The notes under the pieces: generated by a model
Databases searched by the model: none
The model's input: the letters and a program-made list of their open reading frames with translations, nothing else
What the model was told of the DNA's origin: nothing
In this document: positions 1 to 47,331 of the stretch, piece by piece
Position numbering within the stretch: the stretch's first letter is position 1
Layout of the letters: every line of letters begins with the position of its first letter
Translations under genes and position numbers: made by a program
From: Neglectibacter sp. X58
GTDB lineage: Bacteria; Bacillota; Clostridia; Oscillospirales; Acutalibacteraceae
Assembly: GCF_009936035.1 (NCBI RefSeq)
Contig: NZ_QWEO01000018.1
Coordinates: forward strand, 1 to 47,331
Direction: 5' to 3'
DNA length: 47,331 nt

Positions 1-345
1 GAGAGGCTGTGGTATAATGTCTTTGCTTCCCTTCGCCTTCCGGCTCGCGGGACAGCTTTGATATAATAACACCTATTTCTGGAAAAATCAAGCCTTTTTT
101 CAAAGTTTTTTCGACTTTTTTCTTGAAACCTAAAAAAGCACTACATATGGAGGTTTTTAGACAATAAAACACAAGGTTTTTCCCAGGTTTGAAGGCTTCC
201 TGACAGTTGAGAGAAAAATTGGCGGGAAAACTTTCTGGTTTTCCGCAAAAAATATTTCATAGAAATTTCTCCCGAAAGCTATAAATTAGGGAAGGGGAGG
301 GGGCAGCATGGAACCCGCCTCCCAAAAGAAAGGACGGGCTTTTCT
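1..345. other. Intergenic region upstream of sleB
   Basis: No gene is seen here. The stretch is AT-rich with long T runs and has a TATAAT at 12-17 whose -35 would lie at the window edge. A second possible -10-like TATAAA is at 280-285. A forespore sigma factor would be expected to drive sleB, but I cannot assign a SigG-type promoter with confidence. Confidence 0.5.
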
Positions 346-1044
346 ATGAAATTAAAAAAGGCGCAAGGCATTTTTCTTTATCTCTGGCGGATCCTGATTA
401 TCCTGCTGCTCAATGTCCTGGTACTTGCCATGCTGTGGAACAACGGGGCCAGGGCGCTGTCAAAATACGGATCCACTGGCGGGGAAGTTACTCAAATACA
501 GCAAAAGCTTAACGAGCTGGGCTATAACGCAGGCAAAGCGGACGGCATTTTCGGAAAAAACACGAAAAACGCTGTTCTTGCTTTTCAGCGGGACTATGGC
601 CTTACTGCGGATGGCATTGTAGGCCCTGCCACCCTCCAGGCCATGGGGCTTGCTGGCGGAGGCGGATCCGGCGGAGGCCATGGAGGTTTCAGCGAAAGCG
701 ACGTGCAGCTTCTGGCGAAAATCATCTCGGCAGAATCCCGGGGCGAGCCTTACCAGGGGCAAGTGGCAGTAGGGGCAGTGATACTCAACCGCATAGCCCA
801 TCCCTCTTTCCCCAACACTCTTTCCGGGGTAATTTACCAGCCCGGTGCCTTCTCCTGCCTGTACGATGGCGGGGTAAACGCTCCTACAGCGGATTCCGCC
901 TATCAGGCCGCCCGGGAAGCCATTAACGGTTCCGATCCCACTGGCGGTGCCATCTACTATTACAATCCCGCCAAAACCACCAACAAGTGGATCTGGTCCC
1001 GGGAAGTAATTGCGGTTATCGGCGCGCACCATTTTGCCATTTAA
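346..1044 (+). CDS. sleB: Spore cortex-lytic enzyme SleB-like cell wall hydrolase
   Basis: Predicted peptidoglycan hydrolase that degrades spore cortex during germination. Residues about 8-35 form a hydrophobic signal/anchor segment. Residues about 45-100 are a PG_binding_1 repeat (IQQKLNELGYNAGKADGIFG, then TADGIVGPATLQ). A Gly/Ser/His linker (about 104-115) leads to a C-terminal Hydrolase_2 (SleB/CwlJ) domain with the catalytic-type Glu in ISAESRGEP and the conserved VILNR and GAFSC blocks. The length of 232 aa is shorter than B. subtilis SleB (about 305) but keeps the same two domains. The start follows AAAGAAAGGAC. It stands alone; no ypeB partner follows, and the next gene is convergent. 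Role in sporulation is inferred from the family. Confidence 0.88.
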   Translation: MKLKKAQGIFLYLWRILIILLLNVLVLAMLWNNGARALSKYGSTGGEVTQIQQKLNELGYNAGKADGIFGKNTKNAVLAFQRDYGLTADGIVGPATLQAMGLAGGGGSGGGHGGFSESDVQLLAKIISAESRGEPYQGQVAVGAVILNRIAHPSFPNTLSGVIYQPGAFSCLYDGGVNAPTADSAYQAAREAINGSDPTGGAIYYYNPAKTTNKWIWSREVIAVIGAHHFAI

Positions 1045-1087
1045 CGCACCTGCAGTCCCTTTAGAGGGCTTAACCCTAAAACCTTCA

Positions 1088-1130
1088 GCACCCGCCTGCG
1101 ATACACTTGCAGGCGGGTGCTTGTTTTATT
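1088..1130. terminator. Bidirectional terminator between sleB and the epimerase gene
   Basis: A perfect 12-bp stem (GCACCCGCCTGC paired with GCAGGCGGGTGC, 9-nt loop) is followed by a T-rich run on the plus strand. It sits between two convergent genes, so it can serve both. Confidence 0.85.
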
Positions 1131-2031
1131 TTGCGTTCAGGTTTTCCTCTATGAAAGCCAGCAAGGGCTTTGCGCGCACTTCCTCTTTGTGTTCTTTATA
1201 CCAACTATACGCTTCCTCCAGGCCCGTCCTCAGATCTCTGAGGGCAGGCATCAGCATTTGCTGGGCGCTCACCTCCAGGCTGTACGCATAGTTTAAGAAG
1301 GGAAAATAGCTGCGCTGGGGCACATCTTCCGGCACAGATATGAATGCAGGCTCCTTTCCCAGCGCTCCATAGCAAAGCTTAACCCATTCCGCAACCGTTT
1401 TGGACTCCGGATTTCCCACATTGTAAACCCGCTTCCGAGGCCGCTTTTCCAGCAAAATTTCCATAAAACGGCACAAATCTTCTATATGGAAAAACTGCAG
1501 GGGCAGCTTCCCCTCTCCAGGCAGGTAAAAAGGCCTGCCCTGCTCCGCGCAGTCAAAGACAAAGGCTTCCCGGTACACATTGTTCATAGGGCCGTAGAGA
1601 TAAGGCGGCCGCAGGATATAGGCCCCTGGAACCTTTCCTTCCAAAACCTTCTCCGCCTCTATCTTCCCCATGCCATAGCCGCCCCAGTGGATATTCTCCC
1701 CTAAGGGCATATCCTCCCGGAAGGGCTGGGGCAGGGTTTGTGTATATACAGCGCTGGAGCTGATGAGGATATACTGATCAAATTTCCCCAGGCCTGCAAG
1801 GAGGTTCTCCACGTCCGCCCCGTTGTAGGCAGTGATGTCCAGCACCGCGTCGAAGCGGTGGGGCTTAAGGATATCCCCCAGGCTGTGCCGGTCAGCCTTC
1901 AGCAGGGTAACTCCCGGAACCTGGGGCCGGGTGCCCCGGTTGAGGACAAACACCTCATGGCCCTTTTGGGAAAAATATTGGGCCGTATATTTGCTTACGA
2001 ACACAGTGCCCCCTGTTACCAGAATTTTCAT
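1126..2031 (-). CDS. NAD-dependent epimerase/dehydratase family protein (SDR, CSP41-like)
   Basis: Extended short-chain dehydrogenase of 301 aa. The N-terminus MKILVTGGTVFVSKYTA is a Rossmann nucleotide-binding loop. ISSSAVY and YGMGKIEAE supply the Ser and the Tyr-x-x-x-Lys catalytic elements, and LRPPYLYGP is typical of nucleotide-sugar epimerases. The third glycine expected in GGTxFxG is a serine (S13), an uncommon change. Substrate is unknown: members act on nucleotide sugars, and CSP41-type members bind RNA. The start follows AAAGGAGCAGG. It lies downstream of recF-remB on the same strand, 92 bp away, so could be co-transcribed. Family is secure, function is not. Confidence 0.82.
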   Translation of the reverse strand: MKILVTGGTVFVSKYTAQYFSQKGHEVFVLNRGTRPQVPGVTLLKADRHSLGDILKPHRFDAVLDITAYNGADVENLLAGLGKFDQYILISSSAVYTQTLPQPFREDMPLGENIHWGGYGMGKIEAEKVLEGKVPGAYILRPPYLYGPMNNVYREAFVFDCAEQGRPFYLPGEGKLPLQFFHIEDLCRFMEILLEKRPRKRVYNVGNPESKTVAEWVKLCYGALGKEPAFISVPEDVPQRSYFPFLNYAYSLEVSAQQMLMPALRDLRTGLEEAYSWYKEHKEEVRAKPLLAFIEENLNAK

Positions 2032-2123
2032 ATCCTGCTCCTTTCCCTAACAGCATTATGTTCCAAACATAAAAAATTTGGGCTACTTGGGCTATATGCT
2101 TTCCAGTGTCTCCAGGAATACTA

Positions 2124-2381
2124 TTACAGCAAAAAATGCCTGCTTCGTTTCAAAAGCGTCACCGGGGCAAGCTGGGAAAGGTAAACCCGCTGCACCCCTT
2201 CTTCCGCGCACAGGATAAAAGATTTTGGCAGCTCTGCCGACACGTTTACCACCCGTCCCTCCTGCTGGGCCTTGGCCAGAAAAGACCGGGTGTGCTTGGA
2301 CACTGTAGTGTTGTCCAGATCAAACACCCCGATAATGCTGCCGGTGCGCACCACTGTATCCTGTCCCAGATGCAGATACAC
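2124..2381 (-). CDS. remB: RemB-like (DUF370) regulatory protein
   Basis: Protein of 85 aa beginning MYLHLGQDTVV, with the DUF370 pattern of B. subtilis RemB/YaaB: an IIGVFDLDN strand, PKSFIL, then VYLSQLAPVTLLKRS. RemA/RemB proteins act in biofilm-matrix gene control as DNA-binding oligomers; the role of this copy is inferred. GTG start with a GAGGAGG site inside the 3' end of recF and only 3 bp between the genes, so it is translationally linked to recF. The recF-remB pair is conserved in Firmicutes, but here it sits left of the origin instead of right. Confidence 0.85.
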   Translation of the reverse strand: MYLHLGQDTVVRTGSIIGVFDLDNTTVSKHTRSFLAKAQQEGRVVNVSAELPKSFILCAEEGVQRVYLSQLAPVTLLKRSRHFLL

Positions 2382-2384
2382 AGC

Positions 2385-3512
2385 TTATACCTCCTCTGTT
2401 TCCACACAGCCCCCTTCCACCCGGAAGCGCCTGCCTGTTTCCATCAGGCTGACAGTTTCCGGGCTGCAGCAGGTGATGAAAACCTGCCTGCCATGCAGAT
2501 GGTTTAAAAGATAATCCTGGCGGCTCCCGTCCAGCTCGCTCATCACGTCATCCAAAAGCACCACTGGCGTTTCCCCGGTCAGTTGGGAAAGGGCCTCTGC
2601 CTCTGCCAGCTTTAGGGCTAAAACCGCGCTGCGCTGCTGCCCCTGGGATCCAAAGGATCGGGCTGAAACCCCATTTAAGCGCACCTCCAAATCGTCCCGA
2701 TGCGGCCCAGCGGTGGTGAAGCCTGACCGGATGTCTGCCCGCCGGGTGCGGGAGAGTTCTGTGAGAAGGGCCTGCTCTGCCTGCTGGCGGGTGATATCCC
2801 CTTCCATTTTCACAGAAGGGGCATAAAAAACCTCCAGTTCCTCCCGGCCCTTGGAAATGCCGCTGTAAATTTCCGCAAGCTTCGGGGAAAGCCGCTGCAC
2901 ATAGGCCCAGCGCTCTGCCGTCACCTCGCCCCCCAGCTTTGCAAAGCGGGCATCCCACACATCCAGAGTATCCGCAAGCTCTGGAAAGCGCACCAAATCT
3001 TTCAAAAGGGCATTGCGCTGGAGCAGCGCCCGCTGGAAAACGCTTAAAAGCCCTGCATAGCCGGGCTTTAACTGGCACAATGCCCCGTCTATGAAATTCC
3101 GGCGGCGGGAAGGCCCTTCTTTAACCAGCAGCAGGTGCTCCGGGGAAAAGATAACCCCCCGCACCTTCCCCACCAGGGCGGATCCCGTCTTTTTCTTCAC
3201 CCCGTTTATCACAGAACTGCGCCGCCCGTTCTCAATGTGCAAAGAAGCCTCCTGCATACGGCCCTCGCTGTAAAATTCCAAGGAGAGGGAAGCCCGGGGG
3301 CTGTTCCCCTCTCCTGTTTCCATGAGCCTGGGCAGCTCCCCGTCTTTGGAACCCCGGAAGGAATGTCCCCCTGTGAACAGCCATAAGGCCTCTAAAAGGT
3401 TTGTCTTGCCCTGGGCGTTGCCGCCGTAAATCACGTTGACTCCCTGGCAGGGAAGCAGTTCTGTGTCAGACAGGTTCCGGAAATTTTCTGTTGTAAGGCG
3501 TGTAATATACAT
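2385..3512 (-). CDS. recF: DNA replication and repair protein RecF
   Basis: SMC-like ATPase that helps load RecA at single-strand gaps. Length 375 aa matches the family. Walker A is GGNAQGKT near residues 30-37. The ABC signature SQGQQRSAVLALKLAEA and Walker B VVLLDDVMSELD are near the C-terminus. N-terminal MYITRLTTENFRNL is diagnostic. The ATG is preceded by AGGAAAGGG. It is followed immediately by remB. In B. subtilis recF follows dnaN-yaaA on the right arm; here it follows mnmE on the left arm. Confidence 0.95.
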   Translation of the reverse strand: MYITRLTTENFRNLSDTELLPCQGVNVIYGGNAQGKTNLLEALWLFTGGHSFRGSKDGELPRLMETGEGNSPRASLSLEFYSEGRMQEASLHIENGRRSSVINGVKKKTGSALVGKVRGVIFSPEHLLLVKEGPSRRRNFIDGALCQLKPGYAGLLSVFQRALLQRNALLKDLVRFPELADTLDVWDARFAKLGGEVTAERWAYVQRLSPKLAEIYSGISKGREELEVFYAPSVKMEGDITRQQAEQALLTELSRTRRADIRSGFTTAGPHRDDLEVRLNGVSARSFGSQGQQRSAVLALKLAEAEALSQLTGETPVVLLDDVMSELDGSRQDYLLNHLHGRQVFITCCSPETVSLMETGRRFRVEGGCVETEEV

Positions 3513-3639
3513 AACGCATCCCTTTCCTGCCGGAGGGCGGCCCTGAGGGCTTTGCCCTCAAACTCCCACAACCCCTTTTTAAAAGAAGGGGATCCATCCC
3601 CTGTGGGAATGGTTGACCCGAAAACAAATTTTATCCTTT
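3513..3639 (-). repeat. Two-hairpin intergenic repeat between mnmE and recF
   Basis: Minus-strand copy of the dispersed element seen elsewhere (17826, 19203, 19328, 23411, 38909). Reading the minus strand: GGTCAACC, a CCCCTT/AAGGGG stem, then TGAGGGC-AAA-GCCCTCA (3544-3560). The first part is interrupted relative to other copies. No gene is present in the gap. Confidence 0.65.
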
Positions 3640-5013
3640 TCATTTTCCCACGCAGAACGTGGAGAAAACCTCGTCTACAATCTCTTCTGCCGCGTTCTCC
3701 CCGGTAAGGGCATAGAGGGCGGAAAGGGCCTCTTCCACGCACACTGTAACCGCGTCTAAAGTCATGCCCATTTTCAAAGCGCTGGCTCCTTCCTCCAAAG
3801 CTGCCTTGGCCCGGGCCGCGTCTGCCCGCTGGCGCTCTGTGGAAAGGATGCCTGCCGCAGGATTAAAATCCGCTGTGCCCAGCACCTGCCCAATTGCCTT
3901 TTCCAGTTCGGAAAGGCCCTGGCCCGTTGATGCCGAAATGCAGGCTGTGTGTACAAAGCTTTCTTCAATTTTCTGCTGTATGCCGGAAGAAGGCAGGTCT
4001 GTTTTATTGATAACCGCAATGCAGCGCGTTTTTTCCAAGGTTTCAATAAGGGCAGCGTCCTCCTCTGCAAGAGGCTGGGAGGAATCGAACACTGCCAGCA
4101 CAAGCTGGGCTGTACCCATGCGATCCCGGGCAGCCTGCACGCCTATTTGCTCCACTGGATCCTCTGTTTCCCGCAGCCCGGCTGTGTCTGCAAGGCGCAG
4201 GGGCACGCCGCCTACCAGCACTGTTTCCTCAATAATGTCCCGGGTAGTGCCGGGATATTCTGTGACAATCGAGCGGCTGCACCCGGCAAGCAGGTTCATC
4301 AGGGTAGACTTCCCTGCGTTGGGCCTGCCGCAGATCACTGTGTCCACCCCTTCCCGGAAAGCCTTTCCCTGCTCAAAGCCCCGCAGCAAAGCGGAAAGCG
4401 CCTGGATATATCCCTCCAGGGCCTCCAGCAAAGGCTTGTTTTCCACCTCCGGCACATCCTCATCGGGGAAATCCGCCCAGGCGGCAAGCTGTGCCGCCGT
4501 CCCCTTCAGGCTTTCCCGCATCCCCCTCATTTTCCGGGACAGCGCCCCGCCGCTGGCGGCCTGGGCCGCCCGGGCAGCCTGCTCGCCGCTGGCGCCGATA
4601 AGCTGCATAACAGCTTCCGCCTGGGCCAAATCCATCTTCCCGTTGAGATAGGCCCGCCGGGTAAATTCCCCCGGCCCCGCCGGCACAGCCCCGGCAGCAA
4701 GCACCTCCCGCAGCAGCCGGCGGGTAACATACAGCCCGCCATGGCAGGAAAGCTCCGCCACATCCTCCCCTGTATAGCTTTTGGGAGCGCGGAACACCAA
4801 AGCCACCACGTCATCCAATTTTTCCCCGTCCCGCGTAAAAGCCCCGCCAAACCTGGCGGTATATCCCCTGGCCTCAGAAAGGGATCCGCCGTTTTTGGCC
4901 TTAAAAACTCTGTCCGCTATTAAAAGCGCTTCCGGGCCAGAGACGCGCACAATGCCGATTCCCCCGGGAGCTTCCGCCGTAGAAATGGCGGCAATGGTTT
5001 TTTCCAGGTGCAT
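3640..5013 (-). CDS. mnmE: tRNA uridine-5-carboxymethylaminomethyl modification GTPase MnmE
   Basis: GTPase that, with MnmG, modifies U34 of certain tRNAs. Length 457 aa fits. It has an N-terminal folate-binding domain (TIAAISTAEAPGGIGIVRVSG), helical domain, then G domain with G1 GRPNAGKS at 229-236, G2/G3 TTRDIIEE and DTAGLRET, G4 NKTD, and the C-terminal FCVGK carrying the catalytic cysteine. The start follows GGAAGGAAAACCTG. In most Firmicutes mnmG follows directly; here mnmG is on the other side of the origin and recF occupies this place. Confidence 0.95.
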   Translation of the reverse strand: MHLEKTIAAISTAEAPGGIGIVRVSGPEALLIADRVFKAKNGGSLSEARGYTARFGGAFTRDGEKLDDVVALVFRAPKSYTGEDVAELSCHGGLYVTRRLLREVLAAGAVPAGPGEFTRRAYLNGKMDLAQAEAVMQLIGASGEQAARAAQAASGGALSRKMRGMRESLKGTAAQLAAWADFPDEDVPEVENKPLLEALEGYIQALSALLRGFEQGKAFREGVDTVICGRPNAGKSTLMNLLAGCSRSIVTEYPGTTRDIIEETVLVGGVPLRLADTAGLRETEDPVEQIGVQAARDRMGTAQLVLAVFDSSQPLAEEDAALIETLEKTRCIAVINKTDLPSSGIQQKIEESFVHTACISASTGQGLSELEKAIGQVLGTADFNPAAGILSTERQRADAARAKAALEEGASALKMGMTLDAVTVCVEEALSALYALTGENAAEEIVDEVFSTFCVGK

Positions 5014-5053
5014 CAGGTTTTCCTTCCTTTCATGCCCTCATAAATTCATGGAA

Positions 5054-5079
5054 AAGGGGCTGCCCATAGGCCGCCCCTT
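5054..5079 (-). terminator. Hairpin between jag and mnmE
   Basis: AAGGGGC pairs with GCCCCTT, with additional inner pairing, and is followed on the minus strand by TTTTCC. It may partially terminate or attenuate the yidC-jag transcript before mnmE. Confidence 0.5.
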
Positions 5080-5086
5080 GTAAACT

Positions 5087-5908
5087 CTATTTTTTAACCT
5101 CAATTTTCCCGTAGATAGGCGCGCCGGGATCGTCAGACTTAGGCCCCTCCGCCCGGGGGGCAGGGCTTTGCTGGGGAGATCTGCCGGGACGAGGCCCCTT
5201 GCGATCCCGGTCAAAGTTCCTGCGACCGCCGTTCTGGCCCCTGCGGCTGTCCCTGCGCTGGGGGCGCTCGCCGCCCTCAGGCCCTATCACCACATGCCGG
5301 CCCAAATCCTCCCCTTCGCTCCAGGACTTAGCGCCCTCCACAGCCTGGACAGCCGTATGGATAATGCGCCGCTCGTAGGGGTTCATAGGCTCCAAAGAGG
5401 AATTGCGCCCGGATTTCACAGCGCGGTATGCCATTTTGCGGCCCAGAGCCTCCAGGGTTTCTTTGCGCTTTTCCCGGTAATTCCCTACGTCCAGGGTCAG
5501 GCGGAAATAAGCCCCTTCCACATGGTTTGCCACCAGGGAGGAAAGATACTGCAAAGCGTCCAGGGTTTCCCCCCGGTGCCCGATGATAAAGCCTAAATCC
5601 TCGCCGCTCAAGGTAAGGGCCGCGCCGCTTTCCTCCTCGCGCACCTCAATGCCCACATCCGGCAGGCCCATGGCTGCCAGCACGCTTTGCAGGTACTGGG
5701 TGGCTTCTGTTACAGGATCATGCACATCCGGCTCCTCAATATAGGCCCGCACCTTGGCAGGGCTGCCGCCAAAAAGGCCCAGGGTTTTCTTGGTGGGCAT
5801 TTCCAGGATATCGCATTCCGCTTCGGTGGTGTCCACACCCAGCTCCCGGCAGGCGTTAGCAAAAGCTATTTCTACAGTCTCGCCCTTTGCGATTGCTTCT
5901 CTTGTCAT
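5087..5908 (-). CDS. khpB: RNA-binding protein Jag/KhpB (EloR)
   Basis: Protein of 273 aa: Jag_N domain (residues about 1-50, TREAIAKGETVEIAFANA and KKTLGLFGG), KH domain (LGFIIGHRGETLDALQYL, GxxG loop GHRG), and R3H domain (NPYERRIIHTAVQ). KhpB binds RNA with KhpA and affects cell elongation in Firmicutes. The last 60-70 residues form an Arg/Gly/Pro-rich low-complexity tail (SRRGQNGGRRNFDRDRKG) ending in IYGKIEVKK. I chose ATG 5908 because AAAGGAG precedes it by about 10 nt; the TTG at 5941 lacks this. It follows yidC with no terminator, a standard pairing. Confidence 0.9.
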   Translation of the reverse strand: MTREAIAKGETVEIAFANACRELGVDTTEAECDILEMPTKKTLGLFGGSPAKVRAYIEEPDVHDPVTEATQYLQSVLAAMGLPDVGIEVREEESGAALTLSGEDLGFIIGHRGETLDALQYLSSLVANHVEGAYFRLTLDVGNYREKRKETLEALGRKMAYRAVKSGRNSSLEPMNPYERRIIHTAVQAVEGAKSWSEGEDLGRHVVIGPEGGERPQRRDSRRGQNGGRRNFDRDRKGPRPGRSPQQSPAPRAEGPKSDDPGAPIYGKIEVKK

Positions 5909-5948
5909 GTCAAGCACTCCTTTTACTGGATAACGGCTCAAATCCCGC

Positions 5949-7013
5949 TTACTTTTTACTTCCCATATAGGAGGTGGTATCTCCTGAGGAAGAGCTTTTT
6001 TTCTTCTTTTTCCCTTTATTCTGCTGCCTTGCCCCTTCTTTGGCCTCTGCCTGCTGGGGGGCCTGCGCCAGCTTATCCGCTATCTGCTTCTGGGCAGAGG
6101 CGGAAAGGGGACGCACCGCAGCCTCCGCCTCATAAAGGGATGCCGCGCGGCGGGCCTCCGCCATAGCGGTCATATGGTTGACGCTGAAGAACTTGTTTGT
6201 AATAAGGGTCTGCAAAAAGCCTGCCAGAGAGGAAATAACCCAGTAAAGGCCTACAGCCGCCGGGAAAATGTACGACCAGTATACGCTCATCAAAGGCAGC
6301 GCATACATCATCACCTTCATGCAGCCCTGCTGCTGGCCCTGGGGCGCGCCAGTTGCGCGCATGGTATAAAACTGGAAGGCAAAGCTTGTCACCAGGGAGA
6401 GTACCGGGATTATCCACAAAAGGGAAGCAAAGCCGCTGCCCTGGGGGGTGGAGAGCAAATCCAGGCCGCAGAAGCGGAAGCCCTGGGAGAAAAACTCAAT
6501 TTTCGCCACATCCGCCTGGGTAAACATGGTCAGGTTATCCCGGAGCACGTCAAAATTCCGGATGATTTCCAACTCCGTATAGCCTCCGAGAGAGACAACC
6601 CCAGGGATTTTCGAGATATAATCCGTTGCGAGGGCCACCGTCTCACTGGCAATGTGCAGGGTATTGGAGAGGGGATACGCTACAGAGTAGAATATACCCA
6701 GCATGATGGGGAAGGGGAGCAGGGTAGTAAGGCACCCGCTGCTGGGGTTTACTCCCTCCTTCTCATAGATCTTCATCAGCTCATCATTATATTTCTGCTT
6801 ATTGTTGGCATACTTTTTCTGCAGTTCCCGCTGCTTTTCCGCAAGCTTTGCCTGGGAAGCCATGCTTCTCTGCTGCTTCAGGCTCATGGGGAACATGACG
6901 ATCTTTAAGATAACGGTAAACAGGATAATAGCTATGCCATAGTTTTTAAAGATGGTGTATAGAAACCAGAGCAGGTAGCCAAGGATGCTTCCAAAAAAAT
7001 TAAATATTCCCAT
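5949..7013 (-). CDS. yidC: Membrane protein insertase YidC
   Basis: Insertase for Sec-dependent and independent membrane proteins, 354 aa. The N-terminal hydrophobic segment is followed by the YidC/Oxa1 core: KNYGIAIILFTVILKIVMFPMSLKQ, a charged cytoplasmic hairpin, GVNPSSGCLTTLLPFPIMLGIFY, and late segments PLMSVYWSYIFPAAVGLYW. No lipobox is seen, unlike B. subtilis SpoIIIJ. The C-terminus is Lys-rich (QQNKGKKKKKSSSSG), as in ribosome-binding tails. It carries a large extracellular insertion (about residues 118-185). Between yidD and jag, as in most bacteria. Confidence 0.94.
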   Translation of the reverse strand: MGIFNFFGSILGYLLWFLYTIFKNYGIAIILFTVILKIVMFPMSLKQQRSMASQAKLAEKQRELQKKYANNKQKYNDELMKIYEKEGVNPSSGCLTTLLPFPIMLGIFYSVAYPLSNTLHIASETVALATDYISKIPGVVSLGGYTELEIIRNFDVLRDNLTMFTQADVAKIEFFSQGFRFCGLDLLSTPQGSGFASLLWIIPVLSLVTSFAFQFYTMRATGAPQGQQQGCMKVMMYALPLMSVYWSYIFPAAVGLYWVISSLAGFLQTLITNKFFSVNHMTAMAEARRAASLYEAEAAVRPLSASAQKQIADKLAQAPQQAEAKEGARQQNKGKKKKKSSSSGDTTSYMGSKK

Positions 7014-7113
7014 GTGCTTTTAAAGATCCCTTCTTTATCTTCCTTTTTGGCGGGCTTTCTTTCCTTGTCCATTATAAAGGAAACCGCGCGTACTGTAAAC
7101 ATTAAAATTGAGA

Positions 7114-7359
7114 TTATTTCTTCCTCTTTTGCTTTTCCTTCTTTTCCGGCACCGGATCATACCCGCCCCGGCCCCAGGGGTTGCACCGCAGAACCCGCCA
7201 CAGCGTAAGCGCGCCGCCTTTTAAAGCGCCGAAGCGTTCCACCGCCTCCAGCCCATACTGGGAGCAGGTGGGGATAAACTTGCAGGTAGGCCCGGCCTTA
7301 TGGGAGGAGATATAGGCCCTGTAAAAGCGGATAAGCCCTAAGAGGGCTGCTTTCAGCAT
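7114..7359 (-). CDS. yidD: Membrane protein insertion efficiency factor YidD
   Basis: Small protein of 81 aa with the family core: [34 protein letters not shown], and [13 protein letters not shown]. It assists YidC-dependent insertion, at the inner face of the membrane. Its ATG overlaps the rnpA stop by 7 bp, showing translational coupling. The Lys-rich end is usual. Confidence 0.93.
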
Positions 7360-7706
7360 GGCTTTTCCCCTTCCTCCAGGATGCCGGCAGCCATAAGTTG
7401 CCTTTCCATATGCCTCTGCACCTGGGTGCTTTTGGCGGCAGGCGTGCGGCCCCGGGCCACAAACACCAGATCATACCCCGGCTTTACCCGGCCAATAAGC
7501 CCCCGGTATGCCTCCCGCAGTACCCGGCGGGCGCGGCTACGCACCACAGCGTTCCCGATTTTTTTGCTGGTGGTAATGCCCACCCGGGTACAGCCCAGGC
7601 GGTTTTTCAGCACATAAGCCACCAAAAGGGGGGACACATGGCTTTTTCCCCTTTTATAAGCCCTGCGGAAATCATTGTTGCGCGTGATGGGAAGTATCTT
7701 TTCCAT
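7353..7706 (-). CDS. rnpA: Ribonuclease P protein component
   Basis: Protein subunit of RNase P (117 aa), which matures tRNA 5' ends. Conserved RNR motif region: [17 protein letters not shown], preceded by [17 protein letters not shown]-terminus [20 protein letters not shown] longer in-frame ORF extends to 7850, but its first 48 residues are hydrophobic and unrelated to RnpA, so ATG 7706 is chosen. It overlaps yidD. Confidence 0.94.
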
Positions 7707-7922
7707 AAAAACCGCCATGACATAACAAGAATAGGTAAAGTAGTGCGCCGGCTTCCCTGCCGGCAGGAAAAAGGCATAAACAAAGAAAGGCCACACCAGG
7801 GTGACCTTTAAGGGCATAAGGCTCAGGCGGCAGGAACTTAAACCCCACATCCGCCAAAATACTCTGTCTCTGGACCTTGCCAGAAAGGGGCAGAAAGCCC
7901 CTGCTCAGGCCGCCCTGCTGGG
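7707..7922 (-). other. Unusually long rpmH-rnpA spacer
   Basis: This 216-bp gap holds no convincing gene, though the rnpA frame stays open to 7850. A small GGGGC/GCCCC hairpin lies at 7887-7901, just after the rpmH stop on the minus strand. It could attenuate transcription so that L34 is made in excess over RnpA; this is inference. Confidence 0.4.
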
Positions 7923-8057
7923 TTAATAAGAAAGACGTGCTCTGCCTTTTGCCCTGCGGCGTGCAAGCACCTTGCGCCCGTTCCTGTCGGACATTCTTTT
8001 CCGGAAGCCATGCTCCTTCTTCCTGTGAAGCTTCTTGGGCTGATAGGTTCTCAGCAT
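7923..8057 (-). CDS. rpmH: 50S ribosomal protein L34
   Basis: 44-aa protein, complete: starts [20 protein letters not shown] and ends [12 protein letters not shown], the near-invariant L34 sequence. It is the first gene of the leftward rpmH-rnpA-yidD-yidC-jag-mnmE cluster. A consensus promoter lies 45-70 bp upstream. On the minus strand the start is preceded by the ribosome site GGAGGGG. Confidence 0.97.
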
Positions 8058-8100
8058 AGGTAAACCCCTCCTTTCGGGCTGCTTTCCCTTGCAATTTAGC

Positions 8101-8130
8101 ATTATACCTTACATCCGCCCTTTATGTCAA
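8101..8130 (-). promoter_or_regulatory. rpmH promoter (SigA-type)
   Basis: On the minus strand, TTGACA at 8130-8125 and TATAAT at 8106-8101 are both perfect consensus hexamers with an 18-bp spacer. Drives the ribosomal protein gene and the cluster behind it. Confidence 0.88.
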
Positions 8131-8235
8131 CACAATTTTTTCCCTTACCCAGGAGAAAAAAGGTTTTTTTGCGGGGGTTTCCCGCTTTTCCCCTGTTCCT
8201 CTTCAAAATCTGCCCGCCATTCGCGGCTTTTCTCC

Positions 8236-8267
8236 TTTTCCACACAGGATATTGTGTATGTGGAAAA
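8236..8267. promoter_or_regulatory. Inverted pair of DnaA boxes upstream of dnaA
   Basis: TTTTCCACA at 8236-8244 (plus) and its reverse complement TGTGGAAAA at 8259-8267 flank a 14-bp centre. The sites lie 24 bp upstream of the dnaA -35, between the divergent dnaA and rpmH promoters. A role in dnaA autoregulation or as the upstream oriC subregion is inferred. Confidence 0.75.
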
Positions 8268-8290
8268 AGCAGGGAAGCGCGCAAAAAAAT

Positions 8291-8319
8291 TTGAAAAAGA
8301 AACTGCCGTATGGTATACT
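8291..8319 (+). promoter_or_regulatory. dnaA promoter (SigA-type, extended -10)
   Basis: TTGAAA at 8291-8296, 17-bp spacer, TATACT at 8314-8319 preceded by TGG. The leader to the start codon is about 100 nt. Confidence 0.8.
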
Positions 8320-8426
8320 GGTATATATTTCGGGAAATTACATCCCCAGCGCCGGGAGAAGCCCTGCAAAGGCTTTTCCCTGGGTGAAGGCGCTTTTTCG
8401 GGGGATAGCTTTGGAGGGTATGACTT

Positions 8427-9737
8427 TTGGATTCTTTTGAGCAAGCTTGGGAGCTGATTTGCGAATACTGCAAGTCCCAGATAACGGGCGTGGCCTATAA
8501 AACCTGGTTCAGCAGTTTAAAGCCCGTATCCCTTGATTTTGAAAACAACGTGGCCACCATTGAGGCTCCCAACGAATTTCATATGCAGACCCTGCTGCGG
8601 GGCTACGCGGATGTGCTGAACAGGGCCTTTGAGTCCGTTTTCGGCGCGCCTATCCAGCTTTCCCTGGTGGTGCCCCAGGCAGACGCTCCTGCAAAACAGG
8701 AAACCCCGGCGCCGGATGATGACAGCTATGAGCTGACCTTCGACACCTTTGTGGTAGGCCCGTCCAATCGTTTTGCCCACGCGGCCTGTCAGGCTGTGGC
8801 GGCAAAGCCTGCCCTCCTGTACAATCCCCTCTTTATTTACGGGAACTCCGGCCTGGGGAAAACCCACCTGCTTTCCGCTGTCTCCAAGGAGTTTATGCGG
8901 AACTTCCCGGATCGCAGCGTGGTGTATGTCAAAAGCGAGGATTTCACAAATGAAATTATAGACGCCATTGCCCGGGGCACCACTGCTGCCCTGCGGGCCA
9001 AATACCGCAGTGCGGATCTGCTGCTGATAGACGACGTGCAGTTTATTGCTGGGAAAAACTCCACCCAGGAGGAATTCTTCCACACCTTCAACACCCTGCA
9101 CGAGGCGAAAAAGCAGATTATCCTCACCTCGGACAGGCCCCCTAAGGACATTGCTACCCTGGAGGACAGGCTGAAAACCCGCTTTGAGTGGGGCTTGACG
9201 GCAGATATCCAGCCGCCGGACTACGAGACAAGGATCAGCATTATCAACAGGAAAGCCGCCTCCATGGATTTCACCATTCCGGAAAATGTCAGCGAATATA
9301 TTGCCAACCGCCTGAAAAGCAATGTGCGCCAGTTAGAAGGGGCGGTTAAGAAGCTGCGGGCCTTCCACCTGCTGGAAAACAAGCCAATCAATGTGGCTAC
9401 AGCCCAGTCGGCCATCAGCGACATTATGAACAACAGCCAGCCCACCCCTGTCACAGTGGACAAGATTATTGAAGAGGTAGCCCGCACCTATCTGGTAGCC
9501 CCGGAGGACATCCGCTCCCAAAAGCGCAATTCTGTGATTTCCACTGCCCGGCAGGTTTCCATTTATATTGTGCGGGAAATTACCCAGATGTCCATGGTGG
9601 AAATCGGCCAGACCTTTGGCGGGCGGGATCACTCTACTATTGTATATGCCCTGCGCCAGATGGAGTCAAAGCTGGAGCGGGATCCCCGCACCCGGGACAC
9701 AGTAGACGATATCATTAAGAATATCCGCAGCCGCTAG
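8427..9737 (+). CDS. dnaA: Chromosomal replication initiator protein DnaA
   Basis: 436-aa AAA+ initiator. Domain I about 1-80 (WFSSLKPVSL), short linker rich in Pro/Asp (83-100), ATPase domain with Walker A GNSGLGKT at 139-146 and Walker B LLLIDDVQF with DD at 202-203, and C-terminal DNA-binding domain with the DnaA signature GGRDHSTIVYALRQME. The start is TTG at 8427, placed by GGAGGG at 8413-8418; an ATG at 8420 is out of frame, too close to that site, and stops after six codons. A TTG start is shared with B. subtilis dnaA. The gene is followed by the main DnaA-box cluster. Confidence 0.97.
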   Translation: MDSFEQAWELICEYCKSQITGVAYKTWFSSLKPVSLDFENNVATIEAPNEFHMQTLLRGYADVLNRAFESVFGAPIQLSLVVPQADAPAKQETPAPDDDSYELTFDTFVVGPSNRFAHAACQAVAAKPALLYNPLFIYGNSGLGKTHLLSAVSKEFMRNFPDRSVVYVKSEDFTNEIIDAIARGTTAALRAKYRSADLLLIDDVQFIAGKNSTQEEFFHTFNTLHEAKKQIILTSDRPPKDIATLEDRLKTRFEWGLTADIQPPDYETRISIINRKAASMDFTIPENVSEYIANRLKSNVRQLEGAVKKLRAFHLLENKPINVATAQSAISDIMNNSQPTPVTVDKIIEEVARTYLVAPEDIRSQKRNSVISTARQVSIYIVREITQMSMVEIGQTFGGRDHSTIVYALRQMESKLERDPRTRDTVDDIIKNIRSR

Positions 9738-10215
9738 GAGGCCTCCGGTGGCCAAGGCCCCCTTGGAACCCGCTTATAGAGAATCATTTTCTTAAGAATC
9801 CCATCCGGATAAGGCTTCCTGCCCCCTGGAAAACTTTCCACAATCCCAAAAAGCCGGGACAAGCTTTTCCACATTTTCCACCACATTCCACTAACAGCGT
9901 ATAAACAGGCCGTGGAAAAGAACTCTCCCTTTCCACAAGCCGCAAAATCATTCCACATAGGCTTTTGGAAAATCTTGAGAGGGCAAACCGCGCTGTCATG
10001 CCAAATTTTCCCTTTTTCCACTTTTCCACAGCCCCTACTATTACTTCTAAATCTACACATATAAAGAAAGAATAAGAGAAGGGATTTCCTTCCTGCAGCG
10101 GGAAAAGGACTTCAAGTGGAAAACTGCCGGGTAGGCTTATATGAAAGGGCGGAATGCTGTTTCTGGATAAAAACAGGCAATGAAATTTTATTATAGAGAG
10201 AAGGGCTATGCGTTT
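9738..10215. other. oriC: Predicted oriC: DnaA-box cluster, DnaA-trios and AT-rich unwinding region
   Basis: Gene-free 478 bp between dnaA and dnaN. DnaA-box-like 9-mers, plus strand: CTTTCCACA 9834-9842, TTTTCCACA 9865-9873, TTTTCCACC 9874-9882, CTTTCCACA 9929-9937, CATTCCACA 9949-9957, TTTTCCACT 10014-10022, TTTTCCACA 10022-10030. Minus strand: 9911-9919 and 10115-10123. After the 10022-10030 box comes GCCC, then triplets CTA CTA TTA CTT CTA AAT CTA (10035-10055), then AT-rich DNA to about 10080. This box, GC spacer and DnaA-trio order is that of the B. subtilis basal unwinding system. Confidence 0.85.
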
Positions 10216-11319
10216 ATGAAATTTACCGTACAGAAAAGCCACATCACAGAAGCTGTATCCAACATTCAGCGGGCAGTCTCCACGAAAACCTCCATTCCAG
10301 CCTTAGAGGGCATTCTGCTCTCTGCCGGAGAAGGGGAGCTGGAGCTTTGCGCTTATGATTTAGAGCTGGGCATCACCACTACCATTCCCGCCCAGGTAGA
10401 AGAACCAGGAAAGTCTGTGCTCAGTGCCAAGATATTTTCCGATATTGTGCGCCGCACCCCAGATGATTCTATTACAGTAGCCGTAGACGAGAAAAACATG
10501 GCTTCCATTGAAAGCGGTTACAGCTTGTTTTCCATTATCGGCATTCCTGCTGTGGAATTTCCAGAACTCCCCAAGCTGACAGACGCCACTGCCATTCAGC
10601 TTCCCGCTCATGTGCTGAAAAGCATGATCCGGCAAACTGTGTTTGCCGTAGCAGAAAGCGATGCTAAACCTATCCACCAGGGAAGCCTGTTCAGCCTGGA
10701 GGGCGGCAGGCTGGACGTAGTGTCTGTAGACGGCTACCGCTTAGCCAAGCGCACAGAGCAGGTGGATTTTGACGCAGATCTTTCCTTTGTGGTGCCAGGG
10801 AAAACCCTTTCCGAGCTTTTGCGGCTTTTAAAGGACGCGGAGGAATCTGTCTCCATCTCTGTGGGCAGCAGGCATATTTTATTCAACGCTGATCACTACA
10901 CTGTTATATCCAGCCTGCTGGAAGGGGAATTTCTAAATTACAAAGCGGCTATTCCCGCAGATGGCAAAACCGAGGTGGTCATGCGCACCCGGGAGGCCAT
11001 TGAGAGCGTGGAGCGTGTTTCCCTTTTAATTACAGACAGGCTGAAAAGCCCAATCCGTTGTATGTTCTCCCAAAATGAAATCAAGCTGTTGTGTACAACC
11101 TCCATGGGCCGGGCAAGCGACCAGTTGGAGGTAAACCTAACCGGAGACGATGTGGAAATCGGCTTTAATAACCGTTATCTGCTGGACGCACTGCGCAATA
11201 CAGAGTGCGACGAGGTGCGGGTGCAGTTAAGCGGGCCTTTAAGCCCTATGAAAGTTATGCCAAAAGAAGGGGAAAGCTTCTTGTTTCTGGTGCTGCCAGT
11301 GCGCTTGAAGAACGATTGA
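10216..11319 (+). CDS. dnaN: DNA polymerase III sliding clamp, beta subunit
   Basis: 367-aa beta clamp, the ring that tethers Pol III to DNA. N-terminus MKFTVQKSHITEAVSNIQRAVSTKTSIPALEGIL; VDGYRLAKR is the typical first-domain motif; C-terminus SPMKVMPKEGESFLFLVLPVRL. The ORF extends upstream to 10180, but homologues begin at MKFTVQK, and GAGAGAAGGG lies 10 nt before ATG 10216. It follows oriC, as usual. Confidence 0.96.
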   Translation: MKFTVQKSHITEAVSNIQRAVSTKTSIPALEGILLSAGEGELELCAYDLELGITTTIPAQVEEPGKSVLSAKIFSDIVRRTPDDSITVAVDEKNMASIESGYSLFSIIGIPAVEFPELPKLTDATAIQLPAHVLKSMIRQTVFAVAESDAKPIHQGSLFSLEGGRLDVVSVDGYRLAKRTEQVDFDADLSFVVPGKTLSELLRLLKDAEESVSISVGSRHILFNADHYTVISSLLEGEFLNYKAAIPADGKTEVVMRTREAIESVERVSLLITDRLKSPIRCMFSQNEIKLLCTTSMGRASDQLEVNLTGDDVEIGFNNRYLLDALRNTECDEVRVQLSGPLSPMKVMPKEGESFLFLVLPVRLKND

Positions 11320-11323
11320 TTGT

Positions 11324-11355
11324 AAAAAGGCGGCTCCTTTGGGGCCGCTTTTTTT
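11324..11355 (+). terminator. dnaN terminator
   Basis: A stem of about 11 bp (AAGGCGGCTCC paired with GGGGCCGCTT, TTTG loop) is followed by a run of Ts. Immediately after the dnaN stop. Confidence 0.8.
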
Positions 11356-11365
11356 GCAGTGGGTT

Positions 11366-11456
11366 TTAGAGTCAACTTTTTTGAAAAAGCATTTGCAGAG
11401 TGCGGGGCTGTTGCCATGAATTATCGGGCCGGCAGATGAGAAGCGTCTCGCGGCTT
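11366..11456 (+). repeat. Degenerate copy of the two-hairpin intergenic repeat
   Basis: Shows the element's landmarks GTCAACTTTTTTGAAAAAG, TTTGCAGAGTGCGGGG and a late GTCTCGCGGC, but the stems are imperfect and the middle is expanded. It lies between the dnaN terminator and rlbA. Confidence 0.45.
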
Positions 11457-11477
11457 TCAAAGAAAGGAAAGATACAT

Positions 11478-11690
11478 TTGGAAACTATTCAGATAACAAC
11501 AGAATTTATCCGCCTGGATTCCTTTTTAAAGCTGACAGGCATGGTAGACACAGGCGGCCAGGCTAAATTTGTAATACAGGGCGGCGAAGTGGAGGTAAAT
11601 GGAGATACCTGCACTATGCGGGGCAAAAAGCTGCGTCCTGGTGACGCGGTTTCTTATGGGGGAAAAAGTTTTGCAGTGGCAGCAGTATAA
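11478..11690 (+). CDS. rlbA: S4-domain protein YaaA/RlbA
   Basis: 70-aa S4-like RNA-binding protein, same size as B. subtilis YaaA (71 aa), which sits in the same place after dnaN and is linked to 50S assembly. S4 features: IRLDSFLKLTGMVDTGGQAK and GGEVEVNGDTCTMRGKKLRPGD. I chose TTG 11478 because GAAAGGAAAG lies 6-7 nt upstream and translation gives the expected N-terminus LETIQITTEFIRL; the longer ORF from 11400 adds an unrelated 26 residues. In B. subtilis recF would follow; here mnmG does. Confidence 0.88.
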   Translation: METIQITTEFIRLDSFLKLTGMVDTGGQAKFVIQGGEVEVNGDTCTMRGKKLRPGDAVSYGGKSFAVAAV

Positions 11691-11725
11691 CGGTGCTGAA
11701 ACTGCCTTGGAAAGGAGGCGCAGCT

Positions 11726-13609
11726 ATGACTTATGAGGCAGGGACTATAGATGTGGCAGTTGTGGGCGCAGGACACGCGGGAATCGAAGCGGGCCTTGCC
11801 GCCGCCCGGCTGGGGGCACATACAGTAGTATTCACCATCAACCTGGACGCTGTGGGAAACTGCCCCTGCAACCCTAGCATTGGCGGTACGGCAAAGGGGC
11901 ACTTGGTGCGGGAAATAGACGCTCTGGGTGGGGAGATGGGCCGGACGGCAGACGCCTGCACTTTACAGAGCCGAATGCTGAACCTGGGTAAAGGTCCGGC
12001 TGTCCATTCGCTCCGTGCCCAGATAGACCGGAACCAGTATGCCCAAATTATGAAGCATAAACTGGAGCAGTGCCCAAACCTGGGATTGAAGCAGGGAGAA
12101 GTGGTGGATCTGCGCCGGGAAGGGGAGGCCTGGCTGCTGACCACCCGGCTGGGGGCTGTATACCGTGCGGGAGCTGTCATCCTCTGCACAGGCACCTTTT
12201 TAGGCGGTAAAATCTTTGTGGGAGAGGTGTCCTATGAAAGCGGCCCCGACGGCATGTTTCCCGCTGCCTTTCTGCCCGATTCCCTGCGCAGGCTGGGGAT
12301 TTCCCTGCGCAGGTTTAAAACGGGCACTCCTGCCCGGGTGCTGCGATCCTCCATTGATTTCAGCGGCCTGGAGGTGCAGTTTGGAGACGAGCCAGTGGCG
12401 CCCTTCTCCTATGATACGGAAGAGCCGCTTCAAAACAAGGCAGTCTGCCACATTAGTTGGACAAATGACAGGACAAAGCAGGTTATCCTGGAAAACATCC
12501 AGCGTTCCCCTCTCTATGGGGGCATGATAGAAGGCATTGGCCCCCGGTATTGCCCCAGCATTGAGGATAAAATCATGCGCTTCCCAGATAAGCCCCGCCA
12601 CCAGCTATTTATTGAGCCTTGCGGCCTGCACACAGAAGAAATGTATTTGCAGGGCATGAGTTCTTCCCTGCCTGAGGAAGTCCAGCAGGCCTTTTATCAG
12701 ACTATCCCTGGTTTGGAGCGGGTGCAGATTATGCGCACAGCTTATGCCATTGAGTATGACTGCTGCGATCCCTTAGAGTTAGATGCGTCTTTGGAGTTCC
12801 GGGCATTTCCCGGCCTTTATGGGGCAGGGCAGTTTAACGGCAGTTCCGGCTATGAGGAAGCTGCCGCCCAAGGCTTAGTAGCAGGAATTAACGCGGCTCG
12901 GAAACTCCAGGGGAAGGATCGGCTAGTACTGGACAGGGCCGGATCCTATATTGGCACGCTGATTGACGATTTAATCACCAAAGGGGCAAGCGATCCCTAC
13001 CGGATGATGACCTCCCGTTCGGAATACCGTCTGGTGCTGCGCCAGGACAATGCTGACGAGCGGCTAACCCCTATAGGCCGGGAAATCGGCCTGATATCCG
13101 ACAACCGCTGGAAACGCTTTACCAGAAAGCAGGAACAGAAAAAGGCTGAGCTGAAGCGCGCCCTTTCCACCACCCTGCCGCCTAGCGAAGCCCTGAACAG
13201 CATACTTGTTTCACGTGAAACATCCCCTGTCGCCACGGGGGTTCGCCTGGCGGATTTGCTGCGCAGGCCTCAAATCACCTATGCGGATTTAGAGCCGGTA
13301 GATCCAACCCGTCCCAGCCTGCCTTATGCTGTGCTGGAAAATGTGGAGATTGAGTTGAAATACGAAGGGTATATCCGCAGGCAAAAGGCTTCCATTGAAG
13401 AAATGCGGCGGCTGGAGAAAAAAGCTCTGCCCAGGAATATGGATTACGCCGGCTTAAAGGGCCTGCGCCTGGAAGCGGTAGAAAAGCTGAATCAGGTGCA
13501 GCCTGAGAACATTGGGCAGGCAGGTCGGATTTCTGGCGTAAGCCCGGCAGATATTTCTGTGCTGCTCATCTGGCTGGCATCTGAAAATAGAAAGGCAAGG
13601 GAGGAATAA
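11726..13609 (+). CDS. mnmG: tRNA uridine-5-carboxymethylaminomethyl modification enzyme MnmG
   Basis: 627-aa FAD enzyme, partner of MnmE in U34 tRNA modification. FAD-binding VAVVGAGHAGIEAGLAAARLG near the N-terminus, CNPSIGGTAKGHLVREIDALGG, and MMTSRSEYRLVLRQDNAD are diagnostic, and the length equals B. subtilis MnmG (628). ATG 11726 follows AAAGGAGG; the GTG at 11693 lacks a good site. It is separated from mnmE by the whole origin. Codons for LVSRET contain a perfect parS. Confidence 0.96.
   Translation: MTYEAGTIDVAVVGAGHAGIEAGLAAARLGAHTVVFTINLDAVGNCPCNPSIGGTAKGHLVREIDALGGEMGRTADACTLQSRMLNLGKGPAVHSLRAQIDRNQYAQIMKHKLEQCPNLGLKQGEVVDLRREGEAWLLTTRLGAVYRAGAVILCTGTFLGGKIFVGEVSYESGPDGMFPAAFLPDSLRRLGISLRRFKTGTPARVLRSSIDFSGLEVQFGDEPVAPFSYDTEEPLQNKAVCHISWTNDRTKQVILENIQRSPLYGGMIEGIGPRYCPSIEDKIMRFPDKPRHQLFIEPCGLHTEEMYLQGMSSSLPEEVQQAFYQTIPGLERVQIMRTAYAIEYDCCDPLELDASLEFRAFPGLYGAGQFNGSSGYEEAAAQGLVAGINAARKLQGKDRLVLDRAGSYIGTLIDDLITKGASDPYRMMTSRSEYRLVLRQDNADERLTPIGREIGLISDNRWKRFTRKQEQKKAELKRALSTTLPPSEALNSILVSRETSPVATGVRLADLLRRPQITYADLEPVDPTRPSLPYAVLENVEIELKYEGYIRRQKASIEEMRRLEKKALPRNMDYAGLKGLRLEAVEKLNQVQPENIGQAGRISGVSPADISVLLIWLASENRKAREE
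13207..13222. promoter_or_regulatory. parS: parS centromere site within mnmG
   Basis: TGTTTCACGTGAAACA is a perfect 16-bp palindrome and matches the bacterial ParB-binding consensus exactly. It is about 3.7 kb from the parB start. Coding-region placement is normal for parS. Confidence 0.95.
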
Positions 13610-13612
13610 AGC

Positions 13613-14329
13613 ATGGCGGAAGACATCCGGGGTCTGCTGCGGCAACGGGCAAAGGACATGGGCATAAAGCTGGGAGAAAGGCAGGCTGAAGCCTTCCAGC
13701 GTTATATGGAGCTTTTGCTGGAATGGAACGAAAAAGTAAACCTGACCGCTATTACAGAACCAAAAGAAATTGTGGAAAAGCATTTTCTGGACAGCTTAAG
13801 CCTGTTGCCTGCATGTTCCATCAAACAAGGGGCAAAGGTGATAGACGTAGGTACCGGGGCAGGATTTCCCGGCATCCCCTTGAAAATTATGCGGCCTGAT
13901 ATTCAGCTTACCTTGTTGGACGGCTTAAATAAGCGTTTAATTTTCCTGGAAGAAGTTTGCAAAGCCCTGGGCCTTTCAAGCACCCGTATTCATAAACGTG
14001 CGGAGGAAGCGGGCCTGGATAAAAAGCTGCGGGAAGGATTTGATATTGCAACGGCCCGGGCTGTTGCCAATCTGCCAGTGCTTTGCGAATACTGTCTGCC
14101 GCTGGTGAAGATGAAAGGCTTTTTTATAGCCATGAAAGGCCCTGGAGCAGGGGAGGAGCTGGAGGCGGCCAAAAATGCCCTGGATATTCTAGGTGGTGAT
14201 GAAGTAAAGCTGGCGCCAGTAACAGAATTTGGTGCCGGGGAGCGGAATTTAATTGTAGTGCAGAAAAAAAGCTTTACTCCCAAAGGGTACCCCCGCCATG
14301 GCGGCACCATTGCCAAACATCCCTTGTAA
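13613..14329 (+). CDS. rsmG: 16S rRNA (guanine527-N7)-methyltransferase RsmG
   Basis: 238-aa SAM-dependent methyltransferase for G527 of 16S rRNA. Motif I VIDVGTGAGFPGIPLKI, then LLDGLNKRLIFLEEV and ATARAVANLPVLCEYCLPLV; N-terminus YMELLLEWNEKVNLTAI is typical. GGGAGGA overlapping the mnmG end serves as ribosome site, and only 3 bp separate the genes, so mnmG-rsmG is an operon. Confidence 0.95.
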   Translation: MAEDIRGLLRQRAKDMGIKLGERQAEAFQRYMELLLEWNEKVNLTAITEPKEIVEKHFLDSLSLLPACSIKQGAKVIDVGTGAGFPGIPLKIMRPDIQLTLLDGLNKRLIFLEEVCKALGLSSTRIHKRAEEAGLDKKLREGFDIATARAVANLPVLCEYCLPLVKMKGFFIAMKGPGAGEELEAAKNALDILGGDEVKLAPVTEFGAGERNLIVVQKKSFTPKGYPRHGGTIAKHPL

Positions 14330-14393
14330 AGGGGAATATCAGGTAAGCTAGATTCATATTTTTTGACAGTGTTAAAAATACAAGGAAAGGATT

Positions 14394-14448
14394 GATACCG
14401 GACGCAGAAAGGCCCTTTCGTTTTCTTTATGCGTAATCCTGTATCAGA
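14394..14448 (+). other. Stem-loop directly before the GNAT gene
   Basis: GATACCGGA pairs with TCCTGTATC (one mismatch), CGCA with TGCG, and inner GAAAG with CTTTC followed by TTTTCTTT. It ends at the putative GNAT start codon, which has no clear ribosome site. It could be a weak rsmG terminator or a 5' UTR control structure. Confidence 0.4.
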
Positions 14449-14898
14449 ATGGCAAATAACATGAAGTGTAGTATGCGGGAAGCCGTTGCTTCTGACGTAG
14501 AGGCAATGGATAAAGTTATGCAGGTTATCAGCGAGAAAAGCACGAATCTGGAAAAGATGGCAAGATTAATAGAAAAGCTGCGGCAGGATCCCCAGAAATA
14601 CTTGCTGGCAGCCTTTGACCCCGAAACAGGCATTCTCTGCGGCAGTCTGCTAGGAGTGGTTTTTGAAGATATCTGCGATGACGGCAGGCCCATCCTGCTG
14701 ATAGAGAATGTGGCGGTGCTGGAAGCCTATCAGGGAAAAGGCGTGGGCAGGCAGATGTTTGCAGAAATTGAACGCTGGGGCAGGGAAATGGACTGCCACT
14801 ATGAAATCCTTGTCTCCGGCCTGGAACGGGCAGGCGCCCACAAGTTTTATCATGCCCTGGGCTTTATAGAGGCAAAAGGCTTTAAAAAATACCTGTAA
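14449..14898 (+). CDS. GNAT-family N-acetyltransferase
   Basis: 149-aa acetyl-CoA-dependent acyltransferase. Motif A ENVAVLEAYQGKGVGRQMFAEIE holds the Q/R-x-x-G-x-G/A acetyl-CoA loop; the late RAGAHKFYHALGFIEAKGFKKYL is the usual GNAT C-terminus. Substrate unknown. Start uncertain: ATG 14449 and ATG 14461 both lack an evident ribosome site. It separates rsmG from noc, which are usually adjacent; probably an insertion of an accessory gene. Confidence 0.82.
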   Translation: MANNMKCSMREAVASDVEAMDKVMQVISEKSTNLEKMARLIEKLRQDPQKYLLAAFDPETGILCGSLLGVVFEDICDDGRPILLIENVAVLEAYQGKGVGRQMFAEIERWGREMDCHYEILVSGLERAGAHKFYHALGFIEAKGFKKYL

Positions 14899-14976
14899 TT
14901 TTTTTCCAGCCGACATTTTTCAGCAAACCATGCATGTCTTTCGTGATAGAATAAAGACACGAAAGGGGGGCGGCAG

Positions 14977-15777
14977 ATGTTTTTTAAGGACAAGCTTAAG
15001 CTTATGAAACTGCCTACAGCCAAAATCCAGCCAAACCCCTCCCAGCCCAGAAAGGTGTTCCAGGAAGAAGAACTGAAAAGCCTGGCCCAGAGCATTATAG
15101 AAAACGGCCTTTTGCAGCCGGTGACAGTGCGCCGGGAAAACGGCACGTATTATCTGGTGGCGGGGGAAAGGCGGCTGCGCGCCTGCAAGCTGGCTGGGAT
15201 AAAAGAAATCCCTGCTATCCTGGCGGACTGCGAGCCAGAGGACAGCGCGGTTTTGGCCCTGCTGGAAAATGTCCAGCGCCGGGACTTGCAAATGTTCGAG
15301 CAGGCCGCTGCCATTGCAAGCCTCTTGCGGGAGTGGAACATAACCCAGGAGGAGGCCGCAAGGCGCCTGGGTATGAGCCAGTCATATCTGGCAAATAAGG
15401 TGCGGCTTTTAAAGCTGAGCGCTGAGGAGCAGCATGACATACTTGCAAACAACCTGACAGAGCGCCACGCAAGGGCGCTGCTGCGTATAGACGATATAGA
15501 GATAAGGCGGAAAATCCTGCATACGGTTATTGCCAGGGGACTGAACGTTTCCCAAACAGAAGCCCTTGTGGCGGAATCCATGAAGCCAAAAGAGCAAAAG
15601 GGTAAAGCAAGGCGAACCTTTGTGGCAAAAGATATCCGGCTCTTTATCAACACCATCGACCACGCGGTGGACGCTATGAAAACCGCGGGCATCCAGGCGC
15701 ACACAGAAAAGAAGGAAACCGAGGAGTACATCGAGTGTACAGTGCGCATTCCTAAATTAACCAGAGTACAAGTTTAA
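14977..15777 (+). CDS. noc: Nucleoid occlusion protein Noc (ParB paralogue)
   Basis: 266-aa ParB/Noc CTPase. CTP-binding motif GERRLRA at 63-69 and ENVQRRDLQ; HTH region SQSYLANKVRLLKL and TERHARALL. The four residues that separate Noc from ParB specificity (QKKR against RTAG, in Caulobacter ParB numbering 173, 179, 184, 201) read Q135, K141, K146, R163 here, all Noc type. The N-terminal MFFKDKLKLMK could be the short amphipathic membrane-binding helix of Noc. Strong AAAGGGGGGCGG ribosome site. Noc blocks FtsZ ring assembly over the nucleoid in Bacillus; function here is inferred from residues and position. Confidence 0.9.
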   Translation: MFFKDKLKLMKLPTAKIQPNPSQPRKVFQEEELKSLAQSIIENGLLQPVTVRRENGTYYLVAGERRLRACKLAGIKEIPAILADCEPEDSAVLALLENVQRRDLQMFEQAAAIASLLREWNITQEEAARRLGMSQSYLANKVRLLKLSAEEQHDILANNLTERHARALLRIDDIEIRRKILHTVIARGLNVSQTEALVAESMKPKEQKGKARRTFVAKDIRLFINTIDHAVDAMKTAGIQAHTEKKETEEYIECTVRIPKLTRVQV

Positions 15778-15803
15778 CCCATTCCCTTATTCATTTCCCA
15801 CAG

Positions 15804-15846
15804 AGAAGGCCGGGGCAGCAATGCCGCGGCTTTCTTGCTTTTTTAT
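15804..15846 (+). terminator. noc terminator
   Basis: A 14-bp stem with one mismatch and a GCAA tetraloop (15804-15835: AGAAGGCCG ... CGGCTTTCT), followed by TGCTTTTTTAT. Confidence 0.85.
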
Positions 15847-15847
15847 C

Positions 15848-15946
15848 GTAAACGCACTTAAAAATTGGTACATCCCAATTTTTAAGCCAGGCGGCTCAGA
15901 TGCCTGGTTCAGAAGAGGTAGAATACCTCTTCTGAATTGCGTTAAC
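15848..15946. other. Four-way-junction palindromic element between noc and parA
   Basis: Three hairpins abut with no unpaired bases and are closed by an outer stem. Outer: AACGCA 15851-15856 with TGCGTT 15938-15943, plus two more pairs after a mismatch. Hairpin 1: 12 bp perfect, 15857-15868 with 15875-15886. Hairpin 2: CCAGGC 15887-15892 with GCCTGG 15902-15907. Hairpin 3: 12-13 bp perfect, 15908-15920 with 15924-15936. Only one base (15937) is unpaired at the junction. No ORF fits. It could be a folded RNA, a DNA cruciform or a miniature mobile palindrome. It lies after the noc terminator and 58 bp before the variant parS. Confidence 0.8.
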
Positions 15947-16003
15947 TATAAACTCCTTATGCGCCCCTCCGCAAACAACAGGAAATTTCTTTTGCCGCCT
16001 GCA

Positions 16004-16019
16004 TGTTTCACATGAAACA
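16004..16019. promoter_or_regulatory. parS: Variant parS upstream of parA
   Basis: TGTTTCACATGAAACA differs from consensus parS at one central base. It lies in the 350-bp noc-parA gap, 109 bp before parA, where it could also affect parAB expression. Confidence 0.75.
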
Positions 16020-16128
16020 TTTTTGAAAAAAATAAGGGAGAAAGCCAGTTTCAGGCTTTCAAAATGGCGGAAATTGTGGTATCATAAGAGAACGGGAAAT
16101 TTCCGCCACAAAAAGAAAGGGGCATTTC

Positions 16129-16893
16129 ATGGGGAAGATTATTTGCGCGGCAAACCAGAAGGGCGGCGTGGGGAAAACCACCACAGCCGTAAATCTGGCG
16201 GCGGCGCTGGGAAGTATGAAGAAAAAGGTTCTGCTGGCAGATACAGACCCCCAGGGCAATTCCACCAGCGGCGTAGGCGTGGATAAGCGGAACTGCACTG
16301 CAAGCATATATGACGTGATGATAAACGGCGCAAAGGCTAAAGACGCCATTGTGCAGACGGAATTCGAGGGCCTGTGGCTTCTGCCCTCCACCATGGATCT
16401 GGCTGCGGCGGAACTGGAGCTTGCAAACATGGAAAGCCGGGCGGTCAAATTAAAGGAAGCCCTGGACAGCGTGCGGGGGGAATATGATTATGTGATTATC
16501 GACTGCCCTCCTTCTTTAGGCCTTATCACTATCAACGACTTAAGCTGTGCAGACACTGTGCTCATTCCTATCCAGTGTGAGTTTTACGCTCTGGAAGGGC
16601 TTTCCCAGCTTATAAACACAGTGCGCCGGGTAAAGCGGCAGTATAACGAGCGCCTGGAGCTGGAAGGCGTGCTGCTCACCATGTATGACGGGCGCTTAAA
16701 CCTCACCCAGCAGGTGGTGGAGGAAGTGAAGAAATTCTTCCCCCGCAAGGTTTTCAAAACTGTCATACCCAGGGCCGTCCGTCTGTCCGAGGCCCCGGGC
16801 TTTGGGCAGCCAGTGCTGTACTATGATAAAAATTCCCGGGGCGCCAAAGCTTACGGGGAGTTGGCCCAGGAAATCATAAAGAGCAAGGTGTAA
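16129..16893 (+). CDS. parA: Chromosome-partitioning ATPase ParA (Soj)
   Basis: 254-aa ParA/MinD-type ATPase that works with ParB at parS in origin segregation and, in Bacillus, regulates DnaA. Deviant Walker A KGGVGKTT at residues 11-18; DTDPQGNSTSGVG; Walker B YVIIDCPPSLGLIT; late FKTVIPRAVRLSEAPGFGQP. Length equals B. subtilis Soj (253 aa). AAAGAAAGGGGC precedes the ATG. It is followed by parB after 44 bp or less. Confidence 0.96.
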   Translation: MGKIICAANQKGGVGKTTTAVNLAAALGSMKKKVLLADTDPQGNSTSGVGVDKRNCTASIYDVMINGAKAKDAIVQTEFEGLWLLPSTMDLAAAELELANMESRAVKLKEALDSVRGEYDYVIIDCPPSLGLITINDLSCADTVLIPIQCEFYALEGLSQLINTVRRVKRQYNERLELEGVLLTMYDGRLNLTQQVVEEVKKFFPRKVFKTVIPRAVRLSEAPGFGQPVLYYDKNSRGAKAYGELAQEIIKSKV

Positions 16894-16937
16894 GAATGCT
16901 GGCCCGGATGCCAAGAGAAAAGGAGATGGTTCGCCAT

Positions 16938-17795
16938 ATGAAAAAAAGGGGACTGGGAAAGGGCTTTGAGACAATCTTTGCGGAAAATACAGCGGAGAGC
17001 GCCGAGGGCACTGTCGCCGTAAAACTCAGCGAGATAGAGCCAAACCGGGACCAGCCCAGAAAAGAGTTTGACAGTGAAGCCCTTTCCGAGCTGGCAGATT
17101 CCATTGCCCAGCATGGGGTGCTGCAGCCCCTGCTGCTGCGGCCCATGGTCACAGGGGGATACCGCATCGTGGCAGGCGAGCGCCGCTGGCGGGCAGCGCG
17201 GATGGCAGGTATCAGCGAGGTGCCGGCAGTTATCCGGGAGATGACAGACGCGGAGGAAATGCTCTTTGCCCTGATTGAAAATCTGCAGCGGGAGGACTTA
17301 AGCCCCCTGGAAGAAGCCAGAGGGTATCAAACCCTGATAGATGTGCAGGGTTTCACCCAGGAGGAAGTCTCCCAGACCGTAGGCAAATCCCGCCCTGCCG
17401 TAACAAATTCCCTGCGGCTTTTAAACCTTCCGGAGGATGTGCAGGAGATGCTGGAAAGAGGGGAAATCACAGCAGGCCATGCCCGCACGCTGTTAAGCTT
17501 TAAAACCCCGGAGGCCATGCGGCTGGGGGCGGAAAAAGCAAAGGAGGGCGCTTCTGTACGGGAGCTGGAAAACCTTTCCAAGCGCCTGCAGGAACAGCCT
17601 GCCAGCAAAAAAACGCCTGCTGTAAAGAAAAATCAGTATTATGAAGAAGCCCAGTTAGCAGTAGGCCAGTGCTTGAACCGAAAGGTAAAGGTGGCGGGCA
17701 ATAAGAAAAAAGGAATGCTGACCATTGAATTTTACGGGGAAGAGGATTTAAAGAACCTCCTGTCAGATTTAAAGCTGCAAGAATCCCAGGAATAA
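16938..17795 (+). CDS. parB: Chromosome-partitioning protein ParB (Spo0J)
   Basis: 285-aa CTPase clamp that binds parS. The N-terminal MKKRGLGKGFETIF is the ParA-stimulating peptide typical of Spo0J; CTP-binding GERRWRAARMAG at 80-91; ENLQREDLSPLEEARGYQ; HTH SRPAVTNSLRLLNL. Specificity positions read R152, S158, N163, G180, so ParB-like at the two most telling sites (R and G) and unlike the upstream Noc. ATG 16938 chosen: AAAAGGAG ends 12 nt upstream and the conserved N-terminus starts here; ATGs at 16896 and 16926 are in frame alternatives. Confidence 0.94.
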   Translation: MKKRGLGKGFETIFAENTAESAEGTVAVKLSEIEPNRDQPRKEFDSEALSELADSIAQHGVLQPLLLRPMVTGGYRIVAGERRWRAARMAGISEVPAVIREMTDAEEMLFALIENLQREDLSPLEEARGYQTLIDVQGFTQEEVSQTVGKSRPAVTNSLRLLNLPEDVQEMLERGEITAGHARTLLSFKTPEAMRLGAEKAKEGASVRELENLSKRLQEQPASKKTPAVKKNQYYEEAQLAVGQCLNRKVKVAGNKKKGMLTIEFYGEEDLKNLLSDLKLQESQE

Positions 17796-17825
17796 CCAAA
17801 TATAAATAAAGCTCAAATCTCAGTT

Positions 17826-17886
17826 TTTTGGTCAAGCTTTTTTTCAAAAAAGCTTGCAGGGTTTGGGACGGAGTCCCAAGGTCTTA
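17826..17886 (+). repeat. Two-hairpin intergenic repeat after parB
   Basis: Cleanest copy of the dispersed element. Hairpin 1: CAAGCTTTTTT 17833-17843 with AAAAAAGCTTG 17846-17856. Hairpin 2: TTGGGAC 17863-17869, GGA loop, GTCCCAA 17873-17879. It ends in GGTCTTA. Lies between parB and serS and may act as a terminator or processing site. Confidence 0.8.
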
Positions 17887-17908
17887 AAAGAGGAAAGGAG
17901 AAAAGAAA

Positions 17909-19186
17909 ATGCTGGATATAAAACTGGTACGCACCGATCCGGATTTGGTGAAAGAAAACATGCGAAAGAAATTCCAGGAGGACAAGCTGCCCTTAGTAGA
18001 CGAGGTGCTGGAACTGGACGCAGCCTTCCGGGCTTCCAAGGCCCGGGGCGATGAACTTCGCCAGCAGCGCAACCTTATCAGCAAGGAAATCGGCAAGCTG
18101 ATGGGCCAGGGCAAAAAAGAGGAGGCCGAAGAAACCAAGAAAAAGGTGCAGGCCATTGCCGGGGAACTGCAGGAAATGGAAGAAAAGGAAGCCCAGATGA
18201 GCGAAGAAATCCACAAGCGCATGCTGGTAATCCCCAACATCATTGACAGCTCCGTTCCCATCGGCCGGGATGACAGCGAAAACGTAGAGCTGGAAAAATT
18301 TGGCGATCCAGTGGTGCCGGACTATGAAATCCCCTACCATACCGATATCATGGAAAAGTTCAGCGGCATCGACCTGGACAGCGCCCGGAAAACCAGCGGC
18401 AACGGTTTTTATTACCTGATGGGAGACATTGCCCGGCTCCATTCCGCTGTGCTGTCCTATGCCCGGGATTTCATGATCAGCAAGGGCTTCACCTACTGCA
18501 TCCCTCCCTTTATGATCCGCAGCGACGTAGTAACAGGGGTCATGAGCTTTGCGGAAATGGAAAATATGATGTATAAGATAGAAGGGGAGGATCTCTACCT
18601 CATCGGCACCAGCGAGCACTCCATGATAGGCAAATTCATCGACACCATCCTGCCAGAGGATGCCCTGCCCCAAACCCTCACCAGCTATTCCCCCTGCTTC
18701 CGCAAGGAGGTAGGCGCTCATGGTATTGAGGAACGGGGTGTATACCGGGTACACCAGTTTGAAAAGCAGGAAATGATCGTGGTGTGCAAGCCCGAAGACA
18801 GCATGGCATGGTATGAAAAAATGTGGAACTACACAGTAGAGCTGTTCCGCTCCATGGATATCCCCGTCCGCACCCTGGAGTGCTGCTCCGGCGATCTGGC
18901 AGATTTAAAGGTAAAGAGCGTGGACATTGAAGCCTGGTCCCCCCGGCAGAAAAAATATTTTGAGGTGGGAAGCTGTTCCAACCTGGGAGATGCCCAGGCC
19001 CGACGGCTGGGCATCCGCATTAAGGGAAAAGATGGCAATTATTTTGCCCACACCCTGAATAACACCGTAGTTACGCCTCCCCGTATGCTCATTGCTTTCC
19101 TGGAAAATAATCTCCAGGCCGACGGCTCCGTCAAAATCCCCCAGCCCCTCCAGATGTATATGGGTGGCCAGTCCCAGATTAAGTGA
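17909..19186 (+). CDS. serS: Seryl-tRNA synthetase
   Basis: Class II synthetase of 425 aa, the same length as B. subtilis SerS. N-terminal coiled-coil arm about residues 30-105 (GKKEEAEETKKKVQAIAGEL). Motif 2 region CFRKEVGAHGIEERGVYRVHQFEKQE. Motif 3 reads HTLNNTVVTPPRMLIAFLEN instead of the common [20 protein letters not shown] pattern, keeping the Arg. TSEHS stands for the usual TAE motif. AAAGGAG precedes the ATG. There is no room for a T-box leader (113 bp gap filled by a repeat). Confidence 0.95.
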   Translation: MLDIKLVRTDPDLVKENMRKKFQEDKLPLVDEVLELDAAFRASKARGDELRQQRNLISKEIGKLMGQGKKEEAEETKKKVQAIAGELQEMEEKEAQMSEEIHKRMLVIPNIIDSSVPIGRDDSENVELEKFGDPVVPDYEIPYHTDIMEKFSGIDLDSARKTSGNGFYYLMGDIARLHSAVLSYARDFMISKGFTYCIPPFMIRSDVVTGVMSFAEMENMMYKIEGEDLYLIGTSEHSMIGKFIDTILPEDALPQTLTSYSPCFRKEVGAHGIEERGVYRVHQFEKQEMIVVCKPEDSMAWYEKMWNYTVELFRSMDIPVRTLECCSGDLADLKVKSVDIEAWSPRQKKYFEVGSCSNLGDAQARRLGIRIKGKDGNYFAHTLNNTVVTPPRMLIAFLENNLQADGSVKIPQPLQMYMGGQSQIK

Positions 19187-19202
19187 CCAGCTTTGCTGGG
19201 AT

Positions 19203-19263
19203 GTCTAAGATCGTGGGACTTCGTCCCACACCCTACAAGCCTTTTTGAGAAAAAGGCTTGACC
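19203..19263 (-). repeat. Two-hairpin intergenic repeat after serS (minus orientation)
   Basis: On the minus strand: CAAGCCTTTTT with AAAAAGGCTTG (19236-19260), then GTGGGAC-GAA-GTCCCAC (19213-19229) and a CGATCTTA end. Same layout as 17826 with different but complementary stem bases. Confidence 0.78.
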
Positions 19264-19274
19264 TAAAAACCTTT

Positions 19275-19320
19275 ATAAAAATCCCCCTTGGGGCCTTTAG
19301 GCCCTGAGGGGGATTTTTAT
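19275..19320. terminator. Strong bidirectional terminator between serS and araC-type gene
   Basis: About 21 continuous pairs: 19275-19295 with 19300-19320, TTTA loop, with A/T-rich ends giving a T tail on both strands. It separates convergent serS and the AraC regulator. Confidence 0.88.
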
Positions 19321-19327
19321 GGAAGTT

Positions 19328-19388
19328 CTTAATCAACTTTCTTTCAAGAAAGTTGCAGAGTGCGAGACAGAGTCTCGCGGCCTTAAGC
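19328..19388 (+). repeat. Two-hairpin intergenic repeat
   Basis: CAACTTTCTT 19334-19343 with AAGAAAGTTG 19346-19355, then GCGAGAC 19362-19368, AGA, GTCTCGC 19372-19378, and CGGCCTTAAG. Second copy in the same serS-araC gap, in opposite orientation to the one at 19203. Confidence 0.78.
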
Positions 19389-19405
19389 ACCCCCAGCAGG
19401 GCTGA

Positions 19406-20296
19406 TCACTTAGCCCGGACAGGCAGCCAAACGCCGCTTTCGTAGTCGTTGGGAGAAGAATCAGGGCAGCAATCCATAGAATACCACTCCAGGTTGATGG
19501 GCATAGAGGGTTCATAGTCCGGGTTTCCGGGAAGCCACTCGGAAAATACCTTGGTGTTCACAGATTGCAAAGCCCCGGGCAGCGGCCCAACACAGCGGAA
19601 TTTTGCCCAGTCCGCGGCAGGCACATGGATGGTAGCCATCCCCAGGGGCACAGGCCCGCCCTTATATATCCCTCCAATCATGTAGAAGAACCTTCCCTCG
19701 GCAAAACCCTGGAAGCAGGCGCCAAATTCCCCTATTTTGTGGTCAAATATAGCTTTCTCTACCTCATTCTGTGTTTCATGCTGGGAAGAGCTGGATGCCA
19801 GCGCCATCACCTCGTCCCAGAACTTAGGGATTTCCCCATAAGACGTTTCGTGCTGGAACTCCCGGATAAAGCCAATCAACTCAAATCCGTCCATCTTTTC
19901 AATCTTGTAATCCATTTCGTTTCCTCCTTGTATTTCAATTTTTACTGTAAGAGGCAGGAAAGGCTTGATTGCCCTGGAATTTTTCCGCACCTGGGAGGGC
20001 GGCAGGCCATGGAAGCGCGTGAAAGCCTTGGTGAAGCTTTCAGGGGTATCATAGCCGTATTTATAGGCGGCCTCCAAAACCGTACCGCTGCCGGAAAGCA
20101 TGTCCAGCGCCGCCAGATACAGCCTGCGGCAGCGCAAGTACTCCCCCAGGGTATAGCCTGTCACCATGCGGAAGCCATGCTGGAGATAAAAAGGGGAAAT
20201 GTGTACCGCTTCCGCCACGTCCGCCGGGCCGATGTCCTCCAGCAGGTTCTTTTCCATGTAGGCGATAGCGCCCCGCAGGCATTCTGTCCATTCCAT
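19406..20296 (-). CDS. AraC-family regulator with GyrI-like effector domain
   Basis: 296 aa. Residues 1-105 are a double HTH of AraC/Rob type (IGPADVAEAVHISPFYLQH, then VLEAAYKYGYDTPESFTKAFTRFHGLPPSQVRKN). Residues about 125-296 are a GyrI-like small-molecule-binding domain (YKIEKMDGFELIGFIREF ... PNDYESGVWLPVRAK). This layout is known from Rob/BmrR-type multidrug sensors. It sits downstream of an MFS gene on the same strand, suggesting it may control drug export; the ligand is unknown. Confidence 0.9.
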   Translation of the reverse strand: MEWTECLRGAIAYMEKNLLEDIGPADVAEAVHISPFYLQHGFRMVTGYTLGEYLRCRRLYLAALDMLSGSGTVLEAAYKYGYDTPESFTKAFTRFHGLPPSQVRKNSRAIKPFLPLTVKIEIQGGNEMDYKIEKMDGFELIGFIREFQHETSYGEIPKFWDEVMALASSSSQHETQNEVEKAIFDHKIGEFGACFQGFAEGRFFYMIGGIYKGGPVPLGMATIHVPAADWAKFRCVGPLPGALQSVNTKVFSEWLPGNPDYEPSMPINLEWYSMDCCPDSSPNDYESGVWLPVRAK

Positions 20297-20339
20297 AAGC
20301 TTGCCCTCCTTTGTCCTCCTGCTTCGCTTTTAGTATAGC

Positions 20340-20369
20340 AAAAAGACAGGCCCTGCCGCCTGTCTTTTT
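20340..20369 (-). terminator. MFS gene terminator
   Basis: AAAAAGACAGGC pairs perfectly with GCCTGTCTTTTT across a 6-nt loop, ending in five Ts on the minus strand. It separates the MFS gene from the AraC gene, so the latter probably has its own promoter; a TATACT on the minus strand overlaps at 20330-20335. Confidence 0.85.
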
Positions 20370-20382
20370 GTGCCCGGTTTTG

Positions 20383-21606
20383 TCAATTTGCCACAGCCGC
20401 GTTTTTTTCTTTTTTGTGCCGGAAGGACAACAGGAAAATAAGGGAGCTTACAAGGTATGCACAGCCCACAGCTATATAGAAGGGTTTCGCGCCAATAGCG
20501 TCAAACACCACGCCGCCCAGAAGATTCCCCAAGATACCGGCCACAGAGGAGACAGAGGCGAAAAAAGCCTGGGCGCTGGCTTTCAGGTGATCCGGGGCCA
20601 GCTCATACACATAGTTTAAAGAGGAGCCGATAAACAGGCCGTTGCCCAGCCCGAAGAAAGTGCAGCACAGCAGCATCCCTGGCAGGGAACCTGCAAAGGT
20701 GCCAAAGCCCAAACATTCCAAAGCCATCAGCACCGGCGCCCCCAGCACCAGCACCCGCAGTGGGAACCGCTGGCGCAGGCGCACCATAAATAAGAGGAAG
20801 GGGATCTCCATAAAAGCCCGGAGCGCCAGGATAATGCCATACTGCTCAGTGGAAACATGAATTTCGCCCATAAAATAGGGGATGAAATTTCCTTCACAGC
20901 TTGCAGCTATGTAAAAGATAAGCGCAAAGAAAAGAAAAGAGACATAAGCCTTGTTCTTAAAGAGTTCCCCCAGGTTCATGCCGCCCTTTTCCGATTTCCC
21001 GGCTTTGCCCCGGCGGGGCCTGGAATTTGGCTCCCGGGCAAGAATCACGCAAATAATAGCCGGTATCATCAAAAGTCCGCTTATCCAAAAGGTGTTAGGC
21101 ACCCCAACCTTAGGCAGGACAGCGGCAATCCATATGCTTCCCACTGTGAACAGCAAAGAGCCAAGCCCCCGCAGCACGCCGAAATTCAGGCGCAGCTCAT
21201 TGCAGTTTCGCACCAGCAGGTTTTCATCAAAGGTGGCAACAGAGCCGCGGAAAAAGTTCAGGGCAGGAATGAAGCAGGTAAAAAGCAGAGGGGAATAGGG
21301 CAGGCCTGTAGGAATAAGGGGCACCAGGGCATACAGGGTGGAGCCTACCCCCAGGACAAGGATAAGAACCTTGCGGATAGAACCAAACTTATCGCTTACC
21401 ATGCCCCAGAAGGATACGGAAGCAATGGTGACCGCAGAGGAGATGGCATTGAGCACGCCTAAATTTGACGCGGAGAAACCCACGCTCTGCAGGTAAACGC
21501 TCTGATAACAGCCAAAGGCCCAGGCAAACCAGAAAAGCCCGGTTACTCCCAGCAGGATGATAGAGTGGCGGGCGGCGGGGCCAAGACGGGAAAAGATACG
21601 GTTCAT
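20383..21606 (-). CDS. MFS transporter (MFS_1-like / LacY-type fold)
   Basis: 407-aa polytopic protein with about 12 predicted membrane segments (ILLGVTGLFWFAWAFGCYQ, LLFTVGSIWIAAVLP, AYVSFLFFALIFYIAASCEGN). The loop WGMVSDKFGSIRKVL after segment 2 is the MFS signature G-x-x-x-D-R/K-x-G. Substrate unknown. ATG 21606 follows AAGGAGG; the ORF extends 20 codons further upstream without support. Neighbouring AraC-type regulator suggests an exporter or nucleoside/sugar-type permease. Confidence 0.85.
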   Translation of the reverse strand: MNRIFSRLGPAARHSIILLGVTGLFWFAWAFGCYQSVYLQSVGFSASNLGVLNAISSAVTIASVSFWGMVSDKFGSIRKVLILVLGVGSTLYALVPLIPTGLPYSPLLFTCFIPALNFFRGSVATFDENLLVRNCNELRLNFGVLRGLGSLLFTVGSIWIAAVLPKVGVPNTFWISGLLMIPAIICVILAREPNSRPRRGKAGKSEKGGMNLGELFKNKAYVSFLFFALIFYIAASCEGNFIPYFMGEIHVSTEQYGIILALRAFMEIPFLLFMVRLRQRFPLRVLVLGAPVLMALECLGFGTFAGSLPGMLLCCTFFGLGNGLFIGSSLNYVYELAPDHLKASAQAFFASVSSVAGILGNLLGGVVFDAIGAKPFYIAVGCAYLVSSLIFLLSFRHKKEKNAAVAN

Positions 21607-21668
21607 GAGGAATAGACCTCCTTTTAGTCCTGTAAAAAATAAAATAATACACCTCAGTCTTTGCACAG

Positions 21669-21695
21669 ATTATAGCAAAGCGCGTGTTCTGTCAA
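21669..21695 (-). promoter_or_regulatory. MFS gene promoter
   Basis: Minus-strand TTGACA 21695-21690 and TATAAT 21674-21669, both consensus but with a short 15-bp spacer, which may make it weak or activator-dependent. Confidence 0.55.
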
Positions 21696-21810
21696 TGGGT
21701 TTTTGAAAAATAATAGGGGAAAAGGGAAAGTATTTTTCAGGCGGGTGAAAAACCCCAATAAAGCGGAAAAAAGGGCAGAATTTTTTGGCAGGGGAAAAGG
21801 AAAATACAGC

Positions 21811-21839
21811 TTGCAAAGCAGAGGGGCAAATGCTATAAT
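21811..21839 (+). promoter_or_regulatory. guaB promoter
   Basis: TTGCAA at 21811-21816, 17-bp spacer, TATAAT at 21834-21839 with TGC before it (extended -10). The 70-nt leader shows no purine riboswitch fold. Confidence 0.82.
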
Positions 21840-21849
21840 CATAAATTAA

Positions 21850-23388
<1,539 letters not shown>

Positions 23389-23410
23389 AAGCAAGCCCTT
23401 AAAATTGGTT

Positions 23411-23490
23411 TTCCGGTCAAACGGCTTTTTCAAAAGGGTTTGTGGGATTCCAAAGGGCAAAGCCCTTTGGGCGCAGCCCGTAGGCTGCGA
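23411..23490 (+). repeat. Intergenic hairpin repeat after guaB
   Basis: GGTCAAAC ... GTTTG stem (23418-23442), CCAAAGGGC 23450-23458 with GCCCTTTGG 23462-23470, plus a third hairpin CGCAGCC/GGCTGCG at 23472-23489. Variant of the two-hairpin family. Likely ends the guaB transcript ahead of the tRNA promoter. Confidence 0.7.
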
Positions 23491-23536
23491 AACCTCCCCT
23501 GCCTCAGAAATTTTGCCAAATAAACGCAAAAACCTC

Positions 23537-23565
23537 TTGACAAGCATCGAATCTTGTATTATAAT
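23537..23565 (+). promoter_or_regulatory. tRNA operon promoter
   Basis: TTGACA 23537-23542, 17-bp spacer, TATAAT 23560-23565: perfect consensus, 40 bp before tRNA-Met. Confidence 0.9.
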
Positions 23566-23605
23566 AAATAGCGCCTTAGACTTATAAAAGTTAAGGCGCA
23601 TATGT

Positions 23606-23682
23606 GGCGGCATAGCTCAGCTGGCTAGAGCATTCGGTTCATACCCGAAGTGTCGATGGTTCAAGTCCATTTGCCGCTACCA
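23606..23682 (+). tRNA. tRNA-Met (CAU), elongator
   Basis: 77 nt including encoded CCA. Acceptor GGCGGCA pairs with TGCCGCT (G1-U72). Anticodon stem TTCGG/CCGAA holds loop TTCATAC, anticodon CAT. The anticodon stem lacks the three G-C pairs of initiator tRNA, and the body resembles Bacillus elongator tRNA-Met; a lysidine tRNA-Ile2 is the less likely alternative. Confidence 0.93.
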
Positions 23683-23685
23683 TAT

Positions 23686-23760
23686 GGCCCGGTGGTCAAG
23701 CGGTTAAGACACCGCCCTTTCACGGCGGTAACACGAGTTCGATTCTCGTCCGGGTCACCA
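23686..23760 (+). tRNA. tRNA-Glu (UUC)
   Basis: 75 nt with encoded CCA. Acceptor GGCCCGG pairs with CCGGGTC; anticodon stem CCGCC/GGCGG with loop CTTTCAC, anticodon TTC. It is 3 nt after tRNA-Met, one transcript. Confidence 0.95.
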
Positions 23761-23772
23761 AACAAAAAGACA

Positions 23773-23815
23773 AACACCGGGCCTGTACAAGCGGGTACCG
23801 GGTTTTCTTTTTCCG
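23773..23815 (+). terminator. tRNA operon terminator
   Basis: Imperfect GC-rich hairpin (CCGG/CCGG core with AAC/GTT base, small bulges) followed by TTTTCTTTTT. Confidence 0.6.
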
Positions 23816-23851
23816 TTATCATACAGGAAAATTTGGAAGGGGACGTGTGCA

Positions 23852-24361
23852 ATGTGTAAAAAGATTTTCGGGCTTCTGCTTTCCGTGGCGGTTTTGCTGG
23901 GACTTACAGCCTGCGGCGGGACAGGCCAGAGCCTGCCCAAGCTGGAGCTTCCTGAGGACGGGCAGATCCAGATGAGCAAAATCGGCAGGCCGGACACCCT
24001 GGAAGGCCTATGCGAGTATATGGCAGAGGGACTGGCCTTTGCCGGGGATCCGGTGGAGATGTCCTATAAGGAGATCGGGGCCATCGCCGGCGTGCGGTAC
24101 AGGTTCACCTATAACGGCAGCACTGTGCAGGTGGAGTTCTATGAATTCGATCCCGACAACCTGGATGAAAAGGGCAAGGCCTGCCTGGACAGCGTTCAGG
24201 AAAAGGGTGTAATCACAGTGCTGGACAACGAGGTGCCTGCCGTGCTCAATGGAAAATACCTGATGATTTATACAGACACCAGCAAAAAGGAAGAAAACAC
24301 AGCCCAGAAGGAGCGGGTAGAGCAATTGTTCCTGGATTTTGCCGGGTTTAAAGCCAATTAA
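23852..24361 (+). CDS. Hypothetical lipoprotein
   Basis: 169 aa. Signal peptide MCKKIFGLLLSVAVLLGLTAC with lipobox LTAC at about 18-21, so membrane-anchored on the outside. The mature part is acidic with a small alpha/beta pattern (GVRYRFTYNGSTVQVEFYEFD, GKYLMIYTD). No family recognised. Ribosome site GGAAGGGG, 12 nt upstream. Followed by its own terminator, so probably a single-gene unit read through from the tRNA region or from a weak promoter. Confidence 0.8.
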   Translation: MCKKIFGLLLSVAVLLGLTACGGTGQSLPKLELPEDGQIQMSKIGRPDTLEGLCEYMAEGLAFAGDPVEMSYKEIGAIAGVRYRFTYNGSTVQVEFYEFDPDNLDEKGKACLDSVQEKGVITVLDNEVPAVLNGKYLMIYTDTSKKEENTAQKERVEQLFLDFAGFKAN

Positions 24362-24393
24362 AATTTGTATGCACAGCCAAAAGCGCTGCCTGA

Positions 24394-24425
24394 GCGGGCC
24401 TGCGGAAAAGCAGGCCCGCTTTTTT
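24394..24425 (+). terminator. Terminator after the lipoprotein gene
   Basis: GCGGGCCTGC pairs perfectly with GCAGGCCCGC across a 6-nt loop, then six Ts. Confidence 0.92.
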
Positions 24426-24490
24426 GCGCCAAAAAGGGGAAAGGTAACAAAATTGATATAAGCAATTCCCGGCATAAACCTTGTAAAGCC

Positions 24491-24519
24491 TTGATTTCCC
24501 GGGAAAATAGGAATAAAAT
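24491..24519 (+). promoter_or_regulatory. Putative promoter of the LUD-isomerase-MATE operon
   Basis: TTGATT 24491-24496, 17-bp spacer, TAAAAT 24514-24519; moderate match. The spacer contains the palindrome at 24494-24507. Confidence 0.5.
24494..24507. promoter_or_regulatory. Noc-binding-site-like palindrome
   Basis: ATTTCCCGGGAAAA matches 13 of 14 bases of the Bacillus Noc box ATTTCCCGGGAAAT. It could also be an operator of the promoter it overlaps. Confidence 0.5.
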
Positions 24520-24568
24520 AGAACATAGCTGTATATGCAGCCATTCAGGAATGAAAGGAAGAACTGGA

Positions 24569-25216
24569 ATGGATAAAAACAAGCAGGCCATGGTGCAGAT
24601 GAAAATCCAGCGCACAATGCAGGCTTTGGCAAAAAACAGGATCCCCGCCTTTTACGCCCCCACAAAGGAGGATGCGGTAAAGCTGGTGGAAAGCATGATG
24701 GAGCCTGGAAACATAATCTCCTGCGGCGGCACCGTAACCCTGCGGGAAACAGGCGTCCGGGATTTAATGCTCAGCGGCAAATATACGTTTTTAGACCGGG
24801 AAGCCATGAACCCAGAGGAAGTTTACCAGAAAACCTTCAGCGCCGATGTGTTCCTTACCAGCGCCAACGCTATCACCGAGGAGGGCCAGCTTTACAATGT
24901 GGACGGCCGGGGCAACCGGGTTGCCGCCATGATATACGGCCCCAAAAAGGTGGTTGTGGTGGCAGGTGTCAACAAGATTGTCCGCAATGTGGACGAAGCC
25001 ATTATGCGGGTGAAAACCACCGCCGCCCCTCCCAACGCCCTGCGCCAGAACATGGGCACCCCCTGCCAGCAGTTGGGAACCTGCGTGGGCTGCAAGGGGG
25101 ATATGGCAGAGGGCTGCGCCGCCGAAACCCGCATGTGCTGCCATTATGTGGTGACGGGCTGGCAGAAAACAGAGCGGATCCATGTCGTGCTGGTGGGGGA
25201 GGATCTGGGATACTAG
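24569..25216 (+). CDS. LUD-domain protein (DUF162, LutC/YkgG family)
   Basis: 215 aa. LUD fold motifs: IPAFYAPTKEDAVKLVESMM, ISCGGTVTLRETGV, DVFLTSANAITEEGQLYNVDGRGNRVAAMIYGPKKVVVVAGVNKIV. The C-terminus holds a cysteine cluster (CQQLGTCVGC ... CAAETRMCC) as in stand-alone LUD proteins, a possible metal site. Relatives take part in lactate use, but no LutA/LutB partners occur here, so function is open. ATG 24569 follows AAAGGAAG; the ORF runs further upstream without support. Confidence 0.85.
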   Translation: MDKNKQAMVQMKIQRTMQALAKNRIPAFYAPTKEDAVKLVESMMEPGNIISCGGTVTLRETGVRDLMLSGKYTFLDREAMNPEEVYQKTFSADVFLTSANAITEEGQLYNVDGRGNRVAAMIYGPKKVVVVAGVNKIVRNVDEAIMRVKTTAAPPNALRQNMGTPCQQLGTCVGCKGDMAEGCAAETRMCCHYVVTGWQKTERIHVVLVGEDLGY

Positions 25217-25276
25217 GCCGGTTTTTTTGAGGATAAAGGATGAAAAGGATAAAAAATATAAAGGAGGAGTCAAAAA

Positions 25277-26143
25277 GTGTCTTTAAAAGTTGGTATTCAG
25301 CTTTATTCCGTGAAAAATGCTATCGCCCAAAAGCCCTATGAGGTGCTGCGCCAGGTGGCGGAAACAGGCTACCGCTACATCGAGGCCGCCAACCATAACG
25401 CCATGCGGGATCCCGGGGTGGGCTTTGGGGTAACGGCCCGGGAGCTGAAACGTTCCCTGGACGAGCTGGGCCTGCAGATTGTGGGCTGCCATGTAAATCC
25501 CCTGCGGGAGGAGTACCTTCAGGAAGTGCTGGATTATCACGCGGAGCTTGGCAGCACCCAAATCGGCTGTGATATAGAGTTTTTCCCCTATGGGGATATG
25601 GACTACCTGAAGCGCCGCTGTGAAACCTTTAACCGCATTGGCGAGCTGTGCCAGGAGCGGGGCATGCGGTATTATTACCATAACCATTATCAGGAGTTCC
25701 AGCGCTTTGGGGATAAGCTGGTGTACGATATTATCATGGAGAACACAGATCCCGGCCTGGTCTACGCGGAAATGGATACCTACTGGATTGCCAGAGGCGG
25801 GCAGGATCCCGTCTCCTTCATGCGTAAATATAACGACCGCCTCATCCTCCTGCACCAGAAGGATTTCCCCAAAAATGCCGGGGAGCCTCTATGCATGTAT
25901 GACGGCCTGGTGAGCCGGGATAAAGAGATAGACGGGGAGGTTTTCCAGCGCACCAAAAACCCCTTGAGCTTTACGGAAATCGGCACAGGCGTCCTGCCCA
26001 TTCAGGATTATATCAGCGCGGCCCGCTCCTGCCCAAACCTGGACTATATTATTTTAGAGCAGGACGCCACCCAGCTTGACGAGTTGGAATCTATTTCTGT
26101 CTCCATGAAGGCATTTCAAAAATTCAAGGGAGTGGAACTGTAA
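25277..26143 (+). CDS. Sugar phosphate isomerase/epimerase (xylose isomerase-like TIM barrel)
   Basis: 288 aa AP-endonuclease-2/IolE-type barrel. Metal-site blocks are visible: IQLYSVKNA, VGCHVNPLREEYL, YYYHNHYQEF, YAEMDTYWIARGG, LILLHQKDF, FTEIGTGVLP. Substrate unknown. GTG start with AAAGGAGGAG at ideal distance. 60 bp after the LUD gene and 2 bp before the MATE gene, so one operon. Confidence 0.9.
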   Translation: MSLKVGIQLYSVKNAIAQKPYEVLRQVAETGYRYIEAANHNAMRDPGVGFGVTARELKRSLDELGLQIVGCHVNPLREEYLQEVLDYHAELGSTQIGCDIEFFPYGDMDYLKRRCETFNRIGELCQERGMRYYYHNHYQEFQRFGDKLVYDIIMENTDPGLVYAEMDTYWIARGGQDPVSFMRKYNDRLILLHQKDFPKNAGEPLCMYDGLVSRDKEIDGEVFQRTKNPLSFTEIGTGVLPIQDYISAARSCPNLDYIILEQDATQLDELESISVSMKAFQKFKGVEL

Positions 26144-26145
26144 CC

Positions 26146-27537
26146 ATGCGACTGAACCTGATGCCTGGGCATCGCCGGCGTTCCTATGAAATCGACATGA
26201 CAAACGGCCCCATCCTGGGAAAGCTCATCCGCTTTTCCCTGCCCCTTGCCGCCTCCGGCATTTTGCAGCTTCTGTTCAACGCCGCGGACATTGTGGTGGT
26301 GGGGCGCTTTGCGGGCAGCCAGGCCCTGGCGGCAGTGGGATCCACCGGCGCTTTAATCAACCTGATTGTCACCCTGTTTATGGGCATTTCCGTAGGGGCA
26401 AACGTGCTTGTCTCTCAGTATTACGGAGCGGGGGACAAAAAGGGCCTCCACGAAACGGTACATACAGCCGTCTTTTCCAGCCTGCTGTTCGGCGTGGGGC
26501 TGATTGCCGTAGGCATTGCCCTGGCCCGCCCCATGCTGGAAATGATGGAGACTCCGGCAGACGTGCTGGATCAAGCTGTGCTTTACATGCGGATCTATTT
26601 CGTAGGTATGCCTGTCTTAATGCTCTATAACTTCGGCGCGGCCATCCTCCGGGCTGTAGGGGATACCCAGCGCCCCCTGTACTTCCTGATGCTGGCTGGG
26701 GTAGTCAACGTGTTGCTGAACCTGTTTTTTGTCATCGTCCTGCACATGGGGGTGGCAGGCGTGGCGGCAGCCACCTCCATTTCCCAGGCTGTGTCTGCCG
26801 GGCTGGTGTTCTGGTGCCTTGTAAAGGTAGACGGAGACTACAAGCTCTTCCCAAAAGAAATGCGCATTTATAAAGACAAGCTCTGGAAGATGATGAAAAT
26901 TGGCCTGCCCGCCGGCATACAAGGGGCCTCCTTCTCCATCTCCAACGTGCTCATCCAGTCCTCCATCAACTCCTTCGGGGCCGTTGCCATGGCGGGAAAC
27001 ACCGCCGGGGCCAATATCGAGGGCTTTGTCAGCATGGGCATGGATTCCTTCTCCCAGGCAGCCCTGTCTTTCACAGGCCAGAACCTGGGGGCGAATAAGC
27101 CTAAGCGCGTAAACCGAGTGCTGGTTTTGTGCCTGCTGATGGCCTCCGCCACAGGCCTTGTCTTAGGGCTTACGGCGAACCTGTTCGGCCCCCAGCTTCT
27201 GGGTATCTATTCCTCCGATCCCGCCGTAATTGAGTACGGCCTTATCCGCCTGCGCATCACCTGCATGTTCCAGTTTATCGGCGGCCTGATGGGGACTATG
27301 GTAGGCGTGCTCCGGGGCATGGGTGCCTCCCTCATTCCCATGGTTATCACCATCTCCTTTGTGTGCGGATTCCGGGTAGTGTGGATTTTCACCGTCTTTG
27401 CCGCTGCCCCCACCCTCCAGAACCTCTATGTCTCCTACCCCGTCACCTGGGGCCTTGCCGCCCTCTTCGACTTCATCTGCTTCTTCTTTGTCAAGCGGAA
27501 TATTGAGAAAAAACGAAGCGCCGCCCAGAGCACATAA
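26146..27537 (+). CDS. MATE-family efflux transporter
   Basis: 463-aa, 12-segment cation-coupled exporter. N-terminal MTNGPILGKLIRFSLPLAAS, then FNAADIVVVGRFAG and ALAAVGSTGALINLIVTLF are MATE/NorM-DinF hallmarks; second half repeats the pattern (IQSSINSFGAVAMAGNTAGANIEGF). Substrate unknown. The start codon lies 2 bp after the isomerase stop, so expression is coupled. Confidence 0.93.
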   Translation: MRLNLMPGHRRRSYEIDMTNGPILGKLIRFSLPLAASGILQLLFNAADIVVVGRFAGSQALAAVGSTGALINLIVTLFMGISVGANVLVSQYYGAGDKKGLHETVHTAVFSSLLFGVGLIAVGIALARPMLEMMETPADVLDQAVLYMRIYFVGMPVLMLYNFGAAILRAVGDTQRPLYFLMLAGVVNVLLNLFFVIVLHMGVAGVAAATSISQAVSAGLVFWCLVKVDGDYKLFPKEMRIYKDKLWKMMKIGLPAGIQGASFSISNVLIQSSINSFGAVAMAGNTAGANIEGFVSMGMDSFSQAALSFTGQNLGANKPKRVNRVLVLCLLMASATGLVLGLTANLFGPQLLGIYSSDPAVIEYGLIRLRITCMFQFIGGLMGTMVGVLRGMGASLIPMVITISFVCGFRVVWIFTVFAAAPTLQNLYVSYPVTWGLAALFDFICFFFVKRNIEKKRSAAQST

Positions 27538-27765
27538 CCCTTGCCTTTTTGCAAATGCTTTCCCGCATAGCCGCCATTCCTGTGGGCAAGAATACTGACT
27601 ATACTATATCTTGCATATTTCAAAATTGTAAGGAACCCAAAGGCCACGGAACATTTGACGGCACAGGGGACATTTGCTATAATATAGACAGTATAAGCTG
27701 ATTTTGGCGGCTTTTGCGCAAAAATGGCGGGAGGAAGTCCTGCCGGGAGAAAGGAAGTCGGGTCT
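27538..27765 (+). promoter_or_regulatory. Intergenic with promoter of the zinc-ribbon gene
   Basis: TTGACG 27655-27660, 17-bp spacer, TATAAT 27678-27683 with TGC ahead (extended -10). No convincing MATE terminator is seen; a CTTGCC/GGCAAG pair spans a long loop. No gene is present. Confidence 0.78.
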
Positions 27766-28569
27766 ATGCAGTATTTCGGTGTACCCACCTGCCCTTATTG
27801 CAAGAAGCGGGTGAACCTTATCAGGACATGGTCCTTGAAGCGCCAGGGAGAATACCAGTGCCCCCGCTGCGGCGGCATCTCCAATATCTATCTGTCCCCC
27901 CTGATTTACGTGGTGGCCCTGCTGGCCCTTTTTGCCGGAGGCGCGGTATATTTTTTCCACAAATTCGTGCTGAATGATATCACCTTGGATACAGCCCTGC
28001 AAGTGTTCATCCCCTTTGCCCTTTTCTTCCTGTTCAGCGTTTTCTTCGTATACCTGGCAAAGCCGGTGATTAAAAAGGTTTCCCGGGAAGAGCTGGAGAA
28101 GAAAAAGCGGGGCAGATCCAAAGAGCCAGCCTCCAGTACGGGCGCGCTGCCCCAAACAGGCCGGGCATATTATGACGGGGCGGATTATCCTCCCCAGCAG
28201 GTGCAGCCTGCCCCGCCTCCTGTGCGGCCTGCCCCCCGCCCTGAAAGCAGGCAAAGGCCCGCCCCTGTGCCGGAAGCCCAGCAGCCCCTTTCCCGCCGGT
28301 TAGAGGGTACTGCTCCCCAGCGCCCTGCGCGTCCCCAGACAGCGCCGCCCCGCCCCCAGGCCACCGCCGCCATCCGGCCTCCTGTGCCGGTCAGCCGCCC
28401 GGCCCGGCAGGCAGCCCCTATAGCCCAGCCCCTGCAGCCCTCCAGGCAAAGCGCGCAGCCTGCCTTAGGCCAGGAGCCGCCCAGGGCTGCCGATGACTTT
28501 TTCGCCAAGTATGACGATCCGGCCTATGTCCAGCGCCGCCTTCAGGAGATAAAGCGCAAGGACGGCTGA
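27766..28569 (+). CDS. Zinc-ribbon membrane protein with Pro/Gln-rich tail
   Basis: 267 aa. N-terminal zinc ribbon C-P-Y-C (residues about 8-11) and C-P-R-C (about 31-34). Two membrane segments (PLIYVVALLALFAGGAVYFF, VFIPFALFFLFSVFFVYLA). Then a long Pro/Ala/Gln/Arg-rich disordered region (about 125-240) and a charged end DDPAYVQRRLQEIKRKDG. No named family; the ribbon and two-segment layout recurs in Clostridia. Start at ATG 27766 after AAAGGAAG; the ORF reaches 27724. Confidence 0.75.
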   Translation: MQYFGVPTCPYCKKRVNLIRTWSLKRQGEYQCPRCGGISNIYLSPLIYVVALLALFAGGAVYFFHKFVLNDITLDTALQVFIPFALFFLFSVFFVYLAKPVIKKVSREELEKKKRGRSKEPASSTGALPQTGRAYYDGADYPPQQVQPAPPPVRPAPRPESRQRPAPVPEAQQPLSRRLEGTAPQRPARPQTAPPRPQATAAIRPPVPVSRPARQAAPIAQPLQPSRQSAQPALGQEPPRAADDFFAKYDDPAYVQRRLQEIKRKDG

Positions 28570-28758
28570 TTCTTCTCCCCTGCAGAAGTGGATTTGCCGC
28601 CTGCTTGGGGGATGCATTTACAATGCATCAAAAAGAAGGCCTGCTCTGGCTTCTTGCCGGGGTCAGGCTTTTTTATGTGATTTACCTCTGCCATACCGGA
28701 AAAAGCCCCCTATAGGGGAAATTTGCGGCCTGCAGAGGCATTTTTTTGCCAACATTTG
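28570..28758 (+). terminator. Intergenic with terminator upstream of gyrB
   Basis: A small perfect hairpin GATGCATT/AATGCATC (28611-28629) is followed by a terminator: GCCTG...CAGGC stem with inner TCTGGC/GCCGGG pairs at 28639-28668, then six Ts to 28674. The remainder (to 28758) is AT-rich without a gene. Confidence 0.75.
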
Positions 28759-28787
28759 TTTACAAACAGGTGAAAACCTGCTATACT
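28759..28787 (+). promoter_or_regulatory. gyrB promoter with two overlapping dyads
   Basis: TTTACA 28759-28764, 17-bp spacer, TATACT 28782-28787. TGTTT-AC-AAACA spans the -35, and CAGGT-GAAA-ACCTG fills the spacer. The two inverted repeats could be operators, or could sense supercoiling by extrusion. Confidence 0.8.
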
Positions 28788-28789
28788 AA

Positions 28790-30940
<2,151 letters not shown>

Positions 30941-31151
30941 GACGCGGACTGGTGGGCTGTATCCCCCGCTGCGGGAAGAGTTCCCGCAGCTCACGTGCGC
31001 CATCGCGTTCTCCGGGCTGCTCCCGTTGACACGATTTCAGTCAGAGTGGAATATACAGATAAAGTTTTTGAAGAGTCCAGGGAAAGCTTTTTTCAAAAAG
31101 TTTCCCTGGCGGAGTTTGAGGCGGAGCCTCAACCAGGAGAGGAAGGAATAA
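30941..31151 (+). repeat. gyrB-gyrA spacer with hairpins and a repeat copy
   Basis: No gene. GCTGCGGGAA/TTCCCGCAGC hairpin (about 30968-30990). TTGACA at 31026 with only weak -10 candidates. Repeat copy: CCAGGGAAA 31077-31085 ... TTTCCCTGG 31101-31109, then TTGAGGC-GGA-GCCTCAA 31116-31132, just before the gyrA ribosome site AGGAGAGGAAGG. Confidence 0.7.
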
Positions 31152-33686
31152 ATGGATCAGGAAAACAACCCCATGTCCCCGGAACAGGAGCAGGAAAGCG
31201 GGCGGATTATACCTGTCAACCTGACAAAAGAGATGGAGCAGTCCTTTTTGGATTATTCCATGTCCGTCATTGTACAGCGCGCCCTGCCCGACGTGCGGGA
31301 CGGCTTAAAGCCCGTACACAGGCGCATCCTCTACACCATGTTTGAAAATACCCTGTGGCCCGAAAAGCCCTACCGCAAGTGCGCCGACACCGTAGGCGCT
31401 GTGCTGGGGCGGTATCACCCCCATGGCGACGCTTCCGTATACGATGCCATGGTGCGCCTGGCCCAGGATTTCTCCATGCGGTATATGCTGGTGGACGGCC
31501 ATGGCAACTTCGGTTCCGTAGACGGCGACCCCCCCGCGGCCTACCGTTATACGGAAGCCAAGATGAACAAGCTTTCCGTTGCCATGCTGGACGATATCGA
31601 CAAAGATACCGTAGACTTTAATCCCAACTATGACGACCGCCTGAAAGAGCCGGCTGTGCTGCCCAGCCATTTCCCCAATATCCTGGTAAACGGTTCCACC
31701 GGCATTGCGGTGGGCATGGCCACCAACATCCCGCCTCACAACATGGGCGAGGTGATAGACGGGGTATGCTGCCTCATCGACAACCCGGAGGCCACCTTGG
31801 AGGATTTGATGGAGCACATCAAAGGGCCGGATTTCCCCACAGGAGGCATTGTCATGGGGCGCTCCGGCATCCGGGCGGCCTATGCCACAGGCCGGGGCAA
31901 AATCGCTGTGCGGGCCAGGGCGGAAATTGAGGAAAACGAAAAGACCGGGCGCTCGAAAATCATTGTCACAGAGCTGCCCTATCAGGTGAACAAGGCCCGG
32001 CTCATTGAAAGCATTGCGGACTTGGTAAAGGAAAAGCGCATCGACGGCATTTCCAATGTGGACGATCATTCCGACCGCAACGGCATGCACATTGTCATTG
32101 ACGTAAAGCGGGATGCCGCCCCCCAGATTGTCTTAAACCATCTGTACACCCTCACCCAGCTCCAGATCACCTTTGGCGTGATTATGCTCGCCATTGTAAA
32201 CGGCAGGCCGGAGGTTTTGAACCTGCGGAAAATCCTGGAGGAATATATCTCCTTCCAGATGGAGGTTATCACCCGGCGCACCCGGTATGACCTGAAAAAA
32301 GCCCAGGACAGGGCACACATCCTGGAGGGCCTGATGGTAGCCCTGGACTTTATCGACGAGGTAGTCAGCATCCTGCGCCATTCCAAGTCCATCCCCGAGG
32401 GCAAGGCCGCCCTGATGGAGCGGTTCGATTTAGACGATCCCCAAACACAGGCCATTGTGCAGATGCCCTTAGGCAGACTCACAGGCCTGGAACGGGAGAA
32501 AATTGAGGAAGAGCTGAAGGCTTTGAAGGAGAAAATCGCGGACTTCTTAGAGATCCTTCAAAGCGAGGCCCGCCGTCTTGCCATTGTCAAGGACGAGGCC
32601 CAAAGCATGAAAAAGCGCTTCGCTGACGAGCGCCGTACAGAAATCGCCGCTATCAGCGGGGAAGTGGACATTGAGGATTTAATCCCCGTAGAGGAATGCG
32701 TCCTCACCATGACCAATTACGGCTATGTGAAGCGCCAGAAAATGGATACCTACCGCACCCAGAAGCGGGGGGGCCGGGGTGTTGCCGGCATGAACCGCCG
32801 GGATGAGGATGTGGCCACAGAGCTGTTCGTCACCGGCAGCCATGACTATGTGCTCTTCTTCTCCAGCCTGGGCCGGGTATACAGGCTGAAATGCTATGAG
32901 ATCCCCGAAGGCTCCCGCGTAAGCCGGGGCATGAATATAAAAAACCTGCTGCCCCTGCAGGGGGATGAAAAAATCACCTCCATGATACGGGTGGAAAGCT
33001 TTGACGAGGACAAGTATCTGGTGATGGTCACCAAATGCGGCGTTGTCAAGCGCACAAAGCTTTCCGCTTACGACACAGCCCGGAAAGCCGGGCTTATCGC
33101 CATCGATCTGGACGAAGGGGATTCCCTAAGCTGGGTGCGGGTAACCAGCGGCAGCGACCAGTTGCTGGTGGCCACAAAGAAGGGCATGGCCCTGCGCTTC
33201 GCGGAAACGGACGTGCGGGAATTAAGCCGTCTGGCACGGGGCGTGCGCGTCATGCAGCTTAAAGATGGCGACTGCATTGTGGGCATGGCCGTGCTGCGGG
33301 AAGGGGCCTATGTGCTCACCGTGACGGAAACAGGCTTTGGCAGGCTCTCCAGCCCTGATAACTACCGCATCCAGAAGCGGGGCGGCAAGGGCCTGCTGAA
33401 TTACCACGTAGACCGCTTCGGGGACGTGGCCTCTATCCGGGTGGTAGACCTGGAGGACGATGTCATCCTCATCTCCGAGGACGGGGTCATTATCCGCATT
33501 ATGGCCTCCTCCATCCGGGTATGCGCCCGGCCCAGCAAGGGCGTGCGGGTGATGAAGCTCCAGGAGGGCAGCCGGGTGGCAACCCTGGCCCGGGCGCCTC
33601 ACGAGGAAGGCGAAGCCACAGATGAAGTCGAGGATGACGGCAGCGCCGAGGAAGGAGCCGAAGAGGCCGGACAGCAGGAAGAATGA
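31152..33686 (+). CDS. gyrA: DNA gyrase subunit A
   Basis: 844-aa cleavage/rejoining subunit. Catalytic Tyr133 in AAYRYTEAK. Quinolone-determining region [23 protein letters not shown]: the residue equivalent to E. coli Ser83 is Ala94 and Ser95 follows, with Asp98 kept. C-terminal beta-pinwheel with GyrA box QKRGGRG, identifying gyrase rather than Topo IV, and a second QKRGGKG in a late blade. Acidic C-terminal tail ([24 protein letters not shown]). ATG after AGGAGAGGAAGG. Confidence 0.96.
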
Positions 33687-33736
33687 GGAATTCCCGGAAA
33701 GCCTTCCTTTTTGAAAATACGCCATAAACGAGCCTG

Positions 33737-33773
33737 GCGCCCGCTGAGAAAGCCGTTGCTTTTCAGCGGGCGC
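33737..33773 (+). terminator. gyrA terminator
   Basis: GCGCCCGCTGA ... TCAGCGGGCGC with an inner AAAGC/GCTTT, very stable; the T tract after it is short (TGTTCTATTG). Confidence 0.7.
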
Positions 33774-33907
33774 TGTTCTATTGAAAGAAGAAAAGATGTT
33801 TTGTCTGGCAATGCTTTCCCTCAAATCACCAGATATAGGGGAAGAAATAGGATTTTTCCCTTCCATATGCAAGATAAGCCTTTTTTCCACGAACGTGGAG
33901 AAAGGTG

Positions 33908-33937
33908 TTGAAAAACCCGGCAGATTTATGCTATACT
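33908..33937 (+). promoter_or_regulatory. Chemoreceptor gene promoter
   Basis: TTGAAA 33908-33913, 18-bp spacer, TATACT 33932-33937 with TGC in front (extended -10). Start of transcription near 33944. Confidence 0.8.
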
Positions 33938-33943
33938 AAAAAC

Positions 33944-34216
33944 AACAGCGCACAATTTATGGACTGCTGTCTCAAGCAGCGGTAAGCCCCGCCTGCAAAT
34001 TTCCGGCCCGGCATGCTGCGGAAGAATGAGTCAGTATTGCCCGAACATATATTGTGTAATGTGCAAACAGTTTTTTGGACAGCCAGAAAGCTGTTTTAAG
34101 AAGCCGTACCCATAGGAGCCGCGGGAAATTTGTACCGCGCCCAGCTGGCATGGTTTCTACAAGCGTCTCTTGCCTTTAGGGAGGCGCAGGCATTATCCAA
34201 GAGAGGAAGGAAGCAC
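33944..34216 (+). other. Long 5' leader (about 270 nt) of the chemoreceptor gene
   Basis: No supported gene. GCACAAT near 33950 can pair with ATTGTGT near 34052 to enclose a folded block containing CTGCT/AGCAG and GCAGC/GCTGC stems. AAACAG pairs with CTGTTT (34068-34098). I do not recognise a c-di-GMP or other known riboswitch. It could be a regulatory leader or an independent small RNA. Confidence 0.5.
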
Positions 34217-35863
34217 ATGGGAAAGAGCATTAAGAGGACTGTTATTTTGCAGGCGTCTGCCACGTTGCTGGCAGTGCTGCTGTTTAGCGTGGTCATTGTA
34301 GTCAACCTGGCGGGCATACAGGATGCCCAGCAGGGAAGCATACAGGCAAATGATCTAATGAACCAGGTGCAGAAAGCCGAGGTGGCCCATTACAAATGGT
34401 CTGCAAACCTGAGCAACGCCCTGTATGCGGGCACAGAGTTTACGGGCAGCATGGATCCCACCACCTGTGTGCTGGGCCAGTGGCTGTATGGGGATCTGGG
34501 AACGGACGATCCCACCATCCTGGAATTACATAAAAAGATAGAGCCTTTGCATAAGGAACTGCATGCCTCCGCCAGCGTGGTGCTGGATATGCTGGCTAAA
34601 AACCCGGAAGAAGCCCAGGCCTATTATCAGGAAACCATCCAGAGCAACCTTACCAGCCTGGTGGGGTATTTGGATCAGATAGTGGAGCGCACCACTGAAA
34701 TAGACGAGGAAACCCTGGAAGATGTAAAGCATGCCATCCTGATGCTGTTTGTGCTTTCCTGCGTCTGCGTAGTGCTGGCCTTGGCCTGCCTTATCAGCCT
34801 GGTGCTGTATGTGTTCAAGCATGTAGTAAAGCCCATCCTGAAAATCAGCGAAAAGACCAAGCCCCTGCAGGAAGGCCGTTTGGATATCAACCTGGAATAT
34901 AAATCCCAAAACGAGCTGGGCGCTATGGCGGACACCTTGGAAAAATCCATGACTCGCATACAGGAGTATGTAGAGGATATTAACCGCATTATGGGGGAAC
35001 TGTCCGACGGCAACTTCAATGTGGGTACAGCTATGCCCTATATGGGTGATTTCAGCACCATTGAAAATTCTATCGACAGCTTCACCACCAAGCTTTCCAG
35101 CGCCATGTCCAATATTAACAACGCTGAAGGCAAGGTTTCCCAGAACGCAGAGCATCTCTCCAGCGGGGCGCAGGCCCTGGCTCAGGGCGCCACAGAGCAG
35201 GCAAGCGCTGTGCAGGAGCTTTACGCCACCCTGGACGAACTCTCCAAGGGCGCGGCCCAGAACGTGGAAGCAGCCTCCACTGCTATGGAAAATGCCCGCA
35301 AGACTGGCGAGCAGGTAAACGTGAGCAGCGAGCAGATCCGCCAGATGGTGGCGGCTATGCAGGATATCACCACCGCTTCCCAGGAAATCGGCAAGATTAT
35401 CTCCACCATTGAGAATATCGCCTTCCAGACCAATATCCTGGCCCTGAACGCCGCTGTGGAGGCTGCCCGGGCCGGATCTGCGGGCAAGGGCTTTGCGGTG
35501 GTGTCCAGCGAGGTGCGTACCCTGGCAGGCCAGTCGGATCAAGCCGCAAAGGCCACCCGGGAGCTTATTGAGAATTCCATTAAGGCCGCCCAGCGGGGCA
35601 GCCAGATTGTGGAAGAAGTGTCCGAAACCCTGCAGACCACCCTGGAACTGGTACGGGATTCCAACAGTTCCATCAGCGTGATAGCCGAAGCGGTGCAGGG
35701 CGAGGCCGAGTCCATTGCCCAGGTCACAGAGGGTATCAGCCAGATTTCCCAGGTTGTGCAGAACAACTCCGCCTCCAGCGAGGAGTCTGCTGCCGTCAGC
35801 GCCGAGCTGTTCCAGCAGGTAAATATCCTCCGGGAGCAGACCAAACGCTTCAATTTGAAGTAG
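34217..35863 (+). CDS. Methyl-accepting chemotaxis protein with extracytoplasmic CZB zinc-binding domain
   Basis: 548 aa. Membrane segments about 8-30 and 176-205 ([21 protein letters not shown]). The outside loop contains CZB ligands: H58-x-x-W61, C84 in CVLGQWL, and H112-x-x-x-H116. A HAMP-like region (about 206-290) and MCP signalling domain follow, with hairpin tip [39 protein letters not shown] domains bind zinc and are usually cytosolic; between two membrane segments is less common. ATG 34217 follows GAGAGGAAGG. No che or flagellar genes are near. Confidence 0.9.
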
Positions 35864-35881
35864 GCCTTTCGTCTCCGGCGG

Positions 35882-35916
35882 CTTAAGGGGTGTTTTTAAG
35901 GAAAACACCCCTTAAG
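35882..35916. repeat. 15-bp perfect palindrome (repeat family)
   Basis: CTTAAGGGGTGTTTT 35882-35896 pairs with 35902-35916. With its flanks GGATTC and CGCCGGAG (minus strand) it matches the elements at 36001 and 37310. Confidence 0.7.
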
Positions 35917-35945
35917 AATCCCCAAAACCTTCTATATGAATAAAG

Positions 35946-35992
35946 CGGCAGGGAACTATGGCGCACATCGCCCGGTTCCCTGCCGTTTTATT
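35946..35992 (+). terminator. Chemoreceptor gene terminator
   Basis: CGGCAGGGAAC pairs perfectly with GTTCCCTGCCG, inner GGCG/CGCC, then TTTTATTT. Confidence 0.9.
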
Positions 35993-36000
35993 TACATGAG

Positions 36001-36049
36001 AGTTTTTGAAGATCCCTAGAGTCTGTTTTTAAAACAGTCTCTAGGGCCA
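36001..36049. repeat. Palindromic repeat copy
   Basis: AGTTTTTGAAGATCC followed by CCCTAGAG 36014-36021 paired with CTCTAGGG 36039-36046 and CTGTTTT with AAAACAG; one T-T mismatch. Lies at the convergent junction of the chemoreceptor and lipoprotein genes. Confidence 0.7.
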
Positions 36050-36102
36050 TATACACCCATGCCTCCATGGTGCTTATAGTAACCGCACACATGTTCCTCT
36101 TT

Positions 36103-36723
36103 TCACCCCGCCGCCTCTGGCTCTTCCATTGCCTCCTCAAAGGAGGGCATCACCCCGTCGGCGCAGAATTTCCGCTTGCACAGGCTGTAGGCCCGCTCTT
36201 CATACAGCTCGCAGGCCTCCCGCGCTGCAGCCTCATTTCCCTCAACCATTTTATCCAGGTTGTCTTCCAGATATTGCAGCTTCTCGTCCAAATCTGCTTT
36301 CCATTTTTCCTGATCCGCCTGGAACGCCTCCTGATCCTCCGGGGAAAGCAGGCTGAGGCAGTCCTCAAAAGCAATGGGAATCAGCCGCGCCCATTTTTCC
36401 GTAGCATGGATATAGGCCCAGGTAATGTCATCAAAGTTGTTCGCTGAATCCAACTCCTCCTGGAGCGCCGCTTCAATGGGATTCTCCGCCCACACCTCGT
36501 CAAAGTTTGACGGCAGGGAGGAAACGGAACCAGGCCAGGAAGAGGGCGCGGAGGTAACATCAGGCGCAGGCTCTGCAGGCGTTTGCGGCAGGGAGGCCTC
36601 CGACGAAGACGGCACAACAGAGGGGGCAGAAGATGCGGGCGGCTGCTCTGTCCCCTGGCAGGCAGCTAAAAGCAGGCAAAGACCCCAGGCCGCGAAAAAG
36701 GTACGCATCAGTCTATTCTTCAT
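36103..36723 (-). CDS. Hypothetical lipoprotein
   Basis: 206 aa. Signal peptide MKNRLMRTFFAAWGLCLLLAAC with lipobox LAAC (C about 22). A Ser/Pro/Ala-rich spacer (about 25-75) leads to a helical, charged domain with KWKADLDEKLQYLEDNL and a cysteine pair (CELYEERAYSLCKRKFC). A faint likeness to LprI/DUF1311 lysozyme-inhibitor-like domains is seen, not enough to name it. Starts 9 bp after the Nudix stop, so in the same operon. Confidence 0.78.
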   Translation of the reverse strand: MKNRLMRTFFAAWGLCLLLAACQGTEQPPASSAPSVVPSSSEASLPQTPAEPAPDVTSAPSSWPGSVSSLPSNFDEVWAENPIEAALQEELDSANNFDDITWAYIHATEKWARLIPIAFEDCLSLLSPEDQEAFQADQEKWKADLDEKLQYLEDNLDKMVEGNEAAAREACELYEERAYSLCKRKFCADGVMPSFEEAMEEPEAAG

Positions 36724-36732
36724 AAACGCCTC

Positions 36733-37281
36733 CTACAAAAGCCCCTGCTCTACCAGCCGGGCTGTTTTCAAAATGCCAATTTGGGTTTTCGCGTCAGGGA
36801 TCTCATTCCTGCACACCATCTCCACCGCCTTTTCCAGGGGTACCCGCTCTGTGCAGAGGAATTCGTCCTCGTCCAAAGAAAGCTCCTCCGCGTCTCCTTG
36901 GGTGCGGCAGGCCCACAGGCGGATAATCTCCCCGCAGTAGCCCGGGGTGGGATACACCTGCCCCAAAGAGATGTAGTTTTCGCTGGCAGTGCCGGTTTCC
37001 TCCCGCTGCTCCCGTTTCACAGCCTCAAAGGGATCCTCTCCCGGCTCCAGCTTCCCGGCAGGCAGTTCCAGCAGCACTTGCTTATAGGGATAGCGGAACT
37101 GCCGGACAAAAATCACCTCGTTTTGCTCGGTCAGAATGCACACGCTCACCCCGCCGGGGTGATCCACCACCTCCCGCAGGGCAGGCTGGCCGTTTTCCAG
37201 CTCCACATCGTCCACATGGACGCGGATAATCCGCCCCCGGAACATTTCCTTTTCCGATAGTGTCTTTTCATACAGCTTCAT
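36733..37281 (-). CDS. Nudix hydrolase, ADP-ribose pyrophosphatase type
   Basis: 182 aa. Nudix box at about 76-98: GKLEPGEDPFEAVKREQREE then TGT, fitting G-x5-E-x7-R-E-U-x-E-E-x-G-U except for Gln92 where a hydrophobic residue is usual. N-terminal REVVDHPGGVSVCIL and FVRQFRYP resemble ADP-ribose pyrophosphatases (NudF), and YPTPGYCGE follows the box. Predicted to cleave ADP-ribose or a similar nucleotide sugar in the cytosol. Confidence 0.9.
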   Translation of the reverse strand: MKLYEKTLSEKEMFRGRIIRVHVDDVELENGQPALREVVDHPGGVSVCILTEQNEVIFVRQFRYPYKQVLLELPAGKLEPGEDPFEAVKREQREETGTASENYISLGQVYPTPGYCGEIIRLWACRTQGDAEELSLDEDEFLCTERVPLEKAVEMVCRNEIPDAKTQIGILKTARLVEQGLL

Positions 37282-37309
37282 AGGCTTTCTCCCGTATCTG
37301 TAACATAAA

Positions 37310-37366
37310 ATTTTTTGAAGATTCCTAAGAAACTTTTTGTAAAAAGTTTCTTAGGCCTCCGGAGGC
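37310..37366. repeat. Palindromic repeat copy between DUF1015 and Nudix genes
   Basis: TTTTTTGAAGATT then a perfect 15-bp stem 37324-37338 with 37341-37355 (CCTAAGAAACTTTTT) and a CCTCCGGAGG palindrome. Same layout as 36001. Confidence 0.75.
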
Positions 37367-37368
37367 AT

Positions 37369-38661
37369 TTACGCGAACTTGTTCATCACCAGCCCGGTGA
37401 TCAGCTTGGGATAGAAATAGGTAGACTTCTGGGGCATCTTCTCCCCCTTTGCCGCCACCTGGCCGATTTCCTCCACCCGGGTAGGATTCAAAAGGAAGCA
37501 GCAGTTGCTCTCCCCAGCGTCCACAGAAGCCACCGCTTCCCCGGCAGACCGGGTGTAGGTAAGGTTTTTCTGGCTTGCCATGTTCTCCTTGTCAATGCCC
37601 AAAAGCCGCTCCAGCACCAGGGTGTGGAGGATAGTCACATCCAGCCGGCGGGAGGCGGTGCTCAAATGGGGCAGGATTTCGTCCAGCAGGGCCTCGTCCT
37701 TTAACGTGATGGTCAGCCACTTCTGCCCGTCATAGAAAGCAAAGGCATGCTTCCCCTCCTCATATGCTTGGGAAAGCTTTTCTTCCGCGGCCTGCTGCCC
37801 CTCCTGCATCTCCACCAGGAAGTGCTCTTCGCAGGAAACCATCAGGTCGTGGCCGGAAAGTCCCTCCAGCCCCCGCACAAGCCTGTGGGTGGGGAACACC
37901 ACCAGCCCCGGATCCCCCATATCCACCAGCATCGTCATCACATAGTCTGCTCCCGGGCAATAGGCGTCCTGCTCCCGCAGCCAGTTCCGGTAGTTGAGGG
38001 CAGTCTCATAGCGGTGGTGCCCGTCGGCAATGTAGAGCTTTCGGGAGGCAAAGTCCTCCTGCAAGGCCTGTATAGCCACTGGATCATTTACCACCCACAG
38101 GCGGTGGGTCACCAGGCCGTCGGAAAAGCTGTACCGGGGGGCTGTGCCTGCCGCCAGATTGTCCAGGCGCTGACGGGTGGTATGGCCCTCGTCCTGATAG
38201 AGGGAGTAAATCTGGCTGAAATTACAGCCTGTTGCCTGCATCAGTTGGAAGCGGTCCTGCTTTGCCTTGCTGAGGGTTTCCTCGTGGGGCAGCACCACCC
38301 CGGCGGAAAACTCCTCCAGCCGCACCAGGCAGATAAGCCCCCGCAAAGCCTTCCTTTCTCCCTTATCCACCTGGGAAAGGAACTCCTCTTCATAGATATA
38401 CACGCCCTCCTCCATGTCCTGCCGGAGAACGCCCTCCTCCAGCCACTGGGCCAGGGTGCGTCCGGCAGAAGCATATGGCCCGTCAGGGCTTTCGCCGTCC
38501 CGGGGCAGCTCCAGCCGGATAACGTTTTGCGGGTTGCGGCCTAAAAATGCCTGCCGCTGTTCCTCGCTGATAATATCATAGGGAGGGCAGGTCAGCTCCT
38601 CAATTTTCCCCGCCTTTTCCAAGTCGTACCGCAAAGCCTTAAAGGCCTGAATGTCTGCCAT
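37369..38661 (-). CDS. DUF1015 family protein
   Basis: 430 aa, full length for the family. N-terminus FKALRYDLEKAGKIEELTCPPYDIIS, central LPHEETLSKAKQDRFQLMQATGCNFSQIYSLY, and IADGHHRYETALNYRNW are the conserved DUF1015 blocks. Function is not established; some annotate the family as SerK-like or ParB-like fold, which I cannot confirm. First gene of a leftward group with the Nudix and lipoprotein genes, with a repeat between. Confidence 0.9.
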   Translation of the reverse strand: MADIQAFKALRYDLEKAGKIEELTCPPYDIISEEQRQAFLGRNPQNVIRLELPRDGESPDGPYASAGRTLAQWLEEGVLRQDMEEGVYIYEEEFLSQVDKGERKALRGLICLVRLEEFSAGVVLPHEETLSKAKQDRFQLMQATGCNFSQIYSLYQDEGHTTRQRLDNLAAGTAPRYSFSDGLVTHRLWVVNDPVAIQALQEDFASRKLYIADGHHRYETALNYRNWLREQDAYCPGADYVMTMLVDMGDPGLVVFPTHRLVRGLEGLSGHDLMVSCEEHFLVEMQEGQQAAEEKLSQAYEEGKHAFAFYDGQKWLTITLKDEALLDEILPHLSTASRRLDVTILHTLVLERLLGIDKENMASQKNLTYTRSAGEAVASVDAGESNCCFLLNPTRVEEIGQVAAKGEKMPQKSTYFYPKLITGLVMNKFA

Positions 38662-38696
38662 ACAGGCAATCCCCTTTCCGTGTTTATTCTATCCAT

Positions 38697-38725
38697 ATTG
38701 TAAGCGCTGGGGGCCGCCCCGTCAA
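38697..38725 (-). promoter_or_regulatory. DUF1015 gene promoter
   Basis: Minus strand TTGACG 38725-38720, 17-bp spacer, TACAAT 38702-38697. Confidence 0.75.
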
Positions 38726-38846
38726 GGGAAAGCCGCAAATCTTTCCCTGCCCGGGCACGCGGCTGCTTCTGGCAGGAAAGAATCACCAGGATTTCACGTA
38801 ATATTCACATTATCCGGGTAAAATAACAACTGGCGCGGCCTGAGGC

Positions 38847-38875
38847 TTGCAAACCCGCCCTGTTTGCGTTATTAT
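38847..38875 (+). promoter_or_regulatory. ABC operon promoter
   Basis: TTGCAA 38847-38852, 17-bp spacer, TATTAT 38870-38875. Leader of about 180 nt containing the repeat at 38909. Confidence 0.6.
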
Positions 38876-38908
38876 GTAAACGCTGTATCTCAAAATACAG
38901 AAATTAGT

Positions 38909-39025
38909 TTTTTCGATCAACCCTTTTTTTCAAAAAAGGGTTGCAGGGTTTGGGGCGAGGGTTGCCAGTGGCAACCGCTCCGAGCCGACCGAGTCGGCAG
39001 GCGAGAAGAGTCCCACGGCCTTAGA
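38909..39025 (+). repeat. Expanded two-hairpin repeat in the ABC operon leader
   Basis: CAACCCTTTTTT 38918-38929 pairs with AAAAAAGGGTTG 38932-38943. Two extra hairpins (GGTTGCC-AGT-GGCAACC 38959-38975; GCCGAC-CGA-GTCGGC 38984-38998) are inserted where hairpin 2 normally is, before the usual TCCCACGGCCTTA end. Confidence 0.72.
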
Positions 39026-39064
39026 GCCGGCAGGACAATATCAAGACAGGAGGAATCAGGACAT

Positions 39065-40111
39065 ATGGTAGAGGTAAAAAACCTCACAAAGCGGTACGGG
39101 GGGAACCTGGCCCTGGACAATGTAAGCTTTACCATTGAGGAAGGCTCCATCGTGGGCTTCCTGGGGCCAAACGGCGCGGGGAAGTCCACCACCATGAATA
39201 TCATCACAGGGTATCTTTCCGCCACAGCGGGAGAAGTGACGGTGTTCGGCAAAAGCATTTTGGACGAGCCGGGCGAGGTGAAGAAGCTTATTGGCTATCT
39301 GCCGGAGCAGCCCCCCCTTTACCAGGATATGACGGTAAAGGAATACCTGGAGTTTATGTATGAGCTGAAAAAGGTGAAGCTGCCAAAGGAGCAGCACCTG
39401 CGGGAAATATGCGGCCTGGTGCGCATTGAGGAGGTGTACGGGCGGCTTATCGGCAACCTTTCCAAAGGCTATAAGCAGCGGGTTGGCATTGCCCAGGCCC
39501 TCATCGGCAATCCCCCTGTGCTGATACTGGATGAGCCTACTGTGGGCCTTGACCCTAAGCAGATTATCGAAATCCGCACCCTGATAAAGCGCCTGGGGGA
39601 GAACCACACCGTCATTTTAAGCTCCCATATCCTGCCGGAGGTGCAGGCCGTGTGCCAGCGTATTATCGTTGTCAACAACGGCCGCCTGGTGGCCGACGGC
39701 GCCACAGACACCCTGGCCCACGATCTCTCCCAGGATCACCGCCTGATCCTGCGGGCAGAAGGCCCGGAGCAGGAGCTGCTGGCAGAAATCGGCAGGCTGG
39801 AGCATGTGCAGGAGGCCGTCTCCCTGGGAGAAAAGGAGCCTGGGGTGTTTGAGATTAGCGTGGAGGCCCGGCAGGATTATGACCTGCGCCGGGATCTCTT
39901 CAGCCTTTTGGCTGGGAAAAACTGGCCCCTGCTGGCCCTGAAAAATTCCGACTTGACGCTGGAGGATCTGTTCCTGCAGCTTACCAGCTCTGACGAGGCA
40001 CATGCCGCGGAGGACGGGGAAGCGGTTCCGGAAGAGCCTGCCTTGGAGGAGGCTGGAGAGGAGCCGGAGGAAGGGGAAGAAGCCCCAGGGGAGGACGCCT
40101 CAGCCGAGTAA
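39065..40111 (+). CDS. ABC transporter ATP-binding protein (GldA-like)
   Basis: 348 aa. Walker A GPNGAGKS, Q-loop PEQPPLY, signature LSKGYKQRVGIAQAL, Walker B LILDEPTVGLDP, H-loop SSHIL. Closest in layout to GldA-type ATPases that pair with ABC-2 permeases and GldG proteins, both of which follow. The last 40 residues are almost entirely Glu/Ala/Pro, an unusual acidic tail. ATG 39065 follows AGGAGG by 11 nt; the ORF extends 67 codons upstream through the repeat without support. Confidence 0.9.
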   Translation: MVEVKNLTKRYGGNLALDNVSFTIEEGSIVGFLGPNGAGKSTTMNIITGYLSATAGEVTVFGKSILDEPGEVKKLIGYLPEQPPLYQDMTVKEYLEFMYELKKVKLPKEQHLREICGLVRIEEVYGRLIGNLSKGYKQRVGIAQALIGNPPVLILDEPTVGLDPKQIIEIRTLIKRLGENHTVILSSHILPEVQAVCQRIIVVNNGRLVADGATDTLAHDLSQDHRLILRAEGPEQELLAEIGRLEHVQEAVSLGEKEPGVFEISVEARQDYDLRRDLFSLLAGKNWPLLALKNSDLTLEDLFLQLTSSDEAHAAEDGEAVPEEPALEEAGEEPEEGEEAPGEDASAE

Positions 40112-40285
40112 GGGAACGGATCCTTTCCAAAAATGACATACATGCAATCAAATTACAAATAGGTTACAAAACAGCAGGTTTTTCCCTGTTTTTTCCCCAG
40201 AATTACCATTATTAACAGTTTATTCACAATTGATTTTCCGGCGGGCGCAGGTTTTCCCCGGAAATTCCTGAAAGGAAGCGAGAAA
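40112..40285 (+). other. Spacer in the ABC operon
   Basis: 174 bp without a gene. A weak AACAG/CTGTT hairpin followed by TTTTTTCCCC (about 40169-40200) could attenuate transcription. Confidence 0.35.
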
Positions 40286-40993
40286 GTGAAAGCCATATGC
40301 AAACGAGAGATACGCTCCTACTTCAGTTCCCCTATAGGATATGTGTGCGTGGCGGCGCTGCTGGCGCTGTACGGATACTATTATTATCTGGTGATGATGA
40401 TGGGATCCTCCAGCTACATTTCCTCCGTATACGGGGTGATGTTCTCTTTTTCCATGATGGTCATTCCCATCATCACCATGCGCAGCATGTCTGACGACCA
40501 AAAAAACAAAACCGACCAGGCCCTGCTCACCGCCCCTGTAGGGGTGACAGCCATTGCCCTGGGAAAGTTTTTAGCCTGCTTCTTTGTGTTCTTCACAGCC
40601 TCCACCCTGGGCCTGCTGCCCGCCGCTGTGATGAACTTCTTCGCAAGCCCTGCCTGGGGGGAAATCCTGGGCAATTATCTGGGCACCCTGCTGTATGGCG
40701 GGGCCATGATAGCCATTGGCGTGTTCATCTCCAGCCTGACGGTAAGCCAGATTATCGCGGCCATCGGCACCTTCGCGGTGTCTGTGTTCCTGATGTATAT
40801 CGACATGCTGGCCTCCTCCGTATCGAATGCGGCAGTGAGCGCCATTATCCAGTGGATATCCTTTAACACCCGGTATGAAACCTTCACCCAGGGCATGTTC
40901 AGCATTTCCGCCGCGGTGTTTTTCCTCAGCGTTATGGCAGTGTTTGTCTTTTTAACCGCCCGCCGTTTGGAGAGCCGCCGCTGGGCGTCATAA
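40286..40993 (+). CDS. ABC-2 type permease (GldF-like)
   Basis: 235 aa with six predicted membrane segments. N-terminal KAICKREIRSYFSSPIGYV is the typical GldF/ABC-2 start, and MVIPIITMRSMSDDQKNKTDQALLTAPVG is the conserved cytoplasmic block. GTG start after AAAGGAAGCGAG. Acts with the upstream ATPase; substrate unknown. An ATPase, short permease, GldG and DUF4340 set is a known operon in non-gliding bacteria. Confidence 0.88.
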   Translation: MKAICKREIRSYFSSPIGYVCVAALLALYGYYYYLVMMMGSSSYISSVYGVMFSFSMMVIPIITMRSMSDDQKNKTDQALLTAPVGVTAIALGKFLACFFVFFTASTLGLLPAAVMNFFASPAWGEILGNYLGTLLYGGAMIAIGVFISSLTVSQIIAAIGTFAVSVFLMYIDMLASSVSNAAVSAIIQWISFNTRYETFTQGMFSISAAVFFLSVMAVFVFLTARRLESRRWAS

Positions 40994-41036
40994 GGCCAGA
41001 CAGGCATTAAGCTACAGAAAGGAAGATGGGAACATC

Positions 41037-42662
41037 GTGAACAATACAGATCAGAATAAGGATTTGCTGGGCGCCCCAGAGGCAGAAGTACAGCCGGAAG
41101 CCGCCCAGCCAGAGAATACCGCCCCAGTGGAAGCCGCTGTGACAGAGAATATTGCCCCGGCGGAAAAGAAGCCGGACAGGAAGCTTCGCGGCAATGGCTG
41201 GAAGCGGGGGGGCATGGCCACCCTTTTAAGCGTGGTGTTTATCGCCATCATTGTGGCGCTAAATATTATCGTGACGGCCCTGACCCAGCGCTTCCCTTCC
41301 ATGGATATTGATCTGACTGCCCAGAAGCTGCACTCCCTGTCAGATCAGGCCCAGGAAATCGCCAAGGGCATCACAGCGGACACAGAGATTTATCTGGTGG
41401 GCAAGGAGGATGCCTACCGCAAGGATCTGCTTTACGCCAACTACGGCTTTCAATACAGCCAGGTGGCAAACCTTGCCGAAAGGCTTCAGGAGGCAAACTC
41501 CCATATCAAGGTGGAGTTTGTAGATCCGGACACCAGCCCCGCGCTGATGGCGGAATATGCCGACGAAAGCCTGACAAACGGCATGGTGCTGGTGCGGACA
41601 GAGAAGCGCCACAAGATTCTTTCGGTGTACGATCTCTTTGACATGCAGCAAGACCAGATGACCGGCGGCGCCCAGACCTATACCAAGGCCGACAGCGCCC
41701 TGGCAGGGGCTTTAGAACTGGTGAACCTGGAGAAGGTGCCGGTGCTTACAGTCTGCACAGGCCATGGGGAACTGCTTTACAGCGAGAACCTGGGGGTGTT
41801 TACCGATCTGATGGAAAGCCAGAACTTCTCTGTGCAGGAGGTGGACATCCTGACGGAGGACATCCCGGCAGACACCCAGGTGCTGATGATCCCCACCCCC
41901 AGCAACGACTATACCCAGGAGGAGATCCAGAAGGTGCAGGATTTCCTGAACAACCCGGAACGGGAAGAGCCTGTGGCTGTGCTTGCCACCTGCCATCCCA
42001 CCCAGAGGGAGCTGCCCCGGCTTACCGGGTTTTTAGAAGAGTGGGGCATTGAGGTGCATCAGGGGGTTGTGGCGGAAAGCGACGCGGGCCGCATGGCAGC
42101 GGCAAACGCCAGCTATGTGCTGGTGGATCCTGCCGGAGGCACTGCCCTGGACGGCAATTCTTACAACCGTTTGCTGGCTCCCAGCAGCGCGCCCCTGTCC
42201 TTTGCCTTTGATTCCAACGGGGACATTACCACCCGGGCCTTGTGGGAGACAGGCAACAGCGCCTATATCATTACGGAAAGCACCACCCAGGCAGAGGCGG
42301 AGAACCCGGAAACCGCCCAGTGGGCAGTGGCGGCTATGGCCACGAAAACCCTGGAGGTAAACGGAAAAGAGAGCCTGCGCCATGTGATTGTGTTCGGCTC
42401 CTCCTATGTGTTTACCGACAGCTTCCTGGAGGCCACAGCCTTTGGCAACCGGGACTATATCACCGACCTTTTGCAGTATGCGGCAGGCTCGGATGACAGC
42501 GCTGTTACCGTGCAGGCAAGCGCTGTCCAGACCAATGTGATGGACGTGACATGCTCCCGCAGCACCGCCACCCTGTTGGGGCTGGGCGTGTTTACAGTGG
42601 GCCTGCCCCTGCTTATCCTCATCGCGGGGCTGGCGATCTTCTTAAAGAGGAGGCATCTGTAA
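41037..42662 (+). CDS. GldG-family ABC-associated protein
   Basis: 541 aa. An acidic N-terminal cytoplasmic part (about 1-50), membrane segment about 58-82 (MATLLSVVFIAIIVALNIIVTAL), a large outside domain of the ABC_transp_aux/GldG type (LTAQKLHSLSDQAQEIAKGI, VLTVCTGHGE, LMIPTPSNDYTQEE), and a C-terminal membrane segment followed by KRRHL. GTG start, 11 nt after AAAGGAAG; an ATG at 41026 is out of frame. Likely the extracytoplasmic partner of the GldA/GldF pair. Confidence 0.85.
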   Translation: MNNTDQNKDLLGAPEAEVQPEAAQPENTAPVEAAVTENIAPAEKKPDRKLRGNGWKRGGMATLLSVVFIAIIVALNIIVTALTQRFPSMDIDLTAQKLHSLSDQAQEIAKGITADTEIYLVGKEDAYRKDLLYANYGFQYSQVANLAERLQEANSHIKVEFVDPDTSPALMAEYADESLTNGMVLVRTEKRHKILSVYDLFDMQQDQMTGGAQTYTKADSALAGALELVNLEKVPVLTVCTGHGELLYSENLGVFTDLMESQNFSVQEVDILTEDIPADTQVLMIPTPSNDYTQEEIQKVQDFLNNPEREEPVAVLATCHPTQRELPRLTGFLEEWGIEVHQGVVAESDAGRMAAANASYVLVDPAGGTALDGNSYNRLLAPSSAPLSFAFDSNGDITTRALWETGNSAYIITESTTQAEAENPETAQWAVAAMATKTLEVNGKESLRHVIVFGSSYVFTDSFLEATAFGNRDYITDLLQYAAGSDDSAVTVQASAVQTNVMDVTCSRSTATLLGLGVFTVGLPLLILIAGLAIFLKRRHL

Positions 42663-42666
42663 GCCC

Positions 42667-44142
42667 ATGAAAAAATCGGTGAAAAGCCTTCTGATTATGC
42701 TGGCTGTGCTGGTGGTGCTGGGAGGGGCGGCGGCCTGCCTGCTGCTGTTCCCGGCAGAAAGCGGCGGGGAAGGAGAAGGTTCTTCCCCGGCAGCCTCGGA
42801 GGAGCCAAAGGAAACCCTGGTTCAGATAGAGGAGGAAGATCTTGCCTCCATTCTGGTGGAGAACAGCCAGGGCAGCTTTGAAATTGTGCCCGTCCCCCCG
42901 GAAGAAACAGGGGAGGCGGAGAGCAGCATGGCGGAAGCTGCCTATACCTACACCATAAAAGGCCTGGAAAGCTACAGCCTGGACAAGGCCCGGCTGCAGA
43001 ACGCCGCCGGGGAGGTGCTTTCCCTGACAGCCAGCCGCTCTCTGGGAGAGCAGGAAGACTTGGCCCAGTATGGCCTGGAGGACGGTCAGGCCGGGAAGGT
43101 GACAGTGAACCGGAAAAATGGGGAGCCGCTGGTGCTTTCCCTGGGCATCACCTCCCAAAGCGGCACCACCGGGCAGTACATCCTGCGGGAAGGCAAGGTA
43201 TATATGGTGTCCGCCCTGTCAGACGTGTTTGCGGGCACTGCCCTGGACTGCGTAAGCCGGGAGGTTTACAGCATAGCGGACTGGACTATGGACGGCATAG
43301 ATGAAAACGGGGAAGCCACAGTGGACACCATGCCCGACACCATCTTCAGCCTGGAAATCACAGGGGAGGATTTCCCCCAGCCCATTTCCCTGGAATATGT
43401 GGAGAAAAGCCGCCTAAACGGCTATCTGCTCACTTCCCCTGTGGTGGCGGAATCGGGCACAGCGGCCTGCGATAATTTGGTGAGCGCCCTGAAAAGCCTC
43501 AGCGCGGACACAGTGGAGGCTGTGGACGTGCAGGAGGGGGACTTGGTCGGCTTTGGCCTGGATAAGCCTGCCGCCCGGGTGTCTTTTAATATGAATAACC
43601 AGGAAATGGCCCTGGCGGCAAGCGGGAAGGATGGGGACGGAAACCGCTTTGTTATGCTGGAGGGCCAGAGCATTGTGTACAAGGTTGGGAACGCCAAGGT
43701 GAGCGCCTGGGCGGAAGCAGACCCCATGGATCTGCGCAAAGGCACCATTTGCCTGGCAAATATTGCAGATGTGGAAGAAATGTCCTTGACCGTAGACGGG
43801 GATATGGTGTATCATTTTACCATAGACTCCCAGGACGGGGAAAGCACTGTGAAAATTCCCGGCGGGCGGGAAACCAGCTATGAGGACTATGCTGCCTTTT
43901 TCCAGAAGCTTACGGCTTTGGCAGTGTTCTCCCTGGAGGAGGCTCCCTGCGAAGGAACGCCTGCTTTCCAGGTGGAGTACCAGTATAAAAACGGAAGCGG
44001 GGACACCGTGTGTTTTTACGCTGTGGAAGGGCAGGACAGGTACGCCTGCACTCTGAACGGGGAATTTAACGGCCTTGTGCGAGGCAGCGAGTTTCCGGCC
44101 CTGCTGGAAAGCCTGCGGTTTTACGGGGCAATAGTTGACTAA
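42667..44142 (+). CDS. DUF4340 domain-containing protein
   Basis: 491 aa. N-terminal hydrophobic segment (LLIMLAVLVVLGGAAACLLLF), then an acidic linker and an outside beta-rich domain with DUF4340-like repeats (YTIKGLESYSLDKARLQ ... DVFAGTALDCVSREVYSI). 4 bp after the GldG gene. DUF4340 genes accompany Gld-type ABC operons; the role is unknown. A lipobox is doubtful (AAAC). Confidence 0.82.
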   Translation: MKKSVKSLLIMLAVLVVLGGAAACLLLFPAESGGEGEGSSPAASEEPKETLVQIEEEDLASILVENSQGSFEIVPVPPEETGEAESSMAEAAYTYTIKGLESYSLDKARLQNAAGEVLSLTASRSLGEQEDLAQYGLEDGQAGKVTVNRKNGEPLVLSLGITSQSGTTGQYILREGKVYMVSALSDVFAGTALDCVSREVYSIADWTMDGIDENGEATVDTMPDTIFSLEITGEDFPQPISLEYVEKSRLNGYLLTSPVVAESGTAACDNLVSALKSLSADTVEAVDVQEGDLVGFGLDKPAARVSFNMNNQEMALAASGKDGDGNRFVMLEGQSIVYKVGNAKVSAWAEADPMDLRKGTICLANIADVEEMSLTVDGDMVYHFTIDSQDGESTVKIPGGRETSYEDYAAFFQKLTALAVFSLEEAPCEGTPAFQVEYQYKNGSGDTVCFYAVEGQDRYACTLNGEFNGLVRGSEFPALLESLRFYGAIVD

Positions 44143-44173
44143 ACGGCCCGGTTTGAGGGAAGCTATAGGAAAG

Positions 44174-44215
44174 GGCGGGTTTGAAAGAAGCAGGCTGCTT
44201 TTTTGAAACCGCGCC
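44174..44215 (+). terminator. Terminator after the ABC operon
   Basis: AAAGAAGCA 44184-44192 pairs with TGCTTTTTT 44196-44204, with outer GGTTT/AAACC and GGC/GCC pairs. Confidence 0.65.
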
Positions 44216-44239
44216 GCACTGAAAAAGGGAGAAGCAGGA

Positions 44240-44285
44240 AGCTGCGCCAATAGGATTGTGCTATAGCCTGTTGGTGCGGCTTCTG
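44240..44285 (+). other. 17-bp hairpin with G-U pairs before the substrate-binding gene
   Basis: GAAGCTGCGCCAATAGG pairs over its whole length with CCTGTTGGTGCGGCTTC across a 12-nt loop. The three non-Watson-Crick positions are all G-U, as expected for an RNA structure. It ends about 10 nt before the ribosome site GAAAGGAGAG. Confidence 0.65.
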
Positions 44286-44308
44286 CGGGTTGAGAAAGGA
44301 GAGCGCAG

Positions 44309-45346
44309 ATGAAAAAAGCGGTATGCCTGCTGCTGGGCGCCCTGCTGCTGGCGGGGATGCTCTTTGGATGCAGCAAAAAGGAGGAGGCGCCGCCCAAGGA
44401 GGAAGCTTCCGCTGTAGAAACAGGGGAAGAGGCGGGGCCTTATAAAATCGGGCTGGTGCAGTGCGGCAGCTATGCCCCTTTGGACACCATGCGGGAATCC
44501 TTTATGAGCCGCCTGGACGAGTGGGGTTATGACGAGGTAAAGGTGGAACTGGATTATCAGAACGCCGGAGAGGACGAGGGAAAAGCGGCGGATATCTGCA
44601 AGCAGTTTGCCCGGGATAAGGTGGACATGATTGTGGCGGTGGGCGCTCCTGCTGCCAAGGCGGCCACCGAGGCGGTAGGCAGCAGCGGCGTGAAGGTGCT
44701 GTTTGCCGGGGTGAACGATCCGTCCCCCACCCTGGGCATTAAAAACCTCAGCAAGCCGGAACGGGGCGTGACCGGCGTATCCGACCGGGTGTCCGGGCAG
44801 CAGTCTGTAGAGTTTATGCAGAAGATAAAGCCGGGCCTTAAAAGCATTGGCCTTCTGTACAGCTCGGAGGATAAAAACGCGGAGGCCGCAGCCAAGGCCA
44901 TTCAGGATTACTGCCGGCAGGTGGGGATTGACACCCATGTGGCCACTGCTGTCAGCGCGGAGGGGGCGGCGTCTGCCGCCCAGGAACTGTGCGGACAGGC
45001 AGATGTGCTTTTCACCCCTGGGGACGGGGTGACAACCGCCGCCGCCGGAAAGATACAGGAAGCCGCCGCACAGGCGAAAAAGCCCTGGCTTGCAGGCAGC
45101 GATACCCTGGTGCAAAACGGGGCATTGGCCTCTTTGGGAGCGGACTATGAGGAAGTGGGCAACAAGGCCGCGGACATGGCGGTGCAAATCATGGTGGGCA
45201 CCCAGGTTTCCCAAATGCCCGTACACTTCTTTGACTCTTGGCAGGCCTGGATAAACCAGGCTGCCCTGGAAAGCTTTGAAGGGGAACTGCCGGAAGACCT
45301 TTTAAGCACCGCAAACTATGTGGTGCGGAAGGGCGAAGCGGCCTAA
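44309..45346 (+). CDS. ABC transporter substrate-binding lipoprotein (TrpX/PF04392-like)
   Basis: 345 aa. Signal peptide with lipobox LFGC (C about 21). Periplasmic-binding-type fold: YKIGLVQCGSYAPLDTMRESF, VDMIVAVGAPAAKAATEA, GVTGVSDRVSGQQSVEFMQ, IGLLYSSEDKNA, ADVLFTPGDGVTTAAAGKIQ. Relatives bind aromatic amino acids and are encoded with a permease and ATPase; neither is present, and the following gene is an integrase. GAAAGGAGAG precedes the ATG. Possibly an orphan receptor that uses a distant transporter. Confidence 0.87.
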   Translation: MKKAVCLLLGALLLAGMLFGCSKKEEAPPKEEASAVETGEEAGPYKIGLVQCGSYAPLDTMRESFMSRLDEWGYDEVKVELDYQNAGEDEGKAADICKQFARDKVDMIVAVGAPAAKAATEAVGSSGVKVLFAGVNDPSPTLGIKNLSKPERGVTGVSDRVSGQQSVEFMQKIKPGLKSIGLLYSSEDKNAEAAAKAIQDYCRQVGIDTHVATAVSAEGAASAAQELCGQADVLFTPGDGVTTAAAGKIQEAAAQAKKPWLAGSDTLVQNGALASLGADYEEVGNKAADMAVQIMVGTQVSQMPVHFFDSWQAWINQAALESFEGELPEDLLSTANYVVRKGEAA

Positions 45347-45375
45347 AGCGGAAAACAGCGCAAAACACAATATGG

Positions 45376-45419
45376 AAACCACTGTCTGGGGGATACCCAG
45401 GCGGTGGTTTTTTCTTTTT
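45376..45419 (+). terminator. Terminator after the substrate-binding gene
   Basis: 15 continuous pairs (AAACCACTGTCTGGG with CCCAGGCGGTGGTTT, two G-U) and TTTTTTCTTTTT. Confidence 0.92.
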
Positions 45420-45627
45420 GGAGACATGCCCTTGACCGGACAGACCATTCATTTTTCGTATGCGGAAACTGCATATTGTGTACTGAAAAGCAAGGGCTAC
45501 CATATTTCCACAAATCCTGCTATCCTATAGTATATAGCAAACGTACCTGGAGGCAAGCCGCCTGCTTGCGGGAGGGGGCTTCCTAAAGGGATGAGGGAAA
45601 TTTCATGTGGAAAGGGGAGCAAAGCGC
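45420..45627 (+). other. Leader region of the integrase gene
   Basis: No gene. GCTATCCTATAGTATATAGC (45519-45538) is an imperfect dyad with -10-like hexamers; GCAAGC-CGCCT-GCTTGC lies near 45553-45569. AAAGGGGAG at 45611-45619 is the integrase ribosome site. Confidence 0.5.
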
Positions 45628-47094
45628 ATGGCAAACGTGCAGGCAAGAAGGAACAAAGAGGGCCGGGTTATATCTTACAGCATCAGGGTTTACCGGGGAC
45701 GGGATCCAGGCACCGGGAAGCAGCTTACACCCTATGCCAGCACCTGGAAGGTGCCGGAGGGCTGGGGGGAAAAGCGCGCCCGCCGGGAGGCCCAGCGGCA
45801 GGCAGTTTTATTTGAGCAGCGGTGCAGGCAGGGGGCTGTGGCTGACGGCAGGGAAACCTTCGGGGACTATGCCGAGTATGTGCTGAACTGGAAGGCCAGC
45901 ATGGGCATGAAACACCTGACGGAAGTGCATTACAGGCAGAACCTGGAGCGGGTGCTGCCCACCTTAGGCCCCATGCGCCTGCGGGACATCCGGCCCCAGC
46001 ACCTGAATAAATTATATCAGGCCCTGTCCGGCCCCCAGGCCAGGGCGGACAACGAACGCGCCCAGGCAAAGCCCCAGCTTTGGAAGGCTTTGGAGGAACG
46101 GGGCCTTTACGGGGATGTGCCGGACGGGGCAGGGAAGCGCATCAGCCTGACGCGGCTGCGCAGGGGGGAAACCGTAAAGCCCAGCACAGCCCAGCGCATT
46201 GCCGAAGCCCTGGGACTGCCGATACAGAACCTTTTCGATATCCTGCGGGAGGAGCGCACCTTGAGCAGCCGCACCGTGATGAACTGCCACTTGCTGGTGT
46301 CCACTGTGCTGGGACAGGCGGAGAAAGAAATGCTGATTCCCTTTAACCCGGCCCGGCGGGCCACCCCGCCCCGCCGGGAGGCAGGGGATCCCAACTATTT
46401 CCAGGAGGACGAGGTGGGGCAGATTTTGCAGGCCCTGGAAAGCGAGCCTTTAAAGTGGCGGGCTGCTGTATACCTGCTGCTGGTGTCTGGATGCAGGCGG
46501 GGGGAGCTTCTGGGGCTGAAATGGGAGAAGATCGACTGGGAGCGGGGCACCATCCGCATAGACTGCGCCATGCAGTACGCCGTTGACAGGGGCGTATACG
46601 AAAGCACCCCCAAGACAAAGGACTCTGTGCGAACCCTGCGCCTGCCGGAGGAGGCCTTCGCCCTGCTGGAGGAGTACCGCCAGTGGCAGGAGGCATATAG
46701 GAAAGAGCTGGGGGAGAGGTGGAAAGAGGCGCCCTATGTGTTTACCGGGGAGCATGGCGGCCCTATGAACCCTTCCCAGCTTGGCAACTGGCTTACCCGC
46801 TTTGAAAAGCGCCACAACCTGCCCCACTTAAACCCCCACGCCTTCCGCCACACCATGACGAGCCTCCTGCTTTTCAGCGGCGTGGACAGCATCAGCGTCA
46901 GCCATCGGCTGGGCCATTCCAGCGTTGCCACCACCACCAGCATTTACGGCCATCTTATGAAGCAGGCCGAGGACAAGATTAGCGGGAAAATGGAGGAATT
47001 GCTGGATTCCGCCCGCCGCAGCGCCCAAAGCACCAACCAAGTGCCTCTGGAGGAAAATTCAACAGAAAATGGAAAAAAAGACCCGGTTGAATAA
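45628..47094 (+). CDS. Tyrosine site-specific integrase with inserted helix-turn-helix
   Basis: 488 aa. N-terminal arm-binding region (about 1-60), core-binding domain (about 75-240) and catalytic domain (about 255-450) with R290 in GCRRGE, K331 region, H404-x-x-R407 in HAFRHT, H430 in LGH, and nucleophile Y440 in TSIYGHL. All catalytic residues are present. Residues about 146-207 interrupt the core-binding domain and look like an XRE-type HTH (ISLTRLRRGETVKPSTAQ, then IAEALGLPIQNLFD), after which LSSRTVMNCHLLVSTVLGQA resumes. Such integrases occur in Clostridial integrative elements. No excisionase or cargo lies in view. ATG 45628 chosen by AAAGGGGAG. Confidence 0.9.
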   Translation: MANVQARRNKEGRVISYSIRVYRGRDPGTGKQLTPYASTWKVPEGWGEKRARREAQRQAVLFEQRCRQGAVADGRETFGDYAEYVLNWKASMGMKHLTEVHYRQNLERVLPTLGPMRLRDIRPQHLNKLYQALSGPQARADNERAQAKPQLWKALEERGLYGDVPDGAGKRISLTRLRRGETVKPSTAQRIAEALGLPIQNLFDILREERTLSSRTVMNCHLLVSTVLGQAEKEMLIPFNPARRATPPRREAGDPNYFQEDEVGQILQALESEPLKWRAAVYLLLVSGCRRGELLGLKWEKIDWERGTIRIDCAMQYAVDRGVYESTPKTKDSVRTLRLPEEAFALLEEYRQWQEAYRKELGERWKEAPYVFTGEHGGPMNPSQLGNWLTRFEKRHNLPHLNPHAFRHTMTSLLLFSGVDSISVSHRLGHSSVATTTSIYGHLMKQAEDKISGKMEELLDSARRSAQSTNQVPLEENSTENGKKDPVE

Positions 47095-47201
47095 AAGTTG
47101 AACGCGGCAGGAGGCATAGTTCCTAAAAAAGGAAAAATATGGAAGGTAAAAAGCCGGTTTTTAGCCTAAAATCACGAAAAGCTGGTTGAATGAAAATTGA
47201 A
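47085..47201 (+). repeat. Direct repeats after the integrase gene
   Basis: GGTTGAATAAAAGTTGAA (47085-47102, overlapping the stop) and GGTTGAATGAAAATTGAA (47184-47201) agree at 16 of 18 bases. AATTCAAC at 47056-47063 is a partial inverted copy. They may be integrase arm sites or an attachment-site remnant. Confidence 0.5.
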
Positions 47202-47331
47202 TTTCCCGGGGAAACAGGAGGTGCGGCTCCTCTGGAAAGCCCAGATTTTCAGCGGCTTTTCGGGCATTTGCCCTTCTGCAAGTGTGAGTTTATAGATAAC
47301 TTCCACTCGCCGGCGGAGCGGGGAGGAGGGG
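47202..47331. other. Terminal intergenic sequence
   Basis: No gene or RNA recognised before the window ends. Confidence 0.4.

Follow-up and report, generated by a model that had tools for sequence, protein, structure and literature searches.

The window, i.e., the whole stretch of 47,331 nt from Neglectibacter sp. X58 (contig NZ_QWEO01000018.1), carries a palindrome between noc and parA that lies 3′ of the noc terminator and 5′ of a parS-like 16-mer, as the first-pass annotation had placed it. We found that positions 15841–15950 fold, both as RNA and as DNA, into a four-way junction made of three hairpins and an outer stem. The minimum free energy was −49.3 kcal/mol for RNA (z −8.96) and −33.3 for DNA (z −10.23), and none of 200 shuffled sequences was as stable in either case, which bears out the earlier judgment that such a structure is very unlikely to form by chance. 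Specifically, the outer stem comprises 6 bp (15851–15856/15938–15943) and a single unpaired base sits at the junction (15937), exactly as had been described for a near-perfect four-way junction, and the hairpins, previously given as 12, 6–7, and 12–13 bp, measure 12, 7, and 13 bp in the fold. All three lie on the (+) strand: H1 (15857–15886) has a stem of 12 bp (15857–15868/15875–15886) and a loop at 15869–15874, H2 (15887–15907) a stem of 7 bp (15887–15893/15901–15907) and a loop at 15894–15900, and H3 (15908–15936) a stem of 13 bp (15908–15920/15924–15936) and a loop at 15921–15923.

The hairpins are bordered by terminal inverted repeats on the left (15846–15856, (+) strand; TCGTAAACGCA here and TAGTAAACGCA in the family consensus) and on the right (15938–15948, (+) strand; TGCGTTAACTA, as defined by the family alignment), and the inner part of the left repeat pairs with the right repeat in both the RNA and the DNA fold. 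Directly outside them, the dinucleotides TA at 15844–15845 and 15949–15950 are presumed to be a target-site duplication, based on the ends of the family alignment (TATAGT/ACTATA) and on the empty sites described below. The unit between the two TA dinucleotides, a predicted MITE of 103 bp, occupies 15846–15948 on the (+) strand, defined as the orientation in which the GTAAACGCACTT side comes first; it is delimited by BLAST against its own genome and by a covariance model match of 111.4 bits at 15841–15950. Since the inverted repeat in the family alignment reaches TATA…TATA (15844–15950), the palindrome stands as first described, but its length of about 99 nt does not, the unit being slightly longer. 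The covariance model found no second copy of the palindrome in the window. An Rfam scan of the window returned two tRNAs alone at the gathering score and no family at the palindrome, in line with the earlier view that no known riboswitch or tRNA fits. Core sites of integron attC have the form RYYYAAC/GTTRRRY; as judged by eye, the consensus tips of the family read TATAGTWAACGC instead.

The first-pass annotation had proposed that copy number would decide between its readings, with many BLASTn matches in the same genome indicating a mobile sequence, and this proved right: the own genome (G000) contains 22 near-full-length places with 71–100% identity on 14 contigs. Beyond TATAGT…ACTATA the flanks of aligned copies diverge sharply, and full-length copies share a common plan of three hairpins between terminal repeats of the form TATAGTWAACGC. 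An alignment of 58 rows, the window included (A1), was the basis of the covariance model; it omits 4 of 61 non-overlapping matches, which have a longer H2 (L073, L083, L084, and L085). A covariance model search, also suggested at the outset, yielded matches at E 0.001 in 12 of 29 genus genomes (3 to 117 each, with at most 132 candidates scored per genome) and no match at this threshold in the remaining 17. These matches are not equivalent to copies: the element and its reverse complement are almost the same, and most copies are hit on each strand (in one search, 22 places gave 43 matches). Across an order-level sample of 394 genomes, searched with stricter filters and 9 candidates scored per genome, four genus members matched the model strongly and there were two weak matches outside the genus (E 4e-4 and 6e-4). 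An exact pattern scan of a named-genome collection returned 32 stretches, all labelled Acutalibacter sp. or (uncultured) Oscillospiraceae bacterium; the same exact pattern had no match in viral contigs, and blastn found no match to the element in phages and plasmids. Among the genomes searched, strong matches are confined to part of one genus. Short derivatives of 22 to 83 bp are frequent and include a fused pair of terminal repeats (TATAGTAAACGCGTTTACTATT), single-hairpin forms of 54–57 bp, and a form of 83 bp; at one site, a short form in genome G010 stands opposite a longer, decayed form in G017.

Another repeat family, ~163 bp long, whose ends read AGGGCTTGTTTGAAAA, was also observed. An end of it occurs in 13 loci, and the repeat was placed at L070:439–601, L119:4860–5022, L206, L217, L222, and L363. 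The L070 repeat has inserted into one of the 103-bp elements.

Comparison of related species revealed eight distinct empty sites (borders extrapolated by up to 25 nt), six of which differ from the occupied site by exactly the element plus one TA, while the remaining two are 1 bp and 2 bp off. An additional gap row (L267/L260, gap 7), which pairs a decayed full copy with a short form, was omitted. Duplication of TA and a duplication-free insertion between T and A leave identical letters and are indistinguishable in these comparisons. In the G010/G017 alignments, a decayed copy in G017 (L262) also fits a TA target. The genomic context was assessed by a crude longest-ORF rule in the 69 of 121 copies flanked on each side by at least 1.4 kb: 51 of the 69 lie outside ORFs, as compared with 51 of 345 random positions. 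The list of 121 “full” rows used here, and also for the H1-loop counts and the loop tree below, follows a loose rule and includes 13 rows with more than 12 of 40 pairs mismatched, mostly chance stretches. A terminator-like role was considered and rejected, given that convergent-gene sites account for 10 of 51 non-ORF copies and 13 of 51 random non-ORF positions, i.e., show no enrichment. At one locus (L134/L176, in G000 and G001), the element apparently interrupts a terminator loop, the terminator being intact in the homologous loci of other species (L134:1990–2250 compared with L322, L330, and L333).

The same-genus relatives bear directly on the proposal, put forward in the first-pass annotation, that a DNA cruciform serves origin organization at noc–parA, and on a corresponding role in partition. 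The location, with the noc terminator on one side and a parS-like site on the other, fits such a role, but none of the 15 same-genus noc–parA loci carries the element, even though noc adjoins parA and a parS-like palindrome (≤2 mismatches) is kept in all 15; moreover, the own genome's remaining 21 near-full-length places are spread over 13 contigs, none of them that of the window. We therefore consider an origin cruciform the most improbable of the explanations weighed here.

A 103-bp interspersed repeat in many copies, without a transposase gene, with sharp ends and terminal inverted repeats, with clean empty sites, and with the TA target typical of MITEs derived from IS630/Tc1-mariner elements argues for a non-autonomous MITE that lies between TA dinucleotides and has spread in part of Acutalibacter, a reading to which we assign a probability of roughly 0.8. 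Its many copies, TA empty sites, and genus-confined strong matches favor the miniature palindromic transposable element among the candidates first listed, and the palindrome would be a mobile repeat, neither an origin element nor an RNA. The element would have spread by insertion into TA sites, mostly intergenic ones, and may have been moved in trans by a transposase of the IS630/Tc1-mariner type. This MITE family with a TA target is new, although ordinary in kind, and its hairpins show an unusual pattern of change; the portions of the repeat literature consulted describe none of this kind for Acutalibacter or Oscillospiraceae.

Several known repeats invite comparison. RUP of pneumococcus is an IS630-Spn1-associated MITE of 107 bp with about 110 copies, whose terminal repeats pair together in the predicted fold and which is described as rare outside close relatives (PMC2229807, PMC3049150); RUP and its IS630 have TA at their target sites (PMC2229807). 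By these descriptions, our element resembles RUP in size, copy abundance, TA target, paired terminal repeats, and narrow host range, but the ends of RUP resemble those of a resident IS630, whereas the element has no such partner in the genus genomes searched. The Correia/NEMIS repeats of Neisseria are likewise described as MITEs with terminal inverted repeats, a target-site duplication, and TA at the ends (PMC2229807). The element is similar to them, by description, as a MITE with terminal inverted repeats and TA ends in an unrelated host; promoter and RNase III roles are among those reported for Correia. A small dispersed palindrome found mostly outside ORFs could also suggest a repeat of the REP/IS200 type moved by a Y1 transposase (TnpA_REP). 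We regard this as very unlikely: a TA target and symmetric inverted repeats at the two ends are more in keeping with DDE elements, and the element has 103 bp, as compared with 20–40 bp given for REPs (PMC3733652).

The search for an autonomous partner centered on the DDE_3 domain (PF13358). The own genome lacks a match to it at E 0.001, and matches occurred in 6 of 28 genomes in one search and in 2 of 8 (a set that included the own genome) in another. The IS630 ends that are readable in G001, G005, G017, and G022 all differ from TATAGTWAACGC. The IS630 copies of G001 begin TATAGCAATCC, i.e., with the same tip TATAG as the element, but diverge from it in the remainder of the terminal repeat; those of G005 begin TATTAC and those of G022 have the ends TATTACC and TTATTATTCC, unlike the element. 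Correia ends also begin TATAG. Inspection by eye of terminus pairs 0.7–3 kb apart, among the listed termini of six genomes, revealed no partner. Two such pairs (L282 and L283) contain no transposase in the translations as read, and the L282 pair encloses a gene that looks sugar-isomerase-like. An IS630 remnant in G010 (L142) has two weak terminus matches (2 mismatches) around it and was rejected as a partner, its left match lying inside an IS630 end of the TATTAC type and its reading frame being broken; a comparable terminus pair arose in none of 200 plain-shuffle trials, which counts against dismissing L142. Since no IS630 with shared ends was found in the host or the relatives searched, we file the family as a MITE with an IS630-like target and not as IS630-derived. 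Among the genomes compared, G022 (single contig, 3.8 Mb) has 16 IS630-type DDE_3 matches, and four more of its IS630 copies are 99.3–100% identical to the one compared; judging by this identity, its IS630-type elements look recently active.

The stems of the element display strong covariation. Among the 58 aligned copies, both sides have changed in 6 of 13 modelled pairs of H1, 3 of 8 of H2, and 7 of 12 of H3, and the number of both-side cells reached 68 as opposed to 20.4 after shuffling; none of 500 shuffles reached 68, a contrast that is inflated by the relatedness of the copies. Together with the very stable fold, such covariation would be expected of a structured noncoding RNA, one of the candidates first listed, or of a 3′ UTR module selected for a cloverleaf fold. 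Selection on RNA tolerates G-U pairs far more than A-C pairs, and we therefore counted both on the modelled strand, excluding pairs whose commonest state is G-U. Over all 121 rows there were 207 G-U and 191 A-C (p 0.45); the values were 105 and 106 in 100 cleaned rows (at most 8 mismatched pairs) and 23 and 21 in the 49 best rows. In comparison, the acceptor and T stems of 17 distinct tRNAs gave 14 G-U and no A-C (Fisher p 1.5e-4 for 14:0 versus 207:191). The near-equality of G-U and A-C is what would be expected at the DNA level, where both strands of a palindrome are treated alike, and it does not look as if RNA function has kept the hairpin arms matched. The shortened derivatives of 22 to 83 bp and the 17 genus genomes that have no match also speak against a structured RNA, which we deem very improbable, though less so than an origin cruciform. 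A palindromic MITE can thus pass the usual covariation test for structured RNA, while a simple count of G-U versus A-C separates this element from tRNAs.

Next to the covariation stand the loops and a few sites at which the same copy can be compared between species. The H3 loop occurs in both orientations (30 versus 16 of 46 copies), as does the H1 loop (GGTAAATACC in 8 and GGTATTTACC in 7). On a tree of these 46 of the 121 copies, H3 loop orientation changes 12 times, as compared with 13.4 times with shuffled labels; no branch of the tree is well supported, and hence these changes are no proof of repeated flips. The pair L052/L069 shows a reversed H1 loop, with homology on the left flank only. 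Orthologous sites were compared in the species pairs P1, P2, P3, and P5, with P4 (L063/L070) left out, and both arms have changed at two of the four (P1 and P5), P2 and P3 having uncompensated changes only. At P5 (G014/G005), three pairs carry a change in each partner base, including two neighboring pairs of H2, and the flanks are identical at 96 of 104 and 138 of 143 positions. At P1 (L134/L176, G000/G001), the terminal repeats and H2 are identical, and H1 and H3 differ in both arms with pairing kept; counted pair by pair, two pairs have changed on both sides, both in H3, as H1 is not alignable in this way. The P1 flanks agree at 141 of 150 positions on one side and, on the other, at 96.6% over the first 59 bp and at 88 of 144 positions farther out.

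These patterns could have arisen in more than one way. If well-paired copies are preferentially mobilized, selection at transposition, and not arm copying, would keep the arms of the MITE matched; the many near-perfect copies (49 of 121 rows with 0–2 mismatches in 40 pairs) agree with this, and selection on a double-stranded palindrome or cruciform would likewise give equal G-U and A-C counts. Selection on transposition cannot, however, act on a copy that stays put, and the P1 copy, with the same ends and near flanks in both species, seems to have stayed in place and yet differs in both arms of H1 and H3, just as the three pairs of P5 have changed on both sides in place. We see this explanation as a real but distinctly weaker contender. 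Somewhat less probable still is that in one lineage the P1 element was replaced by another copy through gene conversion or re-insertion. Its H2 and terminal repeats are common family sequences, as replacement would predict, but a search of the 29 genus genomes (at most 3 mismatches) recovered the new H1 stem, together with its 5-nt loop, at no other place, and re-insertion is at odds with the non-consensus outer bases (AATAG…CTATT) common to both species' copies.

Selected compensation that proceeds step by step is expected to lag behind neutral change, which makes a mutational cause more likely. In such a process, the arms of a hairpin would copy each other in DNA, by template switching during replication or by repair primed from a hairpin or cruciform, with inverted loops and the joint replacement of stretches in the two arms as further expected outcomes. 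The patterns in the aligned copies lead us to favor DNA-level arm copying as the most likely mechanism; it does not by itself explain the source of the new H1 letters at P1. Template switching has been proposed as a source of multibase compensatory changes in RNA genes (Monttinen and Loytynoja 2022; PMC8794818). The element shares with those template-switch hairpins the compensatory replacement of several bases in the two arms of a stem, but the published stems belong to RNA genes, whereas those described here are part of a dispersed mobile repeat and lack an RNA signature. We tentatively propose, at somewhat less than even odds, a family of mobile palindromes in which DNA template switching or hairpin-primed repair rewrites both hairpin arms jointly and in situ, so that strong covariation, swapped loops, and replaced stems arise without RNA function. 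If true, it would be a natural multi-copy case showing that a functional RNA cannot be concluded from covariation alone, and the family would be a readily available record of DNA hairpin evolution.

Two further features were observed around noc. In one relative (L100:2280–2386), the noc terminator hairpin contains the parS-like palindrome GATGTTTCACATGAAACATC. In the window, a C-rich stretch of 37 nt at the end of noc and beyond (15766–15802) is identical in 15 of 16 same-genus noc loci (a set that contains the window's own) and differs at one position in the 16th, while noc and the remaining intergenic region have diverged around it. With 8 mismatches allowed, the stretch is absent from nine noc loci of other families. 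This conservation suggests that it is probably an ultraconserved 3′ UTR small RNA, and the stretch may deserve more attention. As judged by eye, it is followed in all 16 loci by a terminator-like hairpin of varying sequence.
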